Made by a program: the position numbers and the translations under genes
Shown here: piece by piece, positions 1 to 64,000 of the stretch
Numbering within the stretch: position 1 is the stretch's first letter
Layout of the letters: each line of letters begins with the position of its first letter
From: Hylemonella sp.
GTDB taxonomy: Bacteria; Pseudomonadota; Gammaproteobacteria; Burkholderiales; Burkholderiaceae_C
Assembly (NCBI GenBank): GCA_030680575.1
Contig: JAUXVI010000020.1
Coordinates: forward strand, 1-64,000
Length of the DNA stretch: 64,000 nt
Direction of reading: 5' to 3'
The notes under the pieces: model-generated
The model's database searches: none
Seen by the model: the letters and a program-made list of their open reading frames with translations, nothing else
What the model was told of the DNA's origin: nothing

Positions 1-911
1 TGAGTTATGGCGCGCACAGCAACCTGTGTGTGAACCAGATCAAGCGCAACGGCACGGACGGGCAGCGCGCGAAATACCTGCCCAAACTCATCAGCGGCGA
101 ACATGTGGGCGCACTGGCCATGAGCGAGCCGGGCGCCGGCAGCGACGTGATCAGCATGAAGCTCAAGGCAGAAGACAAGGGCGGTTACTACCTGCTCAAC
201 GGCAGCAAGATGTGGATCACCAACGGCCCCGACGCTGACACGCTGGTGGTTTACGCCAAGACCGAGCCCGAACTCGGCGCGCGCGGCGTCACCGCCTTCC
301 TGATCGAAAATGGCTAGAAGGGCTTTTCCGTGGCGCAAAAGCTCGACAAGCTGGGCATGCGCGGCAGCCACACCGGCGAGCTGGTGTTCCAGAACGTGGA
401 GGTGCCGGCGAGCAACGTGCTGGGCAGCCTCAACGGTGGCGCCAAGGTACTGATGAGCGGCCTGGACTACGAACGTGCGGTGCTGACCGGTGGCCCGCTG
501 GGCATCATGCAATCGGTGATGGACAACGTGGTGCCCTACATCCACGACCGCAAGCAGTTTGGCCAGAGCATCGGCGAGTTCCAGCTGATCCAGGGCAAGG
601 TGGCCGACATGTACACCGTGCTGCAGGCCGGCCGCTCGTTCGCCTACACCGTGGCCAAGAACCTGGACATGCTGGGCACCGAGCACGTGCGCCAGGTGCG
701 CAAGGATTGCGCCTCGGTCATTCTGTGGTGCGCCGAGAAGGCCACCTGGATGGCCGGCGAGGGCGTGCAGATCTATGGCGGCAACGGCTACATCAACGAA
801 TACCCGCTGGGCCGCCTGTGGCGCGATGCCAAGCTGTACGAGATCGGTGCCGGCACCAGCGAAATCCGCCGCATGCTGATCGGTCGCGAGCTGTTTGCCG
901 AAACCATGTGA
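1..911 (+). pseudogene. ivd: isovaleryl-CoA dehydrogenase, 5' end outside window, interrupted by an in-frame TAG at 315-317
   Basis: ORFs 30..317 and 330..911 are in the same frame; the reading through the stop is ...[30 protein letters not shown]..., continuous acyl-CoA dehydrogenase sequence; the frame is open upstream to the window edge ([17 protein letters not shown]). Confidence 0.85.
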
Positions 912-989
912 CCGGTTCCCTCCCTGGATACAGGGGGGGCGACGGCAGGCGGCACAATACTTCCCTGAGTGAATAAGGGAAGTTCGACA

Positions 990-3014
990 ATGAAGTTTTC
1001 GCTGCGGACCTTCGGGCGGCATCTGCTGGGGGCGCTGGCCTCTGCCACCCTGCAGGCCTGGGTCATGGTGCTGTGCGTGGCCTGTGCGCTATCGCTGCTG
1101 CGCGTGGGGCAGATCGCCTGGCACTGGCCCGAAGGCCTTGAGGTCTCGCTGGCCGACCTCTGGTCCGTGGTGTTCCAGGGCGCGCGCTTCGACCTCAAGG
1201 TCTGCGCGGCGGCGGCCATTCTGCTGTGGCCGGTGCTGATCATCGTGCCGGCGCGCTGGCACAGCTGGCTGACCGGTACGGTGACCTTGTTGTTCGTCAC
1301 CGCCTCGCTGGTCAACCTGCATTACTTCGGTTTTTACAAGACGCCGATCGATCCGGTGGTGTTCGGTTTCTTCGAAGACGACACCAAGGCCATCCTTCAG
1401 ACCATCTGGAGCGACTTCCCGGTCACGCTGACGCTATCGGTGCTCGCCGCCGCGAGCTGGGGTGCCATGGCGGCCCGCAAGGCGGCTTATGACCGGCTGA
1501 GTCTGCGACTGAACCGTGGCATTGGCGACCGTCTCATCCCGGTCTGGCTCACCTTGCTGGGGGTGTTGTGTGCGCTGTTCCTGCTGGCGCTGACGACCAA
1601 AGGTACGCTGCGCGCCATGGCGCTGGGTCGGCAGAACGTCTCGGTCACCACCTCGCAGTTCCTCAACGACATGGTGCCCAACGGCGTGATTGCGCTCAAG
1701 TTCGCCTGGGATGGCCGCAAGGCGTCGCAGAATTTCAGCGATCCGTTGCTGGGCCTGAAGCAGCTGGGCTACGACTCGCCCATGGCGGCAGCGCGCGTGC
1801 TCGGCATCGAGGCGAGCGATAACAAGGCGTTGCGCGCCTCGCTGTTCGCTAAAGGAGGCGAGGCCCCGTCTGCCGCCGGCAAACCACACAAGAACCTGCT
1901 GTTCTTCCTGATGGAGTCCTGGAGTGCCGAGCCGTTCCGCTACCAGGCGAAGGACTTCGACGTGTTGGGCCGGCTGGCACCGACGCTGGCGCAGGCCTGC
2001 CATTTTTCCAACTTCGATTCGGCGCAGCCCGGCACGCATCCCTCGCTGGAAGCCATTTTGTTTTCCACGCCGATCACGCCGTTGACGCTCGGGCCGCAAG
2101 GCAAGCGCCCGATTCCCTGGTCGGTTCCGCTGATCCTGAAGCAGGCCGGCTATCACACCCTGTTCGTGACGTCGACGCGCTCAGGCTGGCGCGATCTCGA
2201 TCGCGTGCTCAGGACGCAGGGTTTTGACGAGGTGGTGGATGCGAACAACCTCAAGGCCGCCTACCCCGAAGCCACGCTGGGCATCTGGGGGGTGTGGGAC
2301 AGTTATGTGTTCCGCTACCTGTCCGAACGCCTGAAGAAAAAAGAGGACAAACCGCTGTTCGTCTTCGTATTGACCGCCACCAACCACCCGCCTTACGATC
2401 TGCCGCCGGAGTACCAGCGCATCGAGCGCAACCAAGCCAAGTGGGGCGGCGAACGCAACGCCGATACGCTGTGGCTCAACATCGATTCCTACCATTACGC
2501 CACCGACCTGCTGGGCGGTCTGGTGCAGGAGGTGCGTTCGGGCCCGCAGCATGCCAATACCGTGATGGCTGCCACCGGCGACCACAATGTGCGCAGCTTC
2601 GGCCTGTACGCCACACCGGAACGGCGCCACCTGGTCAGCCAGGTGCCGTTCGTGATCTGGGGCGATGGCATCGATTGCGGACCGCAGCGCCAGCTGCCGG
2701 CCAGCCATCGCGACATGTTCCCCACGCTGCTGCCCTTGCTGGGCATCAACAGCGGTTTTGTCAAGACGGGCCGTAACCTGCTGCTCGATCCGGCGAAGCA
2801 GGCCAACCCGGCCCTGAATGCGCCGTTCAGCATGAACTACTACGGTACGGCTCGCAACGCGCGGGGCAGCTGGACGCTGGGCGATCCGGCCAGCTTTGTC
2901 TGTTCGCCTGGGCCGGCCGGAGCCGACTGCCGTTTCGATGCGCAGCAGGATGCTTGGGCGCGCGCGCAACTCGGTTTGCTGGACTGGAATGTGCGTGCCA
3001 CTCTGCGGCACTAA
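990..3014 (+). CDS. LTA synthase/sulfatase-family membrane protein (phosphoglycerol transferase-like)
   Basis: N-terminal TM segments then sulfatase-type domain (FFLMESWSAEPF, HPSLEAILFSTP, TATNHPPYDLP, ATGDHNVR). Confidence 0.85.
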   Translation: MKFSLRTFGRHLLGALASATLQAWVMVLCVACALSLLRVGQIAWHWPEGLEVSLADLWSVVFQGARFDLKVCAAAAILLWPVLIIVPARWHSWLTGTVTLLFVTASLVNLHYFGFYKTPIDPVVFGFFEDDTKAILQTIWSDFPVTLTLSVLAAASWGAMAARKAAYDRLSLRLNRGIGDRLIPVWLTLLGVLCALFLLALTTKGTLRAMALGRQNVSVTTSQFLNDMVPNGVIALKFAWDGRKASQNFSDPLLGLKQLGYDSPMAAARVLGIEASDNKALRASLFAKGGEAPSAAGKPHKNLLFFLMESWSAEPFRYQAKDFDVLGRLAPTLAQACHFSNFDSAQPGTHPSLEAILFSTPITPLTLGPQGKRPIPWSVPLILKQAGYHTLFVTSTRSGWRDLDRVLRTQGFDEVVDANNLKAAYPEATLGIWGVWDSYVFRYLSERLKKKEDKPLFVFVLTATNHPPYDLPPEYQRIERNQAKWGGERNADTLWLNIDSYHYATDLLGGLVQEVRSGPQHANTVMAATGDHNVRSFGLYATPERRHLVSQVPFVIWGDGIDCGPQRQLPASHRDMFPTLLPLLGINSGFVKTGRNLLLDPAKQANPALNAPFSMNYYGTARNARGSWTLGDPASFVCSPGPAGADCRFDAQQDAWARAQLGLLDWNVRATLRH

Positions 3015-3038
3015 TTCACCTGTAGGACAATCGAGCGC

Positions 3039-3695
3039 ATGAGCAAATCCCTTGAAGACCTGTTTTTCCACAACCGTGCCTGGGCTGAGCAAATGGAGCG
3101 CGAGCGCCCCGGTTTCTTCACCGGGCTGGTCAAGCAGCAGACGCCCAAGTACATGTGGATCGGTTGCTCCGACAGCCGGGTGCCGGCCAACCAGATCACC
3201 GGCCTTGATCCAGGCGAGGTGTTTGTGCACCGCAATGTCGCCAATATCGTGGTGCATTCGGACCTGAATGCGTTGTCTGCCATTCAGTTCGCGGTCGAAC
3301 GGCTCAAGGTTGAGCACATCATGGTGGTGGGTCACTACGGTTGCTCCGGCGTGCAGGCCGCGCTGGAGGGCGCGCGTATCGGTCTGGCCGACAACTGGCT
3401 GCGCCACATCCAGGATGTGCGCGACCGCCATCGCGGGCTGCTGGATGCCATGCCCGAGCGTTTTCGCCATGACGCCCTGGTGGAGCTCAACGTCATCGAG
3501 CAGGTGGTCAATGTCGGCGTCAGCACCGTCATGCTCGACGCCTGGGCCAGCGGTCAGAACGTCAGCATTCACGGTTGGTCCTTCGGGGTGAACGATGGCT
3601 TGCTGCACGATCTCAAGATGACCATCAACAGCACCGACTCGATTGAGCCCATGTACCGGGCCGCGATTCAGGGAGTGCTTGCCGCCAAGTCCTGA
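3039..3695 (+). CDS. can: beta-class carbonic anhydrase
   Basis: [11 protein letters not shown] and [11 protein letters not shown] motifs. Confidence 0.95.
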
Positions 3696-3703
3696 GGGCC
3701 CCG

Positions 3704-5533
3704 ATGTTTCCGCAGCGGCTTGACTCCTCCATCGCCTACGACATCGCCAAGGCGATGATGGATGGTTTCAACCGCCACTACCGGCTGTTCCGTACCGAGT
3801 CCGCGCGCGCCAAGCACCGTTTCGAGACCGCCGACTGGCATGGTCAGCAGCGTGCCCAGCGCGAGCGCATCGAGTTCTATGACCTGCGTGTCAAGGAGTG
3901 CGTGACCCGGTTGGAAAAGGAATTCAAGGCCGGCACGCAGCCAATGGACATCTGGCATCAGGTCAAGCTGCACTACATCGGCCTGCTGGTGGACCACCAC
4001 CAGCCCGAGCTGGCCGAGACCTTCTTCAACTCGGTCACCTGCAAGATCCTGCACCGCACGCACTTCCAGAACGACTTCATCTTCGTACGTCCGGCCGTCA
4101 GCACCGAGTACATCGAAAACGACGAGCCGGCCGCGAAGCCGACCTACCGTGCCTACTACCCGACGCGCGAGACGCTGCGCGAAGCCATCGAGCGCATCAT
4201 CACCAACTTCCAGTTGCAGCGCCCGTTCGAGGACCTGGGGCGTGATGTCGACCACGTGCTGGCGGCAGTGAACGCGCAACTGGGGCAGGTGAAGCTGCGC
4301 GCCAACTTTCAGGTGCAGGTACTGTCCAGCCTGTTTTTTCGCAACAAGGGCGCCTACGCGGTGGGCAAGATCATCAACGGTTTTGTCGAGGTGCCATTCG
4401 CCCTGCCCATCCTGCACAACGAGCATGGCCAGCTGGTGATCGACGCCGCGTTGTTCGGCGAGGAGGACATGCTGATGCTGTTCTCCTTCGCGCGCGCCTA
4501 TTTCATGGTCGACATGGAAGTGCCGTCGGCTTATGTGCAGTTCCTGCGCAGCATGATGCCGCGCAAGCCGCGGGCCGAACTCTACAACGCGCTGGGCCTG
4601 GCCAAGCAGGGCAAGACGCTGTTCTACCGCGACTTTCTCTACCACCTGAAACACTCAAGCGACAAGTTTCGCATCGCACCCGGCATCAAGGGCATGGTGA
4701 TGCTGGTGTTCGACCTGCCGTCCTTTCCCTATGTGTTCAAGCTCATCAAGGACTGGTATCCGCCGCCGAAGGACACCACACGCGAGCAGATCAAGGGCAA
4801 GTACCTGCTGGTGAAGCAGCACGACCGCGTGGGCCGCATGGCCGATACCTTGGAGTACAGCCTGGTGGCGTTCCCGCGCGAGCGTTTTGATGACGAGCTG
4901 ATCGCCGAGATTGAAAAGTTCGCGCCGAGCCAGCTGGAGATCAGCGACCGTGATGGTGACGGCCGTAGCGAGGTGATCATCCAGCACCTGTACATCGAGC
5001 GGCGCATGATCCCGCTCAACATCTACCTGCAGGAGGCGTTTGATGCCGGTGGGGCCGATCCGTCGCGCACGGACGAGGACGCCATGCGGGCGCGGGCTCA
5101 GCTGGAACGCGCCGTCATCGAGTACGGCAATGCCATCAAGGACCTGGTGGCGGCCAACATCTTCCCGGGCGACATGCTGTGGAAGAACTTCGGTGTCACG
5201 CGCCATGGCAAGGTGGTGTTCTACGACTACGACGAGATCGAGTACGTCACCGGCTGCAACTTCCGTCGCGTGCCGCAGCCCCGCACCGAGGAAGAGGAAA
5301 TGTCGGGCGAGGTCTGGTACAGCGTGGGGCCGCACGATGTGTTTCCGGAGACCTTTGCGCCCTTCCTACTGGGGAATCCGGTGGTGCGCGAGGTTTTCAT
5401 GCAGCACCACGCCGACCTGCTCGACGTGACCTTCTGGCAAAGCCACCAGGAACGCATCCGGCAGGGGTACGTGTACGACGTGTTTCCCTACGAGCGCAGC
5501 CGGCGCTTCTCTCAGCAGCGCACCAGCATGTAG
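3704..5533 (+). CDS. aceK: bifunctional isocitrate dehydrogenase kinase/phosphatase
   Basis: Full-length AceK-like protein, 609 aa ([28 protein letters not shown]..., [19 protein letters not shown]). Confidence 0.95.
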
Positions 5534-5595
5534 TTTGCCGGTCGACAAAAATTGACTTCGGTCATGGCGTTGGTCATGGGCTGGCGTACACTTTG

Positions 5596-5692
5596 TCTTG
5601 CCCGGGGTGCGCAATGGTTGCGCTGAGATGGATTCCAAACCCGCGAACTTGATCCGGTTCATACCGGCGTAAGAAGAGCCTGACCTGCTGCC
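5596..5692 (+). promoter_or_regulatory. TPP riboswitch (THI element)
   Basis: cccggggtgcgcaatggttgcgctgagatgga...gaacttgatccggttcataccggcgtaagaag directly upstream of thiC. Confidence 0.93.
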
Positions 5693-5704
5693 TTTCACTC
5701 ATGA

Positions 5705-7681
<1,977 letters not shown>

Positions 7682-7709
7682 CTTGCTCTTGCGCGGAGGC
7701 GCTTGGCGG

Positions 7710-7781
7710 GCGTGAGTCCGGCTTGGCCGGGCGCCTCATGGTGCGAGCACAAATCGTTGCCCGACCAAGCCAGACTCACGC
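7710..7781. repeat. imperfect inverted repeat downstream of thiC
   Basis: gcgtgagtccggcttggccgggc (7710-7732) versus gcccgaccaagccagactcacgc (7759-7781), two mismatches over 23 nt. Confidence 0.7.
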
Positions 7782-8891
7782 TGGGGCGGTGTCTTGCGGG
7801 GTGCCCCCTCCAACGTCGGGAGTGGAGGAACTTGTCTGCGAGTTCTGTGCCACTACCCGGAAACGAGCACGCTGTTCCTTGAGCGGAAGAATCGATCCTC
7901 TCGCAAGGTGAGAGCCTAAGTGTTGCCGACAGTAAGCAGACAACTCGTTCAACGTTAAGAACCCATAATGCAGCAATGCAGCGCCGGCGATTGAAAATAC
8001 TAGATATGTGTGTCCGTCCGATACATGCAAGGGCGACTGGGAACCTTCTCTAGACAAGAGGAAATGGGCGACTTGATTCCGTAGATCAGTCAGCTTACCG
8101 TGAAGGTCGTTTACCTTACGAATTCCTTTGCGAGCTTCCGCGGGAAACCCCAAACCTTCAAGCAGAGCTTGATCAACTGGTAGGTCTTTAGGCAGCGGCT
8201 CGTCAATGTTGAGGTTCTCGGCGGTCTTCCGTAGCCAGGACCGAACGTGTCCCGTGCCATCGTAGAGGCGATGGGCGCAGAGTAGACGATAGTAGGGGCT
8301 CGTCGCACAGATTGCTTCTCTCGCAAGACTTTCCAATTCTGAGAACGCCGGATACTGGTGAATCCCGCCCAAAGGGCCAATTCGTAAGCCTGAGGGGAAT
8401 GGAAGCAAGAGTTGGGAGGCAAGCGGATCTTCGGCCGAGTCAAAGAGATCAAGTCGTGCGATAACTAATGGCAGCCATACCCTGCGCATCAGTGTGTCCA
8501 GCAGTTGGTTGACGGCTGTGCGGGCTGCTTGAAACGCAGCTAGAGGAGCGTCCGCCTCGACCTCTACACGGATGTACGAGAGATGTTCATCGCCGTCGGA
8601 GCAAAAGTCGAAGAACACCGCTGCATCACCTCCCCTGTGAAGATACATGGTTAGGGATGGCTCGTTCAGCGCAATCGGAGAGGAGTGATGCACTTCGATC
8701 AACTCGGTAAGCGATCCCTTCAACGGAATATGGTCTGACAGGATTGCACGGACGGAATAAAGCGATTGCTTCGCGTTTCGTTCTAAGGTGAGTAAGCGCT
8801 CGGCTTGTTGAATGGTTCCAACAACCACGAGTGCGCCGGGTACGGCGTGGCGCGGCCAAAATATCTTGAACTTGTCTGAGTCCTGGGTCAT
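7776..8891 (-). CDS. MauJ-like / HEPN-like hypothetical protein
   Basis: 371 aa ORF with LTDLRNQVAHF (RX4H) near the C-terminus; lower GC than neighbours. Confidence 0.55.
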   Translation of the reverse strand: MTQDSDKFKIFWPRHAVPGALVVVGTIQQAERLLTLERNAKQSLYSVRAILSDHIPLKGSLTELIEVHHSSPIALNEPSLTMYLHRGGDAAVFFDFCSDGDEHLSYIRVEVEADAPLAAFQAARTAVNQLLDTLMRRVWLPLVIARLDLFDSAEDPLASQLLLPFPSGLRIGPLGGIHQYPAFSELESLAREAICATSPYYRLLCAHRLYDGTGHVRSWLRKTAENLNIDEPLPKDLPVDQALLEGLGFPAEARKGIRKVNDLHGKLTDLRNQVAHFLLSREGSQSPLHVSDGHTYLVFSIAGAALLHYGFLTLNELSAYCRQHLGSHLARGSILPLKEQRARFRVVAQNSQTSSSTPDVGGGTPQDTAPA

Positions 8892-9023
8892 GTGATTTTG
8901 AGTGAGACCCGGCGAATGGCGTTTATCTGCTGTGAGGCCGAGTTGATAAAACCAAGAGCAATTCCTGAGGCAACCAAGGCCTGTTTGAATTCAATGATCA
9001 GATCAACCGTACACCTTGTTCAC
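8889..9023 (-). pseudogene. 5'-truncated ORF fragment with ATGA overlap to the downstream MauJ-like gene
   Basis: Minus-strand open frame ...TVDLIIEFKQALVASGIALGFINSASQQINAIRRVSLKIT* ends at the TGA overlapping the ATG of the 371-aa gene; an in-frame stop lies just upstream and no good start is visible. Confidence 0.4.
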
Positions 9024-9362
9024 GCAAATAACAAACCGCGAAAACCCGCAAAAAAGGTGAATAACATCGTGGCGCTGCCGGCATGATCATTCGCAAGAGG
9101 CTTTGTTCAAGGTGGCGGCTAGCTCCTGGCTGTGTCCGGTATTCCGAATCACCTTGGCACTTCATTGTCGTGAGTTGGGTACCTAGGGAGAACGGATTTT
9201 CCGAGGTGCCCGGCGTGCCAATCCAGCTGTGCGGCGCCAGCGCTGCGCTGAGGTTGACACCCTCGGGGCATACGTAATCGTCCGTACCGAGTTCGCACCC
9301 CCGCATCGGTGGGCTTTCGCGGCAAAATGTGCCCACTTGCATTCAGATCAAAGGAGAACACC

Positions 9363-10544
9363 ATGTCCGATCCCATCGTCATCGTCGGCGCCGCCCGCAC
9401 CCCCATGGGGGCGTTCCAGGGTGATTTTTCAACGCTTGCAGCGCATGACCTCGGTGGCGCCGCCATCAAGGCCGCGGTCGAGCGTGCCGGTATCGCGCCC
9501 GAGGCCGTGAACGAAGTGCTGTTCGGTAACTGCCTGATGGCAGGCCAGGGTCAGGCGCCGGCGCGCCAAGCCGGCTTCAAGGGCGGCCTGCCCAAGAGCG
9601 CGGGCGCGGTGACGCTGTCCAAGATGTGCGGCTCCGGCATGCGCGCGGCCATGTTCGCGCACGACATGCTGCAGGCCGGCACGGCCGACGTGATCGTTGC
9701 CGGTGGCATGGAAAGCATGACCAACGCGCCCTACCTGATGCTCAAGGGCCGTGGCGGTTACCGCATGGGCCACGACAAGATTTACGACCACATGATGCTC
9801 GATGGTCTGGAAGACGCCTACGAGGCCGGCCGCTCCATGGGCACCTTCGGCGAGGAATGCGCCGCCAAGTACAGCTTCAGCCGCACGGCGCAGGATCACT
9901 TCGCCATCACCAGCGTGCGCCGCGCGCAGGCCGCCATCCAGTCCGGCGCCTTTGCCGCCGAGATCACGCCGGTCACGGTCAAGGGCCGCGCTGGTGATAC
10001 CGTGATCTCCATCGACGAAGGCCCGGGCAAGGCCAAGCTGGACAAGATCCCGGCGCTCAAGCCGGCGTTCAAGAAAGACGGCACCATCACCGCCGCCAGC
10101 AGCTCGTCGATCAACGACGGTGCCGCCGCCCTGGTGATGATGCGCGCCTCCACCGCCGCCAAGCTGGGCTGCAAGCCGCTGGCCAAGATCGTGGCGCACG
10201 CCGTGCATGCGCAGGAGCCGAACTGGTTCACCACCGCCCCGGTGGGCGCCACGCAGAAGGCGCTGGCCAAGGCCGGCTGGAGCGTCAAGGACGTGGACCT
10301 GTGGGAAGTCAACGAGGCTTTTGCCGTGGTGCCGATGGCGTTGATGGAGGAGCTCAAGGTGTCGCACGACATCGTCAACGTCAACGGCGGCGCCTGCGCG
10401 CTGGGCCACCCGATCGGCGCAAGCGGTGCGCGCATCATGGTGACGCTGATGTACGCACTGCAGGCCCGTGGCCTCAAGCGGGGTCTGGCCACGCTGTGCA
10501 TTGGCGGGGGCGAAGGCACGGCGGTGGCGCTGGAACTGCTCTGA
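9363..10544 (+). CDS. acetyl-CoA C-acyltransferase (thiolase)
   Basis: VGAARTPMGAFQGDFSTL, KMCGSGMRAAM, NVNGGACALGHPIGASGAR. Confidence 0.95.
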   Translation: MSDPIVIVGAARTPMGAFQGDFSTLAAHDLGGAAIKAAVERAGIAPEAVNEVLFGNCLMAGQGQAPARQAGFKGGLPKSAGAVTLSKMCGSGMRAAMFAHDMLQAGTADVIVAGGMESMTNAPYLMLKGRGGYRMGHDKIYDHMMLDGLEDAYEAGRSMGTFGEECAAKYSFSRTAQDHFAITSVRRAQAAIQSGAFAAEITPVTVKGRAGDTVISIDEGPGKAKLDKIPALKPAFKKDGTITAASSSSINDGAAALVMMRASTAAKLGCKPLAKIVAHAVHAQEPNWFTTAPVGATQKALAKAGWSVKDVDLWEVNEAFAVVPMALMEELKVSHDIVNVNGGACALGHPIGASGARIMVTLMYALQARGLKRGLATLCIGGGEGTAVALELL

Positions 10545-10566
10545 TTTGTTGTTGTTTTGAAAAAGA

Positions 10567-10595
10567 GGGGGGCTATATGCCCCCCTTGGTATTTA
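10567..10595 (+). terminator. possible terminator after thiolase
   Basis: gggggc-tatat-gccccc hairpin followed by weakly T-rich sequence. Confidence 0.4.
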
Positions 10596-10656
10596 GAGGC
10601 AAACATAAGTAGCCGATGATGCAGAATGTGGACTGTCACATGTCAGGGTTAACCCT

Positions 10657-12177
10657 ATGAAATTCAGCAGCAAGCTTCTTCTGTGCGCCGTCGTTCCAGC
10701 GGTGCTGTTCATCCTCGGTCTGGCCGGCAGCATCGGCGGGCTGGTCTATACCAAGAATCAATTTCATCACTACATCGAAACCGAGCAGCGCATCAGCGCC
10801 GGCCTGACCGAGATGTATGCGCAGGGGCTGCAGATGGGGCAGGCCTTGCGCAACATTGTGCTGGACCCGGCCAACCCGCAGGCGCCGAAGAATCTGGACG
10901 TGGCGCGCGTGGCCTACGACAAGGCCTATGCCGATGCGGTCAATGTCGCCAAGGGCACGCAGTTTGAGGCCGGGCTGGGCAAGCTGCCGGCGTTGCGCAC
11001 AACCCATGCCCAGGCGCAGGCGCAGGTGGTGACCCTGGCGAAGGAGCAATCGCCCGAGACGGTGAAATTCCTCAACAGCACCGAAACGCCGGCATGGCGC
11101 GTGCTGCGGGGTGAGTTGCTCAAGCAGGTCGAAGTGGCCAGCAAGGCGTCGGAGCAAGCGCAGGCCGATGTCGAGCACCAGAGCAACCGGCTGATCACCT
11201 TTGCCGTGGCGCTGGCCCTGTTGGCCGTGGCGATGTCTGCCGGCTTCACCTGGTACCTGCGCAACACGGTGTGCAACGAGCTCGGTGGTGATCCGGGCGA
11301 TGCCCGCCAGGCGCTGCATGAAATCGCCGAAGGCAATCTGGCCTATCCGGTGCCGGCCACGCGCTACCAGAACAGCTTGATGCAGGAGCTGGTGCGCATG
11401 CAGGAAGCCTTGCGCCGGCTGGTGGGCGAGGTGCGGCACTCGACCGACAGCATCACCACCGCCAGCAGCGAGATCGCCGACGGCAGCCAGGACCTGAGCG
11501 CCCGCACCGAAAGCCAGGCCAGCGCGCTGGAAGAAACCGCCGCCTCCATGGAGGAGCTCAGTTCCACCGTGCGCCAGAACGCTGACAACGCCAAACAAGC
11601 CAATCAACTCGCTCAAAGCGCCTCCACCGTGGCGGTGCAGGGCGGCGAGGTGGTGGCCCAGGTGGTCGACACCATGAAGGGCATCAACGACAGCTCGCGC
11701 AAGATCAACGACATCATCAGTGTCATTGACGGCATCGCCTTCCAGACCAACATCCTGGCGCTGAATGCGGCAGTGGAAGCCGCCCGTGCCGGCGAACAAG
11801 GCCGTGGTTTTGCCGTGGTGGCCAGTGAAGTGCGTTCCCTGGCCGGCCGCAGTGCCGAAGCCGCCAAGGAAATCAAGACCCTGATCACCGACAGCGTGCA
11901 GCGCGTCGAACAAGGCACAGCCCTGGTCGACCAGGCCGGCACCACCATGAGCGAAGTGGTGAGCAGCATCCGCCGTGTCACCGACATCATGGGCGAGATC
12001 AGCGCCGCCAGTTCCGAGCAGAGCCAGGGGGTGGCGCAGGTGGGCGAGGCTGTGACGCAGATGGACCAGGCCACGCAACAGAATGCCGCACTGGTGGAAG
12101 AATCTGCCGCGGCGGCCATGAGCCTGCGCGAGCAGGCGCAGCACCTGAACCAGCTGGTCGGCACCTTCCGGCTCTAA
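10657..12177 (+). CDS. methyl-accepting chemotaxis protein
   Basis: Two TM segments, HAMP-like region and MCP signalling hairpin ([58 protein letters not shown]). Confidence 0.95.
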
Positions 12178-12187
12178 AGGATTCCCC

Positions 12188-12862
12188 ATGGCCACGATCC
12201 TGGTCCTTGGCGCCTCGCGCGGCATCGGCCTGGAGTTCGTGCGCCAGTATCTGGATGCGGGCGAACGCGTGATCGCCACGGCACGTGATGTAACGGGACT
12301 TGCGCGCTTGCGCGCGCTCGGCGCCACGGCGCTCAAGCTCGACGTGGCCGATCCGGCCAGCATCAGCGGCCTGGCCTGGCAGCTTGATGGCGAGGAGATC
12401 GACCTCGCGCTCTACGTGGCGGGCGTCTACAGCACCAGCGGCGCCGACACGCCGCCGACGCAACAAGAGTTCGACCGCGTGCTGCACACCAATGTGCTGG
12501 GCGCCATGCAGGCGATCCCTCAGGTGGCGCCACTGGTCGCGGCGTCGCGCCACGGCGGCAAATTCGCTTTCATCACCAGCGGCATGGGGCAGATCGGTGC
12601 CGTCGAGTCCAGCTTCGGCTGGACCTACCGCGTCAGCAAGGCGGCGCTCAACATGGCGGTGGTGGCGGCCCAGCACGATTACCCGGGTGCCATTCTGGTG
12701 GCGCTCTGTCCCGGTTGGGTGCGAACCGACATGGGCGGCACCGCTGCCCCCTTGTCGGTGGAAGACAGTGTGGCCGCCATGCGCCAAACCCTGGCCGGCC
12801 TGAAGCCTGAGCACAAGGGCGCGTTTCTGCATCACGACGGTCGGCGCTACGACTCGTTCTGA
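12188..12862 (+). CDS. SDR-family oxidoreductase
   Basis: GASRGIGLEFV Rossmann motif, YRVSKAALN. Confidence 0.9.
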   Translation: MATILVLGASRGIGLEFVRQYLDAGERVIATARDVTGLARLRALGATALKLDVADPASISGLAWQLDGEEIDLALYVAGVYSTSGADTPPTQQEFDRVLHTNVLGAMQAIPQVAPLVAASRHGGKFAFITSGMGQIGAVESSFGWTYRVSKAALNMAVVAAQHDYPGAILVALCPGWVRTDMGGTAAPLSVEDSVAAMRQTLAGLKPEHKGAFLHHDGRRYDSF

Positions 12863-12886
12863 CGGCCGCGCCGGCAGCAGGGGCAT

Positions 12887-12912
12887 AATTGACGTTGACG
12901 TAAACGTCAATT
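12887..12912. promoter_or_regulatory. LiuR-type (MerR family) operator candidate, site 1
   Basis: aattgacgttgacgtaaacgtcaatt, 13-bp half-sites with one mismatch, 25 nt upstream of acyl-CoA dehydrogenase; matches site at 18242. Confidence 0.75.
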
Positions 12913-12936
12913 GAACAAGACAAGCGAGACAAGCCC

Positions 12937-14067
12937 ATGCTGCTGACCCAAGACCAGGAAATGATCCGCGACGCGGTGCGCGCCTTTGCCAAACAAGAGC
13001 TGTGGCCGCATGCGGCGCGCTGGGACAAGGAGCACCATTTTCCGAAAGACGTCCACCAGGGGCTGGCCGCACTGGGGGCCTACGGCATCTGCGTGCCGGA
13101 AGAGTTCGGCGGTGCCAATCTGGACTACCTGACGCTGGCGCTGGTGCTGGAGGAGATCGCCGCCGGCGACGGCGGTACCAGCACCGCGATCTCGGTCACC
13201 AACTGTCCGGTCAATGCCATCCTCATGCGCTACGGCAACGCACAGCAGAAAAAGCGCTGGCTCACGCCGCTGGCGCAGGGCCAACTGCTCGGCGCCTTCT
13301 GCCTGACCGAGCCGCACGTCGGCTCCGATGCCTCGTCGCTACGCACCACAGCGGAGAAGGTGGGAGACGAGTACGTCATCAACGGCGTCAAGCAGTTCAT
13401 CACCAGTGGCCAGAACGGCGACGTGGCCATCGTGATTGCCGTCACCGACAAGGGCGCTGGCAAGAAGGGCATGAGCGCCTTTCTGGTGCCGACCGATGCG
13501 CCGGGTTATGTGGTGGCGCGCCTGGAAGACAAGCTGGGCCAGCATTCCAGCGACACGGCGCAGATCAATTTCGACAACTGCCGCATCCCGGCCGAGAACC
13601 TGATTGGTGCTGAGGGTGAGGGTTACAAGATCGCGCTCGGCGCCTTGGAAGGCGGGCGCATCGGCATTGCGGCGCAAAGCATCGGCATGGCGCGCAGCGC
13701 GTTCGAGGTGGCGCTCGACTATGCCAAGCAGCGCGAGAGCTTCGGCCAGCCGATTTTCAACCACCAGGCTGTGGGTTTTCGCCTGGCCGAGTGCGCAACA
13801 AAGATTGAAGCCGCGCGCCAGCTGGTCTGGCACGCCGCCGCGTTGCGCGATGCCGGTCGGCCCTGCCTGAAGGAAGCCGCCATGGCCAAACTGTTTGCCA
13901 GTGAGATGGCGGAAGCGGTGTGCAGCACCGCCATCCAGACCCTGGGCGGCTACGGTTACGTGAGCGACTTCCCGGTCGAGCGCATCTACCGTGACGTGCG
14001 CGTGTGCCAGATTTATGAAGGCACCAGCGACGTGCAGAAGATCCTGATCCAGCGCGCGCTGGCCTGA
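12937..14067 (+). CDS. acyl-CoA dehydrogenase
   Basis: GAFCLTEPHVGSDASSLRTTAEK, GGYGYVSDFPVERIYRDVRVCQIYEGTSDVQKILI. Confidence 0.95.
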   Translation: MLLTQDQEMIRDAVRAFAKQELWPHAARWDKEHHFPKDVHQGLAALGAYGICVPEEFGGANLDYLTLALVLEEIAAGDGGTSTAISVTNCPVNAILMRYGNAQQKKRWLTPLAQGQLLGAFCLTEPHVGSDASSLRTTAEKVGDEYVINGVKQFITSGQNGDVAIVIAVTDKGAGKKGMSAFLVPTDAPGYVVARLEDKLGQHSSDTAQINFDNCRIPAENLIGAEGEGYKIALGALEGGRIGIAAQSIGMARSAFEVALDYAKQRESFGQPIFNHQAVGFRLAECATKIEAARQLVWHAAALRDAGRPCLKEAAMAKLFASEMAEAVCSTAIQTLGGYGYVSDFPVERIYRDVRVCQIYEGTSDVQKILIQRALA

Positions 14068-14091
14068 GCCGCTGGTCCGCTCCGGCTGCCG

Positions 14092-14310
14092 TCAGACGAC
14101 GAAGCTGATCAGCCGGCCGGTGGGTTGGCCCATGGTGTTGAGGATGATCTGCATCTGCTCGGCCTTGGCCTGTCGTTTCGCCTGGGCATCGGCGTAGGGG
14201 TCGTAGGTCGAGACTTTGGGTGTCAGCGGCCGGCTGCTCACCAGTCCTTTGACCGCGGTGGAGGCGCCTGCTTGTCTGATGGATCCCACTTCGTTTGCCA
14301 TATCACTCAA
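14092..14310 (-). CDS. hypothetical small protein (72 aa)
   Basis: Open reading frame in an otherwise unassigned gap between + strand genes. Confidence 0.45.
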   Translation of the reverse strand: MSDMANEVGSIRQAGASTAVKGLVSSRPLTPKVSTYDPYADAQAKRQAKAEQMQIILNTMGQPTGRLISFVV

Positions 14311-14469
14311 TTCACGTCGGCGGCGATGATACTGCAGACGTCGGATCGTCGCGGCACGTCCGAAGCGGCGGCTTGGGGTGCTCTCCCCGCGTTCGGCCGT
14401 GCGACAATTTCAAGATGATTTCTGGGCGCTCCCCTGCGGGTTCGCACCTTCTTATTCCGGAGACACACC

Positions 14470-14883
14470 ATGCCCATCACCAAAGGATTCCGTGCCCTCG
14501 TTGACGAGGCCATGGCCCAGGTCAAGACCTACACCGTGCCCGAGGTGCTGGCCATGCTGGACGACCCGAAGGTGCACATCGTGGACATCCGCGACGTGCG
14601 CGAACTGAAGGACGGTACCGTCACCGGCAGCAGCCACGCACCGCGCTGCATGCTGGAGTTCTGGGTCGATCCCGAGTCGCCGTACCACAAGCCGATGTGG
14701 GCCGACGAGAGCAAGCACTTCATCCTATTCTGCGGTGCCGGCTGGCGCAGTGCACTGGCCACCAAGACGCTGCAGGACATGGGTATGACCAATGTGGCGC
14801 ACATCGACGGCGGTTTTGCCGAATGGGTCAAGCAGGGTGGTCCGGTCGAGACGCTGGAAGAGCGCAAGGCGAAGAAGGGCTGA
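14470..14883 (+). CDS. rhodanese-like domain protein
   Basis: VHIVDIRDVRELKDGTVTGSSHAPR, active-site-like FCGAGWRSALAT. Confidence 0.9.
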   Translation: MPITKGFRALVDEAMAQVKTYTVPEVLAMLDDPKVHIVDIRDVRELKDGTVTGSSHAPRCMLEFWVDPESPYHKPMWADESKHFILFCGAGWRSALATKTLQDMGMTNVAHIDGGFAEWVKQGGPVETLEERKAKKG

Positions 14884-15293
14884 TGGTTTCCTCTGCCGCT
14901 GCTTGCCCTTGCGGCCGCTGCGACGCGGCCGGCCGCGGGTTGCCGTACGCGCAGTGCTGTGGTCGCTACGTCGACAATCTTGACGGCACGCCGGCGCCCG
15001 ACGCCGAGGCCCTGATGCGCTCACGCTACAGCGCCTTCGTGCTGGAGCGTGCCGACTACCTGCGCGCGACCTGGCACGCCAGCAAGCGGCCGTCCCAGGT
15101 GAGTTTTGATGTCGGCGTCAAATGGCTGGGGCTGGAGGTGCGCGACCACCAGGTCATCGACGACAGCCATGCCGAGGTCGAGTTCGTCGCCCGGCTGCGC
15201 GAACCGTCCGGCCGTGCCGTGCGCCTGCACGAGCGCAGCCGTTTTGTGCGCGAAGACGGTCGCTGGTTTTATGTCGACGGCGATCGTCAATGA
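14883..15293 (+). CDS. YchJ family protein
   Basis: CPCG...YAQCCGRY...LMRSRYSAFVLERADYLRATWH; TGATG coupling to the rhodanese gene. Confidence 0.85.
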   Translation: MVSSAAACPCGRCDAAGRGLPYAQCCGRYVDNLDGTPAPDAEALMRSRYSAFVLERADYLRATWHASKRPSQVSFDVGVKWLGLEVRDHQVIDDSHAEVEFVARLREPSGRAVRLHERSRFVREDGRWFYVDGDRQ

Positions 15294-15329
15294 AATCTGT
15301 GCTTGAGCCTCGTCGATAATGCGCATGCA

Positions 15330-15346
15330 GCTATTAAATTTATAGC
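15330..15346 (+). repeat. GCTAT-N7-ATAGC 17-nt hairpin repeat, copy A
   Basis: gctattaaatttatagc. Confidence 0.7.
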
Positions 15347-15357
15347 GTTCTGGTGTG

Positions 15358-16008
15358 ATGCGATTCGACGCAATCCTGTTCGACTGCGATGGCGTACTGG
15401 TGGACTCCGAGCCCATCGTCAACCGCGTGCTGCGCGACATGCTGGCCGAGCGCGGCTGGGTGCTGACGGCCGAGGAATGCTGGTCCATATTCGTCGGCAA
15501 GGCGGTCAAGGACGAGCGCTTGCGCATCGAGCAGCACACCGGCCAGCCGCTGACCGAGGAGTGGCTGGCCGGTTTCCGTGCACGACGCAATGCGGCGCTG
15601 GAAGCTGAGCTGAGCGTCATCGCCAATGCGCAGGCGGCGGTGCATGAAGTCCACGCCCGGCATGACGCGCGCATCGCCTGCGCCTCGGGCGCCGACCGCC
15701 ACAAGGTCGAGTTGCAGTTGCGCAAGGTCGGCCTGCTGGATTACTTTGCCGGCCGTATCTTCAGCGGCCACGAGATGCCGCGTTCCAAGCCGCACCCGGA
15801 CGTCTACCTCGCGGCCGCCGCCGCCCTGGCGGCATCACCACAGCGTTGTGCCGTGGTGGAAGACACGTTGACCGGTGTGGCCGCCGGCGTGGCGGCTGGC
15901 GCCACGGTGTTTGCCTACGTGCCGCAGGGCGATGCTGAGGTGTTCCGCCGCGCGGGTGCCGTCGAGGTCTTCCGCGACATGGCGCAGCTGCCGGACGTGT
16001 TGCGCTAA
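15358..16008 (+). CDS. HAD-family hydrolase (phosphoglycolate phosphatase/beta-phosphoglucomutase-like)
   Basis: FDCDGVLVDSEPIVNRV, ASGADRHKV, SKPHPDVYL, VVEDTLTGVAAGVAAG. Confidence 0.92.
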   Translation: MRFDAILFDCDGVLVDSEPIVNRVLRDMLAERGWVLTAEECWSIFVGKAVKDERLRIEQHTGQPLTEEWLAGFRARRNAALEAELSVIANAQAAVHEVHARHDARIACASGADRHKVELQLRKVGLLDYFAGRIFSGHEMPRSKPHPDVYLAAAAALAASPQRCAVVEDTLTGVAAGVAAGATVFAYVPQGDAEVFRRAGAVEVFRDMAQLPDVLR

Positions 16009-18167
16009 AGAGCGTTGCCTGCTTCGAGCAGGCGGCTCAGCGCCTCCTGCGACAGGGGGCGCGACAGCAGGTAACCCTGGAATTCGTGGCAGCCCTGGTA
16101 GCGCAGGAAGTCGAACTGCGCCTGGTTCTCCACGCCCTCGGCCACCACGGTCTTGCGCAGACTCTGGCCGAGCGAGATGACGGCGCGCGCGATCATCGCC
16201 ACCTCTTCCTCGTGTTCGATGCCGGTGACCAGAGAGCGGTCGATCTTGATGATGTCCAGCGGAAAGCGCCGCAGGTAGCTGAGCGAGGAATAACCGGTGC
16301 CGAAGTCGTCCATGGCCAGGTTGACACCGAGATCCTTGAAGCGGTCCAGCGTGGTGATGGCGCGATCACCATCCCCCATGAACACCGTTTCGGTGATTTC
16401 CAGCTCAACCTGGTCGGCCGGCAGTTGTGCTTCGTCCAGCAGCTCGGCCACATGGGCCACGATGTCGCCACTCAGGAACAGGCGCGGCGACAGGTTGACC
16501 GCCATGCGCAGTGGGGTGGCGCGCTGAAGGTTCCAGTGGCGCGCAGCGGCAAAGGCGCGGCGCAGGATGGCGGTGGTCAGCGGCAGGATCAGGCCGGTTT
16601 CTTCGGCGATCGGGATGAAACGGTCTGGACTGACCGCGCCGTATTCGGGGTGAAACCAGCGCGCCAGCGCCTCCATGCCGACGATACGGCGGCGGTGGTC
16701 GAACTTGGGCTGGTAGTGCACCTCGAATTCGTCATGTTCGATGGCCAGGCGCAGCGCCGTTTCCAGGTTGAGCCGCTCGTCGGCCTCGCGGTTGAGCGCA
16801 CTGGTGAAAAACTGGAAATTGTTGCGGCCACGGTTCTTGGCCGCGTACATGGCGACGTCGGCGTGCTTGAGCAGGTTGGCCGAGTCTTCGCCATCGGCGG
16901 GATAGAGCGCGACACCCAGGCTGGCGCCGATGTGGAATTCACGCCCGGACAGCAGCACCGGCTGGGCAATTGCGTTCAGCACGCGCCGAAGGTGAGAGAT
17001 GACGGTGCTGATGCGGAAATGGTCGTTCAGCAGCAGGACGAATTCATCGCCACCGAGCCGTGCCACCGTGTCGGAATTGCGCACGCAGTGCCGGAGGCGG
17101 TCGGCGATTTCCATCAGCAGCTTGTCGCCGGCGCCATGGCCCAGGCTGTCGTTGATGAACTTGAAGTTGTCGAGGTCGATGAACACCACCGTCAGGTAAT
17201 AACCCAGCCGCGCAGCACGGGCAATGCCCTGCTCCACGCGGTCGCCCAGCAGGATGCGGTTGGGCAGGCCGGTCAGCATGTCGTGGTTGGCCTGGCGTTC
17301 GAGTTGCTCCTGGTAATGTCGCCGTTCCGAAATGTCCTGCACCGTGCCTTCGTAGTAGAGCGTCGCGCCAGCGGCGTCGCGCACGATGTGGGCGTTCTCC
17401 GAGATCCAGATGCGCGTGCCGTCCTGTCGGTAGATCTCGGATTCGAAATTGAGCACCTCGCCTTGTTGCTCCATGAGCTGGCGGAAGCGTTCACGCTGGC
17501 TCGGGCGCACGTAGAGCTGGCGCCCGATGTCGTCCAGGTTGGTCATCAGGGCTTGCGTGCTGGCATAACCGTAGAGGCGCGCCAGCGCCGGGTTGGCCGC
17601 CAGGTAACGGCCATCGGGCGTGGTCTGGAAGATGCCCTCGGAGGCGTGCTCGAAGATGTTGCGGTAGCGCAGCTCGGCCTGCTCCAATGCCTCCAGCATT
17701 TCACGCTGGTTGGTCACGTCTTCGATGAAGCCCTCGATCACGACCTCACCCTTTTCATCGGGCACGGCAACGCCGCGTTCGACCACCCATTTCATGTGCC
17801 CTGATTTCGTGACGATCCGGTACTGCACGGAAAAACGTTGCCCACCGAGCACGGCGGCGTTGATATGGGCGCGGACATGAGCGCGTTCTTCCGGGTGGGT
17901 GATGTCCTCCCAGGTAACGGCGGCGTTTTCCACCAGTTCGGTCGGCTGGTAGCCGGTCAGCATCAGGCAACCCTGGCTGACGAAAATCATGCGCCAGCTG
18001 GCGTCGTTGCAGCAGCGGTAGGCCATGCCATCCAGGTTGTTGACCAGCGTGTCGAGCACGCGTGCGCGGTCCAGTTCCCCGGCACTGAGCAAGCTGGTAC
18101 GGCGTGAGCGTATGGGGGCGGGCGGCATGGTACTCACGGGTGGGCTTGTCACGCTTGTATTTAGCAA
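16005..18167 (-). CDS. PAS-GGDEF-EAL domain protein
   Basis: PAS/PAC region, [23 protein letters not shown] (EAL), [13 protein letters not shown]. Confidence 0.95.
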
Positions 18168-18241
18168 GGGCCGTGCCTGTTTGACGCACCGTCGTGGTGC
18201 TGTGTGGACATTTGCGGCGGATACGGGGCCAAATCTGCCAC

Positions 18242-18267
18242 AATTGACGTTTACGTAAACGTCAACT
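18242..18267. promoter_or_regulatory. LiuR-type (MerR family) operator candidate, site 2
   Basis: aattgacgtttacgtaaacgtcaact, upstream of methylcrotonyl-CoA carboxylase operon. Confidence 0.8.
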
Positions 18268-18308
18268 CCGTCCGGCGTGCTGCCGGCGGGGGCTCAGAAA
18301 GCACAACC

Positions 18309-19916
18309 ATGCCGATTCTGGAAACCAAGCTCAATGCCCGCTCGGCCGACTTCCAGGCCAACGCCACGGCCATGCGGTCGCTGGTGGACGATCTCAATAC
18401 CCAGGTGACCCGGGTGGCCCAGGGCGGCGGCGAGGCGGCGCGCGCCAAGCACACGGCGCGCGGCAAGCTGCTGCCGCGCGAGCGCGTGCAGCGCCTGCTC
18501 GACCCCGGCACGCCCTTCCTGGAGCTCAGCCCGCTGGCCGCCTACGCCATGTACAACGACGAGGCGCCCTGTGCCGGCCTGATCGCCGGCATCGGCCGCG
18601 TCAGCGGCGTCGATTGCATGATCGTCTGCAACGACGCCACGGTGAAGGGTGGCACCTATTACCCGCTGACGGTGAAAAAGCACCTGCGGGCACAGGAAGT
18701 GGCACAGCAGAACCGCCTGCCCTGCATCTACCTGGTGGACTCGGGCGGCGCCAACCTGCCGAACCAGGATGACGTTTTCCCGGACCGTGACCACTTCGGC
18801 CGCATCTTCTACAACCAGGCCAATATGAGCGCGTTGGGCATCGCGCAGGTTGCGGTGGTCATGGGCTCATGCACCGCTGGCGGCGCCTACGTGCCGGCCA
18901 TGAGCGACGAGGCCATCATCGTCAAGAACCAGGGCACCATCTTCCTTGGCGGCCCGCCGCTGGTGAAAGCGGCCACCGGCGAGGTGGTGACGGCGGAAGA
19001 CCTGGGCGGTGGCGACGTGCACACCCGCCTGTCCGGCGTGGCCGACCACCTGGCGCAGAACGATCTGCACGCTCTGGCGCTGGCGCGTGCTGCGGTCAAG
19101 AATCTGAACTCAAACAAGGCCCCAAGCCTTGTCACGGCGGCGCCGGCAGCGCCTAAATTCGCCTCGGAAGAACTGTATGGCGTGATCCCGACCGACACCC
19201 GCAAACCGTTCGACGTGCGCGAGATCATCGCCCGCATCGTCGACGGCTCCGAGTTCGATGAGTTCAAGTCGCGCTACGGCACCACGCTGGTGTGCGGCTT
19301 CGCCCGCATCGAGGGCATGCCGGTGGGTATCGTCGCCAACAACGGCATCCTGTTCAGCGAGTCCGCCTTGAAAGGCGCGCACTTCATCGAACTGTGCTGC
19401 CAGCGCAAGATCCCGCTGGTGTTCCTGCAGAACATCACCGGCTTCATGGTCGGGCGCAAGTACGAGAACGAGGGCATCGCGCGCAACGGCGCCAAGATGG
19501 TGACGGCGGTCTCCACCGCGCAGGTGCCGAAGTTCACCGTCATCATCGGCGGCAGTTTCGGCGCCGGCAACTACGGCATGTGCGGCCGCGCCTTTAACCC
19601 GCGTTTCCTCTGGATGTGGCCGAACGCGCGCATCTCCGTCATGGGCGGCGAGCAGGCCGCCAGCGTGCTGGCCACCGTCAAGCGCGACGGCATCGAGGCC
19701 AAGGGCGGCCAGTGGAGCATGGAGGAGGAAGAGGCCTTCAAGGCGCCGATCCGCAACCAGTACGAAGCCCAGGGCCACCCCTACTACGCCACCGCCCGCC
19801 TGTGGGACGACGGCGTGATCGACCCGGCCGACACGCGCCGCGTGCTGGCGCTGGGTCTGAGTGCAGCGCTCAACGCGCCGATTCCGGACACGAAGTTCGG
19901 TGTGTTCCGGATGTAA
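18309..19916 (+). CDS. liuB: methylcrotonoyl-CoA carboxylase carboxyltransferase subunit
   Basis: Carboxyltransferase sequence ([47 protein letters not shown]) paired with the biotin subunit downstream. Confidence 0.93.
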
Positions 19917-19926
19917 GGGGCGATAT

Positions 19927-21936
<2,010 letters not shown>

Positions 21937-21971
21937 CGCTGGCAGTGCGCGACAGCCGCTAAGCTCGGCCT

Positions 21972-22892
21972 ATGAAGATCTATTTCTGTTGCACCGATTT
22001 CAAGGCAGAGCCTTGGCTGGCCGCGTTGCGCGCGGCCTTGCCGCAGGCCGAGATCGAGGTCTGGGCGCCCGGGGCGCCAGCGGGCGATTACGCGGTGGTG
22101 TGGGCGCCGCCACAGGCCTTTCTGGACGAGCAGCCACGCCTCAAGGCCTTGTTCAACCTTGGGGCCGGCGTCGACGCGCTGACGCAGCTCAAGGTGCCGC
22201 CAGCGACCCAGCTGGTGCGGCTGGATGATGCCGGCATGTCGGTGCAGATGGCCGAGTACGTGGTGCATGCGCTGATCCGCCACTTTCGCGAGTTCGACGC
22301 CTATGCGGCCGACGTGGCGCAGGGCAAGTGGTCTTTCCGCAAGCCGCGCCTGCGGCAGGATTTTCCGGTTGGCATCATGGGGCTGGGCGTGCTGGGCCAG
22401 CGCGTGGCGCGTGTCGTGCAGGCTTTCGAGTTTCCGGTGCTCGGCTGGAGCCGCAACGCCAAGGACGTGCCCGGTGTGCGTTGTTATGCCGGCGCTGAAC
22501 AGCTGTCCGACTTTCTGGCCGAAACCCGGGTGCTGGTGTGCCTGCTGCCGTTGACCGCCGAAACCGAGGGCATCCTGAACCGGCAGACCCTGGCGCAACT
22601 GCGGCCGGGGGGTTACCTGATCAACGTGGCGCGCGGCGCGCATCTGGTGGAAGAGGACCTGATTCCGTTGCTTGACAACAGACACTTGGCCGGCGCCACG
22701 CTCGATGTGTTCCGCCAGGAGCCGCTGCCGGCCGGCCACCCGTTCTGGCGCCATCCGAAGGTCACCGTCACACCGCACACGGCGGCGCGGACGCTGCGTG
22801 ACGAGAGTGTGGCGCAGATTGTCGCCAAGATCACCCGCCTGGAGCGCGGGGAATCCATCGCGGGTATTGTTGACCCCCTGAAAGGTTACTGA
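21972..22892 (+). CDS. ghrA: glyoxylate/hydroxypyruvate reductase A-like D-2-hydroxyacid dehydrogenase
   Basis: GIMGLGVLGQRVARV, LVCLLPLTAETEGILN, NVARGAHLVEEDL. Confidence 0.88.
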   Translation: MKIYFCCTDFKAEPWLAALRAALPQAEIEVWAPGAPAGDYAVVWAPPQAFLDEQPRLKALFNLGAGVDALTQLKVPPATQLVRLDDAGMSVQMAEYVVHALIRHFREFDAYAADVAQGKWSFRKPRLRQDFPVGIMGLGVLGQRVARVVQAFEFPVLGWSRNAKDVPGVRCYAGAEQLSDFLAETRVLVCLLPLTAETEGILNRQTLAQLRPGGYLINVARGAHLVEEDLIPLLDNRHLAGATLDVFRQEPLPAGHPFWRHPKVTVTPHTAARTLRDESVAQIVAKITRLERGESIAGIVDPLKGY

Positions 22893-22893
22893 T

Positions 22894-23799
22894 ATGAGTC
22901 TTCCCGCTCGCGTCCAACTGATCGACGTCGGCCCGCGCGACGGCCTGCAGAACGAGAAGCAGCCGGTGCCGGCGGCCGTCAAGATCGAGTTGGTGCACCG
23001 TCTGCAGGACGCCGGCCTGAAGGAGATTGAGGTCACCAGCTTCGTCAGCCCGAAGTGGGTGCCGCAGATGGCCGACAACGCCGAGGTCATGGCCGGCATC
23101 CAGCGCCAGAGTGGCGTGCGCTACTCGGCACTGACGCCCAACCTCAAGGGGCTGGAGGCGGCGCTGCCGAGCCGGCCGGACGAGATCGTGGTGTTTGGCG
23201 CTGCCAGCGAAGCCTTCAGCCAGCGCAACATCAACTGCTCGATTGCCGAGAGCATCGAGCGTTTTGCGCCAGTGGTGGCGGCCGCGCGCGCCGCAGGCAT
23301 CCGTGTGCGTGGGGCCATGAGCTGCACCGTCGGTTGCCCCTACGAGGGTGACATCCCGCCCGAGCGGGTGGGCATGCTGGCGCGGTTGATGAAGGACATC
23401 GGCGTGCAGCGGGTGGACGTGGCCGACACCATCGGCGTCGGCACGCCGCTTAAGGTGCAGCGCGCCATCGAGGCGACGCTGGCGCACTTCAGTCTGGACG
23501 ATGTTTCGGGCCACTTCCATGACACCTACGGCCAGGCGCTGGCCAACACCTACGCCGCGTTGGAGATGGGCGTCTGGAATTTCCAGTCCTCCGTGGCCGG
23601 CCTGGGCGGCTGCCCTTACGCCAAGGGCGCCACCGGCAACGTGGCGACCGAGGACGTGGTCTACCTGCTGCACGGCATGGGCATCGACACCGGCATCGAC
23701 CTCGACCGGCTGGTGGATGCCGGCAAGTTCATCAGCGACTTCCTGGGACGTGCGCCCGGCTCGCGTGCTGCCACGGCGTTGCTCGCCAAGCGCGGGTAG
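22894..23799 (+). CDS. liuE: hydroxymethylglutaryl-CoA lyase
   Basis: VGPRDGLQNE, GLGGCPYAKGATGNVATEDVVYLL. Confidence 0.95.
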   Translation: MSLPARVQLIDVGPRDGLQNEKQPVPAAVKIELVHRLQDAGLKEIEVTSFVSPKWVPQMADNAEVMAGIQRQSGVRYSALTPNLKGLEAALPSRPDEIVVFGAASEAFSQRNINCSIAESIERFAPVVAAARAAGIRVRGAMSCTVGCPYEGDIPPERVGMLARLMKDIGVQRVDVADTIGVGTPLKVQRAIEATLAHFSLDDVSGHFHDTYGQALANTYAALEMGVWNFQSSVAGLGGCPYAKGATGNVATEDVVYLLHGMGIDTGIDLDRLVDAGKFISDFLGRAPGSRAATALLAKRG

Positions 23800-24033
23800 G
23801 TGGCGATGGATGCTATGGATTCAATAGCGGTTCGCGCAATGAAGGCGAGGGCTGTGGCCAATAATGTGCCTTCGCCTTGCATATCGGTTTGCAAGATGGA
23901 CGCGCATCGCGTCCTGTGCCTCGGCTGCCTGCGCACGCTGCAGGAGATCCGGGACTGGTCGACGATGAGTGATGCCGACAAACGGACGGTGTGGAGCCTG
24001 ATCGAGGCGCGTTCGGTAACGCAGGGAGCTTGA
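23800..24033 (+). CDS. DUF1289 domain protein (start codon uncertain)
   Basis: PSPCISVCKMDAHRVLCLGCLRTLQEIRDWSTMSDADKR. Confidence 0.85.
   Translation: MAMDAMDSIAVRAMKARAVANNVPSPCISVCKMDAHRVLCLGCLRTLQEIRDWSTMSDADKRTVWSLIEARSVTQGA
23812..23828 (+). repeat. GCTAT-N7-ATAGC 17-nt hairpin repeat, copy C
   Basis: gctatggattcaatagc followed by ggttcgcgc, 10 nt, agggctg. Confidence 0.75.
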
Positions 24034-24034
24034 G

Positions 24035-24676
24035 ATGAAACAGATCACCTTCTACCTGGATTTCATTTCGCCTTATGCCCATCTGGCCTTCGAGCAACTG
24101 CCCGAGGCACTGATGGGCCTGAGTTATTCGGTCAGTTACAAGCCGGTGCTGTTGGGGGCCCTCCTCAAGCACCACGGCCAGCTGGGGCCGGCCGAGGTGC
24201 CGGCCAAACGCGACTGGACCTACCGCCATGTGCAGTGGCTGGGGCACCAGCATCAGGTCCAGCTCCAGATGCCATCGGTGCATCCCTTCAACCCGCTGCC
24301 GCTGCTGCGGCTGGCGATCGCCTGTGCTGGCGGCGGTGATCCCAATCGTTATGTGTGCGAAACCCTGTTGCACCACGTCTGGCATGGCGGGGCCGATGCG
24401 GTGGATGCGACGCGCCTGCAGCAACTGCGCGAACAGCTGGCGCCCCCGCTCGCACCCGACGATGACGTCGTCAAGGCCCGGCTGCGCCAGAACACCGAAG
24501 CGGCCATTGCCGCCGGCGTGTTCGGTGTGCCGGCCTGTCTGGTGGACGACAAGTTGTTCTGGGGGGCTGACAGCCTGCCCATGTTGCGTCGTTATCTGGA
24601 AGGGGATGCCTGGTTTGACGGCCCCGGCTGGCATGCCGTTACAAATGTGACTTCTGGCCTGACCCGCCAGCGCTGA
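24035..24676 (+). CDS. 2-hydroxychromene-2-carboxylate isomerase family (DsbA-like)
   Basis: YLDFISPYAHLAFEQLPEAL, GVFGVPACLVDDKLFWGADSLPMLRRYL. Confidence 0.88.
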   Translation: MKQITFYLDFISPYAHLAFEQLPEALMGLSYSVSYKPVLLGALLKHHGQLGPAEVPAKRDWTYRHVQWLGHQHQVQLQMPSVHPFNPLPLLRLAIACAGGGDPNRYVCETLLHHVWHGGADAVDATRLQQLREQLAPPLAPDDDVVKARLRQNTEAAIAAGVFGVPACLVDDKLFWGADSLPMLRRYLEGDAWFDGPGWHAVTNVTSGLTRQR

Positions 24677-24806
24677 TTTTTGCGTGGAATCGTGGTGAGG
24701 CTCAGGGTTATCCCCTAAGGTCAATGTAAGAAAGTGGTCAGTGCTGTCTCCAAGAATGCACGCAATCCCCACATCAGGGGGGGTCAATTTGTTTAGGAGA
24801 CACAAC

Positions 24807-26459
24807 ATGGCAACTTCAGCGGCCGCACGGCCAATGTCCCCCGAAGAGAAGAAGGTGATCTTCGCCTCTTCGCTGGGTACCGTTTTTGAGTGGTACGACT
24901 TCTACCTCTACGGCTCGCTCGCAGCCATCATCGCCAAGCAGTTCTTCAGCGGTCTGGATGCCGGTTCGGCCTTCATCTTCGCGCTGCTGGCTTTCGCGGC
25001 CGGTTTCATCGTGCGTCCGTTCGGCGCGCTGGTGTTCGGCCGTCTGGGCGACATGATCGGCCGCAAGTACACCTTCCTGGTGACCATCCTGATCATGGGC
25101 CTGTCCACGTTCATCGTGGGTATCCTGCCGAACTACGCCACCATCGGCGTCGCGGCTCCCGTGATCCTGATCGCCCTGCGCATGCTGCAAGGCCTGGCCC
25201 TCGGCGGTGAGTACGGTGGTGCTGCCACCTACGTGGCCGAGCATGCTCCGCACGGCAAGCGTGGCGCCTACACCTCCTGGATTCAGACTACGGCCACGCT
25301 GGGCCTGTTCCTGAGCCTGATGGTGATTCTGGGCACCCGTACCCTGATCGGTGAAGCTGCCTTCGCCGACTGGGGCTGGCGCGTTCCCTTCATCGTCTCC
25401 ATCCTGCTGCTGGCCATCTCGGTCTGGATTCGTCTGTCCATGAACGAGTCGCCCGCTTTCGCCAAGATGAAGGCGGAAGGCAAGACCTCCAAGGCACCGC
25501 TGTCCGAAGCTTTCGGTCAATGGAAAAACCTGAAGATCGTGATCCTGGCCCTGGTCGGCCTGACCGCCGGCCAAGCCGTGGTCTGGTACTCCGGCCAGTT
25601 CTATGCCCTGTTCTTCCTGACGCAAGCGCTCAAGGTGGACGGTGCTGCTGCCAACATCTACGTGGCCATCTCCCTGCTGATCGGCACGCCTTTCTTCATC
25701 CTGTTCGGCGCCTGGTCTGACAAGATCGGCCGCAAGCCGATCATCATGGCGGGCTGCCTGCTGGCGGTCGTGACCTACTTCCCGGTGTTCGAAGCGCTGA
25801 CCAAGGCCGCCAATCCGGACCTGTACAAGGCTCAGCAAGCGAGCAAGGTGGTTGTGACGGCCGATCCGAAAGAGTGCTCGTTCCAGTTCAACCCGACCGG
25901 CACCGCCAAATTCACCAGCTCGTGCGACATCGCCAAGCAGGTGCTGGCTGGCGCTTCGGTGAGCTACGAGAACGCTGTCGGCACCGGTCCCGCCACCATC
26001 AAGATCGGCGAAACGCTGATCACTGGCTATACCGCCAAGGGCATTCCGGCTGACGAAGCCAAGAAGCTCGACGGCGAGTTCAAGAAGGCTGTTGCTGAAG
26101 CCCTCAAGACCCACGGCTATCCTGCCAAGGCTGACATGGCCAAGGTGGACAAGGTCATGGTCATCGCCATCCTGACCTACCTGGTGATCCTGGTGACCAT
26201 GGTGTACGGCCCGATTGCCGCCATGCTGGTGGAAATGTTCCCGACCCGCATCCGCTACACCTCCATGTCGCTGCCGTATCACATCGGCAACGGCTGGTTC
26301 GGCGGCCTGCTGCCCACCACGGCCTTTGCCATCGTGGCGCAAACCGGCAACATGTACAACGGTCTCTGGTACCCGATCATCGTGGCCGGTATGACCTTCG
26401 TGATTGGCATGCTGTTCGTCCGTGAAACCAAGGACGTGGACATCTACGCCAACGACTGA
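24807..26459 (+). CDS. MFS transporter (MHS family) with large internal soluble insertion
   Basis: GTVFEWYDFYLYGSLAAII, RPFGALVFGRLGDMIGRKYTFL, ALGGEYGGAATYVAEHAP; insertion NPDLYKAQQ...KADMAKVDK before the last TM helices. Confidence 0.92.
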   Translation: MATSAAARPMSPEEKKVIFASSLGTVFEWYDFYLYGSLAAIIAKQFFSGLDAGSAFIFALLAFAAGFIVRPFGALVFGRLGDMIGRKYTFLVTILIMGLSTFIVGILPNYATIGVAAPVILIALRMLQGLALGGEYGGAATYVAEHAPHGKRGAYTSWIQTTATLGLFLSLMVILGTRTLIGEAAFADWGWRVPFIVSILLLAISVWIRLSMNESPAFAKMKAEGKTSKAPLSEAFGQWKNLKIVILALVGLTAGQAVVWYSGQFYALFFLTQALKVDGAAANIYVAISLLIGTPFFILFGAWSDKIGRKPIIMAGCLLAVVTYFPVFEALTKAANPDLYKAQQASKVVVTADPKECSFQFNPTGTAKFTSSCDIAKQVLAGASVSYENAVGTGPATIKIGETLITGYTAKGIPADEAKKLDGEFKKAVAEALKTHGYPAKADMAKVDKVMVIAILTYLVILVTMVYGPIAAMLVEMFPTRIRYTSMSLPYHIGNGWFGGLLPTTAFAIVAQTGNMYNGLWYPIIVAGMTFVIGMLFVRETKDVDIYAND

Positions 26460-26513
26460 AGCCCTGTGCTTCAATAGCCACCCGGTCCGGCTTGCCGGAC
26501 GGGGTAGGCCAAC

Positions 26514-26541
26514 AGGCCCTCCTGAAGAGGGCCTTTTTTTT
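26514..26541 (+). terminator. Rho-independent terminator
   Basis: aggccctc-ctgaa-gagggcct followed by a T run. Confidence 0.9.
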
Positions 26542-26555
26542 AAAGGAAGAAAATC

Positions 26556-26756
26556 ATGTGGAAAATCATCATCGGCTTCATCATCTTCGCGGCCCTCGCC
26601 ATGTTCGTCATCATGAAAGGCGGGGACAAGCTGGATATGGGTGGTGAACAGCACGGTACGGATGCAACGCATGCGCCGGAAAAGCCCGCCGCAGCGGCAG
26701 CACCGGCTGCTTCGGCACCTGCGCCGGCTGAGCCGGCTGCCAGCGCAGCCAAGTAA
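26556..26756 (+). CDS. small membrane-anchored Ala/Pro-rich protein
   Basis: MWKIIIGFIIFAALAMFVIMKGGDKLDM followed by a low-complexity A/P tail. Confidence 0.65.
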   Translation: MWKIIIGFIIFAALAMFVIMKGGDKLDMGGEQHGTDATHAPEKPAAAAAPAASAPAPAEPAASAAK

Positions 26757-26806
26757 GATGGCGCCCCGAGGAGACAACGACGGTCAAAAGACCGCACACC
26801 ATCGCC

Positions 26807-27247
26807 ATGAAATATTCAAAAACTGAGGCCGGGCAGCAGGCGTTCAAGCAGCGTTCTGCGCTGCTGTCGGCGCGGCAACGCTCGGCTTTTATCCTGTTTG
26901 ATGGGGCCAAGACCCTGGAGCAGGTGTTGGCAGCCGCGGCGGGCCTTGGCGTGACCCAGGCCGACGTGGACCACATGCTGGCGGAGGGTTTTCTGGCGGC
27001 GAACGAACTGCAGACTGCCGTTCCGGTGGCCGAAGCGGTGAGCGCGCGTACGCCACAGGTACGCTACGCCGAAGCCTGGCCGATCGCCACCCGCTTGACG
27101 GCTTCTCTCGGCCTGCGTGGTTTCAAGCTCAACTTGGCGGTTGAGGCCGCCAGTGGTTACGAAGAACTGCTGGCGCTCTTGCCCAAGATCCAGGACGCCC
27201 TTGGACCGAAGGCCAGCCAGGAACTGGAGCAGGCCCTCAAGAGCTGA
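26807..27247 (+). CDS. hypothetical protein, paralogue of 61080..61595
   Basis: 146 aa; shares Y-K---G--A---R---IL-DG-KT------AAGLG------L-AEGF with the 61.1 kb ORF. Confidence 0.75.
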   Translation: MKYSKTEAGQQAFKQRSALLSARQRSAFILFDGAKTLEQVLAAAAGLGVTQADVDHMLAEGFLAANELQTAVPVAEAVSARTPQVRYAEAWPIATRLTASLGLRGFKLNLAVEAASGYEELLALLPKIQDALGPKASQELEQALKS

Positions 27248-27255
27248 CGTTCTGG

Positions 27256-28359
27256 TCAGCGACGAAAGCGGCCATCGGACGTGATGATGGCCAGGTCAGC
27301 GAAATCCAGGCCGGTGTGGTCCTTGCTGCTGTAGCTGATCTCCAAGCCCCCCAAATCGAACTTGCTCAGGCTCTCCAGCGCCGACTGGATTTTGTCGCGG
27401 CTCGGCTTGCCACCGGTGCGCCGCAAGGCTTCCACCAGCACCTTGGCCGCTGTAAAGCCCTCCAGCATGGCCGGGCTGACTTCCGCGATGTCCTTGGCGC
27501 GTGCAAGGTCCTGCGCTTCCTTGACCAGGCCATAGCTCAGGGACTGCGGAAACACTTGCGAGACGATCACACCACGAGCGTTGTCCCCCAGGCTTTTGAT
27601 GAAGCCCCCCGATGCGTTGTTGGACAAGGTCACGACCTGGCAGTTGCTGCCGGCAGCGCGAAAGGCCTTGATGCCATCCACCACGGCCGCACCCGCGGCG
27701 ATGATGACGACGGCCTGTGCGCCTGACTTGGCAATCACCGGTGCGATCTTGGAGAAGTCGGGTTTGACGCGGTCGAATTTCTCCAGTGCCACGGCATTGA
27801 GCTTGGCAGCGGCCAGTCCTTTCTGCGCACCGGCCAGTCCGTCTTCGCCAAAGGCGTCCTCGACATAGACCACGGCGATCTTGCTCATGCCGATGGTGGC
27901 CAGGTGGGTGACGGCTTTTTCAGCTTCGCGCTGGTAGGTGGCCCGCACATTGAAGATGTGCTTGCGCACCGGTTGGTGCAGGGTCATGGCGCCGGTGGAG
28001 GGGGCGACCAGCGGCACGCCATGCTTGTCCAGCAGGGGCTGGATGGCCTCGGTGTGAGGGGTGCCACGGTTCAGGAACATGGCCACCACATTCTGTTCCT
28101 CGATCAGTTTGCGGGCGTTCTCGCCAGCCAGCTTGGGGTCGAACTTGTCGTCGAGCGAGATCAGCTCGATCTTCTGCCCGCCAACGCCGCCCTTGGCGTT
28201 GATGCTGTCGATGTAGAGCTTGGCACCATCGGTGATTTCCTTGACGCCTGCGGCGACCGGGCCGCTGAAACCGGCGGTCTGGCCGATCAGGATCTGGGCT
28301 TGCGCGGTGGCACTGGCAAGCACCAGCAAGGTGGCGCCCAAGGTTTTGTAATTCCACAT
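27256..28359 (-). CDS. ABC transporter substrate-binding protein (branched-chain amino-acid type)
   Basis: Signal peptide, LIGQTAGFSGPVAAGVKEITDGAKLYIDSINAKGGVGGQKIELISLDDKFDP. Confidence 0.92.
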   Translation of the reverse strand: MWNYKTLGATLLVLASATAQAQILIGQTAGFSGPVAAGVKEITDGAKLYIDSINAKGGVGGQKIELISLDDKFDPKLAGENARKLIEEQNVVAMFLNRGTPHTEAIQPLLDKHGVPLVAPSTGAMTLHQPVRKHIFNVRATYQREAEKAVTHLATIGMSKIAVVYVEDAFGEDGLAGAQKGLAAAKLNAVALEKFDRVKPDFSKIAPVIAKSGAQAVVIIAAGAAVVDGIKAFRAAGSNCQVVTLSNNASGGFIKSLGDNARGVIVSQVFPQSLSYGLVKEAQDLARAKDIAEVSPAMLEGFTAAKVLVEALRRTGGKPSRDKIQSALESLSKFDLGGLEISYSSKDHTGLDFADLAIITSDGRFRR

Positions 28360-28506
28360 GGTATTTCCTGCTCCTTTTTCCCCGAATTGTGAAGTTTAAG
28401 CGGCGTTTCAGGGGTATCTGGCTGTAACAGGACTGTCATGACCCCAATCCGGCCAATGCGGCCGCGACTGCCTAGAATGATTGGCCTGATAGAAAGATGC
28501 CACGCT

Positions 28507-31500
28507 ATGACCCAGGGGACCATCCGCATCCGCGGCGCACGCCAGCACAACCTCAAGAACCTTGACCTCGATATCCGAACCGGGGAGTTGACGGTGGTCA
28601 CCGGCCCCAGCGGTTCCGGCAAATCGAGCCTGGTGTTTGACACCCTGTATGCCGAAGGCCAGCGTCGTTACGTCGAGACCTTCAGCGCCTACGCGCGCCA
28701 GTTCCTTGACCGCATGGACAAGCCGGCGGTGGACAAGGTCGAGGGCGTGCCGCCGGCCATTGCCATTGACCAGACCAACCCGGTGCGCTCGTCGCGTTCC
28801 ACGGTCGGCACGATGACCGAGCTCAACGACCACCTCAAGCTGTTGTTCGCCCGTGCCGGCCAGCTGTTCGACCGCGTGACCGCGTTGCCGGTGCGGCACG
28901 ACTCGGCGGACAGCATCTATGCCGAGTTGCAGGCGCGTGCGCAAGCCGCGTCCGAGTCAGCTTCGCTGGAGGCCCCCGTCGATCCGCGGCTGGTCATCAC
29001 GTTCCCGGTCGAGTTGCCGGGCGGCACCACCGAAGACGAAGTGACACAGTGGCTGTCGGCCAGCGGTTTCACCAAGGTGCAGGCTGAGCGCGAAGTGGCC
29101 ACGCCGGCTGGCCCGCGCAAGGTGCTGGATGTGGTGGCCGACCGTTTTCGCTTGAGCCATGCCGAACGCGCGCGCGTGGTCGAGGCCATCGAGGTCGCGC
29201 TCAAGCGCGGCAGCGGCCGCCTGAACGTCTATCGGCTGCGTGACGAGGGGGAGCCCGAAATTTGGAGGTTTTCCACCGGCTTGCACTGCCCCGAGAGCGA
29301 CCAGCGTTATACCGATCCGATCCCCTCGATGTTCTCGTTCAACTCGGCGGTGGGCGCCTGCGAGGTCTGCCGCGGCTTCGGCCGCGTCATCGGTGTCGAT
29401 TACGGCCTGGTGATCCCGAACGACAAGTTGACCTTGCGTGCCGGTGCCATCAAGCCGATGCAGACGCCGGCCTGGGCCGAGTGCCAGGACGACCTGATGC
29501 GCCATGCCGAGGCTGCCGGCATTCCGCGCGACACCGCCTGGAACAAGCTCACGCCCGAGCAGCAGCACTGGGTGATTCACGGCTCACCCAACTGGAACGG
29601 CAAGTGGAACCAGCAGTGGTACGGCGTCAAGCGCTTCTTCGAGTACCTGGAGACAAAAGCCTACAAGATGCACATCCGGGTGCTGCTGTCCAAGTACCGC
29701 AGCTACACGCCATGCGAAACCTGCAACGGTGCGCGCCTGAAGACCGAAAGCCTGCTCTGGCGCATCGGCGCCAAGGAAGATGCGGATGCGGTGCTGGCGC
29801 CGGCCAAGCGTTTCATGCCTGCTGGTGTGCAATGGACGCGCGCGCAGCTTGAGGCGCTACCGGGCCTGTGCCTGCACGACCTGATGTTGCTGCCGATTGA
29901 TCGCCTGCACCGATTTTTCGAGCGCGTGGCCCAGCTGGAGATAGCGCAGAGCACGCAGGCGCAGGGGGTCGACCGGGGCAACCACCAGGCCCTCAAGCTC
30001 CTGTTCGAGGAAATCACCACCCGTCTGAAATACCTGTGCGACGTCGGCATCGGCTACCTGACGCTCGATCGCCAGAGCCGCACACTGTCGGGTGGTGAGG
30101 TGCAGCGCATCAACCTGACCACCGCCCTGGGTACTTCACTGGTGAATACGCTGTTCGTCCTGGACGAGCCCAGCATCGGCCTGCACCCGCGCGACATGCA
30201 TCGCATCATCGAGGCCATGCAGCGCCTGGTTGACGCCGGCAACACGCTGGTGGTGGTGGAGCACGACCCGGCGGTGATGCTGGCGGCCGACCGCATGATC
30301 GACATGGGCCCCGGCCCGGGCGAGCGCGGCGGCAGCATCGTGTTCGACGGCAGCACCGATGACCTGCGGAACGCCGATACCCTGACCGGCGCCTACCTGG
30401 GCGGGCGCAAGCAGGTCGGTTTCGGCTTCAAGCGCATGGTGACTGAGAGCACGCCGCGTCTCATTCTGGAAGGCGTCACCGAGCACAACCTGAAGCATGT
30501 CTCGGTCGACATTCCGCTCGGCCGGCTGGTGTGCGTCACTGGCGTCTCCGGCTCCGGCAAGTCCACCCTGATCCAGGATGTGCTGGCGCCGGCGCTGATG
30601 CGGCATTTTGGCAAGTCCACTGAGGCGCCGGGCGCGTTCGAGCGTCTGCTCGGCGCCGAGCAGCTCAGCGAGGTGGTGTTTGTCGACCAGTCCCCGATCG
30701 GCAAGACGGCGCGCTCCAACCCGGTCAGTTATGTCGGCGCCTGGGACGCGCTGCGCGAGATCTTTGCCAACGCGCCGCTGTCGCGCCAGCGCGGCTACAC
30801 CGCAGCCAAGTTCAGCGCCAACAGCGGCGACGGCCGCTGCCCCACTTGCGGCGGCTCCGGCTTCGAGCACGTGGAGATGCAGTTCCTCAGCGACGTCTAC
30901 CTGCGCTGCCCGGACTGCGACGGCAAACGCTTCCGTCCCGAGATCCTGGAGATCACCATCGAGCGGGGTGCCGAAGGACCCTCCGGTAGCCGCAGGTTCC
31001 TCAACGTGGCCGATGTGCTGGAGCTGACCGTCAGCGAGGCCTGCAGCCTGTTCGCCAAGGACCGCGACGTCATCCGTGCGCTGCAGCCCATCGTCGATGT
31101 CGGGCTGGAGTATGTGCGCCTGGGGCAACCGGTGCCCACGCTGTCGGGGGGCGAGGCCCAGCGCCTGAAGCTGGCCGGCTTCCTGGCCGAGGCCGCCAAA
31201 AGCGCCAGCGCCAGCCGTCAGGCCATGGCGCGCAAGGGCACGCTGTTCCTGTTTGATGAACCGACCACCGGCCTGCACTTCGACGACATTGCCAAGCTGA
31301 TGCGCGCGCTGCGCAAGCTGCTCGATGCCGGCCACTCGCTGCTGGTGATCGAGCACAACCTCGACGTCATGCGCGCCAGCGACTGGCTGATCGACCTCGG
31401 CCCCGAAGGCGGCGACGCGGGTGGCGAGGTGGTGGCGGTCGGCACGCCAGAAGAAGTACGCCAGCATCCGACCTCGCATACCGGCCGCGCGTTGCGCGAG

Positions 31501-34296
31501 TACGCGCTGGCCATGGGCGAAGTGCATGAAGCGCAGGAAGGGGCTCCCCGCTTCATGCCGCAGGCCTTTGCCCCCACGCCGCGGCGGATTCGCCCGGCAC
31601 GGGAAGCGCTGGACGCGATCCAGATCGTCAATGCCAAGGAGCACAACCTCAAGAGCTTGAGCGTCAACATCCCGCGCGGCAAGTTCAACGTCATCACCGG
31701 GGTGTCGGGTTCCGGCAAATCCACGCTGGCCTTCGACATCCTGTTCAACGAGGGCCAGCGCCGTTATCTTGAATCGCTCAATGCCTATGCGCGCAGCATC
31801 GTGCAGCCGGCCGGCCGGCCCGAGGTCGACGCGGTCTACGGCATTCCACCGACGGTGGCGATCGAGCAGCGCCTCTCGCGCGGCGGACGCAAGAGCACGG
31901 TGGGCACTACCACCGAGGTCTGGCATTTCCTGCGCCTGCTGTTCGTCAAGCTGGGCGTGCAGCATTGTGTTCACGACGATGCGGCAGTGGCGCCGCAGAC
32001 GCCCGAGAGCATCTTGGCGCAGCTGATGAAGAGTTTCCGCGGCCAGCACATTGGCCTGCTGGCTCCCCTGGTGCTCAACCGCAAGGGCGTCTACACCGAG
32101 CTGGCCGACTGGGCGCGGCCGCGTGGCTACACCCACCTGCGGGTCGATGGCAACTTCCTGCCGACCACCGGCTTCCCGCGCATCGACCGTTTCAAGGAGC
32201 ACACCATCGAGCTGCCGGTGGCCAGCCTCGACGTGTTGCCGGACAACGAAACCCAGCTGCGTCAGGCGCTGACGACGGCGCTGGAGCATGGCAAGGGCGT
32301 GTTGCATGTGCTGAGCGGGCTCGATGGCCTGCGGGACGCGATGAAGAACCAGGCGCCGACGGCGGGTATTGGTCGACTCGACGTGTTCTCCACCAAACGC
32401 GCCTGCCCGGTGTGTGCCACGTCCTATGCCGAGCTCGATCCGCGCCTGTTCTCCTACAACAGCAAGCATGGCTGGTGCCCGGATTGCGTCGGCACCGGCG
32501 TCAAGCTGAGCAAGGAGCAGCGCAAGCTGCTCGACGACTCGGTGCGCGATGACAAGGACAAAGGCCGTGAGCAGACCTTTGCCGAGCCGGAGGTGGAGGA
32601 CGTGGCCGATGTCGCCTGTCCGAGCTGCGCGGGCACACGGCTGAACGCGACGGCGCGCGCGGTGAAGTTCAACGGTGTCGGCATCACCGAGATCGCACGC
32701 CTGAGCGTGAGCGACATCCGGACCTGGGTGCAGGCCCTGGCGCTCACGGGGCGTGATGCCGATATCGCGCGCGACCTGATCCCCGAGATCCGCAGCCGGC
32801 TGGAATTCCTGGAGCAGGTGGGGCTGGGTTACCTGACGCTGGACCGTGGCGCGCCCACGCTGTCGGGCGGCGAGGCGCAGCGCATCCGTCTGGCCGCGCA
32901 GCTCGGCAGCAACCTGCAGGGCGTGTGTTACGTGCTGGACGAGCCGACCATCGGCCTGCATGCGCGAGACAACCAGATTCTGTTGAATGCCCTGCAAACC
33001 CTGAGCGACAAGGGCAACACGCTGGTGGTGGTGGAGCACGACGAGGACACCATCCGCCGCGCTGACCACATCATCGACATCGGGCCGAGCGCCGGCAAAC
33101 GTGGTGGCCGCCTGGTCGCCGAAGGCGGTGTGACCGACATCACCAACGCTGGGGACTCGCAGACCGGGCGCTATCTGCTGCACGCCATGAAGCATCCGCT
33201 GCAAGCGCGCAGGAACGTGGCCGACAGTGAGCAGCCCTGGCTCACCGTGCACGGCGCGAAGCTGCACAACCTGCAGAACATCCGTGCCAGCATTCCGCTC
33301 AAGCGTCTGGTGGCGGTCACCGGCGTCAGTGGGTCTGGCAAGTCCACGCTGGCGCGCGACGTGCTGCTGAGCAATGTGCAGGTGGCGGTGGCCAAGCGTG
33401 CCACCAAGGCCGGGCGTGATGCGCTGGCTGCAGGCGAGGCGCTGGTCTGGAGCGGCTGCGAATCGGTCAGCGGGTTCGAGACCGTCGACCGCGTGCTCGA
33501 GGTCGACCAGACGCCAATCGGCAAGACACCGCGCAGTTGTCCGGCCACCTACATCGGCTTCTGGGACACCATCCGCAAGCTGTTTGCCGAGACGCTGGAG
33601 GCCAAGGCGCGCGGTTACGCGGCAGGCCGCTTCTCTTTCAACACCGGCGAGGGCCGTTGCCCGAGTTGCGAAGGTCAGGGCGTGCGCACCATCGAGATGA
33701 GCTTCCTGCCCGATGTGAAGGTGCTGTGCGAGTCGTGTCGCGGTGCGCGCTTCGACCCCGAGACGCTGGCCGTGACCTGGCGCGGCAAGAGCGTGGGCGA
33801 TGTGCTGCAGATGGAGGTGGACGAAGCGGTCGAATTTTTCGCCGCCATGCCTTCCATCGCCCATCCGCTGCAATTGCTGAAAGACGTGGGCCTGGGCTAC
33901 CTGACGCTGGGGCAGCCTTCGCCCACGCTCAGTGGCGGCGAGGCGCAGCGCATCAAGCTGGTGACGGAACTCACCAAGGTCCGTGACGAGGTGGGCCGGC
34001 GCGGCCAGAAGGCGCCGCACACACTCTACGTGCTGGACGAGCCCACGGTGGGCCTGCACATGGCCGATGTGGACAAGCTGATCCGCGTGCTGCACCGGCT
34101 GGTGGACGGCGGCCACAGCGTGGTGGTGATCGAGCACGACCTCGACGTCATCGCCGAGGCCGACTGGATCATCGACCTCGGTCCCGACGGCGGCAAGGAC
34201 GGTGGCCGCATCGCCGCCGCCGCGACGCCGGAAGAGGTGGTTCTGCGGGGCACCCACACCGGGACTGCGCTGCGGCCGGTGCTGGCGCGGCAATAA
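28507..34296 (+). CDS. uvrA: double-length UvrA-family ATPase (tandem fused UvrA)
   Basis: Four Walker A motifs (GPSGSGKSS, GVSGSGKST x3), four LSGGE(V/A)QR signatures and CxxC zinc modules in about 1930 aa. Confidence 0.93.
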   Translation: MTQGTIRIRGARQHNLKNLDLDIRTGELTVVTGPSGSGKSSLVFDTLYAEGQRRYVETFSAYARQFLDRMDKPAVDKVEGVPPAIAIDQTNPVRSSRSTVGTMTELNDHLKLLFARAGQLFDRVTALPVRHDSADSIYAELQARAQAASESASLEAPVDPRLVITFPVELPGGTTEDEVTQWLSASGFTKVQAEREVATPAGPRKVLDVVADRFRLSHAERARVVEAIEVALKRGSGRLNVYRLRDEGEPEIWRFSTGLHCPESDQRYTDPIPSMFSFNSAVGACEVCRGFGRVIGVDYGLVIPNDKLTLRAGAIKPMQTPAWAECQDDLMRHAEAAGIPRDTAWNKLTPEQQHWVIHGSPNWNGKWNQQWYGVKRFFEYLETKAYKMHIRVLLSKYRSYTPCETCNGARLKTESLLWRIGAKEDADAVLAPAKRFMPAGVQWTRAQLEALPGLCLHDLMLLPIDRLHRFFERVAQLEIAQSTQAQGVDRGNHQALKLLFEEITTRLKYLCDVGIGYLTLDRQSRTLSGGEVQRINLTTALGTSLVNTLFVLDEPSIGLHPRDMHRIIEAMQRLVDAGNTLVVVEHDPAVMLAADRMIDMGPGPGERGGSIVFDGSTDDLRNADTLTGAYLGGRKQVGFGFKRMVTESTPRLILEGVTEHNLKHVSVDIPLGRLVCVTGVSGSGKSTLIQDVLAPALMRHFGKSTEAPGAFERLLGAEQLSEVVFVDQSPIGKTARSNPVSYVGAWDALREIFANAPLSRQRGYTAAKFSANSGDGRCPTCGGSGFEHVEMQFLSDVYLRCPDCDGKRFRPEILEITIERGAEGPSGSRRFLNVADVLELTVSEACSLFAKDRDVIRALQPIVDVGLEYVRLGQPVPTLSGGEAQRLKLAGFLAEAAKSASASRQAMARKGTLFLFDEPTTGLHFDDIAKLMRALRKLLDAGHSLLVIEHNLDVMRASDWLIDLGPEGGDAGGEVVAVGTPEEVRQHPTSHTGRALREYALAMGEVHEAQEGAPRFMPQAFAPTPRRIRPAREALDAIQIVNAKEHNLKSLSVNIPRGKFNVITGVSGSGKSTLAFDILFNEGQRRYLESLNAYARSIVQPAGRPEVDAVYGIPPTVAIEQRLSRGGRKSTVGTTTEVWHFLRLLFVKLGVQHCVHDDAAVAPQTPESILAQLMKSFRGQHIGLLAPLVLNRKGVYTELADWARPRGYTHLRVDGNFLPTTGFPRIDRFKEHTIELPVASLDVLPDNETQLRQALTTALEHGKGVLHVLSGLDGLRDAMKNQAPTAGIGRLDVFSTKRACPVCATSYAELDPRLFSYNSKHGWCPDCVGTGVKLSKEQRKLLDDSVRDDKDKGREQTFAEPEVEDVADVACPSCAGTRLNATARAVKFNGVGITEIARLSVSDIRTWVQALALTGRDADIARDLIPEIRSRLEFLEQVGLGYLTLDRGAPTLSGGEAQRIRLAAQLGSNLQGVCYVLDEPTIGLHARDNQILLNALQTLSDKGNTLVVVEHDEDTIRRADHIIDIGPSAGKRGGRLVAEGGVTDITNAGDSQTGRYLLHAMKHPLQARRNVADSEQPWLTVHGAKLHNLQNIRASIPLKRLVAVTGVSGSGKSTLARDVLLSNVQVAVAKRATKAGRDALAAGEALVWSGCESVSGFETVDRVLEVDQTPIGKTPRSCPATYIGFWDTIRKLFAETLEAKARGYAAGRFSFNTGEGRCPSCEGQGVRTIEMSFLPDVKVLCESCRGARFDPETLAVTWRGKSVGDVLQMEVDEAVEFFAAMPSIAHPLQLLKDVGLGYLTLGQPSPTLSGGEAQRIKLVTELTKVRDEVGRRGQKAPHTLYVLDEPTVGLHMADVDKLIRVLHRLVDGGHSVVVIEHDLDVIAEADWIIDLGPDGGKDGGRIAAAATPEEVVLRGTHTGTALRPVLARQ

Positions 34297-34303
34297 GACT
34301 TTT

Positions 34304-34320
34304 GCTATTGATTTGATAGC
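34304..34320 (+). repeat. GCTAT-N7-ATAGC 17-nt hairpin repeat, copy B
   Basis: gctattgatttgatagc. Confidence 0.7.
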
Positions 34321-34401
34321 AGTCTGATCAATGACTTCAAGGAGGAATCAAATCCTGCTATAAATACCGGAGGGAAGGGGCCTTGAGCCGAAAAAATAAC
34401 C

Positions 34402-35526
34402 ATGCAGATGATTTCGCTGGATCAGGTGTTCCAGATACTGAAGCCGGGGGTGCCGCTGCCGTTCGGTGTGCGCGATGCCGCCGGCCGCCTGTTGCTGGCC
34501 AAGGGCTTGGTGCTGCATGAGCAGGCCAAGCTGCTGGAGCTGCTCAACCGTGGCATGTTTGTCGACGTCGAGGATGTCAAGCGGCATGTGCCGCCCGCCC
34601 GGGAGTCCGAAGCGATTGAGCGGCCGACGGAGCGCTTCTCCGTTCGCTGGGAGGCGTTGCTGCGCAGGCTGGGGCTTCTGCTGCAGGCCCCCACTGATCC
34701 CCAGTTCCTCAAGCAAGTGCGCGAGATGGTGGTACGGATTGCCGGCTGCCCGGAATCGTGTACCGATCAGATGATTTTCCTGATCGTGCGCCATGATTAC
34801 AGTCAGACCCAGCGTTACCCGGAGGCGCATTCGCTGCATGTGGCCGTCCTGTGTCACCTGGTCAGTCGACGCCTGGGCTGGGCTGACAGTCGGCGCATGA
34901 GCCTGATTGGTGCCGCCCTGACCATGAACCTGGGCATGGTCAGCTTGCAGGCCAAGCTGGCGATGCAGCGGACACCCCCGACACCGCAACAGCGGCAGGA
35001 CATCGAGGCCCATCCACTGGCCTCAGCGGCGCTGCTGCGCGCCAGCGGGCTGCAGGATGAGGAATGGCTGTTGGCGGTGGAGCAGCACCACGAATGCCCG
35101 GGCGGTGGCGGTTACCCGAAGCAGGTGACGGCCCCCGGCGAGCTGTCGCAACTGATCCGTTTCATCGACAACTTCACCGCCAAGTACAGCCCGCGTGCCG
35201 GGCGCGACAAACAGCCGGCGCACCAGGCGGCCAAGGACCTGTACGCCCAAAGCGGCGGCAATCCGCTGGCGGCGGCGCTGATCAAGGAATGCGGCATTTA
35301 CCCACCAGGTTGTTTCGTCAAGCTGGCCAGTGGTGAATCCGCGGTGGTGACGCGACGCGGGCTCACGCTCAAGGAGCCGCTGGTGGCGGCCCTGACCAAT
35401 GCCCATGGCGAACCCCTGGTGCGTCCCGTGAAGCGGGATACCTCCCAGCCCGGGCGCGCGATTGTGGGGGCGCTGGCCGACAAGGCCATCACCGTCCAGG
35501 TGTCGGCTGACCAGCTCTACGACTAG
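34402..35526 (+). CDS. HD-GYP-like protein with degenerate HD motif
   Basis: HSLHVAVLCHLVSRRLGW...GAALTMNLGM...EAHPLASAALL...EQHHECPGGGGYP. Confidence 0.7.
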   Translation: MQMISLDQVFQILKPGVPLPFGVRDAAGRLLLAKGLVLHEQAKLLELLNRGMFVDVEDVKRHVPPARESEAIERPTERFSVRWEALLRRLGLLLQAPTDPQFLKQVREMVVRIAGCPESCTDQMIFLIVRHDYSQTQRYPEAHSLHVAVLCHLVSRRLGWADSRRMSLIGAALTMNLGMVSLQAKLAMQRTPPTPQQRQDIEAHPLASAALLRASGLQDEEWLLAVEQHHECPGGGGYPKQVTAPGELSQLIRFIDNFTAKYSPRAGRDKQPAHQAAKDLYAQSGGNPLAAALIKECGIYPPGCFVKLASGESAVVTRRGLTLKEPLVAALTNAHGEPLVRPVKRDTSQPGRAIVGALADKAITVQVSADQLYD

Positions 35527-35792
35527 GGCCTGTTCACACTGATTTCGCAAGATGCGTTGCGGATCAAAATGGCCATGCGCAAGACGCGAAACGCAGCCGG
35601 GGTCTTCCCCCGGCAAGGCTTCGCAACGCCGCGCATGGCCTTTTTGGCCGCAACCCGAAGGGAACGCGATGAAAACCGCGCCACTCGTTGTTGCACTCCT
35701 AGCCCAGGCGGCCAGCCTGGGCGTCGTCGCGCGCCTAGATTGGCGCGGTTTTCATCGCGTTCGCACTTGCGAAATCAGTGTTAACAGGCCCT
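35525..35792. mobile_element. MITE-like element with 27-bp terminal inverted repeats and two internal hairpins
   Basis: TIRs 35525-35551 and 35766-35792 match 26/27; internal perfect 22-bp inverted repeat 35662-35683/35741-35762; second imperfect stem 35556-35580/35631-35654; no transposase ORF. Confidence 0.8.
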
Positions 35793-35811
35793 GGCGCGCA
35801 AGGCCGACGCG

Positions 35812-35840
35812 TTGACGTTCGGCACCGTACGACTTAGTAT
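35812..35840 (+). promoter_or_regulatory. sigma70-type promoter
   Basis: TTGACG - 17 nt - TAGTAT. Confidence 0.6.
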
Positions 35841-35846
35841 TTGCCT

Positions 35847-36008
35847 GTGATGATTTCCAACCAATCCTCCCGACGCTCCGTGAACGCCCGACGTATGTCA
35901 GGCGGGCTGTGGGCGTGCGTGGAAATGCGGTGAAGAGAAATGTAATCACCTGAACTGATCTCTTCAGTTTTCCCGACCAGGCCACGGCTCACCCCCGTGG
36001 CCTTTTTG
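35847..36008 (+). ncRNA. candidate structured RNA (sRNA or leader attenuator/riboswitch)
   Basis: Promoter upstream; nested stem ATTTCCA/TGGAAAT enclosing ACGCCC/GGGCGT; stem TGAAGAGA/TCTCTTCA; terminal Rho-independent terminator. Confidence 0.55.
35980..36007 (+). terminator. Rho-independent terminator 30 nt before the aminotransferase start codon
   Basis: ggccacgg-ctcaccc-ccgtggcc-ttttt. Confidence 0.85.
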
Positions 36009-36037
36009 TTTTTGCACTTCACAGAAAGAGGTTTGAT

Positions 36038-37222
36038 ATGCCCGAGACTGCCGCCCCGTTCAACCCCAGCAGCCTGATGCCGATCACCCCGCGCCCGGAG
36101 CTTGTCTTCGTGCGCGGCGAGGGCGCGTACCTGTTCGATCGGCAGGGCCGCCGTTATCTGGATTGGGTGCAGGGCTGGGCCGTCAATTGCCTGGGACACG
36201 CGCCGGCCGCCGTGGCGCAGGCGCTATGCCACCAGGCTCGCACGCTGATCAATCCGAGCCCGGCCTTCTACAACGAGCCGGCCATGGAACTGGCCACCTT
36301 GCTGACGCAGCACAGCTGCTTTGACCAGGTGTTCTTTGCCAGCTCGGGGGCCGAGGCCAACGAGGGCGCCATCAAGCTGGCACGCAAGTGGGGCCAGCTG
36401 CACAAACCGGGCGCGTTCGAGATCATCACCTTCATCAACGGCTTTCACGGCCGCACCCTGGCCACCATGTCCGCCAGCGGTAAGCCGGGCTGGGACACGA
36501 TGTTTGCGCCGCAGGTGCCGGGTTTTCCCAAGGCGGTTTGGAACGATCTGGCGTCGGTGCGCGCGCTGATCAATGAGAAGACGGTAGCGGTCATGCTCGA
36601 GCCGGTGCAGGGCGAGGCCGGTGTCATGCCGGCTGATGCGGCCTTTTTCAAGGGTTTGCGTGCGCTGTGCGATGCCCATGGCCTGCTGCTGATCGCCGAC
36701 GAGGTGCAGACCGGTTGCGGACGCACCGGCACGCTGTTTGCCTACGAGCAGTATGGGGTGGAGCCTGACATCATGACCTTGGGCAAAGGGCTGGGCGGCG
36801 GCGCGCCGCTTTCGGCCCTGCTGGCCAAGGCCGATGTCGCCTGCTTCGCGCCCGGCGAGCAGGGTGGCACCTTTTGCGGCAACCCGCTCATGTGTGCCGC
36901 CGGCGTGGCCGTGATGCACAGTTTGCTGGCGGAGGGTTTTCTGGACGCCTCACGCCAGGTTGGCGCGCAACTGGCAGACGGGTTGCGCAGTCTGTCCCGT
37001 GAGTTCAGCCTGGGGGAGGTACGCGGACACGGTCTGCTGCTGGCCCTGGAGTTGGGGCATGAGCGCGCCGCGCAGGTGGTGACCCTGGCGCGTGAACGCG
37101 GGCTGCTGCTCAACGCGCCGCGCGCGCACTGCCTGCGCTTCATGCCGGCGCTCAACACCCGTGAGCAGGAGGTGGCGCAGGGGCTGGCTTTGCTGCGCGG
37201 CGTCCTGGGTGATCTGCACTAG
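36038..37222 (+). CDS. argD: acetylornithine/aspartate aminotransferase family protein (ArgD-like)
   Basis: Class III PLP aminotransferase: [45 protein letters not shown]. Confidence 0.88.
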
Positions 37223-37251
37223 GCGGCACGAGTGGGCCGGCCCGCTGCAAT

Positions 37252-38097
37252 TCAGCCGGCGCGCACGGCCAGCAGCGCGCGTGCCACCTCGGCAAAACCG
37301 GCGCCGCGTTCGCTTGGCGTGATGAAACGTGGCTGGTGCGTGAGCTCGGCCGCGAAGCGGCGGATGTTGGCCACGCCCACGCTGAAGGGAAAGTGCTGGA
37401 ACATCAGTTGGTCGTTGGTGGAGTCGCCTACATAGACCCAGCGGGTGATTTCGGCGTCGAGTTCGCGGCCCAGCAGTTCGCGCACGATCCAGCGTGCGCC
37501 CTCCAGTTTGTTGTGCGCACCAAACCAGCCGTTGATGTGGATGCTGCTCACGGTGGCGCACATCCCCTCGCTTTGCATGATCTGCACCACCTGCGTGATC
37601 TGTTCAGGGCCTAAGTGCGTGAATTCGCTGTGGTCGACGGCAATGTCGGTTTCGCGGCCCGGCGAATCTTCGGCCAGCGTCGTGCCGGGCACTTCATGAA
37701 GGACGCGCTGGGCCACCTGCTGCATGCGGGCGAAGTTGGTGGCCCGGGTGGTGGCATCCTGTTGGTATCGTTTTGATAGCGCTTCGCGCTTATCTGGTAA
37801 GGGCTGGTGACTGTTTTTGTCAATAATTTTCACGCAAGAGCGGGGCTGGATCAGGGCCACGGCGCCGTTCTCCGCCACGATCGCATCGACCGGCCAGCTC
37901 ATTGCGAACGGTTCGCTCCAGCCAACGGGGCGGCCCGTGATCGGGATCACATGCAAACCGGCGGCCCGCAGGTCGGCCAGGGCCTGCAAGGCGTCGGGCG
38001 TGATGGCGCCTTCGGTGGTCAGGGTGTCGTCGATGTCGGTCAGCACGCCGATGATCGGACGCCGATCATCCGCGGACCATTGGCTCAGAGACTGCAT
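37252..38097 (-). CDS. HAD-IIB family hydrolase
   Basis: VLTDIDDTLTTEGAITPDALQALADLRAAGLHVIPITGRP, YVGDSTNDQLMFQHF. Confidence 0.88.
   Translation of the reverse strand: MQSLSQWSADDRRPIIGVLTDIDDTLTTEGAITPDALQALADLRAAGLHVIPITGRPVGWSEPFAMSWPVDAIVAENGAVALIQPRSCVKIIDKNSHQPLPDKREALSKRYQQDATTRATNFARMQQVAQRVLHEVPGTTLAEDSPGRETDIAVDHSEFTHLGPEQITQVVQIMQSEGMCATVSSIHINGWFGAHNKLEGARWIVRELLGRELDAEITRWVYVGDSTNDQLMFQHFPFSVGVANIRRFAAELTHQPRFITPSERGAGFAEVARALLAVRAG
37764..37780 (+). repeat. 17-nt hairpin repeat, copy D, inside a HAD hydrolase CDS
   Basis: ggtatcgttttgatagc followed by gcttcgcgc, 10 nt, agggctg. Confidence 0.7.
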
Positions 38098-38143
38098 GGC
38101 GCGATTGAGAGAGAATTTGGACAACTTTACATGAGGCAGTTGT

Positions 38144-39034
38144 ATGCAGGCAGACGGCCAGGCGGTGCACGGCGAGTCGCATTGGGTTGCCCAGGGGGAC
38201 ATCCGGCTTTTTGTCTGGGAAAAGTACCAAGGTGTGCCAAGCGGCAAGCCGGTGGTGATGCTGGCGCACGGCTCGGCCACCGCCGGCCGCGAGAGCTTTG
38301 ACTTGAAGGTGCCTGGCCACCCGAGCTACAGCCTGATGGACTTTCTGGCCCGGCAGGGGTTTGACGTGTTTGCGCTCGATGTGCGGGGCTTTGGCAGCTC
38401 GACGCATCCTGAAGGGCATCTGAGCACCGAGCAGGCCAGTGCCGACCTGAATGCGGCGGTCGACTATGTGCGTGACCTGCGCGGCGTAGCGCAGGTGCAT
38501 CTGCTGGCCTGGTCCTGGGGGACGCAGTACGGCGGCATGTTCGTGATGGCGCATCCGCAGAAGGTGGCCCGTTACATCAGCTACGCGCAGATGCATGCCG
38601 ACAGCCCGGACCTGCTGGCGCGCCGCCCGCGGCTGGAGACTTTCAAGCGCTCGCCCTACCTCCGCATCACCGAGTCCGGCTGGAAGCTGCGCTTCGATTC
38701 GATGACCCCGACCGAGGCCAACGAAGCGGCGGTGGTGGAGGCGTTTGCGCGGTCGGCGGCGCTGGTGGAGACCCGGTCACCCACCGGGCCGCAAGTGGAC
38801 CTGCTCACCAAGCTGCCGATGGTGGATGCCGCGCGTCTGCGGGTGCCGGTGATGATGATCCACGGCCAATATGACGACGTGGCCGATCTGGCGGGGCTGT
38901 GGCCCTTTTTCCGCGAGTTGCCCCATCCGTACAAGAAGTACGTGGTGATTCCCGATGCCGGCCACATGATGCACCTGCAAAAAGGGCATCGGCGGTTTCA
39001 GCACGAGGTAGCGGCGTTCTTCGCCGCCCCCTGA
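38144..39034 (+). CDS. alpha/beta hydrolase
   Basis: LAHGSATAGRESFD, LLAWSWGTQYGGMF, PDAGHMMHLQKGHRRF. Confidence 0.88.
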   Translation: MQADGQAVHGESHWVAQGDIRLFVWEKYQGVPSGKPVVMLAHGSATAGRESFDLKVPGHPSYSLMDFLARQGFDVFALDVRGFGSSTHPEGHLSTEQASADLNAAVDYVRDLRGVAQVHLLAWSWGTQYGGMFVMAHPQKVARYISYAQMHADSPDLLARRPRLETFKRSPYLRITESGWKLRFDSMTPTEANEAAVVEAFARSAALVETRSPTGPQVDLLTKLPMVDAARLRVPVMMIHGQYDDVADLAGLWPFFRELPHPYKKYVVIPDAGHMMHLQKGHRRFQHEVAAFFAAP

Positions 39035-39040
39035 ACGCTT

Positions 39041-40672
39041 TCAGCCTGCGCTTTGCAGCGACAGCCCGGCATGCTCGCGCAGCGGGTGGAAGTGGATCTT
39101 GGGGAAACGCTCCTGCGCCAGCCGCACGTCGTAGGGCGAGGTGCAGAGGTAGGCCAGCGTGTCGGCCGCATCGCGCGCCAGCCGCTGCGGGTAGGCATCG
39201 CAGAAGGCCTTGAGCTCGGCCGGCGTGTCGGCCGTGATCCAGCGCGCGCCGGTGTACTGGCAGCTTTCCAGCCGTACGTCGGCGTCGTACTCGCTCTTCA
39301 GGCGGTGCTGCACCACTTCAAACTGCAGCTGGCCGACGGCGCCCAGCAGCATGTTGCCGCCCATCTCGGGGCGGAACACCTGGATGGCGCCTTCCTCGCC
39401 CAGCTGGGCCAGGCCCTGCTGCAGCTGCTTGGTGCGCAGCGGGTTCTTCAGCACCACGGTCATGAACAGCTCGGGCGCGAAGAAAGGCAGGCCGGTGTAC
39501 TGCAGGGCGATCGAGCCATCGGTGATGGTGTCGCCCAGCTGCACGCCGCCGTGGGTGGTAAAGCCGACGATGTCGCCGGCATAGGCCTCTTCCACCGCTT
39601 CGCGGCGCTGGCTCATGAAGGTCACCACGCTGGTGGGGCGCAGTTCCTTGGCGGTGCGTTGCACCTTCAGTTTCATGCCCGGTGTGTACTTGCCGGAGCA
39701 GACACGCACGAAGGCGATGCGGTCGCGGTGGTTGGCATCCATATTGGCCTGCACCTTGAACACCACGCCGGAGAAGGCGTCGTCGTCGGGCTGGATCTCC
39801 TTCACCACCGGCTGCTTGTTGACCAGCAGTGAGCTGGTGCGCGGGCCCGGCGAGGGCGCCAGGTCCACCAGCGCGTCCAGTACCTCCATCACACCGAAGT
39901 TGTTGACGCCGGAGCCGAAGAACACCGGGGTCTGCTTGCCGGCGAGGAAGGCTTCGCGGTCGAAGGTGGGCGAGGCACCAGTGGCCAGCTCCATGCTGTC
40001 CATCGCCGCCTCGAAATCGTGGCCGAAGCGTTGCAGCAGGGTGGCGCGGTCGCTCAGCGGCACCGTGTCGAAGTCCTGCGGCCGGCGCTCGCTGCCGGAT
40101 TCGAACACCGTCATGGCCTGGGTGCGCAGGTTGATGATGCCGCCGAACGATTTGCCCTGGCCCACCGGCCAGGTCATGGGCACGCAGGGCATGCCGAGTT
40201 CGCGCTCTACTTCGTCCAGGATGTCCAGCGGGTCGCGCACCTCGCGGTCCATCTTGTTGACGAAGGTGATGATGGGCGTGTCGCGTTGGCGGCAGACCTC
40301 GATCAGGCGCCGTGTCTGGGCTTCCACGCCGTTGGCGGCGTCGATCACCATCAGCGCCGAGTCCACCGCGGTCAGCACGCGGTAGGTGTCTTCGGAGAAG
40401 TCCTTGTGGCCAGGGGTGTCGAGCAGGTTGATGACGTGGTCGCGGTACTGCATCTGCATCACCGAGGAGGCGACCGAGATGCCGCGCTGCTTCTCAATCT
40501 CCATCCAGTCGGAGGTGGCGTGGCGCGAGGCCTTGCGGGCCTTCACCGAGCCGGCGATCTGGATCGCGCCCGAGAACAGCAGCAGCTTTTCGGTCAGCGT
40601 GGTCTTACCCGCGTCAGGGTGCGAGATGATGGCAAAGGTACGGCGGCGCCGGGTTTCAGGGGCGTAGGACAC
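39041..40672 (-). CDS. prfC: peptide chain release factor 3
   Basis: RRTFAIISHPDAGKTTLTEKLLLFSGAIQIAGSVKARKASRHATSDWMEIEKQRGISVASSVMQ. Confidence 0.97.
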   Translation of the reverse strand: MSYAPETRRRRTFAIISHPDAGKTTLTEKLLLFSGAIQIAGSVKARKASRHATSDWMEIEKQRGISVASSVMQMQYRDHVINLLDTPGHKDFSEDTYRVLTAVDSALMVIDAANGVEAQTRRLIEVCRQRDTPIITFVNKMDREVRDPLDILDEVERELGMPCVPMTWPVGQGKSFGGIINLRTQAMTVFESGSERRPQDFDTVPLSDRATLLQRFGHDFEAAMDSMELATGASPTFDREAFLAGKQTPVFFGSGVNNFGVMEVLDALVDLAPSPGPRTSSLLVNKQPVVKEIQPDDDAFSGVVFKVQANMDANHRDRIAFVRVCSGKYTPGMKLKVQRTAKELRPTSVVTFMSQRREAVEEAYAGDIVGFTTHGGVQLGDTITDGSIALQYTGLPFFAPELFMTVVLKNPLRTKQLQQGLAQLGEEGAIQVFRPEMGGNMLLGAVGQLQFEVVQHRLKSEYDADVRLESCQYTGARWITADTPAELKAFCDAYPQRLARDAADTLAYLCTSPYDVRLAQERFPKIHFHPLREHAGLSLQSAG

Positions 40673-40859
40673 AACAGTTCCAGAAGATGAGGGGCAGGCG
40701 CCAGGCGCGCTGCCGAGACGAGAGGGCTGCAGACCTGTCCCGCGAGCCGCGGGCCGGGCAGTGCCGATGCGGCAATTTTACCCGGCAAGTCCGCTACAGT
40801 GCTGCCAGCGTGCGGGGCTGGGAGCTGGCCCCCGATGGGCGCACTGACAGGAGTCCGAC

Positions 40860-41897
40860 ATGGGTTTATTGCAGCAAGTTCTGGGCATCGAGTTGCCCCT
40901 CATCCAGGCGCCCATGGCCGGCGTGCAAGGCAGCGCGTTGGCGGTGGCCGTGTCCAATGCCGGCGGCCTGGGCTCCTTGCCCTGTGCCATGCTCGGCGCC
41001 GAGGCGTTGCGCGCGGAGCTGGCGAGCATTCGGGCGCAGACGGCCAAGCCCTTCAATGTGAATTTTTTCTGCCATCACACCCCGGTGGCTGACCCGGCCG
41101 GGGAAGCCGCTTGGCGACAGTCACTGGCGCCCTATTACGTCGAGTTCGGTATCGATCCGTCGGCGATCCCCGCGGGTCCGGGACGTCTGCCGTTTGATGC
41201 GGCTACCGCCGACTTGCTGGCGGCGTTCAAGCCGCCGGTAGTGAGTTTCCACTTCGGTCTGCCGAGCGACGCGTTGCTCGCCCGGGTGCGGTCCTGGGGC
41301 GCCAAGGTCATCTCGTCGGCCACCACGGTGGAGGAAGCGCGCTGGCTGGAGGCCCATGGTGCAGACGTCATCGTGGCGCAAGGGCTGGAGGCCGGCGGCC
41401 ACCGCGGCATGTTCCTGACGGATGAGTTGAGTACGCAGGTCGGCACCTTCGCGCTGCTGCCGCAGATCGTGCACGCCGTGCGCGTGCCGGTGGTGGCGGC
41501 CGGCGGCATCGCCGATGCGGCGGGTGTGCGGGCCGCGCTGGCGCTGGGGGCGGCGGGCGTGCAGGTGGGCACGGCCTATCTGCTGTGCCCGGAAGCGACG
41601 ACCAGCGCCATTCACCGTGCCGCGCTCACGAGTGAGGCGGCCCGCCACACGGCGCTGACCAATCTGTACACCGGCCACCCGGCGCGCGGCATCATGACCC
41701 GCCTGATGCGCGAGCAAGGCCCTTTGAGCGCGGTGGCGCCGGTCTTTCCGCTGGCCACGTCGGCGGTGGCGCCGCTGCGTGCCAAGGCCGAGGGGATGGG
41801 TAGCGGCGACTTCTCGCCACTGTGGGCGGGGCAGAATGCCAGCGGCTGCCGGGCCGTGCCGGCGGCGCAGCTGACGCGTGAGCTGGCGGGCGGCTGA
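40860..41897 (+). CDS. nitronate monooxygenase family protein
   Basis: PLIQAPMAGVQGSALAVAVSNAGGLGSLPCAML, VAAGGIADAAGVRAALALGAAGVQVGTAYL. Confidence 0.9.
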   Translation: MGLLQQVLGIELPLIQAPMAGVQGSALAVAVSNAGGLGSLPCAMLGAEALRAELASIRAQTAKPFNVNFFCHHTPVADPAGEAAWRQSLAPYYVEFGIDPSAIPAGPGRLPFDAATADLLAAFKPPVVSFHFGLPSDALLARVRSWGAKVISSATTVEEARWLEAHGADVIVAQGLEAGGHRGMFLTDELSTQVGTFALLPQIVHAVRVPVVAAGGIADAAGVRAALALGAAGVQVGTAYLLCPEATTSAIHRAALTSEAARHTALTNLYTGHPARGIMTRLMREQGPLSAVAPVFPLATSAVAPLRAKAEGMGSGDFSPLWAGQNASGCRAVPAAQLTRELAGG

Positions 41898-41930
41898 ACG
41901 GACCAGGCAGCGCAAAAACCGCCGCTTCCG

Positions 41931-41936
41931 TATAAT
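41931..41936 (+). promoter_or_regulatory. -10 box of ahcY promoter
   Basis: tataat just upstream of the SAH riboswitch. Confidence 0.55.
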
Positions 41937-41942
41937 CAGCGC

Positions 41943-42050
41943 ATTCCGAGGAGCGTTGCAGTTCACATTCCGTTGAACGAGGCTCGGACCCGTGGTGGGG
42001 CACCGCCCCCACCACCGCATCAACGGCGCTCACCCACGGACCTGTGTGGT
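41943..42050 (+). promoter_or_regulatory. SAH riboswitch
   Basis: ttccgaggagcgttgcagttca...gaacgaggctcgg...catcaacggcgctcacccacgga upstream of ahcY. Confidence 0.92.
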
Positions 42051-42112
42051 GAGTCATTTCCCCTGATTCACCCGCGACCCGTGGTCTTTCAAATTTACTT
42101 TTGGAGTGAGCC

Positions 42113-43558
42113 ATGAGCGTCCTGAAACCCGCTAAAAACCAAGATTACGCAATCGCCGACCTGAGCCTGGCCCCCTGGGGCCGCAAAGAGCTGAACATTG
42201 CCGAGACCGAAATGCCCGGCCTGATGGCGATCCGCGAAGAGTTCGCCAAGTCCAAGCCCTTGAAGGGCGCGCGCATCACCGGTTCGCTGCACATGACGAT
42301 CCAGACCGGCGTGCTGGTCGAGACCCTGCAGGCCCTGGGCGCTGAAGTGCGCTGGGCTTCGTGCAACATCTTCTCCACCCAGGACCATGCTGCTGCCGCC
42401 CTGGTGGCCAAGGGCACGCCGGTGTTCGCCTACAAGGGCGAGAACCTGACCGACTACTGGGACTACACCCACCGCATTTTCGAATTCGGACCCAAAGGCT
42501 CCAAGACCGAAGGCCCGAACATGATTCTGGACGACGGCGGCGACGCCACGCTGCTGATGCACCTGGGCGCCAAGGCCGAGAAGAACATCAAGGTCCTGTC
42601 CAAGCCCGGCAGCGAAGAAGAGATCTGCCTGTTCAACGCCATCAAGGCCAAGCTCAAGGTGGACCCGACCTGGTACAGCCGCCGCCTGAAAAACATCATC
42701 GGCGTGACCGAAGAGACCACCACCGGTGTGCTGCGCCTGCACGAAATGGCCGCCAAGGGCGAGTTGGCCTTCCGCGCCATCAACGTCAACGACTCGGTGA
42801 CCAAGAGCAAGTTCGACAACCTGTACGGCTGCCGTGAGTCGCTGGTGGACGCGATCAAGCGCGCCACCGACGTGATGATTGCCGGCAAGATCGCCGTGGT
42901 GGCCGGTTATGGCGACGTCGGCAAGGGCTCGGCCCAGGCCCTGCGCGCCCTGAGCGCCCAGGTCTGGGTGACCGAGATCGACCCGATCAACGCCCTGCAA
43001 GCCGCCATGGAAGGCTACAAGGTCGTGACCATGGAATACGCTGCCGACAAGGCCGACATCTTCGTGTCGGCCACCGGCAACAAGAACGTCATCACCTACA
43101 AGCACATGGCGGCCATGAAGGACCAGGCCATCGTCTGCAACATCGGTCACTTCGACAACGAGATCGACGTCGCTTCGCTGGAAAAATGCAAGTGGGAAGA
43201 GATCAAGCCCCAGGTGGACCACGTGATCTTCCCGGCCAAGGGTAAGAACCCGGCCAAGCGCATCATCCTGCTGGCCAAGGGCCGCCTGGTGAACCTGGGT
43301 TGCGGCACCGGCCACCCCAGCTTCGTGATGTCGTCGAGCTTTGCCAACCAGACCATCGCCCAGATCGAACTGTTCACCAAGCCCAAGGAATACAAGTCGG
43401 GCAAGGTGTACGTGCTGCCCAAGCACCTGGACGAAAAAGTGGCGCGCCTGCACCTGAAGAAGGTCGGTGCCATGCTGACCGAACTGAGCGACGAGCAGGC
43501 TGCCTACATCGGCGTGAACAAGGCCGGCCCGTACAAGAAAGACACTTACCGTTATTAA
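42113..43558 (+). CDS. ahcY: adenosylhomocysteinase
   Basis: [37 protein letters not shown]-terminal [12 protein letters not shown]. Confidence 0.98.
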
Positions 43559-43564
43559 CACCCC

Positions 43565-43660
43565 CGTGCGCCTGCGGCGCCTCCCCCTCAAGGGGGCGAC
43601 ACCAGCGGCCCGGCCAAGCCGGTTCCGCGGTGTCTCCCGGCTGGGGTGGGCATGCCACTC
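43565..43660. repeat. structured intergenic sequence with nested hairpins
   Basis: ccccct-ca-aggggg hairpin followed by gacaccagcggcccggccaagccggttccgcggtgtc imperfect palindrome. Confidence 0.55.
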
Positions 43661-43680
43661 TGCTCCTCTCTTCTTTACCT

Positions 43681-44439
43681 ATGCGCATTGACCAACTTCT
43701 CGTTCATCGGCACCTTGCCAGCACCCGCTCCCAGGCCCAGCGCCTGATTGCGGATGGGGTGGAGTGGCTGCAAGGCGAGGTGTGGAAGCGCGTCGCCAAA
43801 AATGGTGACGAGGTGCCGGACGAGGCGCAGGTTCGCCTGCTCGACGATTCGGAAGCCCGCTACGTCTCGCGTGGCGGCTTGAAGCTCGAAGCGGCGCTCA
43901 AGCAGATCGGCTTGCCGGTGCAGGGGCTGATGTGCCTCGATGTCGGCCAGTCCACCGGTGGTTTCACCGATTGTCTGCTGCAGGCGGGCGCGGCCCGTGT
44001 GGTGGGGATCGATGTCGGGTCAGCACAGTTGCACCCGAGCCTGCGCGATGACGAGCGCGTGCTGTGCATCGAGAAGGTCAATGCGCGCGACGCCGAGGCA
44101 ATTGCCGATGCGCTCGAGGGCGACGAGCTGTTCGAGGCCGGTTTCGACCTGCTGGTGGGCGACCTGTCCTTCATCTCGCAGACGCTGGTGCTGCCGGCCA
44201 TCGTGCCGCTGCTCAAAGACGGCGGCCACCTGCTGATGCTGGTCAAGCCGCAGTTCGAGTTACAGCCCGGCCAGGTGGGCAAGGGCGGCATCGTGCGCGA
44301 CGAATCGCTCTACCCCTTCATCGAGCAGCGTCTGCGCGATGCCTGCGAAGCCCTGGACCTGACGGTGCGGGACTGGTTCGACTCGCCTATCGAGGGCGGC
44401 GACGGCAACCGCGAGTTTTTCATTCACGCGACCAAATAG
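43681..44439 (+). CDS. tlyA: TlyA family RNA methyltransferase
   Basis: S4-type N-terminus MRIDQLLVHRHLASTRSQAQRLIADG, CLDVGQSTGGFTDCLLQAGAARVVGIDVG. Confidence 0.92.
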   Translation: MRIDQLLVHRHLASTRSQAQRLIADGVEWLQGEVWKRVAKNGDEVPDEAQVRLLDDSEARYVSRGGLKLEAALKQIGLPVQGLMCLDVGQSTGGFTDCLLQAGAARVVGIDVGSAQLHPSLRDDERVLCIEKVNARDAEAIADALEGDELFEAGFDLLVGDLSFISQTLVLPAIVPLLKDGGHLLMLVKPQFELQPGQVGKGGIVRDESLYPFIEQRLRDACEALDLTVRDWFDSPIEGGDGNREFFIHATK

Positions 44440-44456
44440 CTTCAAGGAAGGCCCTC

Positions 44457-45296
44457 ATGACCGAGCCGACCCGATTCCCCCTCAGCATTGAATTCTTTCC
44501 GCCCAAGACGCCCGAGGGCGTGGAGAAGCTGCGCACCGTGCGCCAGCAGCTCTACGCGCTGAAGCCCGAGTTCTGCTCGGTGACCTACGGCGCCGGCGGC
44601 TCGACGCAGGAAGGCACCTTCGCCGCCGTGCGCGAGATCCTGGCCGAAGGCATGGACGCGGCCTCGCATATTTCCTGCATCGGTGCCACCCGCGCGACCA
44701 TGCGCGAGAACCTGGCCACGCTCAAGGCCATGGGCGTCAAGCGCCTGGTCACGCTGCGCGGCGACCTGCCCAGCGGTTACGGCATGGGTGGTGAGTTCCA
44801 GTACGCCAGCGACCTGGTGGCCTTTATCCGCGCCGAGACCGGCGACGACTTCCACATCGAGGTGGCGGCCTACCCGGAAGTGCACCCGCAGGCCAAGTCG
44901 CCAGCGGCCGACCTGCAGGCCTTTGCCACCAAGGTGAAAGCCGGCGCCGATTCGGCCATCACGCAGTATTTCTACAACGCCGACGCCTACTTCCGTTTCG
45001 TCGAAGAGGCCGATGCCTTGGGCGTGACGGTGCCGGTGGTGCCGGGCATCATGCCCATCACCAGTTCAACCCAACTGATGCGTTTTTCCGATGCCTGTGG
45101 TGCCGAGATTCCGCGCTGGATTCGCCTGCGCCTGCAAGGCTTCGGCGACGACACCGCCTCCATCAAGGCCTTCGGTCTGGACGTGGTGAGCGAGTTGTGC
45201 GAACAGCTGCGTGCCGGCGGTGCCCCGGCTCTGCACTTCTACAGCATGAACCAGAGTGCCACGACGCTGGCGATCTGCCAGCGCCTCGGGCTCTGA
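44457..45296 (+). CDS. metF: methylenetetrahydrofolate reductase
   Basis: LSIEFFPPKTPEGVEKL, SVTYGAGGSTQEGT, ITQYFYNADAYFRFV. Confidence 0.97.
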   Translation: MTEPTRFPLSIEFFPPKTPEGVEKLRTVRQQLYALKPEFCSVTYGAGGSTQEGTFAAVREILAEGMDAASHISCIGATRATMRENLATLKAMGVKRLVTLRGDLPSGYGMGGEFQYASDLVAFIRAETGDDFHIEVAAYPEVHPQAKSPAADLQAFATKVKAGADSAITQYFYNADAYFRFVEEADALGVTVPVVPGIMPITSSTQLMRFSDACGAEIPRWIRLRLQGFGDDTASIKAFGLDVVSELCEQLRAGGAPALHFYSMNQSATTLAICQRLGL

Positions 45297-45305
45297 GGTG
45301 CTTCT

Positions 45306-46397
45306 TCAGCGCTCGTCGTAGCTCACCACCACCTTGGGCGTGAGCGCGCGGGCCTGGCAGGTCAGCACAAAGCCCTTGTCGATCTCCCAGGGTTCGAGCG
45401 TGAAATTCTTCTCCATCTCGACCCTGCCCTCGATCACGCGGGCGCGGCAGGTGCAGCACACCCCCCCCTTGCACGAGTAGGGCAGGTCCAGGCCGGCGGC
45501 CAGCGCCACGTCGAGCAGCTTGTCCTGCGTGCCCATGCCCAGGTGATGGGTCTTGCCGTCCACCACCACGTCGAGCGCGATCGGTGCCGCCGTGCCCGTG
45601 TTGGCCGTTGCTGCGACGCGAGTGGGGGCGGGGCTGCCCGCAGTGGCAAAACGCTCGGTGCGAAGGCGGCCCTTGTCCAGGCCGGCGGCCAGCAAGGCCT
45701 GCTCGGTGGCCTCGATCATGCCTTCAGGGCCGCAGATGAAGGCTTCGTCGATGCTGCTGACCGGAATCAGCGTACCCACCAGCTCCGTGACTTTGGGGCC
45801 GTCGATGCGGCCATTGAGCAGCGCCACATCCTGCGCCTGGCGCGACAGCAGATGGATCAGCGACAGGCGCGCCGGGTAGCGGTCCTTCAGGTCCTGCAGG
45901 CGTTCGTTGAACAGGATGCTGTCCACGCGCTGGTTGCCGTAGACCAGGGTGAAGCGCGAACCCGGTTCGTTTTCCAGCGTGCTGGCAATGAGGGAGAGCA
46001 GCGGCGTGATGCCCGAGCCGGCGGCAAAACCGACGCGGTGCACGGCTGCACCGGTGGACAGGTGCGAGGTGAAACGGCCGTCGGGCGGCATGACGTCGAG
46101 CGTGTCGCCCGTCTGCAGTTGCGTGGCGGCCCAGTTGGAGAACAGGCCACCGGCCACCGGTTTGATGCCGACCTCGATCTCCTGGCTGCGCGTGAGCTGC
46201 TGCGTGCTGCTGCAGATCGAGTAGCTGCGGCGCACGGCCTCGCCCTGGATGTTGGCGCGCAGCGTCAGGAACTGGCCGGGCTGGAAGGCGTAGGCATCGC
46301 GCAGCTCGGGCGGAATGGCCAGCGTCACGGCCACCGCACCGGCGGCTTGCGGCGTGATCTGCTTGACGAACAGTTCGTGGAAGTGGGGTGTCGACAT
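45306..46397 (-). CDS. paaE: phenylacetyl-CoA epoxidase reductase subunit PaaE
   Basis: FNR-like reductase with C-terminal 2Fe-2S ferredoxin YSCKGGVCCTCRARV; position in paaABCDE order. Confidence 0.93.
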   Translation of the reverse strand: MSTPHFHELFVKQITPQAAGAVAVTLAIPPELRDAYAFQPGQFLTLRANIQGEAVRRSYSICSSTQQLTRSQEIEVGIKPVAGGLFSNWAATQLQTGDTLDVMPPDGRFTSHLSTGAAVHRVGFAAGSGITPLLSLIASTLENEPGSRFTLVYGNQRVDSILFNERLQDLKDRYPARLSLIHLLSRQAQDVALLNGRIDGPKVTELVGTLIPVSSIDEAFICGPEGMIEATEQALLAAGLDKGRLRTERFATAGSPAPTRVAATANTGTAAPIALDVVVDGKTHHLGMGTQDKLLDVALAAGLDLPYSCKGGVCCTCRARVIEGRVEMEKNFTLEPWEIDKGFVLTCQARALTPKVVVSYDER

Positions 46398-46407
46398 GGT
46401 GCTCGGC

Positions 46408-46947
46408 TCAGTAGGGCTTGAAATAGTCGAACGGCTCGCGGCAGTCCAGGCAGCGCCACAGTGACTTGCAGGCGGTGGAGCCGAAGTGCGAACTCTCAGA
46501 GGTGTGGGTGGAGCCGCAGTGTGGGCAAATTACGGAATGATTTTGACCTTCCGGCGTCGTCAAATCTGCGCGAGCCGCTCCTTTTTTAGGAGCGGATCTG
46601 AGGGCAAAGTGAATCACCTGCTCGGTTGCGGCCGCACCCTGCGGCGGTGCAATGCCGTAGCGGCGCAGCTTCTCGCGTGCTTCCGGGCCGATCCAGTCGG
46701 TGCTCCAGGCCGGCGCCAGCTGGCGCGTGATGCGGGTGCGCACCGGATGCGCCGCCAGCGCGGCACGGATGTCGGCCTCGATCTGCTCCATCGCCGGGCA
46801 GCCGCTGTAGGTCGGTGTGATGACGATCTCGACCTCGTCGCCATTCACGCGGATGTCGCGCAGCATGCCGAGTTCGCGGATGCTGACCACCGGAATCTCC
46901 GGGTCGGGAATCCCATCCAGCAAGGCCTCGATCTGTTGCCGGTTCAC
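46408..46947 (-). CDS. paaD: phenylacetate degradation protein PaaD (GTG start assumed)
   Basis: IPDPEIPVVSIRELGMLRDI; CPHCGSTHTSESSHFGSTACKSLWRCLDCREPFDYFK. Confidence 0.92.
   Translation of the reverse strand: MNRQQIEALLDGIPDPEIPVVSIRELGMLRDIRVNGDEVEIVITPTYSGCPAMEQIEADIRAALAAHPVRTRITRQLAPAWSTDWIGPEAREKLRRYGIAPPQGAAATEQVIHFALRSAPKKGAARADLTTPEGQNHSVICPHCGSTHTSESSHFGSTACKSLWRCLDCREPFDYFKPY
46577..46593 (-). repeat. 17-nt hairpin repeat, copy E (GCTCC-N7-GGAGC), inside paaD
   Basis: Minus strand gctcctaaaaaaggagc followed by ggctcgcgc. Confidence 0.6.
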
Positions 46948-47759
46948 CAAGTGGCTCCGGGGTGCTGGCGCGCCAGGCCCTGCATCTCGCCCAGCACGTA
47001 GTCCAGGTGTTCGGAATGGCGGCCGCACTTGCCTTGTGTCACAAAGCCGGCAACAGCCGGACGCTGCAGCGTGGCCTCCTGCAGGGCGTCGTCCACCAGC
47101 GCGTCCCAATCGGCCTGCAGGGTGGTGGGCAGCACGCCGGTGCCTTGTGCAGCGGCCGCACTTTCCGCCACCGAGGCAAACCAGAACTCCTGCGTGTAGG
47201 GCATCAGGTGGGTCAGCGCCGACTGCATGCGCTGGTGCGATTCCTCGCTGCCGTCACCCAGGCGCACCAGCCAGTCGCGGCTGTGGCGCAGGTGGTAACG
47301 TGTTTCCTTCAGCGACTTGGCGGCAATCGCCGCCAGCTCGTCGTCTTTCGAGTTCTGCAGCGCTTCCCACAGCAGCGCCATGAAAGCGCTGTAAAGGAAG
47401 TTGCGTGCGATGGTGGTGGCGAAATCGCGTTCCGCCGCGGCGCTGGGCGCCAGCAGGCCGGTGCGGCTGGGAAAGTGCGGCAGCTCCAGCAGGGTGTAGT
47501 TGCGGAACTCGGGCACGTCGCGGAAGTAGGCCAGGCTGTCTTCGGTGACGCTTTCGGCATCACCGGCGGCTGCGTTCAGCAGCGTCGCCGCATGCTGGTA
47601 GAGCAGGCGGGCCTGGCCGATCAGGTCGAGGCTGACGTTGGCCATGGCCATGTCTTCCTCCAGCACCGGCGCATGGCCGCACCATTCGGCATTGCGCTGG
47701 CCGAGGATCAGCGCGCTGTCGGCCAGTTGCAGCAGATAGTCGACGGGGGCCTTCATCAC
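46944..47759 (-). CDS. paaC: phenylacetyl-CoA epoxidase subunit PaaC
   Basis: LQLADSALILGQRNAEWCGHAPVLEEDMAMANVSLDLIGQAR. Confidence 0.95.
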   Translation of the reverse strand: MMKAPVDYLLQLADSALILGQRNAEWCGHAPVLEEDMAMANVSLDLIGQARLLYQHAATLLNAAAGDAESVTEDSLAYFRDVPEFRNYTLLELPHFPSRTGLLAPSAAAERDFATTIARNFLYSAFMALLWEALQNSKDDELAAIAAKSLKETRYHLRHSRDWLVRLGDGSEESHQRMQSALTHLMPYTQEFWFASVAESAAAAQGTGVLPTTLQADWDALVDDALQEATLQRPAVAGFVTQGKCGRHSEHLDYVLGEMQGLARQHPGATW

Positions 47760-48049
47760 ATGTGGCCCACTTCGTCGGGGATGCGGTAGAAGGTCGGGTG
47801 GCGGTAGATCTTGTCGCCCGAGGGGTCGAACAGCTCGCCCTTGTCATCCGGCGCGCTGGCCGTGATGGCGTTGGACGGTACGACCCAGATGCTCACGCCT
47901 TCCTGGCGCCGCGTGTAGACGTCGCGCGCCATCTGCAGCGCCTGCGTGGCGTCGACGGCGTGCAGGCTGCCGCAGTGCTTGTGTTCCAGGCCCTGCTTGC
48001 TGCGGATGAAGACCTCCCACAGAGGCCATTCTTTTTGTGTGGTGCTCAT
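47756..48049 (-). CDS. paaB: phenylacetyl-CoA epoxidase subunit PaaB
   Basis: [45 protein letters not shown]. Confidence 0.95.
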
Positions 48050-49053
48050 GCGGCCTCCTTCATGGCGCGGCGTTGTTGTTTCTCGGCGTGGGCCAGGGCG
48101 GCGTCGCGCACCCACTGGCCGTCGTTGTGGGCTTTCACCCGGGTGGCCAGACGCTCACGGTTGCACGGGCCGTTGCCGTTGACCGTAGACCAGAACTCGT
48201 CCCAGTCGATGGCGCCATAGTCGTGGTGCTGGCGTTCTTCATTCCACGTCAGGTCGGGGTCGGGCAGGCTGACGCCCAGCACCTTGGCCTGCGGCACGGT
48301 GGCGTCAACAAAGCGCTGGCGCAGGTCGTCGTTGCTGATGCGTTTGATGCCCCAGCGCATGCTCTGGCCGCTGTGCAGGCTGTCGGCATCGGGCGGGCCG
48401 AACATGGCCAGCACCGGCCACCACCAGCGGTTCACCGCGTCCTGCACCAGCGCGCGCTGTGCGGGTGTGCCCTGCATCATGGTCAGCAGGGCCTCGTAGC
48501 CCTGGCGCTGGTGGAAGCTTTCTTCCTTGCAGATGCGGATCATGGCGCGTGCATAGGGGCCGTAGGAGCAGCGGCACAGCGGAATCTGGTTCATGATGGC
48601 CGCGCCGTCGACCAGCCAACCGATGACGCCGACGTCGGCCCAGTTCAGCGTCGGGTAGTTGAAGATCGAGCTGTATTTGGCGCGCCCGGTGTGCAGGCCG
48701 TCGAGCATCTGGTCGCGCGAGGTGCCCAGTGTCTCGGCCGCGCTGTAGAGGTACAGGCCGTGGCCGCCCTCGTCCTGCACCTTGGCGATCAGGATCGCCT
48801 TGCGCTTGAGCGAGGGTGCGCGCGAGATCCAGTTGCCCTCGGGCTGCATGCCGATGATCTCGCTGTGTGCGTGCTGGCTGATCTGACGCACCAGGGTCTT
48901 GCGGTAGGCCTCGGGCATCCAGTCCTGCGGTTCGATGCGGCCGTCGGCATCGATGCAGGCCTCGAAGCGGGCCATGGGGCCGGCCTCATGGCTGGCCGGG
49001 GCGGCCGCCTTGGCGGCGGCGTTGTCGGGTAGGTCGAGCGCTTGTGTGTACAT
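48046..49053 (-). CDS. paaA: phenylacetyl-CoA epoxidase subunit PaaA
   Basis: [33 protein letters not shown]...[20 protein letters not shown]. Confidence 0.96.
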
Positions 49054-49105
49054 GCCGGTCTCCTGCGGCGCGCCGAGTCCTTGGGCGCCGGTTGACAGGC
49101 AGTAT

Positions 49106-49141
49106 AGCCAATTAACCGACCGACCGGTCGGTTAATTGGCT
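49106..49141. promoter_or_regulatory. TetR-family (PaaR-type) operator candidate
   Basis: agccaattaaccgaccg-ac-cggtcggttaattggct, perfect 17-bp arms, upstream of paaA. Confidence 0.85.
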
Positions 49142-49146
49142 CGGGG

Positions 49147-50037
49147 TTAACCCCCGGCGTCGAGCGTGAAGGCGGCGTGGCGGTCCTGCGCCAGCAGGGT
49201 CACCATTTGCGGTAGCGCCGCCTGAAGGGCGGGCTTGAGGGTGTGCGGCGGGTTGATGATGAACATGCCGCTGGCCGGCAGGCCGGGGCGTTTTGCTTCC
49301 CCCTGCACATCGGTCGTGAGCTTGCTGGACTTGACGGTCAGCGTGGCGTGGAGCCAGCTCTTGCCGGCTTTGGTGGCCAGGGTCTTGAGTTTGCGCGGCA
49401 GGTCGTGCGCTTCAGGGCGCGGGATGATGGGGTACCAGATGGCATAGGTGCCGGTGGGAAAGCGTTTGAGCGCCTCGGTCGCCATGGCCACTGCGCGTGC
49501 GTAGTCGTTCTTGAGCTCGTAGCTCGGGTCGCACAGCACCAGGGCACGGCGCGCGGGTGGCGGCAGGAATTTGCGGATGCCTTCGAAACCGTCTTCGCGC
49601 AGCACCGCCACCTGGCGGTCGGCCTCCAGCTGCGCCACATTGGCCATCAGCGTCTTGGTGTCGGTCGGGTGGAGTTCGAACAACTTGAGCTTGTCGTGCC
49701 CGCGCAGCAGGCGCTGGATGATGAAAGGGGAGCCGGGGTAGACGCGCCAGTTGCCCTTGCTGTTGAAGCTGGCCACCAGATCAAGGTAGTCCTGCAGGGC
49801 CGGTGCCAGTGTCACGCCCTCGGTTGGTTTCAGCAGACGCTGGATGCCGTCGGCGGCCTCGCCGCTGGTTTCGGTGAACTCGCTGTCGAGCCGGTACAGG
49901 CCGGCGCCGGCATGGGTGTCCAGCACCGTCAGGGCCGCCTCCTTCTGAGTGAGGTGGTGAAGCATGGCAATGAGCACGGTGTGCTTGAGCACATCGGCAT
50001 GATTGCCGGCATGAAAGGCGTGGCGGTAACTGAACAT
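49147..50037 (-). CDS. rlmJ: 23S rRNA (adenine(2030)-N(6))-methyltransferase
   Basis: MFSYRHAFHAGNHADVLKHTVLIAMLHHLTQKEAALTVLDTHAGAGLY. Confidence 0.95.
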   Translation of the reverse strand: MFSYRHAFHAGNHADVLKHTVLIAMLHHLTQKEAALTVLDTHAGAGLYRLDSEFTETSGEAADGIQRLLKPTEGVTLAPALQDYLDLVASFNSKGNWRVYPGSPFIIQRLLRGHDKLKLFELHPTDTKTLMANVAQLEADRQVAVLREDGFEGIRKFLPPPARRALVLCDPSYELKNDYARAVAMATEALKRFPTGTYAIWYPIIPRPEAHDLPRKLKTLATKAGKSWLHATLTVKSSKLTTDVQGEAKRPGLPASGMFIINPPHTLKPALQAALPQMVTLLAQDRHAAFTLDAGG

Positions 50038-50120
50038 AGGTGCCAATGGTAACGAGGGTGGCGGCAGAACAGCGTATTTCGCAAAATCAGCACTCAAGAT
50101 TCCATGCAAAAATCCGCCGC

Positions 50121-51767
50121 ATGACGGATACCCCTGCCTCCACCTTGTCCCCCGCTGTGACCCCGCCGGCGCATGTCGACGCCCTGCCGGCCGGTACGCG
50201 ATTGGCCGAGTTCGAGGTGCAGGCGCTTCTGGGTGTGGGGGGCTTTGGCATGGTGTACCGTGCCTACGACCATTCTCTGCATCGCCCGGTGGCCATCAAG
50301 GAGTACATGCCGTCGGCGCTGGTGAACCGGCAAGACGGCCTGTCGCTGGCCTTGCGCTCCACCACGGACCAGCCGACCTACCAGTCCGGTTTGAACTCCT
50401 TCATTGCCGAGGCGCGGTTGCTGGCGCAGTTCGACCACCCGTCCTTGGTCAAGGTCTATCGCTTCTGGGAGGCCAACCACACCGCCTATATGGTGATGCC
50501 CTTGTACAGCGGTATCACCCTGAAGCAGGCGCGCAGCCAGATGGCCGGGCCACCGCCCGAAGCCTGGCTGCGCACCGTGCTGTGGTCGATTCTGCAGGCC
50601 TTGCGCGTGCTGCACGAGCACGGCACGGTGCACCGCGACGTCTCGCCCGACAACATCTTCCTGCAGGACTGCGGCCCGCCCGTGCTGCTGGACCTGGGCG
50701 CGGCGCGGCGGGCCATTAGCGACCAGACGCAGAAATACACCGCCATCCTGAAGGTGAACTACGCGCCGATCGAGCAGTACGCCTCGGCTGAGGACCTGAA
50801 GCCGGGCCCTTGGTCCGATCTGTACGCACTGGCGGCCGTGGTCCATGGTTGCGTGCGCAATGAACCGCCGCCGCCAGCTACCTTCCGGGTGGTGCGCGAC
50901 AACCTGCCGACGATGGCCAGTGTGGCCGCCACCGTGCAGGCGCATTTTGGCCGGCACTACTCGGGCGAGTTCATCCAGGGGATTGACCATGCGCTGGCAA
51001 TTCAGCCGTCCCAGCGGCCGCAGAGTGTGGCGCAGCTGATCGATGAAATGCGCTTGCTGCCACCGGAACATCTGGCGACCTTCGACTGGCGAGCCGCGCT
51101 GGGCAGCGACCTGACGAGCGTCCAGACGGATGTATTACCCACGTCGTCGCCGGCAGGCGCGAACGAAGACGAGTGGCCGGTCACCCAGGCCCACGACGAC
51201 ATCCTGCTGGATGGCGGCCGGCCGGATCTGGATTTGGGCGATGAGGATGAAACTCGCCCGGCCGCACTGAATGTGCCGGCCGCTGGAGGCGTTGCCACGC
51301 AGAGGCGCTGGTCGGGCCGAAAGACGGCCGGGCTCGTGCTGACAGCGCTGGGCTTGCTGGGGCTGGCCTACTGGGGGTGGCGAGAGGGCAGGTCGGTTCA
51401 GGCACCCCTGGTGGCCACGCCCGAACCCGCGCCCGCGGTCAGTCCGGCCCTGCCCCGGCGCGGCGAGGAGGCTGCCACCACGGCACCCGTTGCCGCGCCA
51501 GCCCGGGCAGTGACTTCCCGCAAAGGCAAAGAGGCGGCCGCGCGGGCGGACGACAAGGCGGTACCGCTCGAGAAAACGACACCGGTTCCGGTGGGCAAGT
51601 CGGCTGCCAAGACGGCGCCAGCTGCGACAGAAGTGTGCGCTGACAGCAACTTCATCACGCGCCCGATGTGCATCCACCTTGAATGCCAGAAGCCCGAGTA
51701 CGCGAAGCTGCCGGTGTGCATTGAGGACCGCCAGCGCTACCCGGAGGGTGGCGCAAATCGGCCTTGA
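50121..51767 (+). CDS. eukaryotic-like serine/threonine protein kinase with TM segment and Cys-containing C-terminal tail
   Basis: [100 protein letters not shown]. Confidence 0.92.
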
Positions 51768-51799
51768 GGCCCGGATTTGGCCAAAAACGCAGATTTTTG

Positions 51800-51805
51800 T
51801 ATAAT
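51800..51805 (+). promoter_or_regulatory. -10 box of rplM-rpsI promoter
   Basis: tataat about 125 nt upstream of rplM. Confidence 0.5.
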
Positions 51806-51928
51806 GACGGGCTTCGCAGCGCTACCGTGACTCCGCGGCGAAGCTTGAATCACCACCTAAGAGATTCCCGTCAGAGGAACGCCGACCGTGGAAAAGAGTC
51901 CGACAAACCCTCTTTTAAGAGAAAACTC

Positions 51929-52360
51929 ATGACCAAAACGTTCAGCGCCAAACCCGCTGACGTGACGCACGAGTGGTTTGTGATTGACGCGACCGACAAG
52001 GTCCTCGGACGAGTAGCCAGCGAAGTTGCTCTCCGTTTGCGCGGCAAACACAAGGCCATTTACACGCCTCACGTCGATACCGGTGACTTCATCGTCATCA
52101 TCAACGCAGCCCAGCTGCGCGTCACCGGCGCCAAGCCGTTGGACAAGGTGTACTACCGTCACTCGGGTTACCCGGGCGGTATCACAGCCACCAATTTCCG
52201 TGACATGCAAGCCAAGCATCCCGGCCGCGCGCTGGAAAAGGCCGTCAAGGGCATGCTGCCCAAGGGCCCGCTCGGCTACGCCATGATCAAGAAGCTCAAG
52301 GTGTACGGTGGTGCTGAGCACCCGCACACCGCCCAGCAACCCAAAGTGTTGGAAATCTAA
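51929..52360 (+). CDS. rplM: 50S ribosomal protein L13
   Basis: [42 protein letters not shown]. Confidence 0.98.
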
Positions 52361-52371
52361 GGAGCCTTGAG

Positions 52372-52764
52372 ATGATTGGTGAATGGAACAATGGCACCGG
52401 CCGTCGCAAATCCAGCGTCGCCCGCGTGTTTCTGAAAAAAGGCACCGGCAAGATCACGGTCAACGGTAAAGACATCGAGAATTTCTTCGGTCGTCAAACC
52501 TCGATCATGATCTGCAAGCAACCCCTGCTCTTGACCAACCATGCCGAATCGTTCGACATCATGGTCAATGTGGCTGGTGGTGGTGAGTCCGGCCAGGCCG
52601 GCGCAACCCGTCACGGCATTACCCGTGCCCTGATCGACTACGATGCATCGCTCAAGCCCGTCTTGAGCCAAGCCGGCTTCGTGACGCGTGATGCGCGTGA
52701 AGTCGAACGTAAGAAGGTCGGTCTGCACTCTGCACGCCGTCGCAAGCAGTTCAGCAAGCGTTAA
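52372..52764 (+). CDS. rpsI: 30S ribosomal protein S9
   Basis: [28 protein letters not shown]-terminal [17 protein letters not shown]. Confidence 0.98.
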
Positions 52765-52806
52765 TTTCACACGAAGTTTCGTCTGCTGCAATTTGTTGCA
52801 GCTCAG

Positions 52807-52846
52807 CAGCCGCCCGAATGCAAATTCTGGCGGCTGTTGTGTTTTT
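52807..52846 (+). terminator. terminator after rpsI
   Basis: cagccgcc-cgaatgcaaattct-ggcggctg followed by ttgtgttttt. Confidence 0.7.
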
Positions 52847-52868
52847 CGACTGCTAGACTCCCCCTTCC

Positions 52869-53597
52869 ATGAGATTTCGCCTGCTTCGTCGTCGCCTCAC
52901 CATCAGTGCTCCGCGCATGTCCGTGCGTAGCGCCACGCCCTGGCCTCTGCGCTGGGCGCTTGTCGCCATCGTGCTGGGTTTTTGCGCCGCGATCGGCTTG
53001 TGGGCGTTCGAATTCGGCAAGGACATTGCCGGCATTGACGGCGGGCGGACTGAGGAAGTCGCACAGTTGCGCATCGAACTGGGTGTGGTACGTCAGCAGT
53101 TGTCCGCCATGAAGGACGAGCGCGACAAGGCCATGTCGGTGGCCAATACCTCCAGCACCCTGCTGACTGCCGAGAAGGCGGCGCAGGAGCGCCTGAGTGC
53201 CCAGAACAAGCAGCTGGAGAGCGAAAACCGTTCCTTGCGCGATGACCTGGGCTTCTTCGAAAAGCTGATTCCGACCGGCGGTGCTGAAAGTCTGGCCATT
53301 CGGGGTTTGCAGGCTGATCTGCAGGATGGACGTCAATTAAAATGGCAAGTCCTGGTGATCCAGCCGGTGAAGAACGCGCCTGAATTCAACGGGCGGCTTG
53401 AGTTGAGTTTTACGGGGCTGCAAGGTGGCAAACCATGGTCGGCGCCCTTGCCTGGCGGTCCTCAGTCCTTGAAGTTCCGTCAGTACGGCCGGCTCGAAGG
53501 CGTGTTTGAATTGCCGCCCCAGACTGTGGTCAAGGGGATTTCCGCCAAGGTCATGGAGGGTACGGTGACCAAGGCGATTCAGTCGATCAAGTTGTAA
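52869..53597 (+). CDS. hypothetical membrane protein with coiled coil
   Basis: N-terminal TM (WALVAIVLGFCAAIGLWAF), coiled coil, beta-rich C-terminus. Confidence 0.8.
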   Translation: MRFRLLRRRLTISAPRMSVRSATPWPLRWALVAIVLGFCAAIGLWAFEFGKDIAGIDGGRTEEVAQLRIELGVVRQQLSAMKDERDKAMSVANTSSTLLTAEKAAQERLSAQNKQLESENRSLRDDLGFFEKLIPTGGAESLAIRGLQADLQDGRQLKWQVLVIQPVKNAPEFNGRLELSFTGLQGGKPWSAPLPGGPQSLKFRQYGRLEGVFELPPQTVVKGISAKVMEGTVTKAIQSIKL

Positions 53598-53617
53598 TCC
53601 ATCAAAGAGGTGCAGAC

Positions 53618-54013
53618 ATGTTCAACAAGAAAAAACAGCCCCCCATCCGCAGCCTGATTGCGGATGGCAGCCAGATTGACGGCACCCTGCGTTTTTCGGA
53701 TGGCTTGCGCGTCGATGGCAAGGTGATTGGCGATGTGAATGCCAACCCCGATCAGGCCAGCATTCTGGTGATTTCGGAAACGGCAACGGTGATTGGTGAG
53801 ATCCATGCCGACCATGTGATCATCAACGGCACGGTGAAGGGGCCGGTCTACGCCCGCCTGATGCTCGAATTGCAGCCCAAGGCCCACATTGAGGGCGATG
53901 TGCATTACAGCGCGCTGGAGATGCACCAGGGGGCCATCATTGCCGGCCAGATGCGCCCGGTCGACATGGCCGAAGAAAAGCCCACACTGAAATTGGCGGC
54001 AAATAACCAGTAA
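53618..54013 (+). CDS. bactofilin family polymer-forming protein
   Basis: DGTLRFSDGLRVDGKVIGDV...VISETATVIGEIHADHVIINGTVKGPVYA. Confidence 0.92.
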   Translation: MFNKKKQPPIRSLIADGSQIDGTLRFSDGLRVDGKVIGDVNANPDQASILVISETATVIGEIHADHVIINGTVKGPVYARLMLELQPKAHIEGDVHYSALEMHQGAIIAGQMRPVDMAEEKPTLKLAANNQ

Positions 54014-54021
54014 CTGAATTC

Positions 54022-54050
54022 TTGAGCGAAATTGTGTAGTATTCGCTCAA
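54022..54050. promoter_or_regulatory. inverted repeat upstream of erpA
   Basis: ttgagcgaa-N11-ttcgctcaa, perfect 9-bp arms. Confidence 0.5.
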
Positions 54051-54072
54051 TCCATCTTAATTGGAGCCCTCC

Positions 54073-54438
54073 ATGAGCGCCGTCGCCGAAAACATTCAAA
54101 CTGAGATGCCTGCCCCCATTCTGTTCACCGACAGCGCTGCTGCCAAGGTGGCGGATCTGATCGCGGAAGAGGGCAACCCTGACCTCAAGCTGAGGGTCTT
54201 CGTGCAAGGCGGTGGCTGTTCCGGTTTTCAGTATGGCTTCACCTTTGATGAGGTGACCAACGAAGACGACACCACCATGACCAAAAATGGCGTGTCCTTG
54301 CTGATCGATGCCATGAGCTACCAGTACCTGGTGGGCGCCGAGATCGACTACAAGGAAGACCTGCAGGGTGCCCAGTTCGTCATCAAGAACCCGAACGCCA
54401 TCACCACCTGCGGTTGCGGCTCTTCTTTCTCGACCTGA
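54073..54438 (+). CDS. erpA: iron-sulfur cluster insertion protein ErpA
   Basis: A-type carrier: [18 protein letters not shown]-terminal TTCGCGSSF. Confidence 0.95.
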
Positions 54439-54453
54439 GCGTGAGCCCGGCTC

Positions 54454-55563
54454 TTAGGCCGGGTAAATTGCTCCGAGCACACGGGCGCCTTGAGCGCCCG
54501 TGACGCTTTTCAGACTCGCCGTCTGGCGCAGCACAGCCTTGCGCGCCAGCCAGGCAAAGGCGGCCGCTTCCACCTGCAAGGCGGGCAAGCCGGCCTGCTC
54601 TGAGGAAACCACGGTGAGGTTGGGCAGTCGCGCCTGCAAGCGCTGCATCAGGTGATTGTTGAGCGCGCCGCCGCCGCAGACGATCAGGCGCGTACTGCCG
54701 GCCCCATGACGCAGCACATCAGCGGCGCAGGCGGTGGCTGTCAGTTCCGTCAGCGTGGCTTGCACGTCCACCGGTGTCACGGACTCAAAGCCAATCAGCT
54801 TGTTGGCCAGCCAGGGCGGATTGAACAGGTCTCGCCCTGTGCTCTTGGGTGGCGGCAGAGCCAGGTAGGGCTCCTGCAGCAGGGTCTGCAGCAGCGACGC
54901 ATGGACATGGCCGCTGGCGGCCCAACGTCCTTCAGCATCGAAGGGCTGGCCTGTGTGTTGCCGGCACCAGGCATCCATCAGTGCATTGCCGGGGCCGCAA
55001 TCGAAGCCCAGGACGGCATCGTCGCTCAGCACCGAGAGATTGGCGATGCCGCCGACATTGAGCACGGCCACCGTCTGGCCGGGCTGGGCGAACATGGCCT
55101 GGTGGAAGGCGGGTACCAGCGGTGCGCCCTGGCCGCCGGCCGCCACATCGCGGCTGCGGAAGTCTGCCACGACATCAATACCGCTCAGTTCAGCCAGAAG
55201 TGCCGGGCTGTTGAGCTGCAGGGTGTAGCCGGTGGTATCAAACTCGCCCGGGCGATGGCGCACGGTCTGGCCGTGGGCCCCGATGGCCGTGACGGCGCCT
55301 GGGGGTAGTGCCGCACGCTGGAGTAACTCGGTCACGACCGCGGCATACAGCCGGGCCAGTGCATTGCCGGCGAGGGCGGCACGGTGCAGTTCATTCACGC
55401 CGCGGGGGCTGTTGAGTTGCAGCAGTTCGGCAGCCAAGTCTGGGGGCAAGGGCAGATAGGCGTGCTGGATGACCCGGGTATGCGCATCGGCGCATTCGGC
55501 AAGGACGCCGTCAACCCCGTCGAGCGAGGTCCCGGACATCAGGCCGATATAGAGCTCAGACAT
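54454..55563 (-). CDS. anmK: anhydro-N-acetylmuramic acid kinase
   Basis: MSELYIGLMSGTSLDGVDGVL, GFDCGPGNALMDAW. Confidence 0.95.
   Translation of the reverse strand: MSELYIGLMSGTSLDGVDGVLAECADAHTRVIQHAYLPLPPDLAAELLQLNSPRGVNELHRAALAGNALARLYAAVVTELLQRAALPPGAVTAIGAHGQTVRHRPGEFDTTGYTLQLNSPALLAELSGIDVVADFRSRDVAAGGQGAPLVPAFHQAMFAQPGQTVAVLNVGGIANLSVLSDDAVLGFDCGPGNALMDAWCRQHTGQPFDAEGRWAASGHVHASLLQTLLQEPYLALPPPKSTGRDLFNPPWLANKLIGFESVTPVDVQATLTELTATACAADVLRHGAGSTRLIVCGGGALNNHLMQRLQARLPNLTVVSSEQAGLPALQVEAAAFAWLARKAVLRQTASLKSVTGAQGARVLGAIYPA
54480..54510 (+). terminator. hairpin plus T-run inside the anmK 3' end, possible erpA terminator
   Basis: cacgggcgc-cttga-gcgcccgtg-acgctttt. Confidence 0.45.
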
Positions 55564-55587
55564 GCAGGCCACCCCAGGGCGAGGGGC

Positions 55588-57066
55588 TTACTGCGAAGCG
55601 CCCTGCTGCACAGAGGCTGCTGCCAGCAGTTGCTGGCGGACCGCGGAAGCAGAGCGCATGAACAGGGGCTTGGCTGCAGCCGAGACGGGGATGGTCTCGC
55701 TCTGGCGCGCAATCGTGAGCGGATCCTGGTGATTGCCGTTGACGCGGAATTCGAAATGCAGGTGCGGGCCGGTCGCCCAGCCAGTGGCGCCGACAGCGCC
55801 AATGTTCTGGCCCTGGTTGATCGACTGGCCGCGCTGAACGTTGATGCGGCTCAGGTGAGCATAGACCGTGGTGTGGTTGTTGCGGTGCTTGACGAACACC
55901 ACATTGCCGAAACCATTCTGGACACCGGCAAACTCGACAACGCCGTCGCCAATGCTGCGCACGGGCGTGCCGGTGGGCGCTGCATAGTCAACACCGAGGT
56001 GGGCGCGCCATTGCTGCAAGATGGGATGAAAACGCATCTTGAAGCCACTGGTCACGCGCGAGAATTCAAGCGGCGAAGCCAGGTAGGTGCGGCGCAGGCT
56101 CTGGCCATCCAGGGTGTAGTAGCCGCCCTTGGTCAGGCTGTGGGTGGCGTGGCCCTGCTCCTGCGGGAGCGCCGCATGGGTGTCGGGTTCCTGGAACCAC
56201 ATGGCCTGGTAGGTTTTGTCGCCATTGACGAACTCGGCGCTCAGCACGCGGCCGGCACGCAGCGGCTCGCCATCGCCTTCGAGCGTTTCATAAACCACGG
56301 AGAAACGATCACCCTTGCGCAGCGAGCGATGGAAGTCGATATCACCCGAGAAGATCTCGGCCACCTGGATGGCAATGGCATCTGGAATGCGTGCATCGTC
56401 GGTGGCTGCAAACAGCGAGGTGCGGATGACGCCGCTGGCAAGGCGGGTCGAGGCCGTCAGCGGGGCCGTCTCGATCTTTGAGACGAAGGTCGTTCCCTGC
56501 TTTTCAACCACCAGGCGCGTGAAACGGCCATCGTCTTCCGGGCTCCAGCGTGCGCTGAGCTTGAGCAGGGCGTTTGTATCGGTGGCTTCGGCCGTGACAC
56601 TGCGGCCAATGCGGCCCAGCAGTGTTTTCTGGGTATTGACATCGGCGCGCAAAAAGGCAGCCGCTGCCGGGTCGTTGATACCCAGGCGTTTCAGCAAGGT
56701 ATCGGCTGTGTCGGTGGAGCGACTGAAATCGGAGCGGAACAGGCGGAAGCGGTGTAGGTCGAGCGCTTCGGACTGGGGCTCCAGGGCCATCGGAGAGACG
56801 GTTTCACGGACTTCGCGTACCGGCAGTTGCCCTGCATCCGGGCCCAGCGACACCACGGCAGAGGCCACCGCATACGCGCCGCCGCCACCGAGCAGCATGG
56901 CAGCTGCCACCGCGCCCATCACCCGCTTGGGATGATGCTCGATCCAATGACCCGCAAGAGTCAAAAAGTTGCTTCCGGCGGTGATGAAACCGTTTTTCAA
57001 AGGGCAGCCCAACAATGGTGGTGAGGCAGGGGCTTGAAGGCGCCGCAGCCAGTGAGCATTGCGCAC
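55588..57066 (-). CDS. M23 family metallopeptidase
   Basis: MRFHPILQQWRAHLGVDYAAPTGTPVRSIGDGVVEFAG...GPHLHFEFRVNG. Confidence 0.94.
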   Translation of the reverse strand: MRNAHWLRRLQAPASPPLLGCPLKNGFITAGSNFLTLAGHWIEHHPKRVMGAVAAAMLLGGGGAYAVASAVVSLGPDAGQLPVREVRETVSPMALEPQSEALDLHRFRLFRSDFSRSTDTADTLLKRLGINDPAAAAFLRADVNTQKTLLGRIGRSVTAEATDTNALLKLSARWSPEDDGRFTRLVVEKQGTTFVSKIETAPLTASTRLASGVIRTSLFAATDDARIPDAIAIQVAEIFSGDIDFHRSLRKGDRFSVVYETLEGDGEPLRAGRVLSAEFVNGDKTYQAMWFQEPDTHAALPQEQGHATHSLTKGGYYTLDGQSLRRTYLASPLEFSRVTSGFKMRFHPILQQWRAHLGVDYAAPTGTPVRSIGDGVVEFAGVQNGFGNVVFVKHRNNHTTVYAHLSRINVQRGQSINQGQNIGAVGATGWATGPHLHFEFRVNGNHQDPLTIARQSETIPVSAAAKPLFMRSASAVRQQLLAAASVQQGASQ

Positions 57067-57136
57067 TTAAAATCCAGCGCAATGGCAAGCGGCTAGTATA
57101 GCTGGCCCTGACCCCCTGGCATCTGGAAAAACCCTT

Positions 57137-58375
57137 ATGAATCAAGCCTCCGCATCTAAATTTCCTGTAACCGAGCGTGTCCGGGAAGCCCTGGCCGTGA
57201 CCTTGCGGGGCTGCGAGGAATTGATTCCGGAGACCGACTGGGTGCAAAAGTTGGCGCGCGCCGAGGCCACCGGCCAGCCGCTGCGCATCAAGCTCGGGCT
57301 GGATCCGACTGCCCCCGACATCCATATCGGCCATACCGTGGTGCTCAACAAGATGCGCCAGTTGCAGGATCTGGGTCATCAGGTCATCTTCCTGATTGGC
57401 GACTTCACCAGCCTGATCGGTGACCCGTCGGGCCGCAACAGCACCCGCCCGCCGTTGACGCCCGAGCAGATCAAGGCCAATGCCGAGACCTATTACAAGC
57501 AGGCCAGTCTGGTGCTGGATCCGGCGAAAACCGAGATTCGTTACAACAGCGAATGGTGTCTGCCCTTGGGCTCCATGGGCATGATCCAGCTGGCGGCCAA
57601 GTACACCGTGGCGCGCATGATGGAACGCAACGACTTCCACGACCGTTTCAAGGCCGGCACGCCGATCTCGGTGCATGAGTTCCTCTACCCGCTGATGCAG
57701 GGTTATGACTCGGTGGCCCTCAGGAGCGACCTGGAGTTGGGTGGCACCGACCAGAAGTTCAACCTGTTAATGGGCCGCCACCTGCAGGCCGAGTATGGGC
57801 AGGAGCCGCAGTGCATTCTGACCATGCCGTTGCTGGAGGGGCTGGATGGTGTGGACAAGATGTCCAAGTCCAAAAACAATTACATCGGTATCACCGAAGA
57901 TGCCAACACCATGTTCGCCAAGGTGCTGTCGATTTCTGATGACCTGATGTGGCGCTGGTACACCCTGCTGAGCTTCCGCAGCCTGGGCGAGATTGGAAAG
58001 CTGCAAGAGGAAGTGCAGCAGGGGCGCAATCCGAAGGACGCCAAGGTGTTGCTGGCCAAGGAGATCACGGCGCGCTTTCATTCGGTGGCCGCGGCGGATG
58101 CGGCCGAGCAGGATTTCATCAACCGCAGCCGTGGCGGCGTGCCCGACGAGATCGAGGAACAGACGCTCAAGCTGGAAGCCGGCCCGATGGGGATCGGCGC
58201 GCTGCTCAAGCAGACCGGTCTGGCCGTGTCCAGCGGCGAGGGCAATCGCCTGATCGACGGCGGCGGCGTGCGGGTGGACTCGAATGTCGTGAGCGACAAG
58301 GGGCTCAAGCTCGGCACCGGTACTTATGTGTTGCAGGTGGGCAAGCGCAAGTTCAAGAAGGTGACACTGGTGTAA
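57137..58375 (+). CDS. tyrS: tyrosyl-tRNA synthetase
   Basis: LRIKLGLDPTAPDIHIGHTVVLNKMRQLQDLG, KMSKSKNNYIG, C-terminal S4 domain. Confidence 0.97.
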   Translation: MNQASASKFPVTERVREALAVTLRGCEELIPETDWVQKLARAEATGQPLRIKLGLDPTAPDIHIGHTVVLNKMRQLQDLGHQVIFLIGDFTSLIGDPSGRNSTRPPLTPEQIKANAETYYKQASLVLDPAKTEIRYNSEWCLPLGSMGMIQLAAKYTVARMMERNDFHDRFKAGTPISVHEFLYPLMQGYDSVALRSDLELGGTDQKFNLLMGRHLQAEYGQEPQCILTMPLLEGLDGVDKMSKSKNNYIGITEDANTMFAKVLSISDDLMWRWYTLLSFRSLGEIGKLQEEVQQGRNPKDAKVLLAKEITARFHSVAAADAAEQDFINRSRGGVPDEIEEQTLKLEAGPMGIGALLKQTGLAVSSGEGNRLIDGGGVRVDSNVVSDKGLKLGTGTYVLQVGKRKFKKVTLV

Positions 58376-58386
58376 GCGCCGGGCAC

Positions 58387-58406
58387 GCCCGGGAACCGGG
58401 CTTTTT
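58387..58406 (+). terminator. tyrS terminator
   Basis: gcccgg-gaa-ccgggc-ttttt. Confidence 0.8.
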
Positions 58407-58432
58407 GCGGCAAAACCAAGGGAAAACATTAA

Positions 58433-58448
58433 CCGACCGATCGGTCGG
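58433..58448. promoter_or_regulatory. TetR-family (PaaR-type) operator candidate, second site
   Basis: ccgaccgatcggtcgg perfect palindrome upstream of paaG; same core as 49106-49141. Confidence 0.8.
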
Positions 58449-58512
58449 GAGATGTTAAATTGGCCTGACCAAGCCGGCGTGGCTTTCGTCACGCCAACCC
58501 GAGGAATGCCTG

Positions 58513-59319
58513 ATGCCTGAGCCTACCGCCGAGTTATCTGTTCTTTATGCCGAGCAAGGAGCGGTGGCCATTGCCACCCTGAACCGCCCGCAAGCACTCA
58601 ACAGTTTCACACGCCAGATGCACCGCGACCTGTGGGCCGCGCTGGACCGGGCCGAGGCCAATCCGGCCATTCGCGCCTTGATCATCACCGGTGCCGGTCG
58701 CGGCTTTTGTGCCGGCGCCGATCTGTCCGAGTTTGATTTCGGCCCCGGACCTGATCTGGTCGAGCGGGCCAACCCCGGTCCGGTGATCGAGCAGGCCTTC
58801 AATCCCACGGTGCGACGGCTGCAGCGGCTGCGCATGCCGACCATCGCTGCCGTCAATGGCGTAGCGGCTGGGGCTGGTGCCTCGCTGGCCATGACTTGCG
58901 ATATTGCGATCGCCACGCCACAGACCAGTTTCATTCAGGCCTTCAGCAAGATCGGTCTCATCCCCGATGCCGGTGGCTCCTGGTTGCTGCCGCAGCGACT
59001 GGGGCTGGCGCGTGCCATGGCGCTGGCCATGACCGGTGACAAGCTCACCGCAGTGCAGGCGCGTGACTGGGGCCTGATCTGGGATGTGAGCGACGACTGC
59101 GTGGCGGCGGCGCTGACGCTGGCGCAGCGCCTGGCCGTCATGCCGACCAAGGCGCTGGTGGCCACGCGCGAGCTGTTGCAGCGTGCCGGCAGCCACACGC
59201 TGGACCAGCATCTCGACGCCGAGCGCGACATGCAGTCGGCCCTGGGACGCACGCACGACTACATCGAAGGTGTGCTGGCATTCCGCGAAAAGCGCACACC
59301 GCAGTTCAAGGGGGAGTGA
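58513..59319 (+). CDS. paaG: 2-(1,2-epoxy-1,2-dihydrophenyl)acetyl-CoA isomerase
   Basis: Enoyl-CoA hydratase fold (ITGAGRGFCAGADLSEFD), IGLIPDAGGSWLLPQRLG; adjacent to paaI and paaK. Confidence 0.92.
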   Translation: MPEPTAELSVLYAEQGAVAIATLNRPQALNSFTRQMHRDLWAALDRAEANPAIRALIITGAGRGFCAGADLSEFDFGPGPDLVERANPGPVIEQAFNPTVRRLQRLRMPTIAAVNGVAAGAGASLAMTCDIAIATPQTSFIQAFSKIGLIPDAGGSWLLPQRLGLARAMALAMTGDKLTAVQARDWGLIWDVSDDCVAAALTLAQRLAVMPTKALVATRELLQRAGSHTLDQHLDAERDMQSALGRTHDYIEGVLAFREKRTPQFKGE

Positions 59320-59322
59320 GGG

Positions 59323-59769
59323 ATGAGCGATGTGAAAAACGCCGAGACACTGGCGCGCCGTGTCGGCGAGTCGATGTTTGCCGCCGACCGCGCCTCGCGC
59401 GAATTCATGCAGATGGAACTGCTGTCGTGTGCGCCCGGCCGGGCCGTGATGCGCATGACGGTACGCAAAGACATGCTCAACGGCCATGAGATCTGCCACG
59501 GCGGCCTGATCTTCACACTGGCCGACTCGACCTTTGCCTTCGCCTGCAACAGCTACAACAAGGTGGCGGTGGCAGCCGGTTGCAGCATCGAGTTCCTCAA
59601 GCCGGCGCAGCTGGGCGACGTGCTGACCTGCGAAGGCGTGGAGCAGACGCTGCAGGGCCGGCACGGCATCTACGACATGCGCGTGAGTAACCAGCGCGGT
59701 GAGGTCATTGCCATGTTCCGTGGCAAAAGCGCCCAGATTCAGGGCAGTGTCATTCCGGAGGTCGCATGA
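59323..59769 (+). CDS. paaI: hydroxyphenylacetyl-CoA thioesterase PaaI
   Basis: Hotdog thioesterase: NGHEICHGGLIFTLADSTFAFACNS. Confidence 0.94.
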   Translation: MSDVKNAETLARRVGESMFAADRASREFMQMELLSCAPGRAVMRMTVRKDMLNGHEICHGGLIFTLADSTFAFACNSYNKVAVAAGCSIEFLKPAQLGDVLTCEGVEQTLQGRHGIYDMRVSNQRGEVIAMFRGKSAQIQGSVIPEVA

Positions 59770-61064
59770 GTCAGCGCGAGTTTGCCTGGGAGCCGATCGA
59801 GAAGGCCAGCATCGACGAGTTGCGCAGTCTGCAGCTCAAGCGGCTCCAATCCACGTTGCAGCACGCTTACCGCAATTCGCCGGTGTACCGCGCCAAGTTC
59901 GACGCCGCCGGCGTGCACCCGGATGATTGCCAGACACTGGCCGATCTGGCGCGCTTTCCGTTCACCACCAAAAAAGACCTGCGCGAGAGTTATCCCTTCG
60001 GCATGTTCGCGGTACCACGCGAACAGTGTGTGCGTATTCATGCCTCCAGCGGCACCACCGGCAAGCCGACCGTGGTGGGGTATACGCAGAAAGACATCGA
60101 TACCTGGGCCTCTCTGGTAGCGCGCAGTATCCGTGCCGCTGGCGCCCGGCCCGGCGACATGGTGCATGTGAGCTACGGCTACGGCCTGTTCACCGGCGGC
60201 CTTGGTGCCCATTACGGGGCGGAAAAGCTGGGGTTGACGGTGGTGCCGTTTGGCGGCGGACAAACCGAACGGCAAGTGCAGCTGATCCAGGATTTCAAGC
60301 CCGACATCATCATGGTCACGCCCAGCTACATGCTGGCGATCGCTGAAGAGTTCGAGCGTCAGGGCATCAGGGCAACGCAATCCAGTCTTCGCATTGGCAT
60401 CTTTGGTGCCGAGCCCTGGACCAATGACATGCGGCGCGCCATCGAGCTGCGCATGGGGCTCGATGCCGTGGATATCTATGGCCTGAGCGAGGTCATCGGC
60501 CCTGGCGTGGCCAGCGAATGCGTGCTGGCCAAGGACGGGCCGACCATCTGGGAGGACCATTTCTACCCCGAGATCATCGACCCCGACACCGGCGAACTGC
60601 TGCCCGATGGTGAAGTGGGCGAGCTGGTGTTCACCAGCCTCACCAAGGAGGCGTTGCCGGTCATCCGTTACCGCACCCGTGATCTCACGCGTCTGTTGCC
60701 GGGCAGCACACGTACCATGCGCCGCATGGAGAAGATCACCGGTCGCAGTGACGACATGATGATCGTGCGCGGCGTCAATGTGTTTCCGACCCAGGTTGAG
60801 GAGCTGATTCTTCGGCGCCCCGAGCTGACGCCCCATTACCAGTGCATCTTGCGGCGCAACGGGCCAATGGACGACCTGCTGGTGGTGGTGGAAACCCGGT
60901 CTGACGTCTCACCCGACAGCCTGGCGGCGCGGGCAGCGGCCAAGCAACTGCAGCACGAGATCAAGGCCTATGTCGGCACCAGCGTCGAGATCGAGCTGCG
61001 GCCCGAAGGTGGTGTTGAGCGCAGTATGGGCAAGGCCAAGCGCGTGCTGGACCAGCGGCACTGA
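59766..61064 (+). CDS. paaK: phenylacetate--CoA ligase
   Basis: HASSGTTGKPTVVGYTQKDIDTWA, YGLSEVIGPGVASEC. Confidence 0.97.
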   Translation: MSQREFAWEPIEKASIDELRSLQLKRLQSTLQHAYRNSPVYRAKFDAAGVHPDDCQTLADLARFPFTTKKDLRESYPFGMFAVPREQCVRIHASSGTTGKPTVVGYTQKDIDTWASLVARSIRAAGARPGDMVHVSYGYGLFTGGLGAHYGAEKLGLTVVPFGGGQTERQVQLIQDFKPDIIMVTPSYMLAIAEEFERQGIRATQSSLRIGIFGAEPWTNDMRRAIELRMGLDAVDIYGLSEVIGPGVASECVLAKDGPTIWEDHFYPEIIDPDTGELLPDGEVGELVFTSLTKEALPVIRYRTRDLTRLLPGSTRTMRRMEKITGRSDDMMIVRGVNVFPTQVEELILRRPELTPHYQCILRRNGPMDDLLVVVETRSDVSPDSLAARAAAKQLQHEIKAYVGTSVEIELRPEGGVERSMGKAKRVLDQRH

Positions 61065-61079
61065 GTATGCCAACATGGC

Positions 61080-61595
61080 GTGTCACAAGGGGGCGGCATG
61101 GATGCACAGGCGATTTATCGGAAGTCGGGCAAAGGGACAGAGGCCATCGCGTCACGCACGCTGGCAGGCAAGCTGCGTACCTTGCTGATCCTGGTTGACG
61201 GCAAGAAAACCATTGCGAACTTGCGCGAACTGGCAGCCGGTCTGGGAGAGCCGGACCAACTGCTGGCGCAGTTGAAGGCCGAAGGGTTCATTGAAGCCGT
61301 GCCGGGAGCGGTACCAGTACCGCCCGCTGTCCCGACGACGGCCGCCATGGCGACGATTCCACTGGCAGATGCTGGCAAGTCCCTGGGTAAGGTCAAGGCG
61401 CTGGCGACGCATTTGCTGGCAGAGGTCCTCGGCCCGCTGGCTGATGACGTGAGCCTGAAGATCGAGGCCGCGCAGGATGTGCCGCATTTCATCGCGGCGA
61501 TGAAGCTGGCGTATGCCGTTGTGCGCGAGGTGCGCGGCCAGGGGGCTGCCGACCGTTTTGGACAGGAGATTGAAGACCAGATGCCGCAGGTTTGA
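61080..61595 (+). CDS. hypothetical protein, paralogue of 26807..27247
   Basis: 171 aa; IYRKSGKGTEAI...RTLLILVDGKKTIANLRELAAGLGEPDQLLAQLKAEGF. Confidence 0.75.
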   Translation: MSQGGGMDAQAIYRKSGKGTEAIASRTLAGKLRTLLILVDGKKTIANLRELAAGLGEPDQLLAQLKAEGFIEAVPGAVPVPPAVPTTAAMATIPLADAGKSLGKVKALATHLLAEVLGPLADDVSLKIEAAQDVPHFIAAMKLAYAVVREVRGQGAADRFGQEIEDQMPQV

Positions 61596-61613
61596 GCTTC
61601 GACCGCTTGCCGT

Positions 61614-63389
61614 TCAAGCGGCAAGCCAGGCCTCGATCAGCGGCTTGTCACGCACTGACAGGCGCCAAGTCGTCACGGCACGCGGTAGCTTCAGGGGAAG
61701 TTTCAGCAAGCGTTTGTCGCGCGCTACCAGGGCGTCGACTTTGCTGTGCGGACCGGCATAAAGCGGCAGGTCGTCGAGCTTGGTGAGGCGCCAGCCGCTG
61801 CGATTCTTGCCAGCGCCCACTTCGATGCCCAGCCATTCGTCGCCGGCGGCAAAGCCAGCTTGCTCGGCCGCACCGCCACGCAGCACGGTCTTGATCTGGA
61901 TGGCGGCCCCTTCGGTCACGCGCAGGCCGAGTTGCTGTGCCAGCTGCGCCGGCTCCTCCTGAATCACCACGCCGTGGCGCTCCAGCAGCTCCTTGAGCGG
62001 CAACTCTGCGGTGCTGTGCACCCAGCGCTTGATCTCGCGGGCGTAGGAGCGACCGGCAATGTCCTGCAGCACCTGCAACAGATCGCCCTCGCTCATCGGG
62101 CCGCCTTGGCAGCGCTGCCAGAGGGCGCGCATCACCTCGTCGAGCGTATGGGAGCCGTCGGCACGCAAGCTGAGATCCAGACACAAGGCCACCAGCGCCC
62201 CCTTGCTGTAGTAGCTCACGGTGGCATTGGGCGTGTTCTCGTCTTGCCGGTAGTACTTGACCCAGGCATCGAAACTGGCTTGTGCCACCGATTGCACGGC
62301 GCGCCCCGGTGTCTGCATCACCTGGTTGATGGTCTTGTTCAGCAGCTTCAGGTAGCCTGCATCGTCGAGCAGACCAGCACGGCGCAGCAGCAGGTCGTCG
62401 TAGTAGCTGGTGAAGCCTTCGAAAAACCAGAGCAGTTGCGTGTAATTTTCCTGGGTGTAGTCGTAGCGCGCGAATTCGGTGGGGCGCAGGCGTTTGACGT
62501 TCCAGGTATGGAAGTACTCGTGGCTGATCAGCCCCAGCAGCGTGGTGTAGCCGTCCGCAGGCTTGGCGCCCAGGCGCGGCAGGTCGCGGCGGGCACAGAT
62601 CAGCGCCGTTGAATTGCGGTGCTCCAGGCCGCCATAGCCGTCGTCGGTGGCGTTGAGCAGGAACAGGTAGTCGCGGTGCGGCGCCTTGTGCCGACGGCCC
62701 GTACTCGGGCTATGCCAGAGGCGGATTTCCGCCTCGCAGATCTTGCGCGTGTCGGCCAGCAGTCGCTCGCCATCGAAACTCGGCGGCACGCCGGTGACCA
62801 CGAAACGGTGCGGCACACCCCCGGCGGTGAAGGCACCGCTCCAGAAGTTGCCCATCTCCACCGGGCTATCCACCAGTTCGTCGTAATCGGTCGCACGGTA
62901 GTTGCCGAAGCCGCGTCGGTTGACCTTCAGGGGGCTCAGGCCGGTGGCCACGGACCAGTGGGCGACGGCCCGGCTGGCAACCAGTTCAAGCTCGTGGGCC
63001 GAGTCTTCCTGGCCCTCGACACGCAGGCACAGGCTGGTGCCATTGAAGAAGCCGCGCGTGGCATCCAGCCAGGCCGCGCGCACCGAGTTGTCGAAGGCAT
63101 AGACCTCGTAGCTCAGCACCAGCAGTTCTTGTGTCGTGCAATCGACCTGCCAGCTGCATTTGTCGAGCTGCTGCAGCGCCACCGGTTTGCCGCCCTGCCG
63201 TGCCTGCAGCCGCTGCAGGTTTTTCGAAAACTCGCGCACCAGGTAGCTGCCGGGGATCCACGCCGGTAGTGAAACGCGCTGTTGCGCCTGCGGGTGTGCC
63301 ACAGTGAGCGTGACGCGGAACAGGTGGGCGTTCAGGTCGGCGACTTCCACCCGGTAATGGATGGGGGCGGGCGCAAAGTCTTTGGGCAT
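61614..63389 (-). CDS. M61 family glycyl aminopeptidase-like protein with PDZ domain
   Basis: LLGLISHEYFHTWNVKRLRP zinc motif region; C-terminal PDZ-like domain. Confidence 0.93.
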   Translation of the reverse strand: MPKDFAPAPIHYRVEVADLNAHLFRVTLTVAHPQAQQRVSLPAWIPGSYLVREFSKNLQRLQARQGGKPVALQQLDKCSWQVDCTTQELLVLSYEVYAFDNSVRAAWLDATRGFFNGTSLCLRVEGQEDSAHELELVASRAVAHWSVATGLSPLKVNRRGFGNYRATDYDELVDSPVEMGNFWSGAFTAGGVPHRFVVTGVPPSFDGERLLADTRKICEAEIRLWHSPSTGRRHKAPHRDYLFLLNATDDGYGGLEHRNSTALICARRDLPRLGAKPADGYTTLLGLISHEYFHTWNVKRLRPTEFARYDYTQENYTQLLWFFEGFTSYYDDLLLRRAGLLDDAGYLKLLNKTINQVMQTPGRAVQSVAQASFDAWVKYYRQDENTPNATVSYYSKGALVALCLDLSLRADGSHTLDEVMRALWQRCQGGPMSEGDLLQVLQDIAGRSYAREIKRWVHSTAELPLKELLERHGVVIQEEPAQLAQQLGLRVTEGAAIQIKTVLRGGAAEQAGFAAGDEWLGIEVGAGKNRSGWRLTKLDDLPLYAGPHSKVDALVARDKRLLKLPLKLPRAVTTWRLSVRDKPLIEAWLAA

Positions 63390-63400
63390 GTGGCGCTGGC

Positions 63401-64000
63401 TTAGCGGGATTTGCTCAGGTACTTCTCGATTTGCTGGGCGTTGATGGCGCCCGGCACGCGCGACCCATCGGCAAAGATCAGGGTTGGTGTGCCGGTGATC
63501 TTGTGTTTGCGGCCGAGTTCCAGATTGCGGGTAATGGCCGAGACGTCACAGCTGGCGGCGGGGAGCGGCTGGTCGCGCAGCATGTAGTCCTGCCAAGCCT
63601 TGGCCTTGTCCTTGGCACACCAGATGTTTTTCGACTTTTCCGCCGAATCGGGGCTGAGGATGGGGTAGAGGAAGGTGTAGACCGTGACGTTGGTCACCTT
63701 GTCCAGATCGCGTTCGAAACGCTTGCAGTAACCGCAGTTCGGATCTTCGAAAACGGCCACCTTGCGCTTGCCATCACCGCGTACCACGGTGAAGGCGTCT
63801 TTCAGCGGCAGGCTGTCAAAGTTCACCGCAGTCAGTTTGTCGATGCGCTCTTCGGTCAGGTTGCGGCGCTGGCGCGTGTCGATCAGGTTGCCCTGGATCA
63901 GGTAGTTGGCCTCGGCATCGGTGTAGAAGATGTCGGTGCCGTTGACGCGGATTTCATACACGCCATGGATGGGCGTCTTGCTGATCTCGTCGATCTTCTG
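63401..64000 (-). CDS. dsbC: DsbC/DsbG family thiol:disulfide interchange protein (5' end outside window)
   Basis: VFEDPNCGYCKRFERDLDKV, ITGTPTLIFADGSRVPGAINAQQIEKYL; frame remains open to the window edge. Confidence 0.9.
   Translation of the reverse strand, partial: QKIDEISKTPIHGVYEIRVNGTDIFYTDAEANYLIQGNLIDTRQRRNLTEERIDKLTAVNFDSLPLKDAFTVVRGDGKRKVAVFEDPNCGYCKRFERDLDKVTNVTVYTFLYPILSPDSAEKSKNIWCAKDKAKAWQDYMLRDQPLPAASCDVSAITRNLELGRKHKITGTPTLIFADGSRVPGAINAQQIEKYLSKSR

Follow-up and report, generated by a model that had tools for sequence, protein, structure and literature searches.

The region directly upstream of argD in the window (the whole 64,000-nt stretch of DNA analysed) most likely encodes a ribosome-mediated transcription attenuator of that gene, and we infer that it responds to arginine; we put the probability of this reading at roughly 0.88. 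The leader ORF (argL) carries consecutive codons for the amino acid of the pathway, as two Arg-Arg pairs that are conserved in relatives. An intrinsic terminator, which co-occurs with the leader, lies between this ORF and the structural gene, and the structural gene makes the amino acid that would be sensed. The features are listed in Table 1.

Table 1. Features of the argD leader region (window positions)
Feature	Position	Strand	Basis
Sigma70-type promoter, TTGACG-N17-TAGTAT	35812..35840	+	Sequence; relatives share position
Leader ORF (argL), M(M)ISNQSSRRSVNARRMSGGLWACVEMR	35847..35933	+	GTG 35847 or ATG 35850 to TGA 35931-35933
Putative protector hairpin region, CCGACGC..GCCCGAC-GUAU-GUCAGGC..GGGCGUGCG	35870..35919	+	Pairing in relatives
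First Arg-Arg pair (CGA CGC), proposed stall site	35871..35876	+	Sequence, conservation
Second Arg-Arg pair (CGA CGT), proposed stall site	35889..35894	+	Sequence, conservation
Putative antiterminator arm, GGGCUGUGG, consensus AGCCGUG	35904..35912	+	Complementary to terminator 5′ arm CCACGGCUC, 35982-35990
Second hairpin, TGAAGAGA/TCTCTTCA	35931..35966	+	Poorly conserved
Intrinsic terminator, AGGCCACGGCTCACCCCCGTGGCCTTTTT	35979..36007	+	Strength, conservation, compensatory changes
argD, acetylornithine transaminase (PRK03715 / NF002985), proposed controlled gene	36038..37222	+	NF002985 match

The gene downstream was identified as argD by its match to NF002985 (627.6 bits versus a cut-off of 568), and close relatives of its product are Curvibacter proteins (98% identity to Curvibacter sp. 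PD_MW3 and 94% to C. delicatus). The first-pass annotation had placed a candidate undescribed structured RNA with its own promoter and terminator here. The sequences it listed were all found in the window, with a single slip: the minimal ATG-TAA exists, but at 35940-35945 and not at 35938-35944. The promoter was real and lay where it had been placed. It is the sole sigma70-like site in 2.6 kb, which exceeds chance (1 found versus 0.1 expected in shuffles), and it is conserved across families, nearly all relatives carrying it at the same position with a spacing of 16-18 nt. On its upstream side, window positions 35525-35792 hold nested inverted repeats, with 27-nt outer arms (AGGGCCTGTTCACACTGATTTCGCAAG, 96% complementary, 214 nt apart) and inner inverted pairs of 25 nt and 16 nt. 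About 20 nt separate this MITE-like insertion from the argD promoter, and the outer-arm repeat sequence was not seen at the same place in the Curvibacter relatives examined. Further upstream, an ORF of 1952 aa (28438-34296) contains repeated UvrA-like ATPase halves and apparently encodes a double-length UvrA-like protein.

The leader ORF of the window has 28 codons and starts 6-9 nt past the -10 box, with no Shine-Dalgarno sequence. Almost every argD relative of this type shows the same arrangement, with an ATG or GTG start 6-10 nt past the -10 box; in two close relatives without the ATG (L016 and L017), the GTG serves as start. SD-like triplets precede the start in only 2 of 32 leaders. Because the start codon is so close to the -10 box, argL is probably leaderless, with transcription starting at or a few nt from the start codon. 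A possible 12-codon ORF had been pointed out earlier (MSGGLWACVEMR); it is in frame, but it is merely the C-terminal part of the ORF described here, and the full ORF had been missed. Peptide-based attenuation, then called "also conceivable", is supported by the in-frame Arg-run ORF that begins at the promoter.

The arginine codons of the leaders were compared among the 32 sequences. All 31 leaders with a CGACG motif have it in frame 0, and the first Arg-Arg dicodon was CGA-CGC, CGA-CGT or CGA-CGA in 30 of the 31 leaders having such a pair. Counted over 22 codons, Arg occurred 4.97 times in the frame of the ORF, compared with 1.9 and 2.5 times in the two alternative frames. The rare codon CGA, with which both pairs of the window leader begin, accounted for 45% of Arg codons in the leaders versus 4% in the argD genes. 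This enrichment is a signature of slow, charge-sensitive codons, though RNA pairing may also favour CGA.

The peptides of relatives follow the pattern M(x)6-8RRxxxxARRxSGxPC; the N-terminal residues vary, and indels ahead of the second Arg pair preserve the frame. Since the peptide of this one lineage looks conserved beyond Arg (SRR...ARR.SG.PC), it could be asked whether free arginine or ornithine is sensed by the nascent chain in the exit tunnel, with arrest of the ribosome independently of Arg-tRNA charging. Arrest of this kind is exemplified by SpeFL of E. coli and Salmonella and by the fungal arginine attenuator peptide. However, the conserved tail overlaps the RNA-pairing segments, and Cys and Arg swap freely there (PCCVC versus PCRVR). 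Moreover, the more distant argD loci (about 60-67% identity) have different leader peptides, such as MNTAIIRRRARTLLPTGVPRG, MNMIRTLLRRRSPLPLPGKPCA, MLSLQTNLRRRRSLLP and MKNFPNMSSPNIARRRFSLCEPGQMW, and retain in common only Arg runs (LRRRR, IRRRAR, SRRRR and ARRR). For a biosynthetic gene, stalling at Arg codons upon starvation directly gives the right sign. Sensing by the nascent peptide is thus improbable, and stalling at Arg codons when charged Arg-tRNA is scarce is preferred.

The terminator was likewise confirmed as strong, at the place first proposed and conserved across families. The hairpin at 35979-36003 with its T-run was the strongest of three candidates, and compensatory changes were observed in 5 of its 10 pairs among relatives. 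The RNA from 35845 to 36010 folded at -61.4 kcal/mol versus -48.5 kcal/mol in shuffles (z -3.3, 1 of 200 shuffles as good), much of this stability being contributed by the terminator. The nested stems of the first-pass annotation are present, but the ATTTCCA/TGGAAAT stem occurs only in the closest relatives and is lost in other genera; a central GC-rich hairpin is conserved across families. At the position of the second hairpin, many relatives have a hairpin that holds the leader stop codon in its loop.

Pairing within the leader was then scored over the alignment. In the putative protector hairpin, 77% of pair cells were standard, versus 24-46% when the partners were slid. The putative antiterminator GCYGUG (35906-35911, inside GGGCUGUGG) could pair with the terminator 5′ arm in 85% of cells, versus 27-46% for slid partners, and this complementarity would explain the near-invariance of the terminator 5′ arm. 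An alignment of argD upstream regions had been suggested earlier as a check; it showed the element to be conserved in relatives, but covariation in the protector and antiterminator helices was not above shuffles, because these pairs hardly vary. The structural part of the model therefore rests on complementarity and consistency. Consensus folding of the MAFFT alignment by RNAalifold recovered the terminator alone. A structured leader with a terminator could also gate argD as a riboswitch by direct ligand binding, or through a bound protein, and TPP and SAH riboswitches do occur elsewhere in the window (5593-5693 and 41942-42038, both above gathering score). At the argD element, however, no Rfam class was matched, no aptamer-like core is conserved beyond the coding constraint, and the consensus fold holds only the terminator, making such a leader extremely unlikely.

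The proposed attenuation switch was modelled by folding transcripts truncated before the terminator 3′ arm, with the RNA masked up to the ribosome position. Placing the ribosome at the first Arg pair raised the pairing of the terminator 5′ arm with upstream RNA from 0.30 to 0.73 (shuffled 0.44), with a gain in 30 of 32 sequences; a ribosome placed at the stop codon gave 0.05. In the ribosome-free truncated RNA of the window itself the antiterminator was already favoured (0.75), so that the window sequence makes a weak switch in this crude model. Direct folds of the window sequence show a 9-bp antiterminator.

We propose the following course of events. Transcription would start at or near the leader start codon, and the 28-codon leader would undergo leaderless translation. 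With ample Arg-tRNA, the ribosome would clear both Arg-Arg sites (CGA CGC and CGA CGT) and, after its passage, the protector hairpin would refold and hide the antiterminator arm; the terminator would then form and an RNA of about 160 nt would be released. When Arg-tRNA is scarce, the ribosome would stall at an Arg pair, covering the 5′ side of the protector and freeing GGGCUGUGG to pair with CCACGGCUC, the terminator 5′ arm, so that no terminator would form and RNA polymerase would proceed into argD.

The linkage of the element to argD was examined in other genomes. By DNA search, the element was detected ahead of argD both in close relatives and in other genera, and inspection of 80 argD loci revealed it in Curvibacter, Rhodoferax, Rhodocyclaceae, Gallionellales, Azohydromonas, Paludibacterium, Andreprevotia, Silvimonas, Chitiniphilus and others. 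The promoter, start position, frame, Arg runs, the segment complementary to the terminator 5′ arm and the terminator are kept in relatives. Among 108 distinct argD upstream regions, 47 had both a terminator and a leaderless-type Arg leader, 54 had neither, 7 had the terminator only and none had the leader only (Fisher 3.5e-23, without correction for shared ancestry, and with a detection rule built on the same loci that were counted). At least 4 of the 7 terminator-only regions (L034, L058, L165 and L167) do have an Arg leader, below the promoter threshold of the script. In 953 kb of flanking control sequence, 321 promoter-plus-ORF matches were found, 44 with RR, 6 with a terminator and none with both. 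The attenuator is not universal, since only 37 of the 199 genomes searched within the order have a PRK03715-type argD above the strict cut-off. When 274 genomes sampled across the class were searched with our model of the element (R1), no copy linked to argD turned up outside the order. Most weak R1 matches lay before an EamA transporter or were chance terminators, and the second match in the genome of the window (G000:C42:56602) was just a terminator after another gene.

A second conserved leader was noticed upstream of an EamA-family transporter (MSLP.AFVSVILIWSTTPLAIKWS..; PF00892). It comprises a TTGAC-17-box promoter, an ORF of about 18-37 codons that usually starts about 7 nt past the -10, and a terminator of the type GGCCACRG / GGCCGCGG. 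It was seen at L122, L125, L127-L129, L131-L133, L135, L138, L139, L141, L144, L147 and L150, and outside the order at L194-L197 and L199. An Rfam search with this leader gave no match. It looks like another leaderless uORF attenuator, with no single amino-acid run.

An Rfam/Infernal search, also suggested at first pass, found no family reaching its gathering score at the argD element, which had not been recognised at first pass as TPP, SAH, SAM, glycine, 6S, SRP or tmRNA. 6S RNA (RF00013) was rejected, as the best 6S candidate of the genome is on another contig (G000:C21:22350-22529). The only weak match was to RF02884 (18.6 bits, E 0.96, gathering 59). This family, BcKCsr7 or "Burkholderia sRNA 7", corresponds to Bc_KC_sr7 (RIT34, nc5U30) of B. 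cenocepacia. Burkholderia-type argD leaders score 92.6-163.7 bits with it, the lowest value being that of L185. Across 299 genomes of the order it gave 3 matches, each of which lies directly upstream of argD and has a promoter-proximal ORF reading M..LRRRRS. Like the window element, RF02884 thus lies directly upstream of argD with a promoter-proximal Arg-run ORF (MNRFLSALRRRRSPL..) and a terminator (GCCACGG..CCGTGGC), whereas the leader peptide and the central hairpin differ. The description of the element as new therefore holds for the window sequence, while its Burkholderia counterpart is already in Rfam. In the accessible parts of two reviews, Bc_KC_sr7 is listed as an sRNA (nc5U30/RIT34), not as an attenuator, with confirmed expression and without a given function (PMC6321483, PMC10987360). 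A short transcript from the same position has therefore been reported in a relative.

This cataloguing as an sRNA, at least in the accessible text of PMC10987360, and the possession of its own promoter and terminator would suit a stand-alone, trans-acting sRNA merely located upstream of argD, which had been one of the two layouts first considered. However, the ORF carries an in-frame Arg run, the terminator ends only about 30 nt from argD, every RF02884 match precedes argD, and the presence of the leader goes hand in hand with that of the terminator. The sRNA is therefore not supported as the main reading and is very improbable, although the released RNA may have a secondary role in trans. The other layout, a leader whose terminator gates the aminotransferase, is supported by the coupling to argD and by the upstream segment that can sequester the terminator 5′ arm. 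The attenuator reading also explains RF02884 and likely provides a function for this orphan Rfam family.

The his, trp, leu, thr and phe leaders of enterobacteria combine a codon run, mutually exclusive antiterminator and terminator structures and a biosynthetic target. The argD leader shares the codon run and the biosynthetic target, and mutually exclusive structures are proposed for it; it differs in amino acid and lineage and has no Shine-Dalgarno sequence before the ORF; the Rfam models of such leaders (His_leader, Trp_leader and others) gave no match at the window element. A parallel in layout is trpL (rnTrpL/peTrpL) of Sinorhizobium meliloti, for which attenuation by a leaderless leader is established: the ORF is at the 5′ end of the transcript, contains codons of the regulated amino acid and yields a short attenuated RNA, but serves Trp and trpE(G) instead of Arg and argD (PMC7298713). 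Leaderless transcripts have been mapped in B. cenocepacia (PMC4603805). In Pseudomonas aeruginosa, a leader peptide precedes the arginine/pyrimidine gene carAB and attenuation was proposed, but gene and lineage are different, attenuation is tied to pyrimidines (PMC4997734), and homology with argL was not seen. Arg codons of an upstream ORF also regulate a downstream gene by arginine/ornithine in the speF leader (SpeFL) of Salmonella and E. coli, according to the accessible part of PMC6386406, and in rbfL of S. aureus (PMC13009471). The former differs in serving an inducible ornithine decarboxylase gene and not arginine biosynthesis, and the latter in targeting translation initiation of a biofilm regulator. 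A search of the open-licence literature found no arginine or argD attenuator in Betaproteobacteria. Leader-peptide attenuation is a known kind of mechanism; that literature does not appear to describe its use for arginine and argD, its leaderless form here or what BcKCsr7 is.

The ArgR C-terminal domain was absent in all 61 genomes of the order searched, whereas it was found in the positive controls E. coli and B. subtilis; this agrees with the reported lack of ArgR in non-gamma classes (PMC5343134). A broader proposal is that leaderless Arg-codon attenuation serves as a main substitute for ArgR in many Betaproteobacteria and that other arginine genes are targeted in trans by the released short RNA or peptide (e.g. 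Bc_KC_sr7), by analogy with the trans action of rnTrpL/peTrpL in S. meliloti; as a whole it is unlikely. For argD itself, an arginine-sensing leader would fill the ArgR gap. It would also be a clear example in Betaproteobacteria of a leaderless ORF for a leader peptide, with translation having to begin right at the 5′ terminus of the nascent transcript. The attenuator is a concrete, widely conserved and easily tested candidate for an arginine sensor in Betaproteobacteria without ArgR.
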